Shown here piece by piece: positions 1 to 48,572 of a stretch of DNA of 48,572 nucleotides. Below the pieces are notes generated by a model. That model had not been told where the DNA came from. It ran no database searches and saw nothing but the letters and a program-made list of their open reading frames with translations. How positions within the stretch are numbered: position 1 is the stretch's first letter; every line of letters starts with the position of its first letter. The stretch is taken from positions 1 through 48,572 of IMG/VR virus record IMGVR_UViG_3300020171_000042; one strand, 5' to 3'. The DNA is from a virus. The translations under genes and the position numbers were made by a program.

Positions 1-180
1 GACTAATACCCATTAATAACCTATTAAAAGGAAATTGTGGTTCAAATCTTCTTCCTTCAAAATATCCTGTTGTTACTTTTGGAGACAATTCCTCTAATCT
101 ATCAACTTGATTTAATGTTTTAACTATATCTCTAATCGTTTCATCTTGGTCATTAGTAAGAGTATCTTTTGGCGTAGGCA
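1..180. repeat. Terminal direct repeat, left copy
   Basis: Bases 1-180 reappear at 48393-48572 with 179 of 180 positions identical; position 128 is A here and its partner 48520 is C. The repeat lies inside a coding sequence that continues across the join. It is therefore better read as overlap of a closed or circularly permuted genome than as a functional terminal repeat. The single difference could be a population variant or an assembly error. Confidence 0.95.
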
Positions 181-568
181 CATTTGTTATTTGAGGAAAT
201 CCTCTAACACTAACCTTTGTAGGTTTTAATATATAATCCTCTTCGGTAAGATTAGGGTCGGTCATAAATTGGGTTAAAGGATTATATCCTTCTTTTGTTC
301 CTTGTCCTGCTATAAAAGGATTGGTTTTAACTGCTTCAGCCATTTCGCTATAATATCTACCTTGTGGGCTTTTTTCTTCTAATTTCTGTTTATATTCTTC
401 CTTTGCCTTGAACATTCCCACTTCTTGTCCTATCGCCCTTCTCTGTTGCCAATCCGCTAACATAGTTTTAATAAATTGACCTAAAGGGTTCTGACCTTCG
501 CCCATTTGAGCACCTGTTACAAAACCTAATCGAGCTGTCGAAGCAAAATCAGGGAAATATTGACCCAT
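1..568 (-). CDS. Virion-associated protein, N-terminal part (gene crosses contig join)
   Basis: Reading on the minus strand from ATG at 568, the frame stays open to base 1 and continues without a break in the copy at the right end, stopping at 48001. The joined product is 319 residues. The sequence is mostly charged and helical, with no motif I recognise (it begins MGQYFPDFASTARLGF). It sits between the 670-residue internal-protein candidate and the 501-residue glycine-rich protein, all on one strand. That position suggests an internal or ejection protein of the virion. The function is inferred from position only; the reading frame itself is secure. Confidence 0.8.
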   Translation of the reverse strand, partial: MGQYFPDFASTARLGFVTGAQMGEGQNPLGQFIKTMLADWQQRRAIGQEVGMFKAKEEYKQKLEEKSPQGRYYSEMAEAVKTNPFIAGQGTKEGYNPLTQFMTDPNLTEEDYILKPTKVSVRGFPQITNVPTPKDTLTNDQDETIRDIVKTLNQVDRLEELSPKVTTGYFEGRRFEPQFPFNRLLMGIS

Positions 569-640
569 TTTTAATCACCTCACTTTTATTAAAATAATCT
601 ATCCAATATTGTCGATTCCAAAGATATATTATATCATTCT

Positions 641-2146
641 TTAATATCTACTACCAGTATAAATTATTGGTTGTCCTGCCGTAGAAACCATATAGCCAAG
701 TTGTGCGAGCATATTTTTGAAATCACGGCTCTCCGCATAACTTATACCCGCTTTTTGAGATAAAACTCCAATTTCCATATTTGCAAGTTCCCCAAGCATT
801 TGCGTCTGTTGAGCACCTAATCCTAATTGTGCAGAAGCGAGGGCATTTGCCCTCTTTTCGGCAAACTCACTTTCCAGCTCCACTAAAGCTTCCCTCATAT
901 TACTATCAGTTTCAATATCAGAACCAGGTCTTTTCTTTTTATACATATCTATTATATTCTGTCTTGCCTGTTCTAATGCAGTATCGTAACTTGAAGTAAT
1001 AGCTTGTTGTTGATTAGGAGCTAATTCAATTTTTGGTCCTTCTCTAACCATTTGGGCAGTTTCTTGGAATAATTGAGATTGCTCTGGAGTAAATGGAACA
1101 TTTTCAGAACCTGGAGGGAACATTGGTTGTCCCATCATAGATTGTCCCAATAAAGGAATTGAAGCACCTAATACTGTTTGTCGCCAATTTGCACCTAATA
1201 TTTTCTCAAGCATAGGGGTTTTGGAGGTAACTTGTCCTGCGCCTGCGCCACCTGCACCCGCACCTGCACCTGTTACTCCAGTAGTTCCCACCCCACCAGT
1301 AGGTAATGCTGCTTCTGCACCGACTTTAGCAGGAGTTGTCGTTCCTAATGTTTGTGCTTGAGCTGGAGTTGCTCCTGTAACAGGAGCTTGAAATCCTAAA
1401 CCTTGAGCAGTTGTAGGAGCACCTAAAGAAGAAGTTATTTTTCCAAATGCCGAACCTGCTCCTGCGGCTGCTAATTGGGCAGGAGTCATTGTTTCTTGCA
1501 TTGTTGCACCAGGAGTAACATAAATAGGATTAGCTTGGAAGGGGGAAGCCGCTGTTCCTGCTCCTGTTGTTGCCAATGTTTTTTGTGCTCCCGATTGAAA
1601 ACCTAATGTTGATTGTGCACCTGATAAAGTTTGTCCTATTATTCCACCTCCTGCTGCCTTTGAAGCCTCAATGCCAGGAGACATACCTGCTCCGCCTAAA
1701 GCACCACCCAATCCTGATAAAACTGTTGGTAAGGCTTGAACCTTTCCTGTAGTTGCTGCTTGTTGTATTGCACTTCCACCTGCTGCTCCTAACCCACTCC
1801 CTACTGCTGCTCCTCCAACTCCACCTAAAAGTCCAGCACCAATAGGGCCTCCCAATAGACCACCTACTACTGGAGCAAGTATTGGTAAAATTATTTCCTT
1901 AAATACTTTTTTATGGCGGATATTAAATTCGTCTTGATGCGCAGAGTTCTTTGCAAGTATCTCCTCAATTTCGTGGACAGTTGTAAAAGTATCCAAAGGT
2001 TTTATCCCTGTTTTTCTGACAAATATTCTGTTAGTCTGCATATCCGCAAAACCCAAATCGTCCTTTGTATTTGCATATCTTGGATTAACCAATGACAATG
2101 CCTCAAATTCTCCATCGTTCATAAATCTAATCTTGTATTCTTTCAT
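641..2146 (-). CDS. Glycine-rich probable internal virion (ejection) protein
   Basis: 501 residues. Residues 1-80 form a compact domain with a VHEIEE stretch at 57-62 and a further histidine at 70, reminiscent of zincin peptidases but lacking the classical HExxH. Residues about 88-135 are a strongly hydrophobic glycine zipper (runs such as GGLLGGPIGAGLLGG). This is followed by a long Gly/Ala/Thr/Gln-rich low-complexity stretch to about 320 and a helical C-terminal part. Such membrane-active, glycine-rich proteins in podoviruses are often ejected with the DNA. The ATG overlaps the upstream stop as ATGA. The ejection role is inferred from composition and neighbours; no family was confirmed. Confidence 0.6.
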   Translation of the reverse strand: MKEYKIRFMNDGEFEALSLVNPRYANTKDDLGFADMQTNRIFVRKTGIKPLDTFTTVHEIEEILAKNSAHQDEFNIRHKKVFKEIILPILAPVVGGLLGGPIGAGLLGGVGGAAVGSGLGAAGGSAIQQAATTGKVQALPTVLSGLGGALGGAGMSPGIEASKAAGGGIIGQTLSGAQSTLGFQSGAQKTLATTGAGTAASPFQANPIYVTPGATMQETMTPAQLAAAGAGSAFGKITSSLGAPTTAQGLGFQAPVTGATPAQAQTLGTTTPAKVGAEAALPTGGVGTTGVTGAGAGAGGAGAGQVTSKTPMLEKILGANWRQTVLGASIPLLGQSMMGQPMFPPGSENVPFTPEQSQLFQETAQMVREGPKIELAPNQQQAITSSYDTALEQARQNIIDMYKKKRPGSDIETDSNMREALVELESEFAEKRANALASAQLGLGAQQTQMLGELANMEIGVLSQKAGISYAESRDFKNMLAQLGYMVSTAGQPIIYTGSRY

Positions 2147-2499
2147 ACCCCCTCCTTAAAAGTTTTTGGTTCTTCCCAATTTTTCTTATATCTATTCCAT
2201 CTAATCCTTTTTACTAAAGGATAATTATTTTTAATATGGTTCTTAATATTGTGCCAAACATATAAAGACGCATAGGGATTATTCCTATCCTTTGATGTGA
2301 GCAAATGGTCAATATAACAAGTATTACCTTTTGGGTCATCATTAACTACGCTCCACATATCATCTCTTATATATTTTTCTGGGCTACCATTACCAATAAA
2401 AAAAGTTAAAAGCCCTTCTGACTTGCCATTTACATAGAGCATAAGCAATCTATCTCTTTTTGCCATTTCATAATAATATTGTTTCTGCTCATTTGTCAT
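2143..2499 (-). CDS. Conserved-looking phage protein, possibly GNAT-like fold
   Basis: 118 residues with a soluble alpha/beta pattern: hydrophobic strands (LLMLYVNGKSEGLLTFFIG), then an acidic middle with a SVVNDDPKGNTCYID segment, then an amphipathic helix ending in basic residues (KRIRWNRYKKN). The layout recalls small N-acetyltransferase-like proteins, but I cannot point to a clear acetyl-CoA binding loop, so this remains a guess. It lies in the virion operon between the nozzle-like gene and the glycine-rich protein, and its stop overlaps the next ATG. The coding call is strong; the function is unknown. Confidence 0.65.
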   Translation of the reverse strand: MTNEQKQYYYEMAKRDRLLMLYVNGKSEGLLTFFIGNGSPEKYIRDDMWSVVNDDPKGNTCYIDHLLTSKDRNNPYASLYVWHNIKNHIKNNYPLVKRIRWNRYKKNWEEPKTFKEGV

Positions 2500-2505
2500 A
2501 GAATT

Positions 2506-2733
2506 TTAACCAGTCTGTCCCACTGCAATTGTCCATCTCCACGCTGAATTCATATAGAAGTAATTATAAAAATTATACCAGCCAGCAGTAGCAGAAGTTA
2601 TATAACACCAAACTCCTTCTCCCTCTTTTCCCGTCCAAGTCGGTGTGCCTTCAATCAAAACTTTATTCTGATATTTCCCATAGTTCAATAATTGCGTAAC
2701 TTGGTCTTTAAAATCAATAAGTTCTTGGGGCAT
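2506..2733 (-). CDS. Small aromatic-rich virion-region protein
   Basis: 75 residues. A charged helical start is followed by a Trp/Tyr/Gly-rich beta-like half (WCYITSATAGWYNFYNYFY). The gene is 7 bases from its downstream neighbour and 32 bases below the nozzle gene, within the virion operon. No family recognised. The aromatic, beta-rich C-terminus would suit a small tail or adhesin-associated subunit, but that is only a suggestion. Confidence 0.6.
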   Translation of the reverse strand: MPQELIDFKDQVTQLLNYGKYQNKVLIEGTPTWTGKEGEGVWCYITSATAGWYNFYNYFYMNSAWRWTIAVGQTG

Positions 2734-2765
2734 TTTATCGAAAGAATACGGAGAAATTCTAATTT

Positions 2766-5700
2766 TTACTCCTTTCCTATTCCACCTAAATCACTCAAAC
2801 TTAAATCCACCAAATTACATTGCCACGGTTCTGCTGTATTCGCCGAAGAACTTAATTTAAACTGATATACATTCATACTTTCAGGAATATCTATTGTGTG
2901 TCTTATCTGTATGGCACTTATGGCGCTTGCCAAAGTCATTTCTTTCCTTAAATCCCAAACATTAGAAAATTGAGTTCTATCTTCTAAATAAATTGTCCCT
3001 GAACTATTTGTCGCAAAAAACATATTTATCTGCTGGCTTTTGAATACTCGTGCAGGCGACTGTTGATATAGAAATGGAGATATATGATGTTCATTTATGG
3101 CTACACCCGCTTCGGTATTTCCAGAGTCCATAACATTTATTCTCCCGTTATAATCACAACCTATCATATAAAGATTATCTGCTGTATCGGAAGCAAGCAC
3201 GCCCGATTGATATGGTCTTGTATTTTCTGGATACCAAGAACCCGCCCTATAATTAAAACAAAGGGAATAAGAAACAACAGAAGAACCGCCATAGGCAAGA
3301 AATAATCTATAAATCTGTGCTTTTTTATCATCTTCTGCCCAGCATTTATTTAAATCCACTGAACTTAAATTGTTAAGATAAAATGGAGTTATTCCATTAT
3401 CCCTTGCTATATGGTCGGAGATTATCTCATCATCTGCCCCAAAGAATATCCTTATTTTTTTAGTCCAGTCAAGACCTATAACTGCCTCGCCTATCCCAGG
3501 CAGATTAACTTTCTTAACAGTTTTAGGCACAAATCCCCAATCTCTAATTTCTACATATTCCCAATCGGGATTGCCGCCGATATAATTTAACCTGAATATT
3601 TTATATTTAGAAGAAATATATAAACTTCTGCCAACAGTAAATCCTACAGTCAATTCGTCATTTCTTCCTGTGGGAAGTTTGAAATTAGACCAAGCGGAAT
3701 TAAACATACTATTCTGGTCAACATAATAAAAACCTGTCTTATTGGCACTTTCATTTAGTAATAGTGCAAAACCCTGATGGCTTGCTGAATATTTACAGGC
3801 AGGAGTGGCGGTAGAGATATTGGCGAAATACTGTGTGGCTGTTCCTGCCCAATACTGTGGCGGGTCATAATTTTCGTTAGTATTGATTATATAATCTTTG
3901 ATAAAGCCGAAATAATTGGTTGTTGCAGTTCTATTTGTCTGAACAACTGCCCAATTTTTACCTATATCACTTGAAGAATAAATTCCTGTTCCCGAAGCGC
4001 AAAGTAATCGTCGTTCTTGAATAATATCAGAATGATATGCTACTGTTGGAGGAGTAAAATTAGCCGTATGTCGAGCAACACTTGAAAATCTCCATTCATC
4101 AGCGAAAGCACAAAGATAGGAATTATTTGTAGTAACTACATTCACCCCTAATTTTAATAGAGAAGCAAAATCAGGGATTATTCCAGCGGTTGTCCCTGAA
4201 ACAAAGATATTTGAGCCAGCCACAAACATATACCAATTATTCATGGTATTTCTAACCAATTCTAAATGATACCAACTTCCCGTAGCGGGACTCCATATCC
4301 CAGATAGATTAACAGTCAAAACCCCTGCTGAATATACCTGAAAATAAAGACCGTTGGATGTATTTGTTCCAGCGGTATTATATTGCAGTAACCAATAATT
4401 AGTGGCGTTGCTTCCTTGTCCGATAAGCGCCTGCGATGTCCCAACAAAATTAAAATTTATGTGATTATCAATAGTCATATTTCCCAAACCCGTATTCCAA
4501 TCAGCATTATCAGGAGCAGTAATAAAGGCATTTTTGTTGATAATCTTATAAATTCCAGAAGTAACATTATCTACATAAAAAGTATTTGCGACAGAGGCAT
4601 CCGTAATGGTAAAAAAAACTCTGTTTATTCCATCCTTACTGTCAGCCACAAAAGAGGAAATATCCCAATTAAAGGCGTGCCAAGAATTAGCAGTAACAAT
4701 GTAAGGGGTAGTTTGCATAGTTACTAAAGTAGCACTTGACTCTTGAAGTGCTAATGCTATGTTCGCCCCCGTTCTCGAAGAATATAAATTGAAAGATACC
4801 GCGTCTTGCCCTCTCAAATCCATAATTGCAGTAGAAGTAAGAGTGCGGGTGAGGGTTTTATTTAGACTATCCGTTATCGCCGCAACTCCTTTTAATGAAT
4901 ATGAACCTTGAGTTTTGATGGTGGCTTCGGACTGAACAAATAACCCCTTAACATAAACCTTAAAATATAAGTCATAAATCCCCGTAGTCCAAGTTGAACC
5001 ACCATTGTGCGAAACAGCAGGAACTCCACCAGCATAACTACTCTCTTTAGTAGATATATTCCAGTAATTATCAGTTGATTGATTATCACACAGAATAACA
5101 ACCCAATAGGTGGTTGAACCTAAAAGGACAAAGGGAGTTGCGAATGTTCCTTTAATTATTGTATTTATTGCAGGGGGAGTAACTACTATTGATGCGTTAG
5201 CATTTGCTAAAGTTCCAGAAGGAACACCAGCATTATCTGTTTCTATTCTCAATGTCCAGTTGCCAGTAGGAGAACCAAATGGAGTTGTATCTTGCCTTAT
5301 CTCTATAGCAGTTGTCAATAATGTTCCAGATAACTGAAAACCTTGTGCTAATCTCCACTCCGCATTAGCTACATCGCCAAGATACTGATAGTCACCTGCA
5401 CCAGATTGTGTTTGCTGCTGGTCAACTATTTCAGTAGCATCCGTTACATACGCCGCCTGTGCAAGGGCGTCGGTGGAATATTCCATATAGTCAAGTTCTG
5501 GACTATTAGCAAATAAACCACTTGCTCCGCCAAACTTGCTTTTTAGGGCACTAACCATTATATCGCCATAGGTAGTAATAGCATAAACTTTGGGGGAACT
5601 ATCGGTAATAGGAATTCCGTCAAAATGTAAAAGAAGTTTTGTATTACTATCATTTCCCCCCAGTCCCAAAACTCCAAAATCATACATTCCATAACCGCCT

Positions 5701-5885
5701 GTTGACTCTAATGCCACTGTATTCATTGTAGAAGAACCTAATCGTTTGCCGAAAGAACCATCATTATTATAAACTACATTTATGCTTGCGGGGGTTTGTC
5801 CTTCGGAAAGGTTAAAGAAATTCTTATAGGTATTTAACCCTTTATCTACTTTTTGTCTTATTATCTCTTGGACATTTTTTATCAT
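2766..5885 (-). CDS. Tail nozzle-like protein with interrupted LamG domain
   Basis: 1039 residues. The N-terminus (residues 15-55) has the GLN..NLSEGQTPASINV..NDGSFGKR.G pattern typical of phage nozzle/stabilisation proteins of the T7 gp12 / P22 gp10 kind. The C-terminal 400 residues are strand-rich with blade-like repeats, consistent with a beta-propeller. Between them is a LamG-like jelly roll in two pieces: residues about 83-127 (LLLHFDG to FGGASGLF) and 452-615 (ITAPDNADWNTGLGNMTID to DEWRFSSVARHTANF). Some 320 residues separate the pieces, and look like two further beta-sandwich binding modules (about 150-315 and 316-445). Its ATG shares its A with the TGA of the adaptor gene upstream. 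A tail role combined with glycan binding is likely. Confidence 0.75.
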   Translation of the reverse strand: MIKNVQEIIRQKVDKGLNTYKNFFNLSEGQTPASINVVYNNDGSFGKRLGSSTMNTVALESTGGYGMYDFGVLGLGGNDSNTKLLLHFDGIPITDSSPKVYAITTYGDIMVSALKSKFGGASGLFANSPELDYMEYSTDALAQAAYVTDATEIVDQQQTQSGAGDYQYLGDVANAEWRLAQGFQLSGTLLTTAIEIRQDTTPFGSPTGNWTLRIETDNAGVPSGTLANANASIVVTPPAINTIIKGTFATPFVLLGSTTYWVVILCDNQSTDNYWNISTKESSYAGGVPAVSHNGGSTWTTGIYDLYFKVYVKGLFVQSEATIKTQGSYSLKGVAAITDSLNKTLTRTLTSTAIMDLRGQDAVSFNLYSSRTGANIALALQESSATLVTMQTTPYIVTANSWHAFNWDISSFVADSKDGINRVFFTITDASVANTFYVDNVTSGIYKIINKNAFITAPDNADWNTGLGNMTIDNHINFNFVGTSQALIGQGSNATNYWLLQYNTAGTNTSNGLYFQVYSAGVLTVNLSGIWSPATGSWYHLELVRNTMNNWYMFVAGSNIFVSGTTAGIIPDFASLLKLGVNVVTTNNSYLCAFADEWRFSSVARHTANFTPPTVAYHSDIIQERRLLCASGTGIYSSSDIGKNWAVVQTNRTATTNYFGFIKDYIINTNENYDPPQYWAGTATQYFANISTATPACKYSASHQGFALLLNESANKTGFYYVDQNSMFNSAWSNFKLPTGRNDELTVGFTVGRSLYISSKYKIFRLNYIGGNPDWEYVEIRDWGFVPKTVKKVNLPGIGEAVIGLDWTKKIRIFFGADDEIISDHIARDNGITPFYLNNLSSVDLNKCWAEDDKKAQIYRLFLAYGGSSVVSYSLCFNYRAGSWYPENTRPYQSGVLASDTADNLYMIGCDYNGRINVMDSGNTEAGVAINEHHISPFLYQQSPARVFKSQQINMFFATNSSGTIYLEDRTQFSNVWDLRKEMTLASAISAIQIRHTIDIPESMNVYQFKLSSSANTAEPWQCNLVDLSLSDLGGIGKE

Positions 5886-6988
5886 CAGCGCCTATAATTA
5901 AAATCTTCAGCAATTAACTCTACATCATCTTTAGCGTGCCGAGATTGCTCTAAATTCTTATTATAAGTAATTATCTTAACATATTCCTTATCCGCATATG
6001 CTAACATCGGGTCTTTTTCATCAGGTAATAGTTTCCTTAAAGAGCCATAAATTAAGGCATCGTGAAACCTATAAGGCATCTTAGGAACAGAGCAAATAAC
6101 AAACGAACCTGAAACACTACTATCTTTCCTAAAATTAGTCGCTAATGTAAGGTTTGTATCAGAACTAATCGTATTTATCTGATACCATACCGAGTCTGCA
6201 CCTTTTCCAAATGGGTCAAACCTTAAATAATCCCCTGTATTCATTTGGGTAAATACTGTTCCTGTTCCCGTAACTGCTGTTTGATTTGAGGTAATTACTA
6301 CTGTCCCCATAGTGTTTTCTGACATCGGGGGAAGTATCTTAAGATATTCATTAAGTAATATGTAAACCTGTGAAGGCGGAGGCAAAACTTCAAATTGCCT
6401 GTTTCCTGCGGTATCATAACCTACTAACCTGCAATTATCAGGAACAGATGAAGGCGAAGCAGTTACCTGTTCATAATAATCATCATCCAATAATTCTGGT
6501 AAAGGTTTAGGTTGCCCTGCTGAATAAAATAACAAACCGCCATTAACAGGAAATCTGTCAAAATCGTTAGGCAGGGTATAGATATTTTGATATATAGTGT
6601 ATCCCCCTGTTGACACATTGGTAATCCCTGATAATGGCGGAGATATTGTGCCACCTGTAAGTTGTGAAAAAGTGAAATCATATATATCGGCATTACCACC
6701 AAATTTAACTTTTCTATTTGTATATGAAGCAGAAATAGTATTGCTACTTTGTAAAACAACTGCTGTATTCTGTGTAGTAACCGAAACATACCCGCTCTTA
6801 TGTTCGGCAATAACACTTATGGCGGAACTTGCTTTTAAGAAAGACCAATCATATTCTTTGGGTATATCTAATGTATAAACTTCATTTACCACGCCTCTAA
6901 TGCGTTGTTTGGTATCGGCATTAGCACGACTCCTATCGCCCACTATCTCTATTATTTCTGTAAAGGGCAAAATTCGTAAATTACTCAT
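5885..6988 (-). CDS. Head-to-tail adaptor-like protein (P22 gp4 / T7 gp11 type)
   Basis: 367 residues. The N-terminal helices (EIIEIVGDRSRANADTKQRI) and the C-terminal part (PYRFHDALIYGSLRKLLPDE, then a YADKEY helix) match the usual layout of podoviral adaptor proteins. A beta-rich insertion in the middle contains a VVITSNQTAVTGTGTVF segment, a common phage beta module. It is followed at once by the nozzle-like gene, as in P22- and T7-like tail modules. The assignment rests on motif layout and gene order. Confidence 0.7.
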   Translation of the reverse strand: MSNLRILPFTEIIEIVGDRSRANADTKQRIRGVVNEVYTLDIPKEYDWSFLKASSAISVIAEHKSGYVSVTTQNTAVVLQSSNTISASYTNRKVKFGGNADIYDFTFSQLTGGTISPPLSGITNVSTGGYTIYQNIYTLPNDFDRFPVNGGLLFYSAGQPKPLPELLDDDYYEQVTASPSSVPDNCRLVGYDTAGNRQFEVLPPPSQVYILLNEYLKILPPMSENTMGTVVITSNQTAVTGTGTVFTQMNTGDYLRFDPFGKGADSVWYQINTISSDTNLTLATNFRKDSSVSGSFVICSVPKMPYRFHDALIYGSLRKLLPDEKDPMLAYADKEYVKIITYNKNLEQSRHAKDDVELIAEDFNYRR

Positions 6989-6999
6989 AATTTACCTCA

Positions 7000-7176
7000 T
7001 TATTTTGTTTTCAATATTTTGGTCATTTTGGCACTGCATTTTGAACATTCGCCTTTTACTACTCTGCGAATACCCTTTTTTGTCTTAATCCTTTTTACTT
7101 CATAATTAACAATATTTCTTCTTACCTTACAATGCACACAATAACCTGTAATTCTAATAAATCCTTGATTATCCAT
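7000..7176 (-). CDS. Small zinc-ribbon protein (DUF5679-like)
   Basis: 58 residues with a YCVHCK pair near the start and a GECSKCSAKM pair near the end, separated by a basic strand region. This is the pattern of small DUF5679-like zinc ribbons seen in phages and bacteria. Its ATG (7176) lies inside the last codons of the DUF1353 gene. The two CxxC pairs support a real gene; the binding partner is unknown. Confidence 0.65.
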   Translation of the reverse strand: MDNQGFIRITGYCVHCKVRRNIVNYEVKRIKTKKGIRRVVKGECSKCSAKMTKILKTK

Positions 7177-7567
7177 TTGATAATCCTTTCCGTATCCTCT
7201 TTGCGTGCCTATTCCACGGTATCCAAGAAAAAGTGCGGACTGCTCTATACATTATTAACCGCTTAAAAACATTCACCTTCAAAACTTTCATTGCTTCCAA
7301 GAATATTCTGTCGCTGACTAATCGTGTCCGAGTCTGAGTAAAATAGAGGTAATCGTGAACAACAGCAGCAGCAGTATATTTTCCATCGGGTGGAAGTAAA
7401 GCCCAAAAAAGTTGTGGGATGGAAGCAAAATCCGTAGTAAAACCTACAGGCACTGTGATTATATCTGCACTGTTCTCCTCCCCGACATAATACATTAGTT
7501 CTCTATAAGTTTTCCAGAGTCTTTCCCCTACTTTCTCAACCACTAAAGGCGTTGTAAAAGATGACAT
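7169..7567 (-). CDS. DUF1353 family phage protein
   Basis: 132 residues. It carries the family hallmarks: VPVGFTTDFASIPQLFW near residue 40-55, then an AAVVHDYLY segment and a C-terminal basic stretch after RTFSWIPW. DUF1353 proteins occur widely in tailed phages near tail and lysis genes, and their biochemical role is not settled. The HDYLY and DFASIP segments are the conserved parts. A 36-residue membrane protein and an XhlA-like protein are just upstream, so this may be part of a host-entry or lysis block. Confidence 0.8.
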   Translation of the reverse strand: MSSFTTPLVVEKVGERLWKTYRELMYYVGEENSADIITVPVGFTTDFASIPQLFWALLPPDGKYTAAAVVHDYLYFTQTRTRLVSDRIFLEAMKVLKVNVFKRLIMYRAVRTFSWIPWNRHAKRIRKGLSNG

Positions 7568-7568
7568 A

Positions 7569-7679
7569 TTATTTTTTCGGTTTCCAAATAAACGGCACTA
7601 CAAAATGACCAACTAAACCACCAAGTATTGCACCAATGATGAAATTGACATTGAGCACAAACTTAATTAATTCTATCAT
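7569..7679 (-). CDS. Tiny single-pass membrane protein (holin candidate)
   Basis: 36 residues: a short start, one hydrophobic segment rich in Gly (FIIGAILGGLVGHFVVPFIW) and a basic tail KPKK. It has one transmembrane helix with positive charges at one end. The ATG at 7679 follows an AAGGAGAAAA ribosome site. It lies next to the XhlA-like gene. The size and topology fit a minimal holin or lysis accessory peptide, but many short membrane peptides look alike. Confidence 0.55.
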   Translation of the reverse strand: MIELIKFVLNVNFIIGAILGGLVGHFVVPFIWKPKK

Positions 7680-7695
7680 TTTTTCTCCTTTTTAG

Positions 7696-7854
7696 TTATT
7701 TCCAATCCTCTTTAGTATCCTTATCTTTAACATCATATTTCTCGTGGAATTCTTTAGCGTGTTCTAATTCACAAATATCACATCTGCCTACTTTATGTTG
7801 ACAAGTCCTTAAAATCATTCTGCCACAAGAACACCATTTTATCCAATCGTTCAT
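7696..7854 (-). CDS. Small Cys/His zinc-binding protein
   Basis: 52 residues. The first half has CSC, then C.H, then a CDIC pair, suggesting one bound zinc; the second half is charged (KDKDTKEDWK). The ATG overlaps the stop of the XhlA-like gene as ATGA. No family assigned. It belongs to a recurring class of zinc microproteins in this genome. Confidence 0.6.
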   Translation of the reverse strand: MNDWIKWCSCGRMILRTCQHKVGRCDICELEHAKEFHEKYDVKDKDTKEDWK

Positions 7855-8108
7855 TTTCCTAAAAATAACTTACCGATTAAAAAAGTTATAAAACCACTTA
7901 ATGCACCTAACATTGTTGCTTGACCTTTTATATTTGACATATCATTTTCAATCTTACCTAATCGTTTGCTTTGTTCATTACAAGGCAAAACATCTAATCT
8001 TTTCTCCATAGTTTCTAATTTACTATAAACATACCCCTCAAAAGCCCCGTTAGGTGTAAAATTATCAGGTGGCATCCTATTTTTTCTCCTTTCAATTTTA
8101 TCCCACAT
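7851..8108 (-). CDS. XhlA-like coiled-coil membrane protein (lysis-associated candidate)
   Basis: 85 residues: a charged start, a coiled-coil section (residues about 28-60, with KLETMEKRLD and RLGKIENDMSNIKG) and a C-terminal hydrophobic helix (MLGALSGFITFLIGKLFLGK). This topology is that of haemolysin XhlA-type and similar small phage proteins that work with holins. No endolysin is evident beside it. The membrane topology is clear; the lysis role is inferred. Confidence 0.6.
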   Translation of the reverse strand: MWDKIERRKNRMPPDNFTPNGAFEGYVYSKLETMEKRLDVLPCNEQSKRLGKIENDMSNIKGQATMLGALSGFITFLIGKLFLGK

Positions 8109-8111
8109 AAT

Positions 8112-8489
8112 TTATTTTTCTTGCTGGATATAATACAAACTTAATGTAGTTATAGAACCCGTTCCGACAAAGGTAAATCTGGTATAAGGAGAAATAAGGG
8201 TGCTTGAACCAATATTATTTACCATTATGTAACGGGAGTTTAAGATGTTTGTGCTAAGATTGGCAAGATTAATTCCTGTGCTGTCATATGGGTCATAAAA
8301 GGTAGAATTATCAATACTTACTTGTCTTGCAAGATTTGCTACTGTTCCACCCGCAATAACAAATAACAATCCATAATCACCAGCCCGCTCAGTATTGATA
8401 CCTTCGGTATAAATAGTGGTAATAGTTCCTATATTGTAAACAGAAATTACTGTTCCGCTTACTTCCCTAACTCCTCTCACGTGTAACAT
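8112..8489 (-). CDS. Small beta-rich virion-region protein
   Basis: 125 residues, almost entirely predicted strands with Thr/Ser/Ile-rich repeats and few charges. Such a composition is common for capsid decoration or tail-accessory subunits. It is transcribed with the neighbouring virion genes. No motif identifies a family; the placement between the fibre-like gene and the XhlA-like gene is the only functional hint. Confidence 0.6.
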   Translation of the reverse strand: MLHVRGVREVSGTVISVYNIGTITTIYTEGINTERAGDYGLLFVIAGGTVANLARQVSIDNSTFYDPYDSTGINLANLSTNILNSRYIMVNNIGSSTLISPYTRFTFVGTGSITTLSLYYIQQEK

Positions 8490-8528
8490 ATTTTCCCCCT
8501 ATCCAATCTGGAGGTATCCAAACCTTTT

Positions 8529-8774
8529 TTATGGAGTCCAGATTTCTGTTTTGGCGGTAGGATAGTCTTTTCGGTTAGTCCTCATTTCTCCCGTATTCGC
8601 TTCACCCTCTCCGCCAATGTATTTTTTGTGGGGAGCGGGCTCATCAAATTCATCTGGATGAACCCACTTCCCCTCATCCTTAACTAACTCCCGCTTAAAA
8701 TGGGTAAACCCCGACCTATCGGAGTCGTATTTAAGATACTTTCTTTTCTCTCTTGGTATTCTTCTACTATCCAT
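8529..8774 (-). CDS. Small charged hypothetical protein
   Basis: 81 residues, very hydrophilic, with basic N-terminal (RRIPREKRKYLKY) and acidic central stretches and several Pro/Gly. The ATG overlaps the stop of the fibre-like gene (TAATG). No family recognised. The operon position suggests a virion or assembly accessory. Confidence 0.6.
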   Translation of the reverse strand: MDSRRIPREKRKYLKYDSDRSGFTHFKRELVKDEGKWVHPDEFDEPAPHKKYIGGEGEANTGEMRTNRKDYPTAKTEIWTP

Positions 8775-9421
8775 TAGGTTGGATTAGCCCCTGTATATGC
8801 TTCTCTAATAGGTAACCACTTCCCGCCTTTTAAATGCACTACTGTTACCGCACCAGATACTGATAATACAAATCCTACACCAGCAGTTGCCTGATTTAAA
8901 AGCAAGGCATTGTGGGATAATGTAACATTGGATAAGATATTAACAATAGTCAATATCTGCCCAACATAACCGCCTGACAAACCCGCTAAAACAGTTGCAC
9001 CAGAGTTATTGATAATCAATGTTTTAATATTGGTTATATCTGGGGCTTGGTTATCTGCGCCTAATTCAGCAGAAAATTTTGTATCTAAAGCACCAGAATG
9101 CGACCTGTCCAATTCATACCAACTTGAATTTGAATTGATAAATGTAATTGAGTCATTCTTAGCCAAATTGGAAGAGTCACTAAGTTTTAACTGTGCACCC
9201 GCAAAAGCTAAGTTTGAACCCAAGTTGAACAGTTTAATCAATTGTCCTTCTTCACCATTATCGAAATAACTAATAACCACTGTTGATGAATTATTGGCAT
9301 AAAGCAAACTATTCAATGATACATCAGGAGTGGTATCTGCTTGTGCAATTAACCCGTCGGTTCTGACTTGAAAGTTCCTAAACTTTCCTAATGCTAAACT
9401 GTAAAATCTTGATACACTCAT
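8774..9421 (-). CDS. Fibre/decoration-like beta-repeat protein
   Basis: 215 residues. The start MSVSRFYSLALGKFRNFQV is followed by repeated strand-turn units of the GQ-hydrophobic-N type, for example GEEGQLIKLFNLGSNLAFA and GYVGQILTIVNILSNVTLS. These repeats occur in phage fibre and spike shafts or head-fibre proteins. It lies just downstream of the capsid gene and its intron, with an AAAAAGGAG ribosome site. A structural role is likely; the precise location on the virion is not clear. Confidence 0.6.
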   Translation of the reverse strand: MSVSRFYSLALGKFRNFQVRTDGLIAQADTTPDVSLNSLLYANNSSTVVISYFDNGEEGQLIKLFNLGSNLAFAGAQLKLSDSSNLAKNDSITFINSNSSWYELDRSHSGALDTKFSAELGADNQAPDITNIKTLIINNSGATVLAGLSGGYVGQILTIVNILSNVTLSHNALLLNQATAGVGFVLSVSGAVTVVHLKGGKWLPIREAYTGANPT

Positions 9422-9456
9422 TTTTTCTCCTTTTTAATATGCGTGGGGAAATCTAT

Positions 9457-9489
9457 CCTAAAGAGTCTGGTTGAGGTTGTCACTTTAGG
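9457..9489. repeat. Inverted repeat downstream of the capsid gene
   Basis: CCTAAAG at 9457-9463 and CTTTAGG at 9483-9489 form a perfect 7-bp stem with a 19-base loop. It lies in the 190-bp gap between the capsid 3' exon and the fibre-like gene. There is no strong T-run after it on either strand, so it may be an RNA-stabilising hairpin or processing site rather than a terminator. Confidence 0.45.
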
Positions 9490-9566
9490 CAAGGGCGATT
9501 ATCTCCTTGATGTTCACCAGCCAGTTTCAAGTGAGCCACGATAATCTTTTCTATAAGTGAGGGCAT
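9480..9566 (-). CDS. Possible 28-residue peptide
   Basis: ATG at 9566 is preceded by AGAGGGG at a suitable distance and opens a 28-codon frame (MPSLIEKIIVAHLKLAGEHQ, then DNRPCLK). It is helical at first and basic at the end. It fills much of the gap after the capsid 3' exon and overlaps the inverted repeat there. It may be a chance frame; no homology is claimed. Confidence 0.3.
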   Translation of the reverse strand: MPSLIEKIIVAHLKLAGEHQGDNRPCLK

Positions 9567-9612
9567 TACCCCTCTGGCTTCCCATAGATTTCCTTTTCGC
9601 ACATATTAATTG

Positions 9613-9690
9613 TTATGCACCTGCGCTATGATATAGCGAATCAGGTCTTGCACATTCAACACTAAAACGGAAAGTTCCTTTGAAGCGACT
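9613..9690 (-). CDS. Major capsid protein gene, 3' exon (25 codons)
   Basis: Immediately after the intron, the frame that joins in phase with the capsid 5' exon reads SRFKGTFRFSVEC, then ARPDSLYHSAGA and a TAA. It matches the C-terminal 25 residues of the unspliced capsid frame at 19 of 25 positions, with exactly the same length. At the DNA level the two copies share only about 60 percent, and most differences are synonymous. Splicing 10448..11299 to this segment gives a 309-residue protein. The segment has no start codon and makes sense only as an exon or a relic of one. Confidence 0.85.
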   Translation of the reverse strand, partial: SRFKGTFRFSVECARPDSLYHSAGA

Positions 9691-10369
9691 CAGTTATGTT
9701 ATCGTCAAGTTCTTTATCTTGACTTCTTATTGTTTCCAATAAGCTCGGACTATATCTTCGGTTTCCCGTCGGGGTCTCTTGCGAAAGATTATTGTTGGGA
9801 CTCACTTTCGTAGTCTCTACACCTTCCATAGAACTTTTACCCTCTATGGCTTGGCTCGGTATTTTCGTGTTTTCACCGAATTCACCCGATTTATTTTGAA
9901 CACCTCGTCTATTCAATCGTTTGAATACTACAAATAACTCCTCCCGATAAGTAATTTCTTTTTCACTTAAAGGATTATTTGCTCCTCTTCCCCATTGTAA
10001 AGTCCCAAGATAATCAAGCATTATTTTTGCTTGTTGTTTTTTGGTTATCAAATAGGGATATATTGCTTTAAGTAATTTTTTTAATTGGCGTGGAGAAAAA
10101 GATATGTTCCAAGTTTCTTTTCGATTTCCAGTATAACTATAAACATTTCTTTTTCTTACACAACCAAATCCAATCATATTCTTTAAAGCAATAATAGTTT
10201 CTAAATGAGTATTTGTCATATAGGCACAACCGACAAATGTCCATCCTCGTATAGAACTTTTGGATTTCATTTTGTAGTAACTTAAACAACCTTCACCATC
10301 AAAAAACCCTGCAATATAGGCTTTCTGCGTTTCAGTTAAAGACAAAGTGTAAAGGTGACATTGTTTCAT
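9662..10369 (-). CDS. LAGLIDADG homing endonuclease encoded in the group I intron
   Basis: 235 residues with one LAGLIDADG helix motif near the start (AYIAGFFDGEGCL, about residues 17-29), so it probably works as a homodimer. It would cut intron-free capsid alleles and drive copying of the intron. The ATG directly follows the TAA of the unspliced capsid frame (TAAATG). From about residue 155 the frame runs through the catalytic core of the intron, so that part is probably constrained as RNA and is not a protein domain. The last nine codons extend past the 3' splice site into the capsid exon in another frame. Confidence 0.85.
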   Translation of the reverse strand: MKQCHLYTLSLTETQKAYIAGFFDGEGCLSYYKMKSKSSIRGWTFVGCAYMTNTHLETIIALKNMIGFGCVRKRNVYSYTGNRKETWNISFSPRQLKKLLKAIYPYLITKKQQAKIMLDYLGTLQWGRGANNPLSEKEITYREELFVVFKRLNRRGVQNKSGEFGENTKIPSQAIEGKSSMEGVETTKVSPNNNLSQETPTGNRRYSPSLLETIRSQDKELDDNITESLQRNFPF

Positions 10370-10447
10370 TTAGGCTCCACTTGAATGATATAGACTGTCT
10401 GGACGAGCACAATCTATGCTAAATCTAAACGAGCCTTTTGCACGATA
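9691..10447 (-). mobile_element. Group I (subgroup IA-like) intron in the capsid gene
   Basis: All core elements can be read on the minus strand. P1 is exon AGGTGAT (10454-10448) paired with guide GTCACCT (10359-10353), with a U-G pair at the splice site. P3 is TCGGG (9889-9885) with CCCGA (9773-9769). The P4/Q region reads ATACCGAGCCAAGCC. P6a is CCATAGA/TCTATGG. P7 lies between the AGAGACTA element and AAGATATAGTCC (9758-9747). P7.1 is CGAAAG/CTTTCG and P8 is CGG-GAAA-CCG. P9 is CTTATTG-GAAA-CAATAAG, followed by a GTCAAG/CTTGAC hairpin. The 3' splice site is placed after the G at 9691 because that restores the capsid frame. P5 is very short. The P1 loop is 88 bases and encodes an alternative capsid C-terminus. 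Splicing has not been shown. Confidence 0.9.
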
Positions 10448-11299
10448 ATCACCTGTTTCGAAATCTCCGTCCGAAGCGAATGTAATCTTCCGCCTCATAT
10501 ATGCAATTATCCCTGACAATTCATTGCTTGGTTCAGCCATTAAAGTAAAAGCATCAGTGTCAGTATAATACGGAGATACAACTAATTTAAGATTTCTCTC
10601 CTTAATTGTATTTACCGCATTATTTGCTGACTCGGGGTCGTATGCTGATTGCAATAATTCTTTTGCTTTCCAAGCATTCGCTGGATTAACTATGATTTTA
10701 CTCGCTTTCAGAAGCAAGTAACGTCCTGATTCATCTTTAAGTGCTTCAAAGTTGTCTATAGCAGTCTGTAATGCTGTTGCTGACAAGTCCGCTGTTGGAC
10801 TTAACAGGTTTGACCAAATTGAGTCATCAATATATTTATGGCTTCCGCTAAATAATGCTAAAGCATCCGCTACTGTATGATTAGTAGTAGCAGTTCCATT
10901 ATTTAACATATCCCATACTAATATCGCCAATGTTTCATCGGCTGATGCCCCCAATTCGGTTGTTAAAGACCTCATCTCTGTTGGTATATCGGGATACAGA
11001 GAATCTTCAATTAATTCCTCTGTAATCTTTACACCGAGAGAATAAGTCTTGTGAACCCATCTCTTCGTAGGACCTTGTGCAAGGTCATCGTAAGTAATGG
11101 CTTCACCTTCTGGTTTATGGGCAAAAAGCCCTAAACCTGCCGCATAGGCTGCTTCCTCGTATGCTCGCTTTGATGTCTTTGTAGCACCTCCAGCCAGAAT
11201 TGTTTTCCAGTCAGATTGTGCTGACATCTTTTTGTAACCATTAATCATAAAAGCGAACAAACCAGGAACGACAGCCTTATTAAACGTCGCTCTATTCAT
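10370..11299 (-). CDS. Major capsid protein (HK97-fold type), unspliced reading frame
   Basis: 309 residues. Features fit a phage major capsid protein: an N-terminal arm, an EAAYAAGLGLFAHKPEGEAI region, a TYSLGVKITEELIEDSLY segment, an EALKDESGRYLLLKASKIIV strand-turn and a C-terminal CARPDSLYH. The style resembles Mu gpT-like and related HK97-fold proteins. The gene follows the probable decoration gene by 12 bases. The annotated frame reads 75 coding bases and a stop into a group I intron. The spliced alternative is 10448..11299 joined to 9613..9690 and gives a protein of the same length. The capsid role is supported by position and sequence style. Confidence 0.8.
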   Translation of the reverse strand: MNRATFNKAVVPGLFAFMINGYKKMSAQSDWKTILAGGATKTSKRAYEEAAYAAGLGLFAHKPEGEAITYDDLAQGPTKRWVHKTYSLGVKITEELIEDSLYPDIPTEMRSLTTELGASADETLAILVWDMLNNGTATTNHTVADALALFSGSHKYIDDSIWSNLLSPTADLSATALQTAIDNFEALKDESGRYLLLKASKIIVNPANAWKAKELLQSAYDPESANNAVNTIKERNLKLVVSPYYTDTDAFTLMAEPSNELSGIIAYMRRKITFASDGDFETGDYRAKGSFRFSIDCARPDSLYHSSGA

Positions 11300-11311
11300 T
11301 TCATTCCTCCA

Positions 11312-11914
11312 TTAGATTGCTACGGTTTGGGTCATCCCTTGTCCTGAACGTCTATGCCTATTGATTTGGACTACCCATTTGCAATAGTTACCGTAAGCGT
11401 TATCTGGTTTATCCCACTTTTTGATTATTCGTAATGCTAAATCAGTAGTTGTTTGAACTTCTGACCTATCTAAAACCACATTTGCAATACCAGAAATTGT
11501 GCTACCAGATGATGCAAGATAAGTGAATGTTGAAGCAACTCCAATAGACTGGGCATCTAACGCCGACCCACCAGTATCTTCTTCAATTACAAAATACTGC
11601 CCTGGGTCATCAGCTACCAATAGATTAACAAATCCACCAGAACCTGACATAACTGGATTTGCTGGAAGATAACCAGAAGAAGCATCATCTATTGGTGAAA
11701 AAGCATCGTTAGCCATTCCTATAATGCTACCCAACAAGAAAAAATTACCTGCACTACCTGCTACACCTGTTACTACCCTGCCATTTGCATCTAAATCCAC
11801 AGGTTGATACATATACCAAGCTGCTCCTGTAACTGCTTGGTAGTAGTTACATCTGATATTACCGTATGGTTGGTCAATAGGTCGCAAACCTTTTCTACCA
11901 GTTGTATTTGCCAT
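11312..11914 (-). CDS. Putative capsid decoration/accessory protein
   Basis: 200 residues. The start MANTTGRKGLRPIDQPYG resembles a widespread class of phage head proteins that begin MAN..GLRP and lie next to the capsid gene. The rest is strand-rich and small-residue-rich, with a FFLLGSIIGMAND stretch and a basic C-terminus (INRHRRSGQG). It is 12 bases upstream of the capsid gene in the same operon. A head-stabilising role is likely but inferred. Confidence 0.6.
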   Translation of the reverse strand: MANTTGRKGLRPIDQPYGNIRCNYYQAVTGAAWYMYQPVDLDANGRVVTGVAGSAGNFFLLGSIIGMANDAFSPIDDASSGYLPANPVMSGSGGFVNLLVADDPGQYFVIEEDTGGSALDAQSIGVASTFTYLASSGSTISGIANVVLDRSEVQTTTDLALRIIKKWDKPDNAYGNYCKWVVQINRHRRSGQGMTQTVAI

Positions 11915-11939
11915 ACCTATTACCTCCTTTAACTAACTA

Positions 11940-12533
11940 TTAAAAATCACGCCCTTCTTGAAGCCCACCGCCTTCTCCTATACCCGCATTTTCCTTTTCG
12001 CCTGTATCTTCGGGTTTATAGAAGCCTGATTGTCCTTTAGGTAATGGTTGCGTGCCTTTAGCAAGTTGTGCTTTTAGATACGCGCTTGACTTTTCACCTG
12101 GTGCTTTGCGTATCTGTATAGCAACTTCCAAGTTCATAAAGGCAAGAATAGCATCACCTTTTTCAATTGCCCCACTCGTTGAGAACAAATGTTTTGCTTT
12201 TTCTGCTACTTCGGGGAATAACCTACGATTTACAATTACCCAACCTTTGATTATCGCATCGTCCACTGCCCGTTTATGCTTATTTATCCAGCGAAAGGCG
12301 AACTTATCCTCATATTTCCTTAACTCTTTTGGCAAAGATAACCTATGTTCACCTGGAGCATATTTTTTCTCCTTGACCATAAGCACTTCATCCAAAGTTT
12401 TAGGTTGAGATTTCATCCTGTCGCTGATATAAGCGTCCTCTTCGGACATAGTTTGCAGTATCGGATATTCTTGAACTTTTACTTCCTGTTCAGAAACTTC
12501 TTTAATCGGCTCAATATTCTCTATTGGGTTCAT
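11940..12533 (-). CDS. Conserved head-gene-cluster protein of unknown function
   Basis: 197 residues. The acidic N-terminus is disordered-looking. The central domain (about 65-145) includes KFAFRWINKHKR, KGWVIVNRRLFPE and GDAILAFMNLEVA. The C-terminus is Gly/Glu-rich. Proteins with this central pattern sit between scaffold and capsid genes in many uncultured podovirus-like phages, as far as I recall, without a known role. The ATG overlaps the scaffold stop as ATGA. Confidence 0.6.
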   Translation of the reverse strand: MNPIENIEPIKEVSEQEVKVQEYPILQTMSEEDAYISDRMKSQPKTLDEVLMVKEKKYAPGEHRLSLPKELRKYEDKFAFRWINKHKRAVDDAIIKGWVIVNRRLFPEVAEKAKHLFSTSGAIEKGDAILAFMNLEVAIQIRKAPGEKSSAYLKAQLAKGTQPLPKGQSGFYKPEDTGEKENAGIGEGGGLQEGRDF

Positions 12534-13363
12534 ATTGTTACTCCTTCCTTATCTCCTGATTTTTTCAGGGTTCTGGCATAATCTTCATACTTTACGCCGT
12601 TTTGGTCGCAAAACTCTCTTTGCTCCCTTGTTAGAACAATTTTATTACCAGATGTTGTGGCGCGTGAAGCAGGTAAAGTTGAACCAGTAACCCTTGTAAT
12701 TCTTTCGGTTTCCGCTTCAACTTTAGTCTTTATGCTCCCATCAACATCATATCCACGCTTACGCAGTTCACTTTCCATTTCATACATCGTAAGCAAAGGG
12801 CCGTCTGGCGATGTTCTCCATCGAGGATTATTGTTTAAGATATCTTGGAATATCTGCGCTTTTTCAGAAGTTGCATCTTCAAGTTCAGAGTGCCTCGATA
12901 AAACAAGTTGAGAATTCTTTTCCATAAGTTGTGCGACTTCTGTCTGTCCTCTTGCTTGTTCTATCTGCACTCTTTCGGCATTTATAATTTCTTTTACCCT
13001 TGTTTCAGCAATCTTACCGACCGCAGCCTTCCAATCCGTTTGTGCTAATTTGTCTAACTCATCCAACTTCACTTCTTGTTCAGTAGTAATTGCAGAAGAA
13101 GATTGAAGCATTATATTCTTTAGTTCCTCAATGCTCCTTTGAACACTGGCAAGTATCCTATCGTGGGCATAGACCTTATTGGTTAAAGGGTCTTGCCTGA
13201 CAGGTTTTTTCGCTTCTTCTTTTTTCTCCTGAACAATTATATTTTCAGGGTTTTCTTCCTCGACAGAAACCTCAACCCCGCCTTCTGTGGTTTCTGTGAT
13301 TTTAGAGTTTTCTTCCTCTAATTTTTCCTCAGCAGTTTTTTCTTCTGGCATCTCTTTCTCCAT
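12530..13363 (-). CDS. Probable scaffolding protein
   Basis: 277 residues. The first 60 are highly acidic (EEKTAEEKLEEE and similar). Long helical, coiled-coil-prone segments follow (residues 70-180), and the C-terminal tail is basic and polar. It sits between portal and capsid genes, the usual place for scaffold, with the typical acidic helical composition. There is no recognisable protease motif. The scaffolding role is inferred from position and composition. Confidence 0.6.
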   Translation of the reverse strand: MEKEMPEEKTAEEKLEEENSKITETTEGGVEVSVEEENPENIIVQEKKEEAKKPVRQDPLTNKVYAHDRILASVQRSIEELKNIMLQSSSAITTEQEVKLDELDKLAQTDWKAAVGKIAETRVKEIINAERVQIEQARGQTEVAQLMEKNSQLVLSRHSELEDATSEKAQIFQDILNNNPRWRTSPDGPLLTMYEMESELRKRGYDVDGSIKTKVEAETERITRVTGSTLPASRATTSGNKIVLTREQREFCDQNGVKYEDYARTLKKSGDKEGVTI

Positions 13364-13372
13364 TTCTCTACC

Positions 13373-13633
13373 TCAATAGGTAGGGTTCTCGCCTTCTTCG
13401 GCGGTTAGTTGTTTCTTATATTCCTCTAATATGTTTTCCGTATATAATGAACCGTCAATCTCGCCTTGGATAAGTATTGCTTTCTTTTCTGCCTCAAGGT
13501 TACATTGTCGGAGAATATCCGCTTGTTCCCTGTTCTTTTGTTGCCTCCACGCTTGCGAAAGGTTCTTGAAGATTTCCCACCCCTTGTGCTGGAGGATTTC
13601 CTTGATTATTTCCACCTGCTCCTGTTTTTCCAC
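13373..13633 (-). CDS. Small helical protein overlapping the portal 3' end
   Basis: 86 residues from a GTG start at 13633 (preceded by a GGAGCAGG stretch). It has a strongly helical, charged composition with a HKGWEIFKNLSQAWRQQKNR segment. Its first 134 bases are shared with the end of the portal gene in another frame. The portal residues encoded there are low-complexity Gly/Asn/Pro-rich, whereas this frame looks like a normal protein. That suggests this gene is the constrained partner. Similar small helical proteins follow portal genes in other phages. Function unknown. Confidence 0.65.
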   Translation of the reverse strand: MEKQEQVEIIKEILQHKGWEIFKNLSQAWRQQKNREQADILRQCNLEAEKKAILIQGEIDGSLYTENILEEYKKQLTAEEGENPTY

Positions 13634-16600
13634 CTGCTCCTCTCATCCTTTGGGTTATCGCCATCATCTGTTGCATCATCATTTGATGTTCTTGAATATG
13701 TGCTTGAATATATCCCATTACATTCTGTTGCTGTGCAGGATTAAGCATCGCCATTGTCGGACTTGCCGATAATTGATTATGGATATACATATGTTGAATA
13801 TGATTTTCCATTAACTTTGCCCTAACCTCATTAAAACTACCTTGTAATATAAGAGTATTTTCTTCTTCGGGCGTTCGGAAAGTGCTGGCTTCTGGTTCTT
13901 GTCCTAAATGTTCTTCGGGTTCTTCTCCATACGCTTTAAGCAATTTAGCGGTTTCATTATACATTTTTATAGGGTCAGTATTGACAATAGGATTTTGAAG
14001 TAAAGTAGCGTAGATAAAACCCGCCAATTGCCTTTCCACATTTACCGAACCCATAGAAACATCTTCCAATAAATAGGCATCATATTCACCGCTTAATCCT
14101 TCTTCGGTAAGTTCATTGCCTTTAAAGATGGGTTCGCCATCTTCACCCAATACTCTATTTTCTAATCCCATAGGTATATTCTTTTGTATCTGGTCAAAGA
14201 CTAATGTTAATATCTGTGCCGCACCTCGTTTTAATCTTATGGCAGGTATGGCAAATCTTGTATCAGCCGCACTTACTATCGCTTGTGTTCGTGTAGCAGT
14301 TCCAGAACCTCCAACTATTTCCGACTCTTTGCCCATTATATAACTTGAAGCCGCAGTCAATCTTTCAATAAATTCTAATACCCCTCGCATTGCCACAAGC
14401 AATCTTTCAGTCGGAATTTCTATATTAGGAAAGTAAATATTCTGTTGCGGATTAGGAACAGGTATCATTTTGTTGGGAGCAAGAGTGATATTCTGCGGTT
14501 GTAAGTTTCCTGATGGGTCATAAAATCCAGGTCTTAAAACTGATAGAGTATTGGCATCGGTCAATTGATTAAAGATAGCATCTATCTCTTCGGATAAAGG
14601 CATAACCATTTCCAAGAAACCATAACCATCAAGACAATCAGGGTCTTCCAATAAATCATTAACTTTGGTAATGTTAATAGGACGGACTACACGCTTTGAA
14701 ATATCTTTAATTAACACACCACCGAGATAAACCTTGCGTAACGGGTCAACTAAAAGCCGTATATCTTCGGCGATACCATCCGCATCAATATCCATTTTAA
14801 TATAACATTTCAGGACATCTATCGGAGTTACCCTCAATTTGACTTCTTTAATTATTTCAATGTTCTCATTATAGCCCGAAACTGTTTCGTTTATAAAACC
14901 CTCTAATTGTTTTTCAAGATATTGGCTATCATCGTGCAGAGGTTCTCTAATGTTTACTGCTTTGTTATCTCTCTCCATAGTTTCAAGGTCGGAGAATAAC
15001 CAACGCACTTTTATAATTACAGGTTCTTCCTGTATATCTTTTTGCCCTTCCTGAAAATATACATTCTCTCTGGGGATAATTTCGGTGCGGGTATTCTCTT
15101 CAAGTTTTAATTTCTTGTCTTTTTTCTCGGCAGGTTTGCCGTCTTTCTCATAAACCTGAATTCCAAATTCATCAACTATGGGAGTTATAATAAATTCGCC
15201 TGTGTCTTTAACCTTTACATCCCAAGAAACTTCTGTAAATACATCACCAAATCCAATTGCCGACTTAACCCATTTATCATAAAAAGAGTGCATCTTGGCT
15301 TTAACATTAACCCACCAGAACATAAATTTATTGATGCGTTCTGTTTTTTCTCTATCTGTTTTCTCACCAGGCTTCCAACGCACTAAATTCTCATTCCATA
15401 CAGCAGGGAATATACGGGAATGTAACATTTCTATAATAGCCATTGCTATTTTCATACTTCTATTTGAACAATTTCCACACCAAATCGCCTTACCATTTCT
15501 TCTTACAAAAATAGTATGGTAAGGTTCAGTAGTAACACAATATACAAAATCCTTATAATCAATTTCTTTTATTTCTATTCGGTTAGTCTTAATATATTTC
15601 TTAAACCCAATGGTAACTATGTAAAGAAGATTTCTTGTAATTCCTGGATTTGAAGCAATAAAATATTTACCAATATCATCTCTAATACTAATGGTTGCTT
15701 TTAATCCTATCTTCTGCGTTATTTCTTGAATATTATCCGCTAATAATTTTGAGGTAGTTGTATAAGACCACATAGGAACTCTATCTAATCTTATTTTTTT
15801 ATACCCATCACCCTTAGTCAAACTTTCTAATAAAATAGATAATAAATCAGAAGACAAATCCAAATATCTTCGGGGAATATATTTCTCGGTGCATTTACCA
15901 AGAGATTTTAATTCATTTCTTAATTTCTGGGGAATTTGATTACAAATATGTTTTTTATGAGCATATCTTTGAGAATGTTTACAAGAGATAAGATATTGTT
16001 TATTAGTAGAATAAGAATACTTTAATTCCATTCGCTGTAATAGATTTTCTATTTCCAAACATTTTTCTTTATTTGCTTTATCTGATTGACAAATTGATAT
16101 TGTTCCAGATTTATAAGTAAAGCCTTCAGAAACATACCAACCCAAAAATTCCATAAAATCTTCACTATCAAACCCATAAATTTTATCTATATATTTTCCC
16201 TGCCATTTGGAAGTTAACGGAATGTAATTATTATTAGGATTATTTAAAAATTTTTCGGCAGGAATAAAATGATACTTCGTAAATTTCCTTATCAACATAG
16301 AATGATTGTGAGTAACCAATAAATCTATCGCCTTATTTTTAAAACTAATAAGTTTCTCTGCAGAATGAGATTGTAAAGCAGTAACTTTCTGATAAGAAGA
16401 AATAAATGTTTTTGGATTTAACGATAAAACATATTCTCCGACCTTAACATCTTTTATTAACTTCCATCCATTTTTAGTTAAAATTTCAGTATCTTTAGAA
16501 AAACAATTTTTCCAAGGAACAGTCTTTGGTTGCCTTCTCCCATAATACATATCTTTCAGATGTTTCAACTTGCTATCAAATGTAAAAGCAATACTCTGCG

Positions 16601-16730
16601 AGTCCACGCCATAGTCCTTCTTGTTTCTGGCATCCTCAGCGGATTTGAAATAGTCAATAGTAGTCTCCACAAGTAATTTCTCCATATGGGAGTCAATCTG
16701 AATTTGGATAGATTTAATTGGTTCGGGCAT
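13500..16730 (-). CDS. Portal protein (P22-like) with intein
   Basis: 1076 residues before splicing. The ring-forming portal carries DNA into the head. Extein residues 1-75 end in PKTVPWKN and resume at C421 with CSNRSMK. The intein thus splits the conserved PW.NxSN motif found near the N-terminus of P22-type portals. Later parts show the portal helices and loops (FMFWWVNVKAKMHSFYDKW; VRPINITKVNDLLEDPDCL; TAASSYIMGKESEIVGGSGT). The spliced protein would be 731 residues. The C-terminal 45 residues are low-complexity and overlap the next gene. It lies downstream of the terminase genes, as expected. Confidence 0.85.
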   Translation of the reverse strand: MPEPIKSIQIQIDSHMEKLLVETTIDYFKSAEDARNKKDYGVDSQSIAFTFDSKLKHLKDMYYGRRQPKTVPWKNCFSKDTEILTKNGWKLIKDVKVGEYVLSLNPKTFISSYQKVTALQSHSAEKLISFKNKAIDLLVTHNHSMLIRKFTKYHFIPAEKFLNNPNNNYIPLTSKWQGKYIDKIYGFDSEDFMEFLGWYVSEGFTYKSGTISICQSDKANKEKCLEIENLLQRMELKYSYSTNKQYLISCKHSQRYAHKKHICNQIPQKLRNELKSLGKCTEKYIPRRYLDLSSDLLSILLESLTKGDGYKKIRLDRVPMWSYTTTSKLLADNIQEITQKIGLKATISIRDDIGKYFIASNPGITRNLLYIVTIGFKKYIKTNRIEIKEIDYKDFVYCVTTEPYHTIFVRRNGKAIWCGNCSNRSMKIAMAIIEMLHSRIFPAVWNENLVRWKPGEKTDREKTERINKFMFWWVNVKAKMHSFYDKWVKSAIGFGDVFTEVSWDVKVKDTGEFIITPIVDEFGIQVYEKDGKPAEKKDKKLKLEENTRTEIIPRENVYFQEGQKDIQEEPVIIKVRWLFSDLETMERDNKAVNIREPLHDDSQYLEKQLEGFINETVSGYNENIEIIKEVKLRVTPIDVLKCYIKMDIDADGIAEDIRLLVDPLRKVYLGGVLIKDISKRVVRPINITKVNDLLEDPDCLDGYGFLEMVMPLSEEIDAIFNQLTDANTLSVLRPGFYDPSGNLQPQNITLAPNKMIPVPNPQQNIYFPNIEIPTERLLVAMRGVLEFIERLTAASSYIMGKESEIVGGSGTATRTQAIVSAADTRFAIPAIRLKRGAAQILTLVFDQIQKNIPMGLENRVLGEDGEPIFKGNELTEEGLSGEYDAYLLEDVSMGSVNVERQLAGFIYATLLQNPIVNTDPIKMYNETAKLLKAYGEEPEEHLGQEPEASTFRTPEEENTLILQGSFNEVRAKLMENHIQHMYIHNQLSASPTMAMLNPAQQQNVMGYIQAHIQEHQMMMQQMMAITQRMRGAGGKTGAGGNNQGNPPAQGVGNLQEPFASVEATKEQGTSGYSPTM
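15471..16505 (-). other. Intein with LAGLIDADG endonuclease domain in portal
   Basis: Residues 76-420 of the portal frame (345 residues). It starts with Cys76 in CFSKDTEILTKNGW, a classic block A. A VTHNHS block B lies at about 139-144. LAGLIDADG-type helices are at 194-204 (EFLGWYVSEGF) and about 296-309 (LLSILLESLTKGDG). It ends HTIFVRRNGKAIWCGN with Asn420 before Cys421, so the splice residues Cys1, terminal Asn and Cys+1 are all present. The penultimate residue is Gly instead of the usual His, as in some phage inteins. It is a selfish homing element removed after translation. Confidence 0.92.
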
Positions 16731-16732
16731 TA

Positions 16733-16888
16733 TTATTTACTCCTGAAGCCTAACTTTTTAGAAGCGTGCCATTTCTCTGAACCTGCAACACCTTTGTTGA
16801 TACTTCTATAAAAGACTTCTTCACCTCTTTCACCATATTTCTTCTTCATTGAACGCATAACCTTTTTTCCTGTTTTACTTAATGGCAT
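16733..16888 (-). CDS. Small basic phage protein
   Basis: 51 residues, rich in Lys/Arg (MPLSKTGKKVMRSMKKKYG, then EEVFYRSINKG). Short proteins of this MPL.K.GKK...Y style are common near head genes of phages, with unknown role. The ATG overlaps the stop of the preceding gene (TAATG), and the stop lies just before the portal ATG. A nucleic-acid-binding or assembly role is possible from its charge. Confidence 0.6.
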   Translation of the reverse strand: MPLSKTGKKVMRSMKKKYGERGEEVFYRSINKGVAGSEKWHASKKLGFRSK

Positions 16889-17094
16889 TATTCCTCCATC
16901 CCTATATCTTTATTTTTCATCATCATCTTTGCACCCATCATTTTCACTTTGCCTCTCATTATCGCCTCTTGCCCATACACCATATCTTCCTCACCAGACT
17001 TGTGTAATTCTTTAAGGAGTTCTTTTCTGGATTTAGATTTTGTTTTCATCTCTGGTTCTGCTATTGCTTGTTTAAGTGCCCTCGACTTTGGCAT
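16888..17094 (-). CDS. Small Met/Lys-rich hypothetical protein
   Basis: 68 residues, strongly basic N-terminal half and a Met-rich C-terminal half (KVKMMGAKMMMKNKD). Its start overlaps the end of the small-terminase-like gene by 23 bases and its stop overlaps the next ATG. No family recognised. The tight spacing supports translation as part of the packaging operon. Confidence 0.5.
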   Translation of the reverse strand: MPKSRALKQAIAEPEMKTKSKSRKELLKELHKSGEEDMVYGQEAIMRGKVKMMGAKMMMKNKDIGMEE

Positions 17095-17629
17095 AAACTT
17101 CTCCCTTCTTACTTAACTCCAGAAACTTATCTTCCAATTCCTTCTTCTTATCCATTAACTGTTCATCAGTAAGTTCATTGTATTGATTAAATTGCAAAAT
17201 GTTTTGAGTAGAACTCCCCTCGCCTTTCACTTCTTCCCGTGCTTCTTTAAGGCATTTAAGAGAAACCTCCACCGCACTTAATACCAATCTATCATCGTCT
17301 CTGGCTACAAGATTAGATGAAGCATTATATAAATCCTCTGTCCGTTTTAATCTCACCCTTTCGTTGGCAATGGGGATGTTCATTGCCTTAGATATAAACT
17401 TATCTCTTAATTCTTCTATAATAGGTTCACGGGTATGCTTGTAATATCTTACCATTGCAATAGATATTTTTTTATCATCGGGAAATCTCTTATCGCATAA
17501 CTCTGCTACCACTTTCGGAGATTTAAGTTGAGCCAATTGTTGAATAACAAAAAGTTCGTGTTCGCTACTTATTTCAGTCCGATTAGGTTTCTTTATTCCA
17601 GTTCGCTCGGCTTTCTTTATCCCAGCCAT
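17072..17629 (-). CDS. Probable terminase small subunit
   Basis: 185 residues. The N-terminal half looks helix-turn-helix-like (SPKVVAELCDKRFPDDKKIS). It is followed by a helical region with IPIANERVRLKRTEDLYN, a pattern found in small-terminase-like and DUF2280-like phage proteins. The C-terminus is acidic and helical. It overlaps the large terminase gene stop (TAATG) and would recognise phage DNA for packaging. Gene order in which the large subunit comes first is less usual, so the call is moderate. Confidence 0.6.
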   Translation of the reverse strand: MAGIKKAERTGIKKPNRTEISSEHELFVIQQLAQLKSPKVVAELCDKRFPDDKKISIAMVRYYKHTREPIIEELRDKFISKAMNIPIANERVRLKRTEDLYNASSNLVARDDDRLVLSAVEVSLKCLKEAREEVKGEGSSTQNILQFNQYNELTDEQLMDKKKELEDKFLELSKKGEVYAKVEGT

Positions 17630-19095
17630 TAGTAATACGCTCCTTGAGGTTCATAAACCTGTGGTAAATAAAATTCAGGATTGGACATACATAAATATCT
17701 AATAGTATCTGCCCCGTGGCAATCTTTAGGTTTCTCGGTTTCTTTTGCATCTCTATCCTGATTGCCTTTCCACTCCTCATACTGATAATTAAGCATAGAG
17801 TGAATGGTCTTAGGAACTCTGTCTTTAACAAAAAATAACTTGGGCTTGTTGTTTATATCAAGCGGGCGTTTAGAGTCGTAATGGAGCAATTGTTTAACTT
17901 TGAGATGCCCTGCTTCAATATTATCGTTTGCCTCCGTAAAAGAAACCTTGTATTTAAAGAACTCGTCAATAACACTCAAGCCCGTAGAAATCAACGGTTT
18001 TCTCCCAAAGTTTGGGTCTATAAGCCGCCTAACTACCCTCCAACCGAAGTGTTGCTCAGTAGCCCTAATCAACGCTGAAATCTCCTGAACTGTGCCTTCT
18101 CTTATTGCCTCGTGTATTATATAAATATCATTAATCCTATCCACCATAGCCCAAATAAGATGATGTGGTAATCTGTCGTGGGGGTCTAATACGCAGATAA
18201 CAGGATAACCTTCCTCATATTTAAAATCACTGATGAAATGCACAGAAGGATTAAGTTCCTTATAAACAAGCCCTTTAAGGTGAAAGAACTTTCCATAGAT
18301 GCGGGTTTCTTTTTCATCATCGGTAAGCAGGTTTTCAAACTCCCGTATATCCTCTTCTCTCAATATCCTATTGCCCTTAATGTCAAATTTGTTATCTCTT
18401 GTTGTTCCATAGAATACTTCTATTAACTTACCATCGGCTTTATCCACCAACTCTTCTTTCATCCAAGGTTCAATAAGTGGGGTAAAGGTAAATATGGAAT
18501 AACCACTCCTATCAAGTAGTCCTCTTTTAGTGGCTATCCAATGAGAGCGTTTTTGCGGTTCATCTCCCCAGAAGAAATCTAAATCCTGTCCTTCCCAAGC
18601 CATCTGGTCTTGTTCGGAAGTAAGGAACTCTACCATAGAACCATCCTTGGTGTGTAACTTTGAAATATAACCTTGCGGAGAACGCCTGACACGGATTATT
18701 TCCTTCGCTGGCATATACTCTCTTAATTTAGGTTCTATAACAGAGTCTATCTTAAAGAATTTATCTGTGGCAATTCTTATCTTAATCGGATGATTAAATC
18801 TTCTTGCTTTAGGATACCAGTCAGGATATTTTTTGGTAAGGTGATAGACTACCTCACACGCTCCGAAAGTGCTTCCTCCCAGTCGATTTCCTTTAACTAT
18901 ACAAATAGTTTTGGCTTTAGATTGATGTGCCTGATATTGAATGGCATTAGGAATATAGAAATCTATTCCCCGTTGCTTTTTACGATGTTCAACTACAAGG
19001 CGCAGTTTCTCTAACTCAACGAGTAAATCTTTCTGTCCCTTTGAAACTTCTTGTGAAACTTCCTGTCCAACTTCCTCTTCTAATAATTCAGGCAT
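17629..19095 (-). CDS. terL: Terminase large subunit
   Basis: 488 residues; ATPase and nuclease of the DNA packaging motor. Walker A is at 69-76 (GNRLGGST, a deviant P-loop lacking the usual lysine before the Ser/Thr). Walker B is at 171-180 (DLDFFWGDEP), with a coupling-type TFTP segment at about 203-206. The RNase H-like nuclease carries acidic residues at CVLDPHD (D304), RRLIDP (D360) and CHGADTIRY near 460. It is preceded by a 75-residue zinc protein gene and followed by the probable small subunit. No intein or insertion is seen here. Confidence 0.92.
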   Translation of the reverse strand: MPELLEEEVGQEVSQEVSKGQKDLLVELEKLRLVVEHRKKQRGIDFYIPNAIQYQAHQSKAKTICIVKGNRLGGSTFGACEVVYHLTKKYPDWYPKARRFNHPIKIRIATDKFFKIDSVIEPKLREYMPAKEIIRVRRSPQGYISKLHTKDGSMVEFLTSEQDQMAWEGQDLDFFWGDEPQKRSHWIATKRGLLDRSGYSIFTFTPLIEPWMKEELVDKADGKLIEVFYGTTRDNKFDIKGNRILREEDIREFENLLTDDEKETRIYGKFFHLKGLVYKELNPSVHFISDFKYEEGYPVICVLDPHDRLPHHLIWAMVDRINDIYIIHEAIREGTVQEISALIRATEQHFGWRVVRRLIDPNFGRKPLISTGLSVIDEFFKYKVSFTEANDNIEAGHLKVKQLLHYDSKRPLDINNKPKLFFVKDRVPKTIHSMLNYQYEEWKGNQDRDAKETEKPKDCHGADTIRYLCMSNPEFYLPQVYEPQGAYY

Positions 19096-19322
19096 TATAA
19101 TCTATGGTCTTGGGCGCACTGCTTACAATACTTCATATCATTTATAATGGCTTCTGCTTTAGAACCACAATGGGGAGTTTCACAATTGCCAGATACAGCG
19201 TCGGGTGAAGAAACAACCTCGATGGTGGTTTGCTCTTTTAAATCTGGTTTAAGAATAACATCGGGCGAATTAACCTTCTTCACATCTTTCTGTTTTTTAG
19301 GGCGACCTCGCTTCTTAAGCAT
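19095..19322 (-). CDS. Small AT-hook/zinc-knuckle-like protein
   Basis: 75 residues. KKRGRPKK at 3-10 is an AT-hook-like GRP motif. The C-terminal half carries C..PHC and then CKQC, which may bind one zinc. It is the first gene of the leftward virion operon and overlaps terL by TAATG. DNA binding is plausible; a role in packaging or late control is speculative. Confidence 0.6.
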   Translation of the reverse strand: MLKKRGRPKKQKDVKKVNSPDVILKPDLKEQTTIEVVSSPDAVSGNCETPHCGSKAEAIINDMKYCKQCAQDHRL

Positions 19323-19592
19323 ATTTACTCCTTCAGTATAAGTTTAACACACGCCAGAAAATTAAGGAGAGAATAAGAAGCAAATAAAGGCTAAACAGCG
19401 TCTGAAAAACTATTTTAAACTAATTCTCTAAAAACGCCAAAATCGGGGGGGGTTAGAAAAAAAGATACTAACCTGCCCGCCTATATTATATCTGTTATAT
19501 ATATCATTGATTATAAGTAACTATCAATTACTGATAAGATAATAAGATAAGTAATAGATACTATTAAAACAATTACATATACTGATAATATC

Positions 19593-19614
19593 AATTGCTA
19601 TGTAATTGCTATGT
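19593..19614. repeat. Tandem 11-bp direct repeat
   Basis: AATTGCTATGT occurs twice head to tail (19593-19603 and 19604-19614). It lies in the control region and may be a protein-binding site. Confidence 0.7.
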
Positions 19615-19636
19615 AGTTATTAAGTAGTTACTGTAT

Positions 19637-19690
19637 TACTAAAACTGTTTAATGGTGATGTTAATTACTAACTAACTAATACTAAAACTG
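19637..19690. repeat. Spaced direct repeat TACTAAAACTG
   Basis: TACTAAAACTG at 19637-19647 and 19680-19690, 43 bases apart. Partly matching flanks follow each copy (TTTAATGGTGATG versus CTTTATGTTGATA). The spacing of about four helical turns would suit a dimeric regulator binding one DNA face. Confidence 0.65.
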
Positions 19691-19714
19691 CTTTATGTTG
19701 ATATAATATATATC

Positions 19715-19748
19715 TACCCCTCAATATCAAATCTAACAGGTAGGGGTA
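19715..19748. repeat. Inverted repeat in the control region
   Basis: TACCCCT (19715-19721) and AGGGGTA (19742-19748) form perfect 7-bp arms 20 bases apart. Further pairing in the AT-rich flanks follows after one mismatch. It stands out as the most GC-rich spot in the area. It is a possible operator or cruciform. Confidence 0.6.
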
Positions 19749-19772
19749 TATATGGCTAATACTGTCGCATTA

Positions 19773-19797
19773 CTTCCTATATTAATTATTATGTCAA
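19773..19797 (-). promoter_or_regulatory. Weak candidate promoter for the leftward virion operon
   Basis: On the minus strand, TTGACA (19797-19792) is followed after 17 bases by AGTAAT, a 4-of-6 match to TATAAT. It would give a long leader before the first virion gene at 19322. The -10 box is poor and AT-rich DNA yields many such matches, so this is tentative. No phage-specific late promoter motif was identified. Confidence 0.25.
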
Positions 19798-19985
19798 CAT
19801 AGTTACTAACAGCGTCCATCTATTACATATATATCATATGGTTATAGTAGTAAGTTATTAACAATTATGAAGGCTGTAGAATAGTAGTTATTAGCAGGAA
19901 TTAGGCTGTAGATAGGGTAATTATAAAGAAGTTAGGGATTAGTAATAAAGACTTACTATTAATAATCTATCCATACCATTATCTT

Positions 19986-20111
19986 ACTACTACAATCATA
20001 CTATTACATATATACTATTACATATAGACTATTACATAGATACTATTATAATCATACTATTACATAAATACTAATATAATCATATCAATATAATCATATC
20101 AATATATATAG
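19986..20111. repeat. Nine tandem 14-bp iterons
   Basis: Nine consecutive 14-base units run in strict phase from 19986. Consensus is ACTATTACATANAT, with variants ACTATTATAATCAT and ATCAATATAATCAT. The middle units are the best conserved. Phased iterons ahead of an early promoter are typical of replication origins and regulator-binding arrays. The likely ligands are the winged-helix proteins encoded at 20263 and at the end of the helicase at 29939. That link is inference. Confidence 0.8.
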
Positions 20112-20212
20112 AATAAAGAAACTCCAAGAAGTTAAAGAAGGATTAAGACAGGTTTTAAAGGGGAATTAAGGCAGATTAGCCGAAAGATATTATTGTAGAG
20201 GTTATTATTATC

Positions 20213-20241
20213 TTGACATTATACACTTATTATGTTATACT
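20213..20241 (+). promoter_or_regulatory. Sigma-70-type early promoter
   Basis: TTGACA (20213-20218), a 17-base spacer, and TATACT (20236-20241). The start codon at 20263 follows with an AAAAGGAGG ribosome site. A near-consensus host promoter at the head of the rightward operon implies immediate early expression by host RNA polymerase. Confidence 0.85.
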
Positions 20242-20262
20242 CTTTACCAAAAGGAGGTTCTT

Positions 20263-20565
20263 ATGAAACCAGATTGTAAATACTTTAGGCAATATGAAGA
20301 GGAAGCGTATGTTAAAGGATATAAAGATGGAATAGCTAATTTACCCTCAAAAGTAAATATCCCAGAAGAAAAACATAAGCATATTCAAAATGAAAATATC
20401 TTGGAATTACTATTAACTAACCCAGCAGGAATGAATGCCGCTCAACTGCAACAAACCCTTAATATCTCAAGAGGCACTTTCTATAAAAGAATTAAGGCAT
20501 TAGTTTATCAAGGCAAGGTCAAGCGGGCAGAAAGAAAGTTTCCTATAAGATTTCAATTAGTTTAA
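20263..20565 (+). CDS. Winged-helix regulator/origin-binding protein candidate
   Basis: 100 residues, first gene of the early operon. Residues about 47-100 form a winged helix with AAQLQQTLNISRGTFYKRIK as the helix-turn-helix, then LVYQGKVKRAE and a C-terminal strand ending FQLV. The same pattern ends the helicase encoded at 29939 (ISKGTFYTSIK, LSQGIIKKL, KYCLV), so the two share one DNA-binding module. The N-terminal half contains YEEEAYVKGYKDG. Position beside the 14-bp iterons suggests autoregulation or origin binding; this is inference. Confidence 0.75.
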   Translation: MKPDCKYFRQYEEEAYVKGYKDGIANLPSKVNIPEEKHKHIQNENILELLLTNPAGMNAAQLQQTLNISRGTFYKRIKALVYQGKVKRAERKFPIRFQLV

Positions 20566-20584
20566 TCTAATACCTTTAAATTAG

Positions 20585-20666
20585 ACACTAACTAAAAAGG
20601 TGTATATAATTAGTGTTCAGTATTCTAATCTCTTTCTTCTCTTAAGAGAGACTCTATTAGAATACT
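20585..20666. promoter_or_regulatory. Two strong inverted repeats between early genes
   Basis: ACACTAA (20585-20591) pairs with TTAGTGT (20610-20616). AGTATTCTAAT (20619-20629) pairs with ATTAGAATACT (20656-20666), a perfect 11-bp arm, with an internal palindrome TCTCTTAAGAGA at 20638-20649. There is no T-run, so these are unlikely to be simple terminators. They lie between the first regulator gene and the second promoter and may be operators or RNA hairpins. Confidence 0.6.
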
Positions 20667-20741
20667 AATATATTGGACAGTATTACTATAATCTATACTA
20701 TGGAGTTTTCTTTATACCGTTACTTATACAAAAGATTTCTC

Positions 20742-20770
20742 TTGACAACCTCTTACCTATATGTTAACTT
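20742..20770 (+). promoter_or_regulatory. Second early promoter candidate
   Basis: TTGACA at 20742-20747, then after 17 bases TAACTT (20765-20770), a weak -10 box. An AAAGGAGG ribosome site and ATG at 20795 follow. The perfect -35 with a poor -10 suggests an activated or regulated promoter; the inverted repeats lie just upstream. Confidence 0.55.
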
Positions 20771-20794
20771 ATATAGTAGAAAGGAGGCACAAAA

Positions 20795-20920
20795 ATGAAA
20801 GTAAAATTAAATCAACTTAATTGTAAAAGATGTGGCCATCAATGGCTACCACGCAAAACAGAAGTTAGGCAATGCCCTAAATGTAAAACTGCATATTGGG
20901 AAAAAGAAAAGGAGATATAA
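20795..20920 (+). CDS. 41-residue zinc-ribbon protein
   Basis: Two CxxC pairs, CKRCGHQW and CPKCKTAYW, separated by a short basic loop make a minimal rubredoxin-like or zinc-ribbon fold. There is a strong AAAGGAGG ribosome site. The stop overlaps the next ATG (TAATG). Such microproteins are common in phage early regions and often bind host enzymes or nucleic acid; the partner is unknown. Confidence 0.75.
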   Translation: MKVKLNQLNCKRCGHQWLPRKTEVRQCPKCKTAYWEKEKEI

Positions 20921-20991
20921 TGGAAGCAAAAATAATGGCAAGATTATTAAGTAATAAAAGAGAAAAAGAAACAGGAACTTTTGATAATTAG
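20920..20991 (+). CDS. 23-residue basic peptide
   Basis: A short frame starting in the TAATG overlap with the zinc-ribbon gene: MEAKIMARLLSNKREKETG and a few more residues. It is amphipathic and basic. The overlap supports coupled translation, but at this length chance cannot be excluded. Confidence 0.4.
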   Translation: MEAKIMARLLSNKREKETGTFDN

Positions 20992-21004
20992 AAGGGGGGA
21001 AGGG

Positions 21005-21355
21005 ATGGATAAATTTAAATGTGTAAAGTGTGGAAAGATATTTGATGAATTTGAGGCAGATTATAATTTTATGTCAAGGGAAGGCAAAGAATTATGTCCA
21101 GAGTGTATCAAAAGAGAAGCTGATTTTAAGAAATTCGAGGAAAGTTTTAGGAAGGAACACAGTTTAAAATGCCCTTTCTGCGGGGAAGATTATACAACCG
21201 ATAGTGAATTTAAAGAAGATTTAATAACCTATCACGCAGAAGATGGCATTATAAAAAAGGAATGCCAGCAATGCGAAAAGGAATTTTATGTTGAAGAAAT
21301 TATTGATAGGACGTGGAATGTGGCAAAGACTAAAGAAGAGATAGAATATAATTAA
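21005..21355 (+). CDS. Two-module zinc-ribbon protein
   Basis: 116 residues counted from ATG 21005, which follows a GAAGGGGGGAAGGG ribosome site; a longer frame starting at TTG 20981 is less likely. Zinc pairs are CVKC...CPEC in the first half and CPFC...CQQC in the second. The composition is acidic overall. Probably a nucleic acid- or protein-binding early protein; no family assigned. Confidence 0.7.
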   Translation: MDKFKCVKCGKIFDEFEADYNFMSREGKELCPECIKREADFKKFEESFRKEHSLKCPFCGEDYTTDSEFKEDLITYHAEDGIIKKECQQCEKEFYVEEIIDRTWNVAKTKEEIEYN

Positions 21356-21406
21356 CCCATAACCCAAAACTGACGAGGCTATAAGCCGAAACGGAGGGAG
21401 GAAAAT

Positions 21407-21841
21407 ATGCAAATTAAAGACTATCCGAAAGAAGCAATAACCACCCCGAAAAGTATAACAGATATAATGCAAGCTATTCTGGAAAGAGAAGACGAAATCG
21501 ATAAAGATAAGGAACACTTCTGGAGTATTGGATTAGACACACGCAATAAAATCAAATACATTGAATTGGTGTCTTTAGGCACGCTTAACGCTTCTTTAAT
21601 ACACCCCAGAGAGACTTTTAGGCTGGCTGTGATGAAAAGCGTTGCCTCAATAATTGTATGTCATAATCATCCTTCTGGAGAGCTTACACCTTCAGAAGAT
21701 GATTTGGCAATTACTCAACGCTTGATAAAATCTGGAGAGATTTTAAGCATAAACTTAATTGACCATCTTATTATTGCCAAAAAGAAAGTTGGCTATAAAC
21801 AATATTATAGCTGGAAAGAGGAAGGATTAATAACCACCTAA
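21407..21841 (+). CDS. radC: RadC-like JAB-domain protein
   Basis: 144 residues: the metal-binding JAB domain of RadC without the usual N-terminal helix-hairpin-helix part. The signature CHNHPSGELTPSEDD lies at about 85-99, with metal ligands His86, His88 and an Asp at 98/99. Phage and mobile-element RadC proteins are common, and their role (DNA metabolism or anti-defence) is unsettled. A leader reading AAGCCGAAACGGAGGGAGG precedes it, one of three such leaders nearby. Confidence 0.9.
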   Translation: MQIKDYPKEAITTPKSITDIMQAILEREDEIDKDKEHFWSIGLDTRNKIKYIELVSLGTLNASLIHPRETFRLAVMKSVASIIVCHNHPSGELTPSEDDLAITQRLIKSGEILSINLIDHLIIAKKKVGYKQYYSWKEEGLITT

Positions 21842-21862
21842 CCAACCAGAAAGGAAATAAAA

Positions 21863-21991
21863 ATGTATTGCTCTATTTGTAAAAAAGATAATCTTGAAAT
21901 GAAACAAATAAATCGTTTAGTAACAAAAGATGATGAGGAAATAATTATCTGCGATGAGTGTATTAAAAATGAAGCATATAATAATGTTTAA
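21863..21991 (+). CDS. 42-residue Cys4 microprotein
   Basis: CSIC near the start and CDEC near the end suggest one zinc site, with an acidic centre (TKDDEEIII). It is preceded by AAAGGAAA. It sits between RadC and another zinc-ribbon gene. Function unknown. Confidence 0.6.
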   Translation: MYCSICKKDNLEMKQINRLVTKDDEEIIICDECIKNEAYNNV

Positions 21992-22018
21992 CAAAGCCGA
22001 AATAGAAAGGAGAATATA

Positions 22019-22306
22019 ATGAATGATAAACTTATAAAATCAGTTATTGGCGATGAAAGCGATTTAATCTGTATTGAATGCAAAAGAGAAAAGAAAGCAA
22101 GAATGTCAGCATATTGCTTAAAATGTAAGGTTAAATTAGAACCTAATTTTTTAGCAAGATTTAATCTTTTTAAAAGACGAACTAATCTGGAAGTATTTAC
22201 TTGTTTCGGATGTAATAAGGATTTTATAGAAAAGTCTGGTTATGTTACTAAAAATCTTCTTTATTTATGTAAGCAGTGTTATAATCTCGTTTATAATAGG
22301 AATTAA
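22019..22306 (+). CDS. Multi-Cys zinc-ribbon protein
   Basis: 95 residues with four CxxC-type pairs (CIEC, CLKC, CFGC, CKQC). These likely make two zinc modules joined by a basic FNLFKRR segment. The leader AAGCCGAAATAGAAAGGAG resembles those of the RadC and 22469 genes. It is probably a DNA- or RNA-binding early protein. Confidence 0.7.
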   Translation: MNDKLIKSVIGDESDLICIECKREKKARMSAYCLKCKVKLEPNFLARFNLFKRRTNLEVFTCFGCNKDFIEKSGYVTKNLLYLCKQCYNLVYNRN

Positions 22307-22331
22307 CCATTGTAAGAGCGGGAAGGAAAAA

Positions 22332-22439
22332 ATGATAAAAAAAGAATGTAAAAAATGCTTACACAAAGATATATGTAATAAAAAAGAGTATAAAGGAATA
22401 CATTTAATTCATCCTTGCGAATTAGAGACGACAAAATAA
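22332..22439 (+). CDS. 35-residue Cys4 microprotein
   Basis: MIKKECKKCLHKDICNKKE followed by IHLIHPCELETTK: four cysteines in a C..C....C...C arrangement. It resembles the fragment encoded at 23384, which also has CDDCPFLKVC. The ribosome site is GGAAGG. The pattern is like short CxxC....C domains seen in small phage proteins of unknown role. Confidence 0.6.
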   Translation: MIKKECKKCLHKDICNKKEYKGIHLIHPCELETTK

Positions 22440-22468
22440 TGAAGCCGAAACGGAAAGGAGAGGGAAAA

Positions 22469-22759
22469 ATGGAATTCAAAACTAATGATGGTTATCTTAT
22501 CAAAAAAGGAAACTTAATTAAATATACTGGCGATATGGCTAATATTGAGGGACTTTTTGAAGTAACCAAAATTGAGCCTTGCGAATGGTATAAATACAAA
22601 ATCACTTTGACAGAAACTACCGAACATAAAAGAATATTGACACTCACTCCTTCCTCTTTTGATAGTGGAGCAGGCAGAAGATTTAAACCAGCAGAATTAG
22701 TTAAAAAAGAATGGCAAGAAGCATATAATCAATTAACCACCAAAAGAGAATGGAAATAA
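22469..22759 (+). CDS. Small beta-rich hypothetical protein
   Basis: 96 residues, taking ATG 22469 after AAAGGAGAGGG rather than an upstream TTG. It has an SH3-like strand pattern (YLIKKGNLIKYTGDMANIEG) and a C-terminal helix. It overlaps the next gene by 10 bases. No family recognised. Confidence 0.6.
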   Translation: MEFKTNDGYLIKKGNLIKYTGDMANIEGLFEVTKIEPCEWYKYKITLTETTEHKRILTLTPSSFDSGAGRRFKPAELVKKEWQEAYNQLTTKREWK

Positions 22760-23025
22760 CCAAAGAAACCATTCAGACTGCCTTTAAAGACGCAGGCCTG
22801 CCCATTGATAAAATCAAAAAGTCTAAACTTGGTGGTTTTTATGTTTACCATCCTTTTGGCTCTCAATATGTTTATAAGAAATATAGCGTGGTAGAACGAG
22901 GCGAAGGATATGTTAAAAAACTCCGAGAACCTATCCAATACAAAGTTAGTTTTATTGATGACAAAAGTCTACTTGACTTGGCTATCTTTGAAGCCAAAAA
23001 CAGGCAGAAATGGAATAAACAATGA
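22750..23025 (+). CDS. Small hypothetical protein
   Basis: 91 residues, alpha/beta in pattern, with a helix-loop start (ITKETIQTAFKDAGLPIDKI) and a Tyr-rich strand section (GGFYVYHPFGSQYVYKKY). It overlaps genes on both sides by 10 and 4 bases, which supports translation. Function unknown. Confidence 0.6.
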   Translation: MEITKETIQTAFKDAGLPIDKIKKSKLGGFYVYHPFGSQYVYKKYSVVERGEGYVKKLREPIQYKVSFIDDKSLLDLAIFEAKNRQKWNKQ

Positions 23026-23387
23026 AACCCTTGATATTTCTTATTATAATCCTCTTCCTAACTGGCTGTAATCAAGACCCTGTATGGGCAAAAGAATACA
23101 CCAATGAACAAATAGCTAATGCTATCTATTGGGCAGAAGGCGGAGCAAAAGCCAAAGTGCCTTATGGAATACTATCTATTAAGGTAAAAGATAAAGCAGA
23201 AGCAAGGCAAATATGCTTTAATACTATAAGAAATCAGCGTATAAGGCACGCCAAGCATAATTGCGGGCTTGATTTTATCTCTTGTCTTGGCTCTCGCTAT
23301 TGCCCAATAGGTGCAAAGAACGACCCTAAAGGTTTAAATAAAAACTGGGTTAAAAATGTTAAGTTTTACCTTGAAAAGCAAAAATGA
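23022..23387 (+). CDS. Lipoprotein with lysozyme-like domain (candidate)
   Basis: 121 residues. An N-terminal lipoprotein signal (MKPLIFLIIILFLTGC) has its lipobox LTGC at residues 13-16. The mature part carries QIANAIYWAEGG, then YGILSIK, AEARQICFNTIRNQ and DFISCLGSRYCPIG before NKNWVKNVKFYL. I recall a phage/prophage family with this layout whose A-E-G region looks like the catalytic glutamate of lytic transglycosylases. It could be a membrane-anchored lysis or entry-exclusion factor. The lipoprotein call is firm; the enzyme call is tentative. Confidence 0.65.
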   Translation: MKPLIFLIIILFLTGCNQDPVWAKEYTNEQIANAIYWAEGGAKAKVPYGILSIKVKDKAEARQICFNTIRNQRIRHAKHNCGLDFISCLGSRYCPIGAKNDPKGLNKNWVKNVKFYLEKQK

Positions 23388-23533
23388 TTTTGGACACTTC
23401 TCATAACCTAACCCTAACTTCTGTAAATAATCAAATAATAGTATGTATAAGGATAGATAAACAATGTGATGATTGCCCATTCTTAAAAGTATGTAAATTT
23501 ATGAAAGGAGGTGATTTAATTGAAAAGGATTGA
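23384..23533 (+). CDS. 49-residue Cys-containing microprotein
   Basis: It starts in an ATGA overlap with the lipoprotein gene. The C-terminal half contains CIRIDKQCDDCPFLKVC, a four-cysteine cluster like that of the 22332 product. It ends inside the next gene, which begins at TTG 23520. The ribosome site of the next gene (AGGAGGTGAT) lies within this frame. Confidence 0.5.
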   Translation: MILDTSHNLTLTSVNNQIIVCIRIDKQCDDCPFLKVCKFMKGGDLIEKD

Positions 23534-23711
23534 AAAAATAGAAGTGATTGCTTTAATGAAAGCATTAAGAGAAAAAGGTTATACCCAAGAAGAATTAGGG
23601 GTCGCTTTGGGCAGAACGACTCAAAGCATTTGGGCTTGGGGGAGTAACACTACTAAAAGAGTTCCTGCCAAGAGTGATTGGGAAGTGCTTAATCATTTGT
23701 TGAAGAAATAA
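23520..23711 (+). CDS. Cro/CI-type helix-turn-helix protein
   Basis: 63 residues from a TTG start that follows a full AGGAGGTGAT ribosome site. The helix-turn-helix is at about 13-40 (KALREKGYTQEELGVALGRT, then TQSIWAW). The product is short, with no dimerisation domain beyond the fold. It is probably a small repressor or anti-repressor of an early or middle promoter. Confidence 0.75.
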   Translation: MKRIEKIEVIALMKALREKGYTQEELGVALGRTTQSIWAWGSNTTKRVPAKSDWEVLNHLLKK

Positions 23712-23724
23712 AAAGGGAGGCAAA

Positions 23725-23898
23725 ATGAATGGTAAGGTAAGATATGAACCTATTGTGGACTTTTATCTTCCTACTTATCGAGAAGAATACTTTAGTTTTT
23801 TAGTGAATAAATATCCACAAGGTAAATCGCATTTTAGAAAAATGACTTCAAATAGGTTAAAGGCAATTTATTTAGCAATTAGGACAAAGCGAGGTTAA
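23725..23898 (+). CDS. Small hypothetical protein
   Basis: 57 residues with aromatic and basic residues (VDFYLPTYREEYFSFLV, then FRKMTSNRLKAIYLAIRTKR). The ATG follows AAAGGGAGG. The helical basic C-terminus could bind nucleic acid. No family recognised. Confidence 0.6.
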   Translation: MNGKVRYEPIVDFYLPTYREEYFSFLVNKYPQGKSHFRKMTSNRLKAIYLAIRTKRG

Positions 23899-23900
23899 TA

Positions 23901-24095
23901 ATGCTTAAATGCAAATGTGGAAGTAAACAATTTGGATACTTTGACGATTATGGGGTGGAATATGATTATTGTTTAGTTTGTAATAGGGCTTATGATAATG
24001 AAGGAAATGAAATACAGATACAGAAAGGTGAACCCGATAATGACTATAATCCCAACTCGCCTGAACAGGAAAGGGACATAAAGGAGGATTTATGA
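23901..24095 (+). CDS. Zinc-ribbon protein with acidic tail
   Basis: 64 residues. CKCGSKQFG and CLVCNRAYDNEG make a zinc ribbon; the second half is acidic and disordered-looking. It overlaps the next gene by 4 bases (ATGA). It belongs to the group of zinc microproteins here. Confidence 0.6.
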   Translation: MLKCKCGSKQFGYFDDYGVEYDYCLVCNRAYDNEGNEIQIQKGEPDNDYNPNSPEQERDIKEDL

Positions 24096-24307
24096 ATGAA
24101 CTCTCACCCGCAGAATATCAAGCAATAGAGGACTTCGCCAAAGGGCTTACAGAATGCTTTATAAGTTATAAAAACAATCACCACGACGAGTTTAGCGATA
24201 TAGTTTTAAATTATGTAATAGGTATTATTGATATACATCTACAACTTGCTGAATTAGAACTCAAACGCTATCTTAACAAGTTTGAGAAGGCGCAAAATAA
24301 GGCTTGA
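24092..24307 (+). CDS. Small helical hypothetical protein
   Basis: 71 residues, all helical in appearance, with FAKGLTECFISYKNNHHDEF and a long amphipathic C-terminal helix. The ribosome site is AAGGAGG. The last bases overlap the -35 box of the promoter at 24304. Confidence 0.55.
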   Translation: MNELSPAEYQAIEDFAKGLTECFISYKNNHHDEFSDIVLNYVIGIIDIHLQLAELELKRYLNKFEKAQNKA

Positions 24308-24331
24308 CAAATAGGAATTTTCTGGTAGAGT
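24304..24331 (+). promoter_or_regulatory. Promoter candidate for a small RNA or the next gene block
   Basis: TTGACA (24304-24309), a 16-base spacer and TAGAGT (24326-24331), with AT-rich DNA after it. It reuses the -35 box seen at the other early promoters. The gap of 280 bases that follows has RNA-like structure. Confidence 0.5.
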
Positions 24332-24337
24332 AAATAA

Positions 24338-24450
24338 TACAAAGAAAATGGGAGACTTAAAGATGAAGAGATATACTAATAATCAATCCGATGGCATAAA
24401 ACCTTCGGATTTTTTATTGCCTTCTGGATATGGGTCGTCTCCCAGATGTA
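24338..24450 (+). ncRNA. Candidate structured small RNA
   Basis: Downstream of the promoter at 24304, TGGGAGAC (24349-24356) pairs perfectly with GTCTCCCA (24437-24444), enclosing a hairpin AATCCGA/TCGGATT with a T-run. A competing stem TCTGG (24423-24427) / CCAGA (24442-24446) excludes the long one, so a two-state switch is possible. A 43-codon frame (24363-24494, GGGAG ribosome site) runs through these stems and is the main alternative reading. No known RNA family was recognised. Confidence 0.45.
24385..24416 (+). terminator. Intrinsic terminator-like hairpin
   Basis: AATCCGA (24385-24391) and TCGGATT (24405-24411) form a 7-bp stem with a 13-base loop, followed by a run of T to 24415. It would end a transcript of about 80 bases from the promoter at 24304, or act as an attenuator for the genes downstream. 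Confidence 0.6.
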
Positions 24451-24555
24451 AAGTGTTCTTCACAACCCAACCAGAGGGCTTTTTTATCTTATAAACCCAT
24501 CGTATGTTATTAAGGATAGTTTGTTCAAGCGTGTTTGGGATGCAAGTAAGTTTTT

Positions 24556-24571
24556 ATTCCCGTAAGGGAAT
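24556..24571 (+). promoter_or_regulatory. Hairpin directly upstream of a ribosome site
   Basis: ATTCCC-GTAA-GGGAAT is a perfect 6-bp stem with a GTAA tetraloop, preceded by TTTTT and followed within five bases by AAAAAGGAG and the ATG at 24588. It could insulate or time translation of the next gene, or protect a processed 5' end. Confidence 0.55.
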
Positions 24572-24587
24572 GTAAAAAGGAGTAAAA

Positions 24588-24794
24588 ATGGCTGATTTAT
24601 TAACTGATTTTGCAAATGCTAAAAGAAATCGCAAAAATGGTTATCAAAGTCAATGGGCAAATAGAGGTAAAAGCGAACATCATAAAGCCAAACCTTATGA
24701 TGTGGTTAATGGAGAAAAAGTTTTAACTCCTTTGACTTTAGAAGAAAAAAAGAAACTGGAAGAATATACAGGTAGAGGATATAGAAAGGATTAA
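24588..24794 (+). CDS. Small basic hypothetical protein
   Basis: 68 residues, basic and polar (FANAKRNRKNGYQSQWANRG), with a helical acidic-basic C-terminus. It follows the hairpin and an AAAAAGGAG ribosome site. No family recognised. Confidence 0.55.
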   Translation: MADLLTDFANAKRNRKNGYQSQWANRGKSEHHKAKPYDVVNGEKVLTPLTLEEKKKLEEYTGRGYRKD

Positions 24795-24795
24795 A

Positions 24796-25197
24796 ATGAG
24801 AGAAATTAAGTTTAGGGCGTGGTATTATGATGGTAAAAATTTAGATAGTGGAGAAATGTTAGAAGGTATCCCTGTTGGATGGAGTGAAAGTTTAATTAGT
24901 AATATTGCTTACATTGAAGGCAAATGGACTAATTGTATAAAAGTAATGCAATCTACAGGTCTCAAAGACAAGAATGGCAAGGAGATTTATGAGGGGGATA
25001 TAGGTTTATTTGATTGTATTGGAGGCAAACTAAAAAGTGCAATTATCTGGAATAATTTTGTAGGAAGGTATGAACGAGATGATATACCATATCTTGCTGG
25101 TGGGATAAATGGACAATGCGAAATCATCGGCAACATCTATGAACATAAAAATCTTCTTGACAACGAAAATCCAGAATTATTAAAGGAGAATAAATGA
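24796..25197 (+). CDS. YopX family protein
   Basis: 133 residues. The family signature is clear: MREIKFRAWYYDGKNL at the start, STGLKDKNGKEIYEGDI in the middle and a GNIYEHKNLL end. YopX proteins are beta-barrel-like phage and prophage proteins without an established function. The stop overlaps the next ATG (ATGA). Confidence 0.9.
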   Translation: MREIKFRAWYYDGKNLDSGEMLEGIPVGWSESLISNIAYIEGKWTNCIKVMQSTGLKDKNGKEIYEGDIGLFDCIGGKLKSAIIWNNFVGRYERDDIPYLAGGINGQCEIIGNIYEHKNLLDNENPELLKENK

Positions 25198-25340
25198 GTT
25201 TATCCCAAGAAGATTTTGATTTAATAGTAACATTACGAGAAGTCTTACAAGGAATTCGTGAAGAACTTATACGCATAGGCGAAATCTTACAAGATACTGC
25301 CTTACCAATTCCGACACAGGTAAATGTGAGGAAGAAATAA
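25194..25340 (+). CDS. Small coiled helical protein
   Basis: 48 residues, a single amphipathic helix (FDLIVTLREVLQGIREELIR) followed by a Pro-containing basic end. Overlaps YopX by 4 bases and has an AAAGGAG ribosome site. Function unknown. Confidence 0.55.
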   Translation: MSLSQEDFDLIVTLREVLQGIREELIRIGEILQDTALPIPTQVNVRKK

Positions 25341-25349
25341 GGAGGGAAT

Positions 25350-26039
25350 ATGTGCCAATTTTTCAGCGTAGTTTCGGCGGGAGATAGTAAACCTTTATAT
25401 TTTGACGCTAAAATCCGCAAGAAAATACTCAACAAAGAATTAAAATACGAACTTGACAGCCATACATCCATTGCGGATTATTTCGGGTATAAGGCAGAAA
25501 AAGAAGATAAACTCAATAAATACGAATATAATCCCCTTACAAAATTATTCCAAGTTGACCAATTAAATACTACTGATGATTCTAAACAGATAAATAAATT
25601 CTGCAATGAATTGGATTTCAAATTGATAGTTCCAGAATTAATAATCAAACCTATAATTCATCCATTTAAAGATTTTTCTGTAATAGAAGTTACTAAAGAG
25701 GATATTGAATTATTAAAACAATGGGACAGCGTGTGGGACAGCGTGAGGGACAGCGTGAGGGACAGCGTGGGGGACAGCGTGGGGGACAGCGTGAGGGACA
25801 GCGTGAGGGACAGCGTGGGGGACAGCGTGAGGGACAGCGTGAGGGACAGCGTGGGGGACAGCGTGGGAGTTTATATGTCTTCCTTTTTTGATATTAAATA
25901 TAAATATGACTTTAAATCTTGTATTGACCTTTGGGAAAAAGGTATAGTTCCAAGTTTTGACGGAAAGATTTGGCGTTTGCATGGTAAGAATGGAAAGATA
26001 ATTTTTGAAATAAACAAAGAAGAATTAAAGAAGAAATGA
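25350..26039 (+). CDS. MCQFF-type protein with DSV tetrapeptide repeats
   Basis: 229 residues. The N-terminal domain begins MCQFFSVVSAGDSKPLYFDA, so after Met removal a Cys would be exposed, as in N-terminal nucleophile enzymes. That function is speculative. Conserved-looking parts include LDSHTSIADYFGYKAEKEDK and NPLTKLFQVDQLNT. Residues about 125-173 are twelve DSV[W/R/G] tetrapeptides, probably a solenoid or rigid spacer. The C-terminus has SCIDLWEKGIVPSFDGKIW. I have seen similar repeat proteins in uncultured phages, without a known role. Confidence 0.7.
   Translation: MCQFFSVVSAGDSKPLYFDAKIRKKILNKELKYELDSHTSIADYFGYKAEKEDKLNKYEYNPLTKLFQVDQLNTTDDSKQINKFCNELDFKLIVPELIIKPIIHPFKDFSVIEVTKEDIELLKQWDSVWDSVRDSVRDSVGDSVGDSVRDSVRDSVGDSVRDSVRDSVGDSVGVYMSSFFDIKYKYDFKSCIDLWEKGIVPSFDGKIWRLHGKNGKIIFEINKEELKKK
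25725..25868 (+). repeat. Twelve tandem 12-bp coding repeats
   Basis: Twelve units of GACAGCGTGNGG run in phase with the reading frame, almost identical at the DNA level including synonymous sites. The array is much more GC-rich than its surroundings. Such perfect units suggest recent expansion and contraction by slippage. Length would be expected to vary between relatives. Confidence 0.9.
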
Positions 26040-26110
26040 CCATTCAATCTCTAATTGACTCCGCCCTCCTAAAAGAGCAAGAAGAAAAGGCAAAGAGGAA
26101 AAAGAAATGA
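26036..26110 (+). CDS. 24-residue basic peptide
   Basis: Overlaps both neighbours by ATGA-type junctions: MTIQSLIDSALLKEQEEKAK and four further basic residues. The double overlap supports translation, though it is very short. Confidence 0.4.
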   Translation: MTIQSLIDSALLKEQEEKAKRKKK

Positions 26111-26415
26111 AAATCAACATAATCTCCTTACCTATATTACACGCCCCTAAAGACCTTAAATGCTATCAGCACAGCTGTATGAATATAATCAAGACGGGAC
26201 AAGTGTATTTTGAATTAAAAGAGGATAAACCTTACCCTATAAATACCTGTGTTAAATGTATTGATAAATGGTTTGAGGAAGTATTGATGGAATTAGATGG
26301 TAAGAAGCGAGAGATGAAAAACGAGCAAGGCAAGTTTGAGGCATTAGCAGAGGAGTATTATGGGATTAAGAAATTTGATACCTTACAAGGAGGCTTAAAT
26401 GGAAAGCATTTTTAA
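26107..26415 (+). CDS. Small Cys-pair protein
   Basis: 102 residues. An N-terminal strand-rich part has CYQHSC and NTCVKC, spaced as a zinc finger; the C-terminal half is helical and acidic. It overlaps the recombinase gene by 17 bases. It may be a partner of the recombination module. Confidence 0.6.
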   Translation: MKINIISLPILHAPKDLKCYQHSCMNIIKTGQVYFELKEDKPYPINTCVKCIDKWFEEVLMELDGKKREMKNEQGKFEALAEEYYGIKKFDTLQGGLNGKHF

Positions 26416-27100
26416 ACCCGCAACACGAGAGAACATAAAGTTAAAAATAGGATTTTCAGGCCCAAGTGGTTCAGGTAAAACTTATTCAGCATTGTTATTA
26501 GCAAGAGGAATTGTAGGCACAGAGGGCAAAATAGCACTGGTAGATACTGAACATACTTCTTCGTTGCTTTATAGCCATCTTACTAACTTCGACGCCGCTA
26601 TGATGAACCCTCCTTATTTGGTCTCCAAGTATGTTAAATCAATAGAAAATGCAGTAGAGAATAAATATGACATCTTGATATTTGATACTATAAGCGCAGA
26701 ATGGAATGGGGAAGGCGGATTATTAGAACAAAAACAGGAATTAGATGAGCGGGGGGGTAATCAGTTTGCTAATTGGAAGAATTTAACTGTTGATCATCAA
26801 AAGTTTCTTGCCGCCATTCTAAACGCTCCTATTCATTTAATCTGCTGTATGCGTTCAAAACAGGATTATGTTCTATCTAATGAAGGTGGCAAAATGAAAC
26901 CGATTAAAGTCGGGCTTGCGCCTGTTCAAAGAGAAGGTATAGAGTATGAGTTTTCTATGCTATTTGATGTAGATATGAACCATAGAGTTCAGATTTCAAA
27001 GGCAAGGACACATTTATTTGATGGGAAGTTATTTACTGTTACAGAAGAGGCGGGAAAGGCGTTGATAAATTGGGCTAATGGGAAAGAAAAAGAAGTTTAG
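26399..27100 (+). CDS. Sak4-like ATPase recombinase
   Basis: 233 residues, RecA-fold ATPase of the AAA_24/Sak4 type. Walker A GPSGSGKT is at 21-28, a conserved VDTEH at 48-52, Walker B YDILIFDTIS at about 90-99, and a strand-end LICCMRSKQDY that fits the Q/R sensor region. Sak4 proteins pair single-stranded DNA and usually work with an SSB, which is encoded at 28684. It is part of the replication-recombination block 26.4-30.9 kb. Confidence 0.8.
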   Translation: MESIFKPATRENIKLKIGFSGPSGSGKTYSALLLARGIVGTEGKIALVDTEHTSSLLYSHLTNFDAAMMNPPYLVSKYVKSIENAVENKYDILIFDTISAEWNGEGGLLEQKQELDERGGNQFANWKNLTVDHQKFLAAILNAPIHLICCMRSKQDYVLSNEGGKMKPIKVGLAPVQREGIEYEFSMLFDVDMNHRVQISKARTHLFDGKLFTVTEEAGKALINWANGKEKEV

Positions 27101-27119
27101 GAGTTTCTTTAAATGAGTT

Positions 27120-27260
27120 ATGATTAAACTAATTGGGATGTGGTTATTCTGCGATGCAATTTACTCCTTGCGGACTTACTGGGGCAAGGAAGATTGGTTT
27201 GCACAGACGATAAGGTGGGTTAGGTTGGCTTGTTCAATAACGATTATGGTGTGGGGATGA
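27120..27260 (+). CDS. Small membrane protein
   Basis: 46 residues: a hydrophobic start (MIKLIGMWLFCDAIYSL), a polar centre with WGKEDWFAQTIRWVR, and a second hydrophobic end (LACSITIMVWG). Two short membrane segments form a hairpin-like layout common in small phage and host membrane proteins. Role unknown. Confidence 0.5.
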   Translation: MIKLIGMWLFCDAIYSLRTYWGKEDWFAQTIRWVRLACSITIMVWG

Positions 27261-27278
27261 GATGGGAGGGGATATGAA

Positions 27279-27515
27279 ATGATAGGCGAAATTATGTTAT
27301 ATTTTCTACTTATTGCTATGGGTTTTTCTATTGGTTTTTCAATAGGTGCAGAATGGAGAAAAAAAGAATTAACATCTAAAATACCACGCCGATTTTATCA
27401 CAAAGACCGATGGTATATGATTTTTTATAAGGAAGATATTATAATGCCAGACCCTTTTAAAAAACCATTATTTCACGCAAGCCAATTAAAAACTTGGCAA
27501 GGAGATAAGAAATGA
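27279..27515 (+). CDS. Small membrane-anchored protein
   Basis: 78 residues. One N-terminal transmembrane helix with repeated small residues (LLIAMGFSIGFSIGAEW) is followed by a basic cytosolic part. The SIGFSIG repeat suggests helix packing. It overlaps the next short gene by 4 bases. Confidence 0.55.
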   Translation: MIGEIMLYFLLIAMGFSIGFSIGAEWRKKELTSKIPRRFYHKDRWYMIFYKEDIIMPDPFKKPLFHASQLKTWQGDKK

Positions 27516-27640
27516 CCTGCTTAATTGATGTTCCTGTAACATATAAACTTATATTATCAAATACAACCGAAAGTTTTATTAGTAATATTAGAAACTATAC
27601 TTACCATTTTTATAATGGCTATGTTTATGATGCTATTTAA
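27512..27640 (+). CDS. Short hypothetical protein
   Basis: 42 residues, polar and Tyr/Asn-rich (SFISNIRNYTYHFYNGYVY). It starts in an ATGA overlap with the membrane protein gene and has a GGAG ribosome site. No further inference. Confidence 0.45.
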   Translation: MTCLIDVPVTYKLILSNTTESFISNIRNYTYHFYNGYVYDAI

Positions 27641-27698
27641 TCTTAATTCCCAGAAAGGAAAGAATGTATTTTCCAGATAATTTTCAGAAAGGAATAAA

Positions 27699-27905
27699 AT
27701 GATACCATTGGGAGGCAAAATCAATTCAATAAATATAAAATTAGCAGAAAAAATCAAAGATATTATTAAAACCAGTCGATTATGGGAAAGTGAAGTATCT
27801 ACCTGTGAGAATGAGTTTAGTATTGACCCAGACGAAACAATGGTTGAAGATTTAGCGGCAGAATTATTAAAAGAATTAAGGAAGATTTGTTTGCGCAAGC
27901 GATAA
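27699..27905 (+). CDS. Small helical acidic-basic protein
   Basis: 68 residues, helical, with an acidic middle (SIDPDETMVEDLAAELLKEL) and a basic end. The ribosome site AAAGGAA lies 5 bases ahead. It is directly upstream of the DNA methyltransferase and may be co-translated with it. Confidence 0.5.
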   Translation: MIPLGGKINSINIKLAEKIKDIIKTSRLWESEVSTCENEFSIDPDETMVEDLAAELLKELRKICLRKR

Positions 27906-27906
27906 G

Positions 27907-28653
27907 ATGGGTAAGATTGATTTGCGGTTAGGCGATTGTCTTGAGATTATGAAAACTATTCCTGACAAATCCATAGATTTGGTGTTGACAAGTCCACCTT
28001 ATAATTGTGGGATAGAATATGAAAGTCATAATGATAATATGGATTGGAATGATTATTATTTATGGTGTAGGAAATGGTTATATGAAATATTGCGTCTATT
28101 AAAACAGGATGGAAGATTTTGTTTAATCCATTATTTATCTTTAGGGCAATCTAATAATCGCCACGCCCCCCTTATGGAATTAAATCATATTTGCACAAGT
28201 CTTGGGTTTAAACATCACGGACTTGCAATATGGTGGGATATTACTTTAACAAAACGAACTGCTTGGGGTAGTTGGTTGTCTGCTTCTGCTCCATATATTA
28301 ACTCTCCCTTTGAGGGAATACTTATTTTATACAAAGACAAATGGAAGAAAGATAAGCAAGGAAAAACCGATATAAATAAAAATGAATTTATGGAAAGTTG
28401 TAGTGGTATATGGAAAATTGCCCCTGAACACGACAGAACTCATCCTGCACCATTTCCTAAAAAATTGGCAAGTAGATGTATAAGATTATTAAGTTATGAA
28501 GGCGATACTGTCCTTGACCCATTTATGGGTTCAGGCACAACTGGAGTCGCCGCAAAGGAGTTAGGCAGGAATTTTATCGGTATAGAGATAGAACCAAAAT
28601 ACTTTGAAATCGCCAAAAGAAGAATAAATCAAACTATGGAGAATTTACTTTAA
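27907..28653 (+). CDS. DNA methyltransferase (beta class, N4-cytosine or N6-adenine)
   Basis: 248 residues. The catalytic motif TSPPYN is at 28-33, and the SAM-binding motif DPFMGSGTT at about 204-212 follows it in sequence. That order is the beta class. An FIGIEIEPKYFEIA segment ends the fold. No restriction gene is nearby, so this is probably an orphan enzyme that protects phage DNA or alters host regulation. The target base cannot be told from sequence alone; SPPY favours N4-cytosine but does not prove it. Confidence 0.88.
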   Translation: MGKIDLRLGDCLEIMKTIPDKSIDLVLTSPPYNCGIEYESHNDNMDWNDYYLWCRKWLYEILRLLKQDGRFCLIHYLSLGQSNNRHAPLMELNHICTSLGFKHHGLAIWWDITLTKRTAWGSWLSASAPYINSPFEGILILYKDKWKKDKQGKTDINKNEFMESCSGIWKIAPEHDRTHPAPFPKKLASRCIRLLSYEGDTVLDPFMGSGTTGVAAKELGRNFIGIEIEPKYFEIAKRRINQTMENLL

Positions 28654-28683
28654 CCAAGCAACATAACCGAAAGGAGTAGCAAA

Positions 28684-29220
28684 ATGGAGGACTTTTTAAC
28701 CAAAGACCCTTTTAATCCTGCTGATGATTTCTTTGGGGAACTTGCAGGATATCAGCCAGAAGAAACAAAGGATGATGACTTCAAGCCGATAAAAGGAAGT
28801 TATGTTTGTGTAGTAAAAAGATTGACTCATAATATCGGAATGTCAAATACCAACGAACCTTTTGATTTCTATTCGCTCAATGTGCAGGTAATAGAAACCA
28901 TTGAAGGTATGAAAGGGGAAAATAGATATTTAACTAAAAGGTTTCAGAATAATCTGGATAGTATTAAGAAACTCTGTAATGCACTTTTTACTGCAGGTAT
29001 TCCTTTTGATAATACTGGAGTGCGGGAGGCATTTGATTTATCATTAACCAATGCAATTGATAAGCAAATGCGTATTCGGGCTTATGTATGGTCTCCTGAA
29101 AAAACTCGTTCAGGTGAACCAATACCCGAAGATGAAAGAACACCATTGCAGATGTTTAATGTAGTAAAAGAGTTTAAAGGTAAAGGTAAGATAGTAAGTT
29201 CGGAGTCAATTCCTTTTTAG
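28684..29220 (+). CDS. Single-stranded DNA-binding protein candidate
   Basis: 178 residues. The central part looks OB-fold-like (GSYVCVVKRLTHNIG, FDFYSLNVQVIETIEGMKG) in the style of DUF669-type phage proteins. The last residues SSESIPF resemble the acidic-IPF tip by which SSBs recruit partner proteins. It lies between the Sak4-like ATPase and the ERCC4 nuclease. The tip motif and context carry the call. Confidence 0.7.
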   Translation: MEDFLTKDPFNPADDFFGELAGYQPEETKDDDFKPIKGSYVCVVKRLTHNIGMSNTNEPFDFYSLNVQVIETIEGMKGENRYLTKRFQNNLDSIKKLCNALFTAGIPFDNTGVREAFDLSLTNAIDKQMRIRAYVWSPEKTRSGEPIPEDERTPLQMFNVVKEFKGKGKIVSSESIPF

Positions 29221-29234
29221 TTTATAGGGGGCTT

Positions 29235-29780
29235 GTGGCATTCTGGGCAACCAGAAAAGCTATGGGATATGAAAAGCAAAGGCGTAATGTGGGTAGTAGG
29301 CTGGGGAAACCTACCAAGTCCCTTTCATTTATGAAAATTATCATTGACACCCGTGAACAGCAAGTTTTAGAGTTTTCTCATTTCTACATTACAGAAATAA
29401 AAAGACAGAAACTTCTTGTAGGCGATTATATGGTTGAATTTAGCGACTCCTACCGACCACCCATTTCCATAGAAAGAAAATCATTAGAAGATATTTTTGG
29501 AACTTTATCGCAAGGTTACAAACGCTTCCGTAAAGAAATAATCCGAGCAAAAGATAATAAAATTATGTTAGTAATCGCTATTGAGGCTTCATTAAGTAAG
29601 ATATTAAAAGGTTGTGAACCTTGTATTAGAAGTGGCGAGGAAATTTTACAGCAGTTAATGTCAATAAATGTTAAGTATGGTGTGCCTTTTTATTGCTTTA
29701 ATAATAGGATAGAGATGCAAAGGTGGATTACAGAATTATTCTTGGCGTTTGGTAGAAGATATATAGACAAAAAGAAATGA
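29235..29780 (+). CDS. ERCC4/XPF-type nuclease
   Basis: 181 residues from GTG 29235 (AGGGGG ribosome site); an inner ATG at 29331 would give the core alone, MKIIIDTREQQ. Catalytic motifs: IDTRE at about 36-40, GDYM at 63-66, IERKSLEDIF at about 78-87, then SQGYKRFRKE. The ERCC4 nuclease fold cuts branched or flapped DNA. The fold is complete without a helix-hairpin-helix domain, as in small phage and archaeal versions. A recombination or replication-fork processing role is likely. The 32-residue leader has no known fold and may be untranslated. Confidence 0.85.
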   Translation: MAFWATRKAMGYEKQRRNVGSRLGKPTKSLSFMKIIIDTREQQVLEFSHFYITEIKRQKLLVGDYMVEFSDSYRPPISIERKSLEDIFGTLSQGYKRFRKEIIRAKDNKIMLVIAIEASLSKILKGCEPCIRSGEEILQQLMSINVKYGVPFYCFNNRIEMQRWITELFLAFGRRYIDKKK

Positions 29781-29935
29781 TAACCGCTCAACAAAGTTTA
29801 TCACAAGAAATTATTATAAAAGAGATAAACAGATTACAACAAGAAACTATTGATAATCTTGATATAGCAGAAAATGAATTAAAAAACTCTTTGTTATTTG
29901 GGTTACTTTATTTCTTATTTTCTAAAAAGGATTAA
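29777..29935 (+). CDS. Small helical protein with hydrophobic C-terminus
   Basis: 52 residues: a charged coiled helix (EINRLQQETIDNLDIAENEL) followed by a hydrophobic LLFGLLYFLFSKK end. It overlaps the nuclease gene as ATGA. It could be a membrane-associated tether; unknown function. Confidence 0.5.
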   Translation: MITAQQSLSQEIIIKEINRLQQETIDNLDIAENELKNSLLFGLLYFLFSKKD

Positions 29936-29938
29936 TTC

Positions 29939-30925
29939 TTGTCAAACTTCGGCACATATTTAGGTTCTGAATTCCTTACCAAAGAACTTCCTCGGCGGGA
30001 GTGGATGATAGAAAACTTGCTTAAAGAACGGGATTGCTTGCTCTGGGTAGGCCAAGAAAAATCAGGCAAGACTGTCCTTAACTTTCAAGCCGCCCTTTGT
30101 TGTCTAACCACAGGACACCCTTTCCTTGACCATTTTAATATCCCCAAGCCACGCAAAGTTACCTATATCCTACTTGAAGGCGACCTTGAAGAAAGTATGG
30201 ACAGGGTAAAACGCCTTGCAAAGTCTATTGATATTGACCCTACAAGATTTGTATTTATGTTTCTGCCCCGTTTAATGCTACATCAAAGAAATGGAGAATT
30301 TGGTCTCCAAAATATAATAGCCAAAATACAAAAATTTGATTGCCACGATGTAGTAGTTATAGACCCGCTTTATCGGGCTTTTTCAGGCAGTCTGGTTAGA
30401 GATGAGGTTACCCGTGAAGTATGTGCTAATCTTGATGAGATGAAAGACGCCTTAAATTGTGCTTTAATCGTTATCCACCATACCCATAAGAAAAAGTTTG
30501 ATATTAAAGGTAATGTGGTTAGAGAGGGAGACGATGCCACATTTGGGAGCGTGTGGTTTAAAGCGTGGGCGAGCCAGATAGTCTTACAAACTTATGACCA
30601 ACAAACAGGGCTACGGGCTTTCTATTGCACCACCCAGCGTTCAGGGGAGATTATCAAAGAGTGCAATTTAAGGCTTGTTCAACCTGACCCCTTATACTTT
30701 GAGATAGATAAAACCGAGAGAGGTGTAGGCAAAGAGTTGTTAATAATAGACTTGTTACAGCAAAATACTAATACTGGTTTGAGTGGTGAAGAAATTTGGA
30801 CTAAATTAGGGATAAGTAAAGGCACTTTTTATACTTCTATCAAGCAACCTTTGTCGCAGGGGATTATTAAGAAATTGAGTGAGGAAAGACCTGTGAAGTA
30901 TTGTTTGGTGAAAAAGGAGGCGTAA
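29939..30925 (+). CDS. RepA-like (AAA_25) helicase with winged-helix tail
   Basis: 328 residues, TTG start. RecA-fold core: Walker A GQEKSGKT at 38-45, Walker B VVVIDPL at 138-144, and a VIHHTHKKK segment at 178-186 typical of RepA/DnaB-type hexameric helicases of plasmids and phages. Residues about 262-325 form a winged helix nearly the same in layout as that of the 20263 product. It probably unwinds the origin and loads host replication enzymes, since no phage DNA polymerase is present. It overlaps the next gene by TAATG. Confidence 0.82.
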   Translation: MSNFGTYLGSEFLTKELPRREWMIENLLKERDCLLWVGQEKSGKTVLNFQAALCCLTTGHPFLDHFNIPKPRKVTYILLEGDLEESMDRVKRLAKSIDIDPTRFVFMFLPRLMLHQRNGEFGLQNIIAKIQKFDCHDVVVIDPLYRAFSGSLVRDEVTREVCANLDEMKDALNCALIVIHHTHKKKFDIKGNVVREGDDATFGSVWFKAWASQIVLQTYDQQTGLRAFYCTTQRSGEIIKECNLRLVQPDPLYFEIDKTERGVGKELLIIDLLQQNTNTGLSGEEIWTKLGISKGTFYTSIKQPLSQGIIKKLSEERPVKYCLVKKEA

Positions 30926-31113
30926 TGGACAAAAAAAGAATTATTGAAGGATACACGAGCAAACAAGAAGTAAGAAGTTCAATTTGGATAAGCGAAGGCA
31001 AAGAGAAAGTTTATCAAATAGCGTGTGTAATTTATGAAAACGAAAAAACAGCAAAGAGAATTTATGGAAAAGGTGCTTATAGAAAAGTGCGGATAACAGC
31101 GAAGGAGGTCTAA
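30925..31113 (+). CDS. Small hypothetical protein
   Basis: 62 residues from ATG 30925 in a TAATG overlap with the helicase; AAAAAGGAGG precedes it. Strand-helix pattern (SSIWISEGKEKVYQIACVIY) with a basic end. No family recognised. Confidence 0.6.
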   Translation: MDKKRIIEGYTSKQEVRSSIWISEGKEKVYQIACVIYENEKTAKRIYGKGAYRKVRITAKEV

Positions 31114-31692
31114 ATGTTAGACAAGATTATTATTGTCAAGGGGAAGTTAGTAAAATGTGACAAAAAAATAAAGGGTCACGGTGTAAAAATGGATAAATGG
31201 TATGATGAAGCCACCATTGAACTTTCTACCGCAGAATTAGTTGAGCAACTATGCGGTTGTAAAATCCTTCCTCAACCCCAGCAGAATAAACAATTCCCTA
31301 TTAGTGCCTGTTGTAATGCTTCGGTAAAATACTATACTTTGGGAGTTCCCAAATATTATAGATGTGATGCGTGTGGTAATATTTGCAAGTTAGCAGACTG
31401 GAATAAACCCCAGCAGGAATTTTGTGAGTGTTGGGAAAAATTAGAACCTGGAATGAGTTTGCCCGTTGAAAAAATAAATCCTCCAATTTGTGCAAAATGT
31501 GAAAAAGAAATAAGGATAGTTGGTAAACCCCTCCATCCAGAACCCAAGCCAGAATTATTGAGTGAGATAGAAATAGAAAGCACTATACGGAATTTAGATA
31601 TTAGTCCCATAGAAGAAAAGATTATTATTGAAGCATTTAGCAAAAGAATTGCCCACGCCCTTGTCGGGAAGATTTCTAAGGAGAAAGTATGA
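31114..31692 (+). CDS. Multi-zinc-site hypothetical protein
   Basis: 192 residues. N-terminal beta part, then Cys pairs: CGCKIL, ACCNASVKYY, CDACGNIC, FCECWEKL and CAKCEKEI, which could hold two or three zincs. The C-terminal helical section is acidic-basic. It lies after the helicase block with an AAGGAGG ribosome site. It may be a nucleic acid- or RNA-polymerase-binding protein; no family assigned. Confidence 0.6.
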   Translation: MLDKIIIVKGKLVKCDKKIKGHGVKMDKWYDEATIELSTAELVEQLCGCKILPQPQQNKQFPISACCNASVKYYTLGVPKYYRCDACGNICKLADWNKPQQEFCECWEKLEPGMSLPVEKINPPICAKCEKEIRIVGKPLHPEPKPELLSEIEIESTIRNLDISPIEEKIIIEAFSKRIAHALVGKISKEKV

Positions 31693-31734
31693 TAGAAAAA
31701 TCAAAGCCTTTAATAGCAGAAAGGGAAAGAAATA

Positions 31735-31884
31735 ATGAAGGACAAATGTAAATGGGAAAAAGAGGATATCTCCCCAAGTATTCCTTCTGTTGTTTTTGTT
31801 AGGTGCAAACATCCAGATATAAAAGGAACTACTAATTGTATTGGACACGAAGATTGTGCAGACTATGAAGAAAGCGAGGACTAA
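31735..31884 (+). CDS. 49-residue Cys-rich protein
   Basis: MKDKCKWEKEDISPS, then VRCKHPDIKGTTNCIGHEDC: four cysteines in a C...C...C....C order with histidines. The ribosome site is AAAGGGAAAG. A 20-codon frame at 31689-31751 overlaps it and is less convincing. Function unknown. Confidence 0.55.
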   Translation: MKDKCKWEKEDISPSIPSVVFVRCKHPDIKGTTNCIGHEDCADYEESED

Positions 31885-31887
31885 TCG

Positions 31888-31980
31888 GTGGAATTTATCT
31901 GGTATCATTTAGCCAAATTTTGTTTAAGAAGATTGGGATATAGCGATTATGATATTTGGCAGATGTTAGATAAAGATTAA
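31888..31980 (+). CDS. 30-residue peptide
   Basis: GTG start shortly after the previous stop: MEFIWYHLAKFCLRRLGY and an acidic end. It is amphipathic, with a short hydrophobic-aromatic face. Weakly supported because of length and the non-ATG start. Confidence 0.35.
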   Translation: MEFIWYHLAKFCLRRLGYSDYDIWQMLDKD

Positions 31981-31998
31981 CAGCAGAAAGGGGAAGGA

Positions 31999-32169
31999 AT
32001 GATAAAAAGACTATATAGATTTTATAATATGGTAGCCAGCAAAGATGGAGAACCTTTTGCTTTATGTGATAAACACCGAAAAATACAAAAAATTCCTGAT
32101 AATTGCATTTTATCAAAGATAGCCGATAAAACAGATTGGGGATGCAATATATGTGAAAGCGAGGACTAA
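31999..32169 (+). CDS. Small Cys-pair protein
   Basis: 56 residues with CDKHRK in the middle and CNIC near the end, suggesting a zinc site. The basic-aromatic start MIKRLYRFYNMV follows a GGGGAAGG ribosome site. The stop is just before a short frame that runs into the GroES gene. Unknown function. Confidence 0.55.
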   Translation: MIKRLYRFYNMVASKDGEPFALCDKHRKIQKIPDNCILSKIADKTDWGCNICESED

Positions 32170-32217
32170 TGGAGAAGATAAAGAAAGCAATTAACAAACT
32201 CTTGGTGAAAGGAGAGA

Positions 32218-32490
32218 ATGAACATCATTCCCTATGGCGAAACAATATTTGTTTTACCTGATAAAATAGTAGATAGAACAGAAAGCGGAATTATCTTAAC
32301 TGACTATACCAAGAAAAGACCGACATCTGGGACTATACTTGCAATTGGCACAAAGGTAGATGAATTCAAAATAGGACAAAGAATAATCTATGGCGAGTTT
32401 AGTGGGCACAAACAAATAATTACTTGGGATGGTAAGGATGAAGAAATATTCATAATGACACCAAATGATATATTGGCATTATTGAATTGA
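32218..32490 (+). CDS. groES: GroES-like co-chaperonin (Cpn10)
   Basis: 90 residues, full length for the family. The GroES fold pattern is clear: PYGETIFVLPDKIVDRTESG at the start, SGTILAIGTK in the middle, KIGQRIIYGEFSG and the C-terminal FIMTPNDILALL. The mobile loop region (about 17-30) is present. Phage co-chaperonins such as T4 gp31 adapt host GroEL to fold the capsid protein. Here it is far from the capsid gene and heads the surface-chemistry block, and it has a GGAGAGA ribosome site. Confidence 0.88.
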   Translation: MNIIPYGETIFVLPDKIVDRTESGIILTDYTKKRPTSGTILAIGTKVDEFKIGQRIIYGEFSGHKQIITWDGKDEEIFIMTPNDILALLN

Positions 32491-32493
32491 ACT

Positions 32494-33024
32494 ATGAAAG
32501 AAAAAATAATCAATATAGGTGCACGTCCAGCCATAGACACAATTAAAAGAGAATTAGGCATAGGACTTATTGGAGTTGAGGTTGGGGTAAATAAAGGTCA
32601 TAATGCCTCATATATCTGCAATATCGTTCAACCTAAATTACTCTATCTTATTGACCCTTGGAATAACTTTTTTGACCGTGCTTCTGGCGAGGTTATCGGC
32701 GAGGCGCAATATCTTATGACAAAACAATTATTAGAGCCATTTACTTGCTGTAAAATAATTAAAGATTATTCTTATAATGCAGTTAAAACCTTTGAAGATG
32801 AAAGTTTGGATTTTGTTTATATAGATAGCGAACATTCATATCCAGCGGTATTACAGGAAGTAAGGCAATGGTATCCTAAAGTTAAAAAAGGCGGTATATT
32901 AAGCGGACACGATTTTACTGATACTACGCCTCAAGTGAAAAATGCTGTTATAGATTTTTGTAGGGAAAATAGAATACCACAATTAAAAAACCAGAACGAA
33001 GATTGGTGGTTAACAAAGGAGTAA
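32494..33024 (+). CDS. SAM-dependent methyltransferase (Methyltransf_24-like)
   Basis: 176 residues. SAM-binding loop GVEVGVNKGHNASYI at about 27-41, then an acidic LYLIDPW segment at about 50-56, a DFVYIDSEHSY motif and GGILSGHDF. These features match the small class I methyltransferases that act on sugars in glycan clusters. The next genes are a radical SAM enzyme and a glycosyltransferase. The likely substrate is a sugar hydroxyl, inferred from context. Confidence 0.8.
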   Translation: MKEKIINIGARPAIDTIKRELGIGLIGVEVGVNKGHNASYICNIVQPKLLYLIDPWNNFFDRASGEVIGEAQYLMTKQLLEPFTCCKIIKDYSYNAVKTFEDESLDFVYIDSEHSYPAVLQEVRQWYPKVKKGGILSGHDFTDTTPQVKNAVIDFCRENRIPQLKNQNEDWWLTKE

Positions 33025-33027
33025 ACT

Positions 33028-33165
33028 ATGATAGAACAGAATATCTCCCAAGCAAAGTTTCTTATTAAAGAATTATTGGCAATACTAAAACTTCTTGATG
33101 CAAATGATTATGATGACGAATTAGAACAATTAATAGAAGATTTATATACAACTATTTTTGCTTGA
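33028..33165 (+). CDS. Small helical acidic protein
   Basis: 45 residues, one long helix (AKFLIKELLAILKLLDANDY) and an acidic second helix. Its TGA shares bases with the ATG of the radical SAM gene (TGATG). It may be a small partner of that enzyme; unproven. Confidence 0.5.
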   Translation: MIEQNISQAKFLIKELLAILKLLDANDYDDELEQLIEDLYTTIFA

Positions 33166-34457
33166 TGAAAATTCTTCTCGTTAATCCGAGTATGCCTAAA
33201 GAGGAATTATTTCTTGAGGCAGAAAAATTGCCACCACTCGGTCTTTGTTATCTTGCCGCCATTCTTGAAAGAAATGGTATTCAAGCCGATATACACGATG
33301 ATTATTTACTTAACTGGGGTAATGAAAGAGTGGCAGAATTAGCCCAAGATTATGATGTTATAGGAATTACAGGACTTACTGCTACTTCGTTAGTGGCAAT
33401 AGATTTAGCAAAGAGATTAAGGAATAAGTTTCTTATCTGTGGGGGTGCTCACGCCACACTTTTTCCTTTACAAATGATAGAATACTTCAATACAGTAGTT
33501 AAAGGTGAAGGAGAACAGGTAATAGTGGATATTGTCAAAAATAGAAGAACAGGAATTATACAGGGCATTAAAACAGAAAATCTTGATACATTACCTCTGC
33601 CAGCCCGCTATAAACTACCATTAGAACAATACCCTATGAGAAATGAATTTCTTAAGGCAGATAGAGTATTTAGTATGAATACTTCTCGTGGTTGCCCGTA
33701 TAATTGCACTTTCTGTTCGGTAAAAACTATCTGGGGTAGGACATATCGTTCATTTAGTCCTGAAAAAGTGGTAAAAGAAATAATGTATCTTATACTATAC
33801 TATAATACCAATGGTATTTACTTCCGAGAAGATAACTTCACTTACGATAGGAAAAGAGTAATTGGTATTTGCACTTTAATTAAAAACTTGGGTTTAGAAT
33901 GGGTTTGTGAATCAAGAGTGGAACATTTAGATGAGGAATTGATTAAGGTAATGTATAATGCAGGTTGTAAGGCAATATGGTTTGGCACAGAGTCGGGAAG
34001 TAATCGTATGCTTAAACTGATACATAAAGGCGTTAATAAAGAAAAAGCAATAGAAACTTTTAGGTTGTGCAAGAAGTATGGGATAAAAACAGGTGCTTCT
34101 TTTATTCTTGGGTTGCCCAAAGAAACCAGAAAGGAAATGTATGAAACTCTTAACTTTGCCCATAAGTTAAATAGTTATTGGACTTGGTTTAATTACTATC
34201 TCGGTATCCCTGGGAGTGATTTATATGACAAGATTATAGCAGAAAAGTTATATGACAAATTAGATGAGCGCAAATATGCTTGGGTAAAGGTTGATGGGAT
34301 GTCGTCTGAGGAGATGATTAAGTTTCATAGGTGGATAAAACTATTGTATCTTATTAAAAAACCAATTAGATTATGGCGAGTATTAACTAAATTATCACCG
34401 AGAACTTGGATTATAGCATTGTTGAAAATAACAGGAATTTATGAGTTGAGATTATGA
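33165..34457 (+). CDS. B12-binding-type radical SAM enzyme 1
   Basis: 430 residues from ATG 33165. Residues 1-130 form a cobalamin-binding-like Rossmann domain (MKILLVNPSMP, PPLGLCYLAAIL, DVIGITG, FLICGGAHATLFP) without an obvious DxHxxG ligand. The iron-sulphur motif is CPYNCTFC with Cys177, Cys181 and Cys184. A TIM-barrel part follows, with FGTESGSNRML and TGASFILGLPKET. The C-terminal helical part is basic. Enzymes of this layout methylate or rearrange sugars, lipids or antibiotics. Substrate unknown; the glycosyltransferase neighbours suggest glycan chemistry. Confidence 0.85.
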   Translation: MKILLVNPSMPKEELFLEAEKLPPLGLCYLAAILERNGIQADIHDDYLLNWGNERVAELAQDYDVIGITGLTATSLVAIDLAKRLRNKFLICGGAHATLFPLQMIEYFNTVVKGEGEQVIVDIVKNRRTGIIQGIKTENLDTLPLPARYKLPLEQYPMRNEFLKADRVFSMNTSRGCPYNCTFCSVKTIWGRTYRSFSPEKVVKEIMYLILYYNTNGIYFREDNFTYDRKRVIGICTLIKNLGLEWVCESRVEHLDEELIKVMYNAGCKAIWFGTESGSNRMLKLIHKGVNKEKAIETFRLCKKYGIKTGASFILGLPKETRKEMYETLNFAHKLNSYWTWFNYYLGIPGSDLYDKIIAEKLYDKLDERKYAWVKVDGMSSEEMIKFHRWIKLLYLIKKPIRLWRVLTKLSPRTWIIALLKITGIYELRL

Positions 34458-34669
34458 AGTTTTTAAAAATATTTAAATCACCAATGAAACACGAAATAGA
34501 TATAAATAAAATTGATGTTATTCCCCCGAAAATGCAACCAATGACCTGTTTTGTCTCTAAACCGATTAAACTTAAGGGCAATAGAGAATATCTTTTGGTA
34601 GCCGATTATAAAAAAAGAACTATGGAATTATATAGAAAAATAGGAACATTAAAAGAAGGCGACTCCTGA
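34454..34669 (+). CDS. Small hypothetical protein between radical SAM and GT genes
   Basis: 71 residues; strand-helix pattern with IKLKGNREYLLVADYKKRTM. It overlaps the radical SAM stop (ATGA) and abuts the glycosyltransferase start. No family known to me. Confidence 0.5.
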   Translation: MKFLKIFKSPMKHEIDINKIDVIPPKMQPMTCFVSKPIKLKGNREYLLVADYKKRTMELYRKIGTLKEGDS

Positions 34670-35515
34670 ATGAAAATAAGTATAATTATTCCTACTCGTT
34701 TAGGTATTCCCCAACAATTATTAGAAAGTTTATTTAATCAAACTTATAAACCTTATGAAATAATCGAGGTAATCGGTTCTGCCTTAACAGTTCAACGCAA
34801 TGAAGGAATTAAGGTAGCCACAGGAGATATAATTCTATTTCTTGATGATGATATTATTTTAGATGAAGAATATATTAATCAGATACTTGCAACCTTTTGT
34901 TATCATCCAGATGCTATAGCAGTTACAGGCAATATTCAAATATCCGCATATAAACAAAATATCTTTTATACTATCTTTGCTTATATATTCTTATTAACTT
35001 ATCGTAACAAAGGTAGATTTCGTATATCAGGATTTCCTGAAAATTACCACCGAAAGATAACCGAAACTATTAAAGGCGAAGTGCTTTATGGTTGCAATAT
35101 GGCTTTCAGGAAAGAAGTATTTAATGAATTCTCTTTTTGCGAAGATTTAGACTGTCGAATGTTTGGAGAAGATGATTATTTTGCGTGGTTATTAACAAGA
35201 AAATATTCTATCTACTATAATCCTTATGCAGTTTGCTACGATAACCGACTTTATCCACGAAGCAAACAAGCCCTTAAATTAAGGTGCACGCTTATAAACC
35301 TTATCAAAAGATATAAAAGCAGAAATCCTAACTTTATCGGTAAGATAGCGTTTTGGTGGGCGTTCGGGGGTTTTATCATATTTAAGATAGTTGAGGCGAT
35401 AGTAATGAGGGATATGAGTATAATAAAAGGAATGTTAAATTGCTTTAGGAAATATGAAGATAGACCATTGGAAGAAATTAGAAAAGAAATAATGATAAGG
35501 AGGATTAAAATATGA
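34670..35515 (+). CDS. Family 2 glycosyltransferase 1
   Basis: 281 residues. GT-A start MKISIIIPTRLG, substrate-binding QRNEGIKVATGDIILFLDDD with the catalytic-type DDD at about 61-63, then a CNMAFRKEVF acceptor-site pattern and CEDLDCRMFGEDDYFAW. The C-terminal part has a short hydrophobic segment. It would add a sugar from a nucleotide-sugar donor to a lipid or glycan. One of four GT2 genes here. Confidence 0.87.
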   Translation: MKISIIIPTRLGIPQQLLESLFNQTYKPYEIIEVIGSALTVQRNEGIKVATGDIILFLDDDIILDEEYINQILATFCYHPDAIAVTGNIQISAYKQNIFYTIFAYIFLLTYRNKGRFRISGFPENYHRKITETIKGEVLYGCNMAFRKEVFNEFSFCEDLDCRMFGEDDYFAWLLTRKYSIYYNPYAVCYDNRLYPRSKQALKLRCTLINLIKRYKSRNPNFIGKIAFWWAFGGFIIFKIVEAIVMRDMSIIKGMLNCFRKYEDRPLEEIRKEIMIRRIKI

Positions 35516-35715
35516 GTTCTAAAATGATACAATTTACAGTTTGGAGAAATCCTAAAAGCAAAATGGGTGTTTGGATAACTCATACTCAATTTAAAAATCT
35601 TACCTATCAAGAATGGTGTGAAAGAGAAATAAAAAGATTTAATTGTAAAGCGAGTATTCGTAAAAACGAAAAAAATCAAATTGCCGTCTGGAAAGAAAGA
35701 GAAATAAATGTATAA
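35512..35715 (+). CDS. Small basic hypothetical protein
   Basis: 67 residues, Lys/Arg- and Trp-rich (FTVWRNPKSKMGVWITHTQF). It overlaps the GT gene and the next gene by 4 and 8 bases. Function unknown. Confidence 0.5.
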   Translation: MSSKMIQFTVWRNPKSKMGVWITHTQFKNLTYQEWCEREIKRFNCKASIRKNEKNQIAVWKEREINV

Positions 35716-35950
35716 AGCCGTAGGACTTGACTCATTAGGGGAAACATTGTTAATTCATACATTAAGTAACGCTTATTATGCTATGACTAAAAAACCTATC
35801 ATTAGAGAAGGTAGTCGCATAAAAGAAGGACAAGAATGTATTACCTTTATTCAAAATAGCGGTATTCATCAGATAATTACTTCATTTGGCTTATATTTAG
35901 ACCCCGATAAAATGCAGAATTTATTCTTTTATTATGTAGAGGTCGCTTAA
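35708..35950 (+). CDS. Small hypothetical protein
   Basis: 80 residues, alternating strand and helix (GLDSLGETLLIHTLSNAYYA). It lies just upstream of the HNH gene and overlaps its neighbour by 8 bases. No family recognised. Confidence 0.5.
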   Translation: MYKAVGLDSLGETLLIHTLSNAYYAMTKKPIIREGSRIKEGQECITFIQNSGIHQIITSFGLYLDPDKMQNLFFYYVEVA

Positions 35951-35960
35951 GGAGGTAATA

Positions 35961-36311
35961 ATGAGAAAAGTTTATTGTAAAGATTGTAGCAAAGTATTAG
36001 GGGAGTCGGCATATTATCAGAAATCAATAAGATGTATGTCTTGTGCTAAAAAATTTCTTTTGAAAATACCTCAAGATAATCCTCATTGGGAAGGTGGAAG
36101 TGCGAATTATTATTGGCAAAAAACACGGGCGATTTATTATGAACACCATACAAATATAATTTGTGAACACTGTGGCTCTAATTTTAACATTTGTATTCAT
36201 CATAAAGATAAAAATTATAAAAATAATAATTTGGATAATTTACAAGCTTTGTGTAGAAGTTGCCATTCAAGACATCATAGGTTACATAGGAAGACAAAAA
36301 CAAATGTATGA
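35961..36311 (+). CDS. HNH endonuclease
   Basis: 116 residues. An N-terminal CKDCSK...CMSC zinc pair and a SANYYWQKTRA segment precede a C-terminal HNH core: CEHCGSNFNICIHHKDKNYK, NNLDNLQALCRSCHSRHH. The catalytic His pair, the Asn and the CxxC/CxxCH zinc ligands are present, so it looks intact. Free-standing HNH enzymes of this type are homing endonucleases that invade near their targets. It overlaps the aminotransferase gene by 8 bases. Confidence 0.85.
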   Translation: MRKVYCKDCSKVLGESAYYQKSIRCMSCAKKFLLKIPQDNPHWEGGSANYYWQKTRAIYYEHHTNIICEHCGSNFNICIHHKDKNYKNNNLDNLQALCRSCHSRHHRLHRKTKTNV

Positions 36312-36909
36312 AAGAAATAATGTTATAAGACAATTTGAAAGAACTATCGCTAAGTATTGCGGAGCACCTTATGGAATAGCTGTAGAGAGTTGTTCTGCAG
36401 CTTTATTTCTATGTTGTCTATATTGTAAAGTAGAAGAAGTTATAATACCGAAGTTTACTTATTTTAGTGTGCCTTGTAGTGTAGTTATGGCTGGTGGAAC
36501 AGTTAAATGGACAAACGAAAAATGGAAAGGTTATTACCAACTAAAAAATTATCCAATAATAGATTCTGCTTGTAGGTTTAGGAAGAATATGTATAAAAAA
36601 GGATTTTATTTTTGTTTATCATTTCAATACGCAAAACATCTTCCTATCGGCAGAGGCGGAATGATTTTGACTGATAGTAAAAAAGCAAGAGATTGGTTTA
36701 GATTAGCAAGAGCAGATGGTAGAAAAGAAATCCCAAAAGAAAAAGATAGTGTTACTTTAAGGGGATATAATATGTATTTCACTTCATCACAAGCGGCAAG
36801 AGGTTTAGACCTTTTTTATTGGAGAATTTATGAAAAGAAAAATTTACCAGATATAAAAATGTCTTATATTGATTTAAGTTTACAACCTTTATGGAGGAAG
36901 AATGTTTAA
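36304..36909 (+). CDS. Half-size DegT/DnrJ-type aminotransferase-like protein
   Basis: 201 residues from ATG 36304. It holds the N-terminal PLP half of the DegT/DnrJ/EryC1 sugar aminotransferase fold: FERTIAKYCGAPYGIAVESC, VIIPKFTYFSVP, IIDSACRFRK and FQYAKHLPIGRGGMILTD, whose Lys is the PLP-binding candidate. Full enzymes have about 370 residues, so the C-terminal small domain is missing. It may be a compact phage form. Its placement next to a methyltransferase suggests amino-sugar synthesis or a regulatory role. Confidence 0.75.
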   Translation: MYERNNVIRQFERTIAKYCGAPYGIAVESCSAALFLCCLYCKVEEVIIPKFTYFSVPCSVVMAGGTVKWTNEKWKGYYQLKNYPIIDSACRFRKNMYKKGFYFCLSFQYAKHLPIGRGGMILTDSKKARDWFRLARADGRKEIPKEKDSVTLRGYNMYFTSSQAARGLDLFYWRIYEKKNLPDIKMSYIDLSLQPLWRKNV

Positions 36910-36932
36910 AAAAAGCATTCTAAAGGAGAATT

Positions 36933-37610
36933 ATGACAAAAATATTCTCTGATTATGCAAAATATTATAACCTGATTTATTCTACCAAAAACTATAAATC
37001 AGAAGCCGAATTCGTTTTTAATTGGGCTAATAAACCTAAAACTATAATTGAGATAGGTTGTGGCACAGGAAGGCATATTTATCATTTAGCCCCTAAAGTA
37101 GAACAAATTATAGGAACAGATGCTTCTTTAGAAATGTTAAGTTTGGCTTATATCCATACAAAAAAGTTTAAGAATGTCAGGTATATATTTAATAAAACAG
37201 ATAAAAAGTTATTAGATTTACCTAAAGTAGATTGTGCAATGGCACTTTTTAATGTAATGGGTTATTGTTTTCTGGAAGAATGTCTGCCACATTTACCATT
37301 AAAAAGGGGAGGATATTTTATATTTGATATTTGGGATGCCTCAAAGTTTAAACAATATCCACCTGTCCCAAAAGTAAAGTATTTTGGTTTAGCATATAGA
37401 GTAGCAATTCCAAAACAAATTAGTAAACGATTATTAAGAATTGATTATATAATTGTAGAAGGAAAGGAAGTTAAAGTCTTTGAAAGGCATTTTGTGCAAG
37501 GATATTTCCAGAAGGATATTGAACAATTGTGTAAATTGCATAACTATAAAATTTCGGATATTAAACCTACAAAAGAGTGGACTTGCTGGTATAAACTGCA
37601 AAAATTGTAA
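36933..37610 (+). CDS. SAM methyltransferase, sugar N-methyltransferase-like
   Basis: 225 residues. SAM loop TIIEIGCGTGRHIYHL at about 38-53, acidic GTDASLEML at about 62-70 and DCAMALFNVMGY at about 95-106. The start with DYAKYYNLIYSTKNYKSEAE resembles the N,N-dimethyltransferases of amino-deoxysugar pathways. It directly follows the DegT-like gene, so amino-sugar methylation is a reasonable inference. Confidence 0.78.
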   Translation: MTKIFSDYAKYYNLIYSTKNYKSEAEFVFNWANKPKTIIEIGCGTGRHIYHLAPKVEQIIGTDASLEMLSLAYIHTKKFKNVRYIFNKTDKKLLDLPKVDCAMALFNVMGYCFLEECLPHLPLKRGGYFIFDIWDASKFKQYPPVPKVKYFGLAYRVAIPKQISKRLLRIDYIIVEGKEVKVFERHFVQGYFQKDIEQLCKLHNYKISDIKPTKEWTCWYKLQKL

Positions 37611-37717
37611 TGGCAATTTATAATTTAAGATGTAGAAAATGTGGAAAGAGGATACATCCTGTTCGTCATAAAGTATATTTTTTCTGTGGTAGATGTAGAA
37701 GCAATAGAAAAAAATAA
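37610..37717 (+). CDS. 35-residue zinc-ribbon peptide
   Basis: CRKCGKRIHP and CGRCRSNRKK give two CxxC pairs in a very basic chain. It starts in a TAATG overlap with the methyltransferase gene. Another zinc microprotein. Confidence 0.55.
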   Translation: MAIYNLRCRKCGKRIHPVRHKVYFFCGRCRSNRKK

Positions 37718-37732
37718 TGAAAGGAGGAAAAA

Positions 37733-37849
37733 ATGAAAAAACTTATGATAACAATAGTTTCAGTAGGATTAACTTATTGGGCTTTTCAGTTTATGGAAGA
37801 TTGTTTAAAATATTTTAGTCCCGAATTTTGTATGAAGTGCCTAAAATGA
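37733..37849 (+). CDS. Short membrane/secreted peptide
   Basis: 38 residues: MKKLMITIVSVGLTYWAF is signal-like, then a short acidic part and a CMKC end. An AAAGGAGG ribosome site precedes it, and the stop overlaps the next ATG (ATGA). Confidence 0.5.
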   Translation: MKKLMITIVSVGLTYWAFQFMEDCLKYFSPEFCMKCLK

Positions 37850-39108
37850 AAATCGCTCTTGTCTCTACCACTCAAAAAAGTGGTTGCCCACCGATAGGAC
37901 TTGTATATCTTGCAAGTTATATCCAAAATCATACTCAATATAAAGTAGATATTATAGATACTAACTATCGGGATATATTCAGAGCCGATTACTCTAAATA
38001 TGGTTTAATAGGAATTAGTGCGATGACAGTTAATTATACGAAGGCACTTGAATTGGCTAATTGGATAAAGTTTTGGCACAATATACCCATAGTTATAGGG
38101 GGCGTGCATATATCCACCTGCCCCGAAAGTTTTAATCCCGTTTTTGATAGTATGGTCATTGGCGAAGGTGAAAAGGCATTTATGGAATTATTGTTTGATT
38201 TAGAAAATAATCAATTAAAAGAAAGATACCAACAAGAAATTACAAATAATCTTACTTTTCCTGATTGGGATTTAATAGATGAAAGATATTTTAAAAGACA
38301 ATTTAATACTACTTTTGCAGAATGGGGGATAGAAGGTTGGCTTTTGACTTCAAGGGGATGTCCTTACAAATGCAGATTTTGTAGCACAACACAATTCTGG
38401 AATAAAATAAGATTTTATCCTGACAATTATATTATAAATCTAATAGAAGATTTAAAGAAGAAAAATGTTACCCATATACAGATATGGGATGATTTATTCA
38501 CAATGGATAGGGAAAGATTGGAAAGATTAGCACCTTATTTTAAGGAGTCTGGTATTAAATTCAATTGTCAGCCCCGCATAAATACTATTGATGATGAAAT
38601 GTGCCAGATATTAAAAGATAGCAATATAACCTTATGTATATTTGGTTTTGAAAGTGGTAATACAAGAGTATTGAAATATCTTAAAAATGATTTAAGTTTG
38701 AGTGTATATAGAAGTAAAGAGGCAATTAAATTATGTAGGAAGTATGGTTTAGATGTTCAGGGTTCAGTTATGTTTGGTTCTCCTACCGAAACCCTATCAG
38801 AAATGTTAAATACACTTAAATTTATGCTATGGTGTTTATTTAATGGAGCGCAAAGATTATGGGCGTTTGTGGCAACGCCTTTTCCTGCAACAGCGTTCTG
38901 GCTGTATGCACCCAAGAATTTAGATTGGGATAAACTATCTCATCATACTAATAATCCTTTGCTATTGGATAAATCAGTTAAATTATGGCAGTTTAGATTA
39001 GTTATGTTTTTGGCACATAGGATAGAGGATTTATTTAAGGTTAAGAAATTATGGAAAGTAATAATGGGGACGCATAATTGCGTAACTGAAAACGGTGAGG
39101 AAGTCTGA
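37846..39108 (+). CDS. B12-binding-type radical SAM enzyme 2
   Basis: 420 residues from ATG 37846 in an ATGA overlap. The cobalamin-type N-terminal Rossmann domain (MKIALVSTTQ, PPIGLVYLASYI, YGLIGISAM, IPIVIGGVHIS) is followed by the iron-sulphur motif CPYKCRFC with Cys172, Cys176 and Cys179. FGFESGNTRVLKYL and GSVMFGSPTET are barrel segments. It is a paralogue of the enzyme at 33165, with a different C-terminal part. Likely a sugar- or lipid-modifying enzyme; substrate unknown. Confidence 0.85.
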   Translation: MKIALVSTTQKSGCPPIGLVYLASYIQNHTQYKVDIIDTNYRDIFRADYSKYGLIGISAMTVNYTKALELANWIKFWHNIPIVIGGVHISTCPESFNPVFDSMVIGEGEKAFMELLFDLENNQLKERYQQEITNNLTFPDWDLIDERYFKRQFNTTFAEWGIEGWLLTSRGCPYKCRFCSTTQFWNKIRFYPDNYIINLIEDLKKKNVTHIQIWDDLFTMDRERLERLAPYFKESGIKFNCQPRINTIDDEMCQILKDSNITLCIFGFESGNTRVLKYLKNDLSLSVYRSKEAIKLCRKYGLDVQGSVMFGSPTETLSEMLNTLKFMLWCLFNGAQRLWAFVATPFPATAFWLYAPKNLDWDKLSHHTNNPLLLDKSVKLWQFRLVMFLAHRIEDLFKVKKLWKVIMGTHNCVTENGEEV

Positions 39109-39114
39109 CCTCAA

Positions 39115-39204
39115 TCTCCACCTACCACTTCGCAAGAAGTTAGGAGAGAATTTAGACAGTTGCGAGTAGGTTTTTCCAGTTTAGCGACTCGCCCCTATTG
39201 GAGA
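39115..39204 (+). ncRNA. Candidate three-way-junction RNA in a gene gap
   Basis: TCTCCA (39115-39120) pairs with TGGAGA (39199-39204). Inside it are a GCAA-loop hairpin (39121-39144; ACTTC/GAAGT plus CCTA/TAGG around a CC bulge) and a second stem GCGAGT (39162-39167) / ACTCGC (39187-39192). The three helices fit a compact junction. It fills the 150-base gap between the second radical SAM gene and the next glycosyltransferase. It could be a leader element or an RNA processing signal. No known family recognised. Confidence 0.4.
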
Positions 39205-39258
39205 AAAGGCAGAAAAACTTATGGATAAAACAATACAAGAAATGGATGAGGGAGAAGA

Positions 39259-40233
39259 TTGGAAAAAACCACTATTATAATCTGTCATTGGCAAGGTAAC
39301 TTAATTTATCGTTGTTTGAAATCATTAGGAGAAGCAAAAGCAAAAAATATAGTTGTTACTACTGTTGAAACTTTTAAAAAACCCTCTTTTTTTGAGAGAG
39401 GTATCTTAATAAATGTTTTATATCTTATTCCATCATTAAATAATCCTGCCTTTAAACGCAACCAAGGTGCAAGATTAAGTCAAACCGAATATCTTTGCTT
39501 TTTGGATGATGATGCAGAAATTAAATATGACTGCATACAAAGGATGGAAGGTTATCTTGATAACCATTCAGATGTTGGTATGGTTTATGCTATGCTCTAT
39601 AAAATGGACAACCACAATGTAATAGATACATCTGGTTCATTTATGACTTGGTGCGGTTTTCTTTATGAAACTTATGTTAATCGTATAGACCCTATTCCAA
39701 TACTATCTGGTAAATCCGCCTTATGTATAATAAGAAAGGAATTGTTTAATAAAATAGGTGGTTTTGATGAGGATTTTGTTATTTATGGAGAGGAAACAGA
39801 TTTAAGTTGGAGAGTATGGTTGGCGGGTTATAAAGTAATGGTTCTGCCCAGTGCTATTGGTTATCACGCATTTGAAACAGTTTTAAAGCCGAAAAGTTAC
39901 TACAACCAACACTATATCCATTATCACGGTTGTAAGAACTATTTGACAATGCTGATAAAAAACCTGCCAACCAGAAAATTATATATAGTCCTAATTAACG
40001 CAACGATTTGGTTCATTATAGGACTTCTTATGTTCTTCAGAAATAAACAAGCAAGTAAATGGATAATGCAAGGTCTTTGGTATAATATAAAAAATTTTAA
40101 GTATATCTGGCGAAAAAGACAGGGGATTTATAGATTAGATAATGGATTTTATAGATATGTAATGAGAAATCCTTCCTTATTTTATTATCTAAACCGTTGC
40201 AAAGAATATCTCATTCACGAATTACACGGATAA
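39259..40233 (+). CDS. Family 2 glycosyltransferase 2 (rhamnosyltransferase-like)
   Basis: 324 residues, TTG start after GGGAGAAG. The GT-A domain has TTIIICHWQGN, KRNQGARLSQTEYLCFLDDD and IGGFDEDFVIYGEETDLSWR, the layout of rhamnosyltransferase-like enzymes. A hydrophobic helix at about 245-262 (IVLINATIWFIIGLLMFF) anchors it to the membrane. The C-terminus is basic. It probably extends a lipid-linked glycan at the inner membrane. Confidence 0.87.
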   Translation: MEKTTIIICHWQGNLIYRCLKSLGEAKAKNIVVTTVETFKKPSFFERGILINVLYLIPSLNNPAFKRNQGARLSQTEYLCFLDDDAEIKYDCIQRMEGYLDNHSDVGMVYAMLYKMDNHNVIDTSGSFMTWCGFLYETYVNRIDPIPILSGKSALCIIRKELFNKIGGFDEDFVIYGEETDLSWRVWLAGYKVMVLPSAIGYHAFETVLKPKSYYNQHYIHYHGCKNYLTMLIKNLPTRKLYIVLINATIWFIIGLLMFFRNKQASKWIMQGLWYNIKNFKYIWRKRQGIYRLDNGFYRYVMRNPSLFYYLNRCKEYLIHELHG

Positions 40234-40383
40234 ATGAGAATATGCCATTTTAAAAAGCATTGTAGGATTAGACGAGGATGCATCCACGCTATCTCTCATA
40301 AAGAAAATTTTAATTGTGGGAAGTTATGCGGTTTTTCTGGAAGCTACTGTGTAAAAATAAAATTTAAGAAACAGCCTATATAA
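40234..40383 (+). CDS. Cys-rich 49-residue protein, convergent overlap
   Basis: ATG at 40234 lies one base past the GT stop. The chain holds six cysteines and several histidines (MRICHFKKHCRIRRGCIHAI, then CGKLCGF and YC). Its last 60 bases overlap the end of the leftward glycosyltransferase gene on the other strand. The Cys pattern supports a real peptide; the overlap makes it less certain. Confidence 0.45.
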   Translation: MRICHFKKHCRIRRGCIHAISHKENFNCGKLCGFSGSYCVKIKFKKQPI

Positions 40384-41139
40384 TCTATGCTTAAAAGTCT
40401 TTTTAATATATCTATCTGCCCAGCGACAATAGTTTCGGTATCGAGAAACTGTTTCTAACCGTTTGTTAGTAGTAGCATCATTAATAGGATAGTGATAAAC
40501 CTTAACTTGTGGATGATAAAGTAACTTGCCATATTGCTTAATCCTATAACATAAATCTACATCGCACCATTCTGCTACTCCTTCAAAACCTAAATCAAAT
40601 CCATTAACCTTTTCCATTACCCACTTCCTAATGGCAAATTGGCTGGGTTCAAGAAAGTCTACATAATGCCATTCGTGTGAAAAGACAGTAGAATAATTTG
40701 CTCCGTGAGAAGAAGCACCGCATTTGGAGATATAACCTGGAATTAACTTTTTACCATCTAAAAATATCTTATCATATAACCAGCCAACATAACTTGCCTT
40801 AAATACATCTCTGTTTTTTAAATAGTCAGTAGGCACATAAGTCGCCCCTGTAACACCTACAATATCTTCTCTTGTTTCAAAGATAGTTACTATATTTTTA
40901 AGCCAATCGTCATTGACTATTTCTATATCATCATCCGCCCAAAGTAGAATTTCGCCCTTTGCTTTTCTCCAACCTTTATCTTTTAACTCTACAAGCCGAC
41001 CTTCTTCCTCACAAAGTATAATTTCGTAATCCTTAAAGGTTTGCTTCTCTATTGATTTAAGGCAACGATTTAGGTTTTCTTTACGATTAAGTGAGCAAAT
41101 TATGATACTGATTTTTGGATTATCCATTTTTAAATTCAT
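40324..41139 (-). CDS. Family 2 glycosyltransferase 3
   Basis: 271 residues; an inner ATG at 41127 (MDNPKISIIICSLNRKENL) is an equally good start. GT-A signals: ISIIICSLNRKENL, GEILLWADDDIEI with the DDD at about 70-72, then QFAIRKWVMEKVNGF and EWCDVDLCYRIKQ. It is the last gene of the leftward glycan operon and converges on the rightward block. No terminator is visible between the two. Confidence 0.87.
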   Translation of the reverse strand: MNLKMDNPKISIIICSLNRKENLNRCLKSIEKQTFKDYEIILCEEEGRLVELKDKGWRKAKGEILLWADDDIEIVNDDWLKNIVTIFETREDIVGVTGATYVPTDYLKNRDVFKASYVGWLYDKIFLDGKKLIPGYISKCGASSHGANYSTVFSHEWHYVDFLEPSQFAIRKWVMEKVNGFDLGFEGVAEWCDVDLCYRIKQYGKLLYHPQVKVYHYPINDATTNKRLETVSRYRNYCRWADRYIKKTFKHRLYRLFLKFYFYTVASRKTA

Positions 41140-41839
41140 AACTAAAGTGCATAGGCATATAATCTTCTTCTTTATCTAATTTATCAGGGAAGATAAATAT
41201 ATTTTTTGTTTTCTTTGATAATGTTTCGATGAGATTTGTAATATATTTTGTATTGGGTAAATGTTCTATTACATCTTTTAAAATTATTATATCGTAATTA
41301 TCTTCTATTTCTTGTTCTTGCAAATCAATAACCCCAATATCCATATTCAATTCTTTAGTTAAATATTTCATCCATTCAACACTGATTTTACTTATTTCCG
41401 CAAAAGATGTTTTAAAACCAAGTTTATGCAATAAAATGGCTTGGTAGCCACTTCCACCTCCATAATCCAAAACTTTTTTATGGTTGTTCTTTCTCAAATG
41501 TGGGAGAATAATTTCCTTCAATACCTTCTCATAGTGCATTATATCCATATTTTTTAATAGATTTCTAAAGAAGTCGTATGGAGTAATTCTATAAAACTGT
41601 TTTATCTCTTCTTCGGTTTCGGGATTGCAAGCCTTCCAGAAAAGAAAATCTAACTTCAGACTAAAGTCGATAGAGGCTAATTTTTCTATATCTTCTCGTG
41701 TAATCGGGTGTTCAACCAAGTTGTAATATTGATTAAAAAAGATAATTGCTTTCTCTGTAATTTCTTCGTCAATTATACGCTGTTCTAAATATTTCTTGGT
41801 AATTTTGCAAGAGATATTATCAATTTCTTGAATGTCCAT
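41120..41839 (-). CDS. SAM methyltransferase
   Basis: 239 residues, taking ATG 41839 (MDIQEIDNISCKI) rather than an upstream GTG. The N-terminal half is helical. The SAM loop KVLDYGGGSGYQAILL and the DIIILKDVIEHLPNTKYI segment mark a class I methyltransferase of the Methyltransf_11/23 type. It overlaps glycosyltransferases on both sides. A sugar O-methyltransferase is the likely role. Confidence 0.8.
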   Translation of the reverse strand: MDIQEIDNISCKITKKYLEQRIIDEEITEKAIIFFNQYYNLVEHPITREDIEKLASIDFSLKLDFLFWKACNPETEEEIKQFYRITPYDFFRNLLKNMDIMHYEKVLKEIILPHLRKNNHKKVLDYGGGSGYQAILLHKLGFKTSFAEISKISVEWMKYLTKELNMDIGVIDLQEQEIEDNYDIIILKDVIEHLPNTKYITNLIETLSKKTKNIFIFPDKLDKEEDYMPMHFSYEFKNG

Positions 41840-42690
41840 ATTCCATAAACCCCCAAAGTTATAAGACAAACAGGTAAATGTAAAAACCACGCTTTGTCTT
41901 TAATAATCCTATAACCTTTAACTGACAGATAAAGCGGATAGATTAAGGTCAAAGTTGAAACAATAAACCAAGCCAATCTTGGTAAATCCTTTCTTTCTAC
42001 CATATGCCACCTACGACCTTCGGAAAACTTATCAGCATATTTAAGGCGTTTTAGGAAGAATTTAAAGATATTTCCACCTGTCCTATGCCAAATAGTAGTA
42101 TTTACCAAAGCATAAGTTTTATATCCCAAATTTATTAAATCTTGAAATACATCTATATGAAAATAATGCTCAATATCGGCTTTCATTAAGATATCTTTTC
42201 TTACAAACATTCCATTATCGCCAAAAGTTAAACATTCATTAAAGTTGAAATGCAAAAAATCTATATTACTTCTTTTATTAATCAATAAATAACTCATTTT
42301 ATCGTTTTTCTTTAGGTAAAAAGGTATAGGGTCATTAACTCCAAACAAAGCAAAATAACGGTTTAATATATCATCATCTTTATAATACCAATATTGATGA
42401 GGATAAGAACCATATACAGGATAAGGTTCGTTCCAACTTTCTATAATAGGTTTGAGGCATTTCTCAAAAAATCTATCATCATTTAGATAATTATCAGAGG
42501 CAAGAATACAGATAATGCTACCTTTTGCCCTTTTTAATCCTATGGCTTTGGCAATCTCAGAATTACCTTCAGTTATAATTATAGTTTCAAAATTATGGAA
42601 GGTTTGTTGAGATAAGGAATACTCAAGGTCTTTTAGTTTGGGGTCATTGCGGTCTTTAGCGGTAATAATGCAACTTAAAAGTGCTCCCAT
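41785..42690 (-). CDS. Family 2 glycosyltransferase 4 with membrane C-terminus
   Basis: 301 residues. GT-A start LLSCIITAKDRNDPKLKDLE, with LKRAKGSIICILASDNYLND where ASD replaces the usual DxD. Hydrophobic segments at about 240-290 (WFIVSTLTLIYPLYLSVKG and HLPVCLITLGVYGIW) place it at the membrane. The altered DxD may alter metal or donor use. It overlaps the methyltransferase gene by 55 bases and follows gmd by 6. Confidence 0.8.
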   Translation of the reverse strand: MGALLSCIITAKDRNDPKLKDLEYSLSQQTFHNFETIIITEGNSEIAKAIGLKRAKGSIICILASDNYLNDDRFFEKCLKPIIESWNEPYPVYGSYPHQYWYYKDDDILNRYFALFGVNDPIPFYLKKNDKMSYLLINKRSNIDFLHFNFNECLTFGDNGMFVRKDILMKADIEHYFHIDVFQDLINLGYKTYALVNTTIWHRTGGNIFKFFLKRLKYADKFSEGRRWHMVERKDLPRLAWFIVSTLTLIYPLYLSVKGYRIIKDKAWFLHLPVCLITLGVYGIWTFKKLIISLAKLPRNI

Positions 42691-42696
42691 AGTTTT

Positions 42697-43683
42697 TTAA
42701 TCATATCTTGCACCAAATTTTAATCTTTCCAAATCCGATGAAACCATAATATTTACTAATTCTTTAAATGAAATTTTAGATTTCCATCCTAAAATCTTTT
42801 CTGCTTTTCGTGCATCCCCAAGCAAATAATCAACTTCCGCAGGTCTCATAAATTTGGGATTTTGTTTTATATAATCTTGCCAATTATGTATTTCTACCAC
42901 CTCAAATGCCATTTGCACAAACTCTTTTATAGAATGGGTTTCGCCTGTTGCAAGAACGAAATCATCGGGTTCATTTAATTGCAATATCTTCCAAAATGCC
43001 TCGCAAAACTCTGGAGCATAACCGAAGTCCCTTTTAGTATCTAAATTGCCTAATTCAATATGAGTTGCTAAACCTAAATGTATTTTAGCCACACCATAAG
43101 AAATCTTGCGGGAGACAAATTCGAGCCCTCTGCGAAAACTTTCGTGATTAAAACTTACACCGCAGCTTATAAACATATCATAGCTCTCACGATAATTTAC
43201 ACAGATATAATGGGCTGCTGCCTTTGAACATCCATAGACACTACGAGGATAGAATTTTGTAGTTTCAGTTTGAGGAGTTTCTTGAACCTTACCGAATTGC
43301 TCGCTGGAGGAAGCCTGATATATCCTTGTATCTTTCTTTCCAAAAGCCCTAATTGCTTCTAATAAACGAATAACTCCCGTAGCATTAACATCAAAAGTAT
43401 ATTCAGGAGTATCCCAAGAGGCTTTGACGAAACTTTGGGCAGCAAGATTGTAGCACTCATCAGGCTGAATTGAATTTATTGTTCTATTTAAGGAAGAACT
43501 ATCCAATATATCGCCATTTATCAACTCTATATCATTTATTATTTTTTCAATTCTCCACATATTATTTACCGATGAACGTCTAATTAACCCATAAATTTTA
43601 TAATCTTTAATAAGTAAATATTCTGCTAAATGACTTCCATCCATCCCTGTGATACCTGTAATTAATGCTACCTTTTTAGACAT
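42697..43683 (-). CDS. gmd: GDP-mannose 4,6-dehydratase
   Basis: 328 residues, full length. It converts GDP-mannose to GDP-4-keto-6-deoxymannose, the first step to GDP-fucose, rhamnose, perosamine and related sugars. NAD(P)-binding TGITGMDG is at 9-16, YNLAAQSFV near 78-86, a catalytic SSSEQFG, and the YGCSK pair for Tyr/Lys catalysis. NHESFRRG differs from the usual NHESPRRG. GNLDTKRDFG is present. Supplies deoxysugar for the glycosyltransferases around it. Confidence 0.93.
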   Translation of the reverse strand: MSKKVALITGITGMDGSHLAEYLLIKDYKIYGLIRRSSVNNMWRIEKIINDIELINGDILDSSSLNRTINSIQPDECYNLAAQSFVKASWDTPEYTFDVNATGVIRLLEAIRAFGKKDTRIYQASSSEQFGKVQETPQTETTKFYPRSVYGCSKAAAHYICVNYRESYDMFISCGVSFNHESFRRGLEFVSRKISYGVAKIHLGLATHIELGNLDTKRDFGYAPEFCEAFWKILQLNEPDDFVLATGETHSIKEFVQMAFEVVEIHNWQDYIKQNPKFMRPAEVDYLLGDARKAEKILGWKSKISFKELVNIMVSSDLERLKFGARYD

Positions 43684-43864
43684 AGATTTCTTCCAAAATT
43701 GTGTAATTTTGCATGGTCAATTCTATTCATAATCTTCAAATTTCTAATACGATTATCTAATTTATTCCCGTTGATCTGAATATTTTTGGTCTTACATTTT
43801 TTGAACGTGTGAAGAATTTGCCACATTGTAAACAAATGTTTGGTTTACAAATTATCCATTTCAT
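43668..43864 (-). pseudogene. Decayed HNH endonuclease fragment
   Basis: ATG 43864 opens a 35-codon frame (MKWIICKPNICLQCGKFFTR) that stops at 43757. In another frame from about 43775 the DNA reads QINGNKLDNRIRNLKIMNRI and DHAKLHNFG, the C-terminal HNH pattern usually written HHxxGNKLxNRxxNL...H.....H. The catalytic His pair has become IQ, the middle is missing, and the frames do not join. The fragment ends inside the gmd start. It is the scar of a former homing gene in the glycan operon. Confidence 0.6.
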
Positions 43865-44178
43865 TTCGTAAATATATCTCCTTTATCGTACGGTTCACTC
43901 AAAAGTTCTATCAATTCAGAATTTTCCATTGCATAAATAGCATGCATTTCTAATGGATTTATCATAAAACATTCGCCCTCTTTTATTTCTTCTTCATTGA
44001 CTTTTATCCTACCTCGTAGAAGATAAAATAACTCTTTCTTATGTTTATGATAATGTCCTCCGAAAGTATCTCCTTTGTTGATTAAAAGATAATTAACTTG
44101 TTTCCATAAACCTGTATTTATTTGAACAAGCAAACCTCTATCATCTTTTCTCGTATATTCTACATTAAGTCTTTGCAC
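43861..44178 (-). CDS. Cupin protein, sugar-epimerase-like
   Basis: 105 residues. The cupin barrel motif 1 is GGHYHKHKKELFYLLRGRIK (His and Glu metal ligands) and motif 2 FMINPLEMHAIYAME. Cupins of this size in sugar clusters act as isomerases, epimerases or sensors. It overlaps the GT-C gene by 14 bases and is followed by the HNH remnant and gmd. A role in nucleotide-sugar tailoring is inferred from neighbours. Confidence 0.75.
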   Translation of the reverse strand: MQRLNVEYTRKDDRGLLVQINTGLWKQVNYLLINKGDTFGGHYHKHKKELFYLLRGRIKVNEEEIKEGECFMINPLEMHAIYAMENSELIELLSEPYDKGDIFTK

Positions 44179-45904
44179 TTATAACCTCTGGCTTAACCAT
44201 TTTATTAACTGTTTCTTTGATAAAGATAAAGTTATTATCTCTCACCTTGATTATTTCTTCGGGAGTTATGGGTTTAGACATTGTTTCTTTATCTTTTGCC
44301 AATTGAATAAGCCGTGCCTTTAATTGATTTTCTTCTTGTTGGATAAAAGTAAGGTCTCTTTTTTGGCTTTCTCCAAATTTCTTATGTAGGTTATTTACTT
44401 CATCTAACTGCTTACGGATATTTCTTGCTTCTTCAAATTTAGCAGGGTCTTTTTCAACTATACCTAACTGTTGAGATAAAGCATTTAATTCTTGAATATA
44501 TGACAATTCGTGTTCTAATTGCTGTAATTCTTTAGTCCATAATTCCTTAAAATGGCATTGGGGGCTCTCTATCGCCTTTTTGAGATATTCTCTGGCGTTG
44601 ACAAAATCCCCTCTTTGTTTCAAAACCGAATGTATATTATAATGCGCTACATCATAAGTAGGGTTAATTTTAAGGGCTATCTGCCACATATCTACCGCCG
44701 AACCTATTAAGTTACATTTCATATACACCACCCCAAGATTACCGAAAGCCACCTCACTATCAGGAAAATTCCACACATTACTTTGATAGAAAGATACTTC
44801 TTCGTTATAGGTAGGTAGGTGCACCCAAGTTCGCATAAGATATAATCCAACGGTGAGAGCCATTAAAACGGGATAGCCCCCAAAAAAGAAAGTATCTAAT
44901 GTTAAAACCTCATAGGCGATTAACAAACAAATTCCTATATTTGCTATATAGACATACCTTTCCGAAACAAATTGATGTATGGTAATCCAATTAAGAAATA
45001 CGAAGATATAAGCAAGATACCAAAGGATAGCAAATCTTATGATATTATTACCGAACCAGAAACCTGCTATAAAACCTAAAAGTATGATAAACCCCAACCA
45101 AAACCACTTATTTTCTTTCTCGGTTTTTTCGGAATAGTGATATTCAAAGGTATGATATAATGCTAATCTTTTAGGAAAGAAACAAAGTCGGGTATAATAA
45201 GCAAGGGATTTTATGGCTACAATGATTTTCTGGGGTTTTAACTTGGTAGAAAGGGCTAAATTCTGCTCTTTGAAAACACCAGTGCGTAAGGTTATTACCT
45301 CTTTAATTATCCCTAAACCTGCCATAAGACTGATAACTAACCCTATTATAGCAAGGAAATAATTGCCAAAAAATGCCTGTAAGGCAAAGGTCGCTAAAAC
45401 AGCAAACTGGGCAGTGGTAGAGATATAATAGAAAATACCATATAATATGACGCAAAGGGCTAAAAAGCCCGAATTTAAGGCGTTGGGCGTTAAAATAGGA
45501 CTATTCTGGGCTATTGCCACCCAATTAAACCCCAAAAGGCAGAAAAACAGCCCTATAAGGTATCCCCTGCCCGAAATCCACGCTACTGACTGGATACAAA
45601 TAGGATGAATAGCAAATAGGATACAAGTATAAAATGCTAACTTTATGGGGATAAAAGTAATGAGGAACGAAAAAAGCAGGATTACATTGGTATTGTGTAG
45701 AAAGATAGAAAAGAGATGATTTCTGCGGGGGGATTTATCAAGCAGTTTATATAAAAGCCATTTATTGAGATGGCCATAATCAAACTTTTTTAATTTGCCG
45801 TCATAGTTTTGTAACCCTTCAATATCATCAGAAACAAAACCAGCATTGATACAATGCCAATATGTCAACCAACTTATAAAACTTAAGAATAATAGATAGA
45901 ACAT
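44165..45904 (-). CDS. Membrane GT-C-like glycosyltransferase with TPR domain
   Basis: 579 residues from ATG 45904; a TTG at 45916 adds four. The N-terminal about 350 residues hold many transmembrane helices with GFVSDDIEGL in the first loop (a GT-C-type acidic pair), an ISGRGYLIGLFF segment, and HQFVSERYVYIANIGICLL. This layout is that of TMTC/ArnT-like lipid-linked-sugar transferases. The second part has TPR repeats (NLGVVYMKCNLIGSAVDMW, IALKINPTYDVAHYN), followed by a coiled coil. It probably transfers a polyprenyl-linked sugar outside the membrane. It is first in the leftward glycan operon. Confidence 0.75.
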   Translation of the reverse strand: MFYLLFLSFISWLTYWHCINAGFVSDDIEGLQNYDGKLKKFDYGHLNKWLLYKLLDKSPRRNHLFSIFLHNTNVILLFSFLITFIPIKLAFYTCILFAIHPICIQSVAWISGRGYLIGLFFCLLGFNWVAIAQNSPILTPNALNSGFLALCVILYGIFYYISTTAQFAVLATFALQAFFGNYFLAIIGLVISLMAGLGIIKEVITLRTGVFKEQNLALSTKLKPQKIIVAIKSLAYYTRLCFFPKRLALYHTFEYHYSEKTEKENKWFWLGFIILLGFIAGFWFGNNIIRFAILWYLAYIFVFLNWITIHQFVSERYVYIANIGICLLIAYEVLTLDTFFFGGYPVLMALTVGLYLMRTWVHLPTYNEEVSFYQSNVWNFPDSEVAFGNLGVVYMKCNLIGSAVDMWQIALKINPTYDVAHYNIHSVLKQRGDFVNAREYLKKAIESPQCHFKELWTKELQQLEHELSYIQELNALSQQLGIVEKDPAKFEEARNIRKQLDEVNNLHKKFGESQKRDLTFIQQEENQLKARLIQLAKDKETMSKPITPEEIIKVRDNNFIFIKETVNKMVKPEVISAKT

Positions 45905-45939
45905 AAAAAAAGGCAAATCCTTCGTAAAAAGGTTCTGCC
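45905..45939 (-). terminator. Attenuator-like hairpin in the leader of the glycan operon
   Basis: On the minus strand GGCAGAACC (45939-45931) and GGATTTGCC (45920-45912) pair at seven of nine positions, followed by seven T up to the ATG at 45904. This is a terminator-like structure between the promoter and the first gene. It may attenuate transcription or mask the ribosome site. Confidence 0.5.
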
Positions 45940-45952
45940 CTTAATTGGTAAA

Positions 45953-45981
45953 AGTATAATATATAAAGATTAGTTTGTCAA
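45953..45981 (-). promoter_or_regulatory. Sigma-70-type promoter of the leftward glycan operon
   Basis: Read leftward: TTGACA (45981-45976), 17-base spacer, TATACT (45958-45953). It is identical in boxes and spacing to the early promoter at 20213. It drives the GT-C gene and the genes below it, separately from virion genes on the same strand. Confidence 0.85.
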
Positions 45982-45985
45982 GAGA

Positions 45986-47998
45986 TTATTTATTCGCTGC
46001 TACATCACCTAACACAGAACGCAAAGCCCAACGACCGATAGTTTGTGGTATGCCTGCGGGAACAGATGCCACACCAGCAATTGCCGCTTTTATAATAGTG
46101 GCTTTTCGCTTAATATGTATAAGTTTCTCTACTCTTAATTTCCTTTCTACTAATTGCAATTGACGAAGTTCGCCATTTACTTTATTTAATCCTATCATTT
46201 TATCAACAGTCATCTTGCCTTTTTCTAATTCGTCAATTTGATTAGTTAATTCAAAAGACCTTTCGGCAAGTAACCTATTGACTTCTCTTTCCCCTTCATC
46301 AAGGGCATTTACTCTTTCGCTAAATCGAGTCATCATATCGTCAAGATTACTGCGCTGTGTTACTTTAAGTTGTTCTAATGCACTTTTTTGGGATAATAAT
46401 TTACCGCCAACCTCTTTTGCCTTTCCACTTACTTTTCCTACACCAGGAGCAAACTCTGTGCCTTCCTCTAAAAACTGAAGTGTTCTTGCTTCTTGTGGAA
46501 CTAACTCTCCAGTGGCGGCTTTCCTTAAAAATCCTGCACCAGGTGTCTTTTGAAATTCTGAAGCATAAGGTTTAAATACTCTACCAGAAGTTTTCATTCC
46601 TTCTATTACAGGACGATATGCCTGTTGTAATTCCTTAAATGCTGGAACATTATCTGCTACATAATTACCATATTTATCGTGTAATACTATTTGGGCTAAA
46701 TCATCTTCGGTAATTCTTATTCCAGATTTAGAAGTTGTTGACATTGAACGCATAATATCTCTGACTTCTTTGTTAAATTCTTTAAAATCTATCTTTTCGC
46801 CTAAGTCTCTTGTAACTTCTCCTTCAGAATTATAAATCTCATATTTCGCTTTTAATCTATTTAACAGTCCTCTACCTTTACCAGTTACTATATTCATTTC
46901 ATCTAATTCTTTTGTCGTATCATCTAATATACCAAATGCTGTTTCTACTGTAAGTGGCTTATTGCTATTACCAAGCACTTCGCTATATTTACCTAATCTT
47001 TCACCATAAGCACTGCTATTTGCTCTAAAAAAATCTTTAAGTAATGGCTGTATATCTTCTGCGCCCTGCTGACTAACTTTGTTTAATTCGTCATCAAGAA
47101 TTTTAAGGTTGTCTTGTATGGTTAATCTTGCACTTCTATCATTTATACGTTGTAAAGTAAAATCCGATTGTTTCTGTTTTCCTAATAATTTCCTTTTTGT
47201 GCTTATATCTTGTTTGACTACTTGACCAAATTGTTGAAAAGTCATTTTAGACTCTTTAGTTCTTCCAATATCTTCGGTCAAAGTTTCTGCTTTTTGGGAT
47301 AATTCTTGTCCTCGTAACAATGTTTTGCCTTTTGCCTTTTGTGTTTGAGCAGTAACTTGGTCTCTTAAAGGAAGGTTGCGTAAAGCATCTTCATCATATT
47401 CTTGTCTTGCTACAAACTTTCTAAAATTACGCATAGGAGTGCCGAAAGTAAGACGAACATTTTTAATACCTTTTTCTGCAAGAGTAGTTACAGGTTTAAT
47501 AAAACTACTTATGTCAGAAGTCATTTGGGTTGTTTTTGCAACTGCTTTACCAAATTCTCTATGTAAACCTTTACTTTTTGCCATTGCCCCACCGATATAA
47601 GTAAAAGGATTTGAAGCCATATCAATTGCTTCACCGACAAAAGAAGCAGGAAGCGCCCTCGCAAAATCCAATACCTTATTACCTGTGGGCTGTATTTCTT
47701 CTTTTAGATATAAATACTCTCCCATAGAAGGAATTGTGCTTGGTTTCATAAATCCCTGTATCGCACTTTTATCTTCTTGATAAGCACCTCTAATAAATCC
47801 AGGCACTCTCTCACCTATATCACCCCAAAGATTATATTTATCCTGTTCAAACTTTGCTTCTGTCATCCATTTAGGAAAGACATAATTAGTAATTTTATCT
47901 ACAATAGTTTGTGTCTTATTGGCTTCTATGTTAGATATATTTCTGCGTGCTAATTCCCTGCGTGCTAATTCGACTCTTGCTTGTTCTGGAGTTGCCAT
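45986..47998 (-). CDS. Large helical probable internal virion protein
   Basis: 670 residues, helical and charged throughout. There are coiled-coil stretches at about 200-330 and 530-630, and a C-terminal small-residue segment (IIKAAIAGVASVPAGIPQT) that is amphipathic or membrane-active. An ALPASFVGEAIDMASNPFTYIGG-like small-residue stretch lies near residue 110. It sits with the 319- and 501-residue genes, like the ejection-protein trio of podoviruses. Its stop lies 5 bases from the glycan promoter. The role is inferred. Confidence 0.6.
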   Translation of the reverse strand: MATPEQARVELARRELARRNISNIEANKTQTIVDKITNYVFPKWMTEAKFEQDKYNLWGDIGERVPGFIRGAYQEDKSAIQGFMKPSTIPSMGEYLYLKEEIQPTGNKVLDFARALPASFVGEAIDMASNPFTYIGGAMAKSKGLHREFGKAVAKTTQMTSDISSFIKPVTTLAEKGIKNVRLTFGTPMRNFRKFVARQEYDEDALRNLPLRDQVTAQTQKAKGKTLLRGQELSQKAETLTEDIGRTKESKMTFQQFGQVVKQDISTKRKLLGKQKQSDFTLQRINDRSARLTIQDNLKILDDELNKVSQQGAEDIQPLLKDFFRANSSAYGERLGKYSEVLGNSNKPLTVETAFGILDDTTKELDEMNIVTGKGRGLLNRLKAKYEIYNSEGEVTRDLGEKIDFKEFNKEVRDIMRSMSTTSKSGIRITEDDLAQIVLHDKYGNYVADNVPAFKELQQAYRPVIEGMKTSGRVFKPYASEFQKTPGAGFLRKAATGELVPQEARTLQFLEEGTEFAPGVGKVSGKAKEVGGKLLSQKSALEQLKVTQRSNLDDMMTRFSERVNALDEGEREVNRLLAERSFELTNQIDELEKGKMTVDKMIGLNKVNGELRQLQLVERKLRVEKLIHIKRKATIIKAAIAGVASVPAGIPQTIGRWALRSVLGDVAANK

Positions 47999-48000
47999 TA

Positions 48001-48572
48001 TTAACCCCCCGATGCTATTCTACGCAATTCTTCATCCGAAAGTTTAGATAAATCTTCTGGAGTTTTTGTTTTAATCGTCTTTTTAATTCCAAATGGATAT
48101 TGTTCTAATGGATATTTTTCTATTAAATCCTGCATCATTTGTCTATATTCTATGCCTAACCTTTTACCCTGCCTATCTGCACCTATCAAAACATTTCTTA
48201 AGTTTAATTCAGTTCGTCTTTTAGCCTCTTGGGTTGATGCCATAAATCCTGCTGGATTATATGTAGGGTCAGGCATAGCCATTTTCAAAAATTCAATTTC
48301 TTTAAATCCTCTTTGCACTCCAGACTCTGCTTTAGCGTGAGATGCCTTTACTTGAGTAAGCGTAGATTTAAATTCTATATCTTCTTTTGCAGGACTAATA
48401 CCCATTAATAACCTATTAAAAGGAAATTGTGGTTCAAATCTTCTTCCTTCAAAATATCCTGTTGTTACTTTTGGAGACAATTCCTCTAATCTATCAACTT
48501 GATTTAATGTTTTAACTATCTCTCTAATCGTTTCATCTTGGTCATTAGTAAGAGTATCTTTTGGCGTAGGCA
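48001..48572 (-). CDS. Virion-associated protein, C-terminal part (gene crosses contig join)
   Basis: This is the C-terminal part of the gene that starts at 568 on the left end; the frame is open to the window edge. The non-redundant portion is 48001-48392 (130 codons plus stop). It includes LLMGISPAKEDIEFKSTLTQ and a helical end LSKLSDEELRRIASGG. The base that differs between the two end copies (128 versus 48520) lies in this gene. The role is as for the N-terminal part. Confidence 0.8.
   Translation of the reverse strand, partial: PTPKDTLTNDQDETIREIVKTLNQVDRLEELSPKVTTGYFEGRRFEPQFPFNRLLMGISPAKEDIEFKSTLTQVKASHAKAESGVQRGFKEIEFLKMAMPDPTYNPAGFMASTQEAKRRTELNLRNVLIGADRQGKRLGIEYRQMMQDLIEKYPLEQYPFGIKKTIKTKTPEDLSKLSDEELRRIASGG
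48393..48572. repeat. Terminal direct repeat, right copy
   Basis: Matches 1-180 with one substitution (C at 48520 for A at 128). See the left copy. Removing it gives a closed map of 48,392 bases. Confidence 0.95.

Follow-up and report, generated by a model that had tools for sequence, protein, structure and literature searches.

The usual explanation for the tolerance of self-splicing introns is that they remove themselves from the RNA. This raises the question of what to make of a putative group I intron in a phage capsid gene that, when read without splicing, already completes the capsid protein. The window analysed here is the whole stretch of DNA from positions 1-48,572 (48,572 nt) of the virus record IMGVR_UViG_3300020171_000042 in IMG/VR, and the features of the locus are listed in Table 1. 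The sequence-only reading of this DNA had proposed that the intron carries a copy of the very exon that it displaces, and our analysis examines the architecture of that copy, its ancestry, its recurrence and the explanations that could account for it.

Table 1. Features of the capsid gene and its putative intron in the window
Feature	Position	Strand	Size or detail	Evidence
Capsid ORF, unspliced	10370-11299	(-)	309 aa	
Capsid exon 1, predicted HK97-fold major capsid protein	10448-11299	(-)	284 codons	Pfam, PHROG, AlphaFold2
P1 5' strand, end of exon 1	10448-10454	(-)	AGGUGAU	7-bp pairing
Group I intron	9691-10447	(-)	757 nt; bounded by exon-final U and intron-final G	core match, P1
In-intron recoded copy of the capsid C-terminus, in P1 loop	10370-10447	(-)	25 codons + TAA	
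Internal guide sequence, P1 3' strand	10353-10359	(-)	GUCACCU; 10 nt past the in-intron stop	
LAGLIDADG homing endonuclease ORF	9662-10369	(-)		Pfam LAGLIDADG_1 (PF00961)
Group I ribozyme core, P2 to P9	9726-9941	(-)		Rfam RF00028; MFE z-score -3.5
Alternative P1 guide	9930-9938	(-)	GUUAUUUGU; more wobble pairs, adjoins P2	predicts identical splice site
Capsid 3' exon, ancestral C-terminus	9613-9690	(-)	25 codons + TAA	relatives' profile

On the minus strand, the capsid frame enters the 757-nt insert after the GAT codon at 10450-10448 and, as had been claimed, continues for 25 codons to a stop at 10370, and the insert ends with G9691. The 78 nt beyond it (9690-9613) are in the same phase as exon 1 and encode 25 residues as well, and excision of 9691-10447 with in silico joining of the flanks again gives a product of 309 aa. 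The first nucleotide of the copy is also that of the intron, and from there its frame continues that of exon 1. At the DNA level, GGTGAT is followed by AGTCGCTTC in the intronless junction and by TATCGTGCA in the exon 1/copy junction. Predicted peptides end in ...SIDCARPDSLYHSSGA for the copy and in ...SVECARPDSLYHSAGA for the 3' exon, and the two C-termini can be told apart by SIDCARPD (unspliced product) and SVECARPD...SAGA (spliced product).

The two ends had been described as sharing 19 positions at about 60 percent DNA identity with mostly synonymous differences, and the measured values bear this out: 19/25 residues are identical but only 43/75 nt, with 13 codons differing synonymously, 6 nonsynonymously and 6 identical. 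Matches by codon position are 16/25, 20/25 and, at third positions, 7/25, and the 6 identical codons among the 19 shared residues compare with 7.6 expected at silent-site saturation. When 32 random nucleotide changes were simulated, 7.1 +/- 1.7 identical residues remained, with a maximum of 13 in 5000 trials against the observed 19, and the runner-up 25-residue match in all six frames of the window reached 10/25. The resemblance between copy and exon is therefore one of proteins and not of DNA, and it is far from chance.

The interrupted gene encodes what is, on the strength of profile matches and a structural model, an HK97-fold major capsid protein. It matches Pfam Phage_capsid_4 (PF25209; 1.1e-13), Mu-like gpT (5.5e-10) and PHROG head proteins, and an AlphaFold2 model built from 48 sequences (pLDDT 80.1; a poor 47.9 from 11 sequences) resembles HK97 (HK97 Head I E 4.7e-11; 1ohg Z 13.5). 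In this model, the intron site falls between strands 264-278 and 285-297, at the predicted tip of the last beta-hairpin. The last long strand (residues 285-297) lies beyond the splice site, so a truncated subunit should be non-functional.

Intron-free relatives were compared, as the sequence-only reading had suggested, in order to see which end is ancestral. These comprise at least 100 loci from two scans, with at least 51 distinct C-termini, complete ends and 31-72% identity to the window protein, and none of the at least 100 loci is interrupted at the window's intron site. A profile of their C-termini scores the 3' exon at 60.3 bits and the in-intron copy at 38.8, and among the matches listed the exon is nearer than the copy in 50 of 51 distinct relatives, with one tie; the exon is thus ancestral and the copy derived. 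That the downstream 25 codons might belong to another gene in relatives had been named among the refuting conditions, but they form the normal capsid end. Among the matches listed, the copy departs from conserved residues, with F replaced by A (F in 47/51) and E by D (E in 50/51), and it may accordingly be the lesser protein. Both window ends also carry residues that are rare among the listed relatives, namely A14 (2/51), D17 (1/51) and S18 (2/51), which argues that the copy derives from the exon of its own lineage or of a near relative. A copy taken from a distant phage lineage is for the same reason not favoured in the window.

That the insert is a group I intron is supported by several hallmarks, which include a catalytic core, a U at the end of exon 1, a G at the end of the intron and a U-G pair in P1. 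The covariance search that had been proposed as a check returned a full-length match to RF00028 (model 1-253 complete) with 49.2 bits and an E-value of 2.8e-11. This is 0.8 bit under the curated cut-off of Rfam (gathering score), and consequently an Rfam scan at default thresholds does not find the window's group I intron and a permissive search was required. P1 comprises 7 bp, and its terminal U-G pair lies exactly where the copy and exon versions diverge, so that the splice point after GAT predicted earlier from this pairing is upheld; shuffled exons equal this pairing with P = 0.0018, and the end of exon 1 outdoes all 203 other U-ending 12-mers of the capsid gene. For P10, no convincing pairing was seen by eye in the window, and AUGAU/AUCAU is possible in one of the further loci described below (L269). 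The sequence-only observation proved right in every detail that was checked, and its reading of the splice point, of the exon copy and of the synonymous recoding is well supported; self-splicing of the window intron is inferred, there being no RNA data.

Within the intron, the endonuclease ORF matches LAGLIDADG_1 at 4.7e-07 (31.1 bits, cut-off 23.1) and contains the motif YIAGFFDGEG. Its ATG abuts the capsid TAA (TAAATG), and a GGAG at 10375-10378, within the last codons of the copy, is by eye its likely ribosome-binding site. The endonuclease frame stays open across the ribozyme core and into the 3' exon (9662-9941, minus strand), with no stop there, against 11 and 7 in the two alternative frames; any frame is open for more than 240 nt in only 5 of 177 surveyed group I cores. 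No close relatives of the endonuclease were found in viral contigs, the DNA pattern of the exon 1/copy junction gave no match, and the window's own element was not found elsewhere in the collections searched.

We then surveyed IMG/VR loci holding the P7 signature or a similar intron 3' end for the same design. It was present at one of about 179 sampled group I core-like sites, and the feature is thus rare. This site (L269, identical to L488, contig IMGVR_UViG_3300027739_000026) lies in a different capsid family, with a PHROG major head protein, an HNH endonuclease and a group I core of 29.8 bits (E 2e-5), and here too the endonuclease frame is open (about 4490-4703, 0 stops versus 6 and 8 in the others) and in frame with the capsid 3' exon. 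Fetching relatives of its capsid yielded two cases at a third insertion site, L492 (IMGVR_UViG_3300002220_002018, core 42.1 bits) and L506 (IMGVR_UViG_3300009506_000314). The group I core of L506 was undetected by Rfam on its own, and this locus was recognised by the homology of its site and endonuclease to those of L492; the endonuclease ORF of both has, by eye, a LAGLIDADG-like motif, LCGFINGDG. The exon-copy architecture is therefore known from four cases, in two capsid families and at three insertion sites. When 524 loci (4.3 Mb) were searched with an end-anchored test, the hits were the four cases, ordinary tandem paralogues and low-scoring chance matches, and no cultured phage with this arrangement was found. 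Several high scorers of the unanchored surveys, which covered up to 232 P7-like sites (L166, L292, L282, L341, L204, L152 and L225), were rejected as group I cores that repeat each other. As a separate observation, L341, L292, L282, L166 and L152 each hold several group I cores within 1-2 kb, some of them repeated at high identity.

The four cases agree in detail. Copy and exon are equal in length in each (78/78 nt in the window, 54/54 in L488/L269, 103/103 in L492 and 100/100 in L506), as are the unspliced and spliced products (309/309, 304/304, 304/304 and 307/307 aa, respectively), and in all four, the last nucleotide of exon 1 is U and that of the intron is G, and the copy begins at the first intron nucleotide and lies within the P1 loop. 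Counted from the in-intron stop, the guide sequence starts after 0 nt (L492), 1 nt (L506) and 10 nt (window). The P1 loop of L492 and L506 is thus taken up by the copy, and their endonuclease is located in another part of the intron; their P1 helices (UGACAU/GUGUCA and GAUAU/GUAUC) show a compensatory C-G to U-A exchange. In L488, where the guide GCCGAAUU pairs with AAUUCGGU immediately ahead of the core, one P1 loop holds both copy and endonuclease. Overall, recurrence at two other sites in three further contigs supports the idea that the copy of the displaced exon is a functional device and not an accident.

Protein-level conservation points the same way for both ends. Under a null of uniform random substitution, residues are kept above expectation in all four copy/exon pairs (P < 1/5000). 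Between L492 and L506, the copies differ by 16 nt changes and keep 23/26 residues (neutral mean 15.1), and the exons differ by 19 nt changes and keep 21/26 (neutral mean 13.3). This silent bias in both comparisons indicates that each end was held as a protein while the two loci diverged, and judged from sequence, copy and exon both look selected as coding. The two copies are more alike in DNA (0.79) than either is to its own exon (0.71 and 0.77), so the copy was probably already part of the intron before the two lineages diverged and has moved with it ever since. Across the four pairs, the longest exact in-register run is 5-11 nt. Nonsynonymous differences fall in 8 of the 12 first three post-splice codons versus 13 of 95 elsewhere (Fisher P 0.0002). 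The claim that the copy alters the endonuclease site is supported by this cluster only indirectly, and cleavage of the intronless site remains an inference.

By analogy, the nearest known parallel is a group of mobile endonuclease ORFs in fungal mitochondria that carry duplicated C-termini, as the sequence-only reading had noted. Examples are known from atp6 in Allomyces and Glomus, atp9, cox2 and nad3 in Glomus, atp6 and cox2 in Phlebia and rps3 in Ophiostoma (PMC3630166, PMC4019555). The two ends of Glomus atp6 share 63.5% nt and 91% aa identity, with the inserted end alone expressed (PMC3630166), and in fungal atp6 and cox2 the native end is unexpressed, which amounts to replacement by the mobile ORF (PMC3630166, PMC4019555). 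As in the window, the gene end is duplicated, the recoding is mostly silent, the endonuclease lies between the copies and the inserted copy is joined in frame to the gene. Hence the window could be an insert of this type, in which a foreign C-terminus brought by a mobile ORF has replaced the gene end, leaving the downstream exon as a remnant and the ribozyme as a mere passenger or inactive. The order of gene, new C-terminus, endonuclease and old C-terminus is that of Glomus atp6, and the start of the endonuclease directly after the capsid stop fits as well. But a fungal-type insert has no catalytic intron and its native end is unused, whereas here the ribozyme spans the insert with its core and P1 intact, the window exon retains the ancestral consensus (its expression being inferred), and the downstream exon is under purifying selection between L492 and L506. 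A further difference from the fungal inserts is the placement of the window copy within the P1 loop. In L492 and L506, moreover, the P1 guide separates the copy from the endonuclease, which sits deeper in the intron, so the two do not move as a single cassette. We consider replacement unlikely on these grounds.

Other readings fare no better against the same data. The copy might provide a second functional isoform, with splicing setting the ratio of two slightly different capsid C-termini, and the maintenance of both ends with differences at a few conserved positions would suit this; yet the differences concentrate next to the splice site and show no relation from one case to the next, and about 100 relatives manage with a single end, which leaves such a role very unlikely. 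The exact placement of the copy in the P1 loop, and a P1 region that folds slightly better than shuffles (z -1.4), could instead mean that it is a co-conversion relic or an element of P1 RNA structure without coding role. This is disfavoured, and we would give it only the slimmest chance, given the silent-site excess in the four pairs and between the orthologous copies and the exact match of length and frame in 4/4 cases.

The reading that we prefer, with a probability of roughly 0.7, is that this is a mobile group I/LAGLIDADG intron whose recoded copy in the P1 loop serves as a fail-safe for an essential, highly expressed capsid gene. Ribosomes in phage-infected cells trail the transcribing polymerase, and they can reach an intron that is still unfolded. 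With splicing, the mRNA would carry exon 1 followed by the ancestral 3' exon; without it, or if a ribosome arrives first, translation would pass from exon 1 into the copy and end at its stop, giving a near-identical C-terminus of the same length and no truncated subunit. A conventional intron would in that event yield a truncated protein, which for a capsid subunit present in hundreds of copies may poison assembly, and a P1 loop that completes the protein would remove this cost. Silent recoding may block recombination with the exon (direct-repeat deletion) and so retain the intron, and the altered first codons may avoid rebuilding the homing target. The architecture, the ancestry of the ends, their conservation as proteins and the recurrence are read from the DNA itself; with no RNA or protein data, splicing, the use and translation of both mRNAs, cleavage and the selective reasons are inferred.

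The same logic has been engineered in HomeR, a home-and-rescue drive in which a homing element sits in an essential gene and a re-coded 3' end restores that gene (PMC7968924). HomeR shares this logic by design, but it is synthetic and Cas9-based and has no ribozyme, and is thus a functional analogue and not a member of the class. More tentatively, and with rather less than even confidence, we suggest that the recurrent phage introns are natural home-and-rescue elements, in which a recoded, cleavage-resistant copy of the remaining codons in the P1 loop permits low-cost invasion of an essential capsid gene even if splicing fails, and ribosome traffic into P1 chooses between spliced mRNA for capsid and unspliced mRNA that makes endonuclease. 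They would be a natural counterpart of engineered recoded-rescue gene drives, and would offer a specific and testable way out of the clash that arises in bacteria when translation is coupled to transcription while a ribozyme has to fold. Beyond being removable, the window intron would itself provide for the event that splicing fails, within a gene whose product each virion requires in hundreds of copies.

Mycobacteriophage LittleE and lactococcal phage Tuc2009 also carry a group I intron in a capsid gene (PMC3706429). That of LittleE, like the window's, lies in the major capsid gene; its HEG is of the LAGLIDADG type and its splicing was demonstrated in RNA (PMC3706429), but unlike in the window no exon copy is reported. 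The Tuc2009 intron lies near the 5' end of its gene and is described without a copy, whereas the window intron lies near the gene end. No phage case of an exon-copy intron was found in the open-access literature, in agreement with the sequence-only reading, which knew of none. Gene callers would give the unspliced capsid as a normal complete gene, and such introns are therefore easily overlooked; a simple search for an ORF end that is repeated in protein, not in DNA, 0.7-0.9 kb downstream finds them.

Two further possible mobile elements were noted in passing. In Pelagibacter phage HTVC120P (L528, 2778-3952), the capsid gene is annotated in two parts, gp29 and gp30, separated by a group I-like DNA match; the annotation has probably missed a capsid intron close to the 5' end. 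In the window, the SU10-type portal ORF (13500-16730, minus strand, 1076 aa) contains an apparent in-frame intein with a LAGLIDADG_3 domain, its limits lying roughly at ...KTVPWKN and CSNRS..., which would make it the second mobile element of this late gene cluster.
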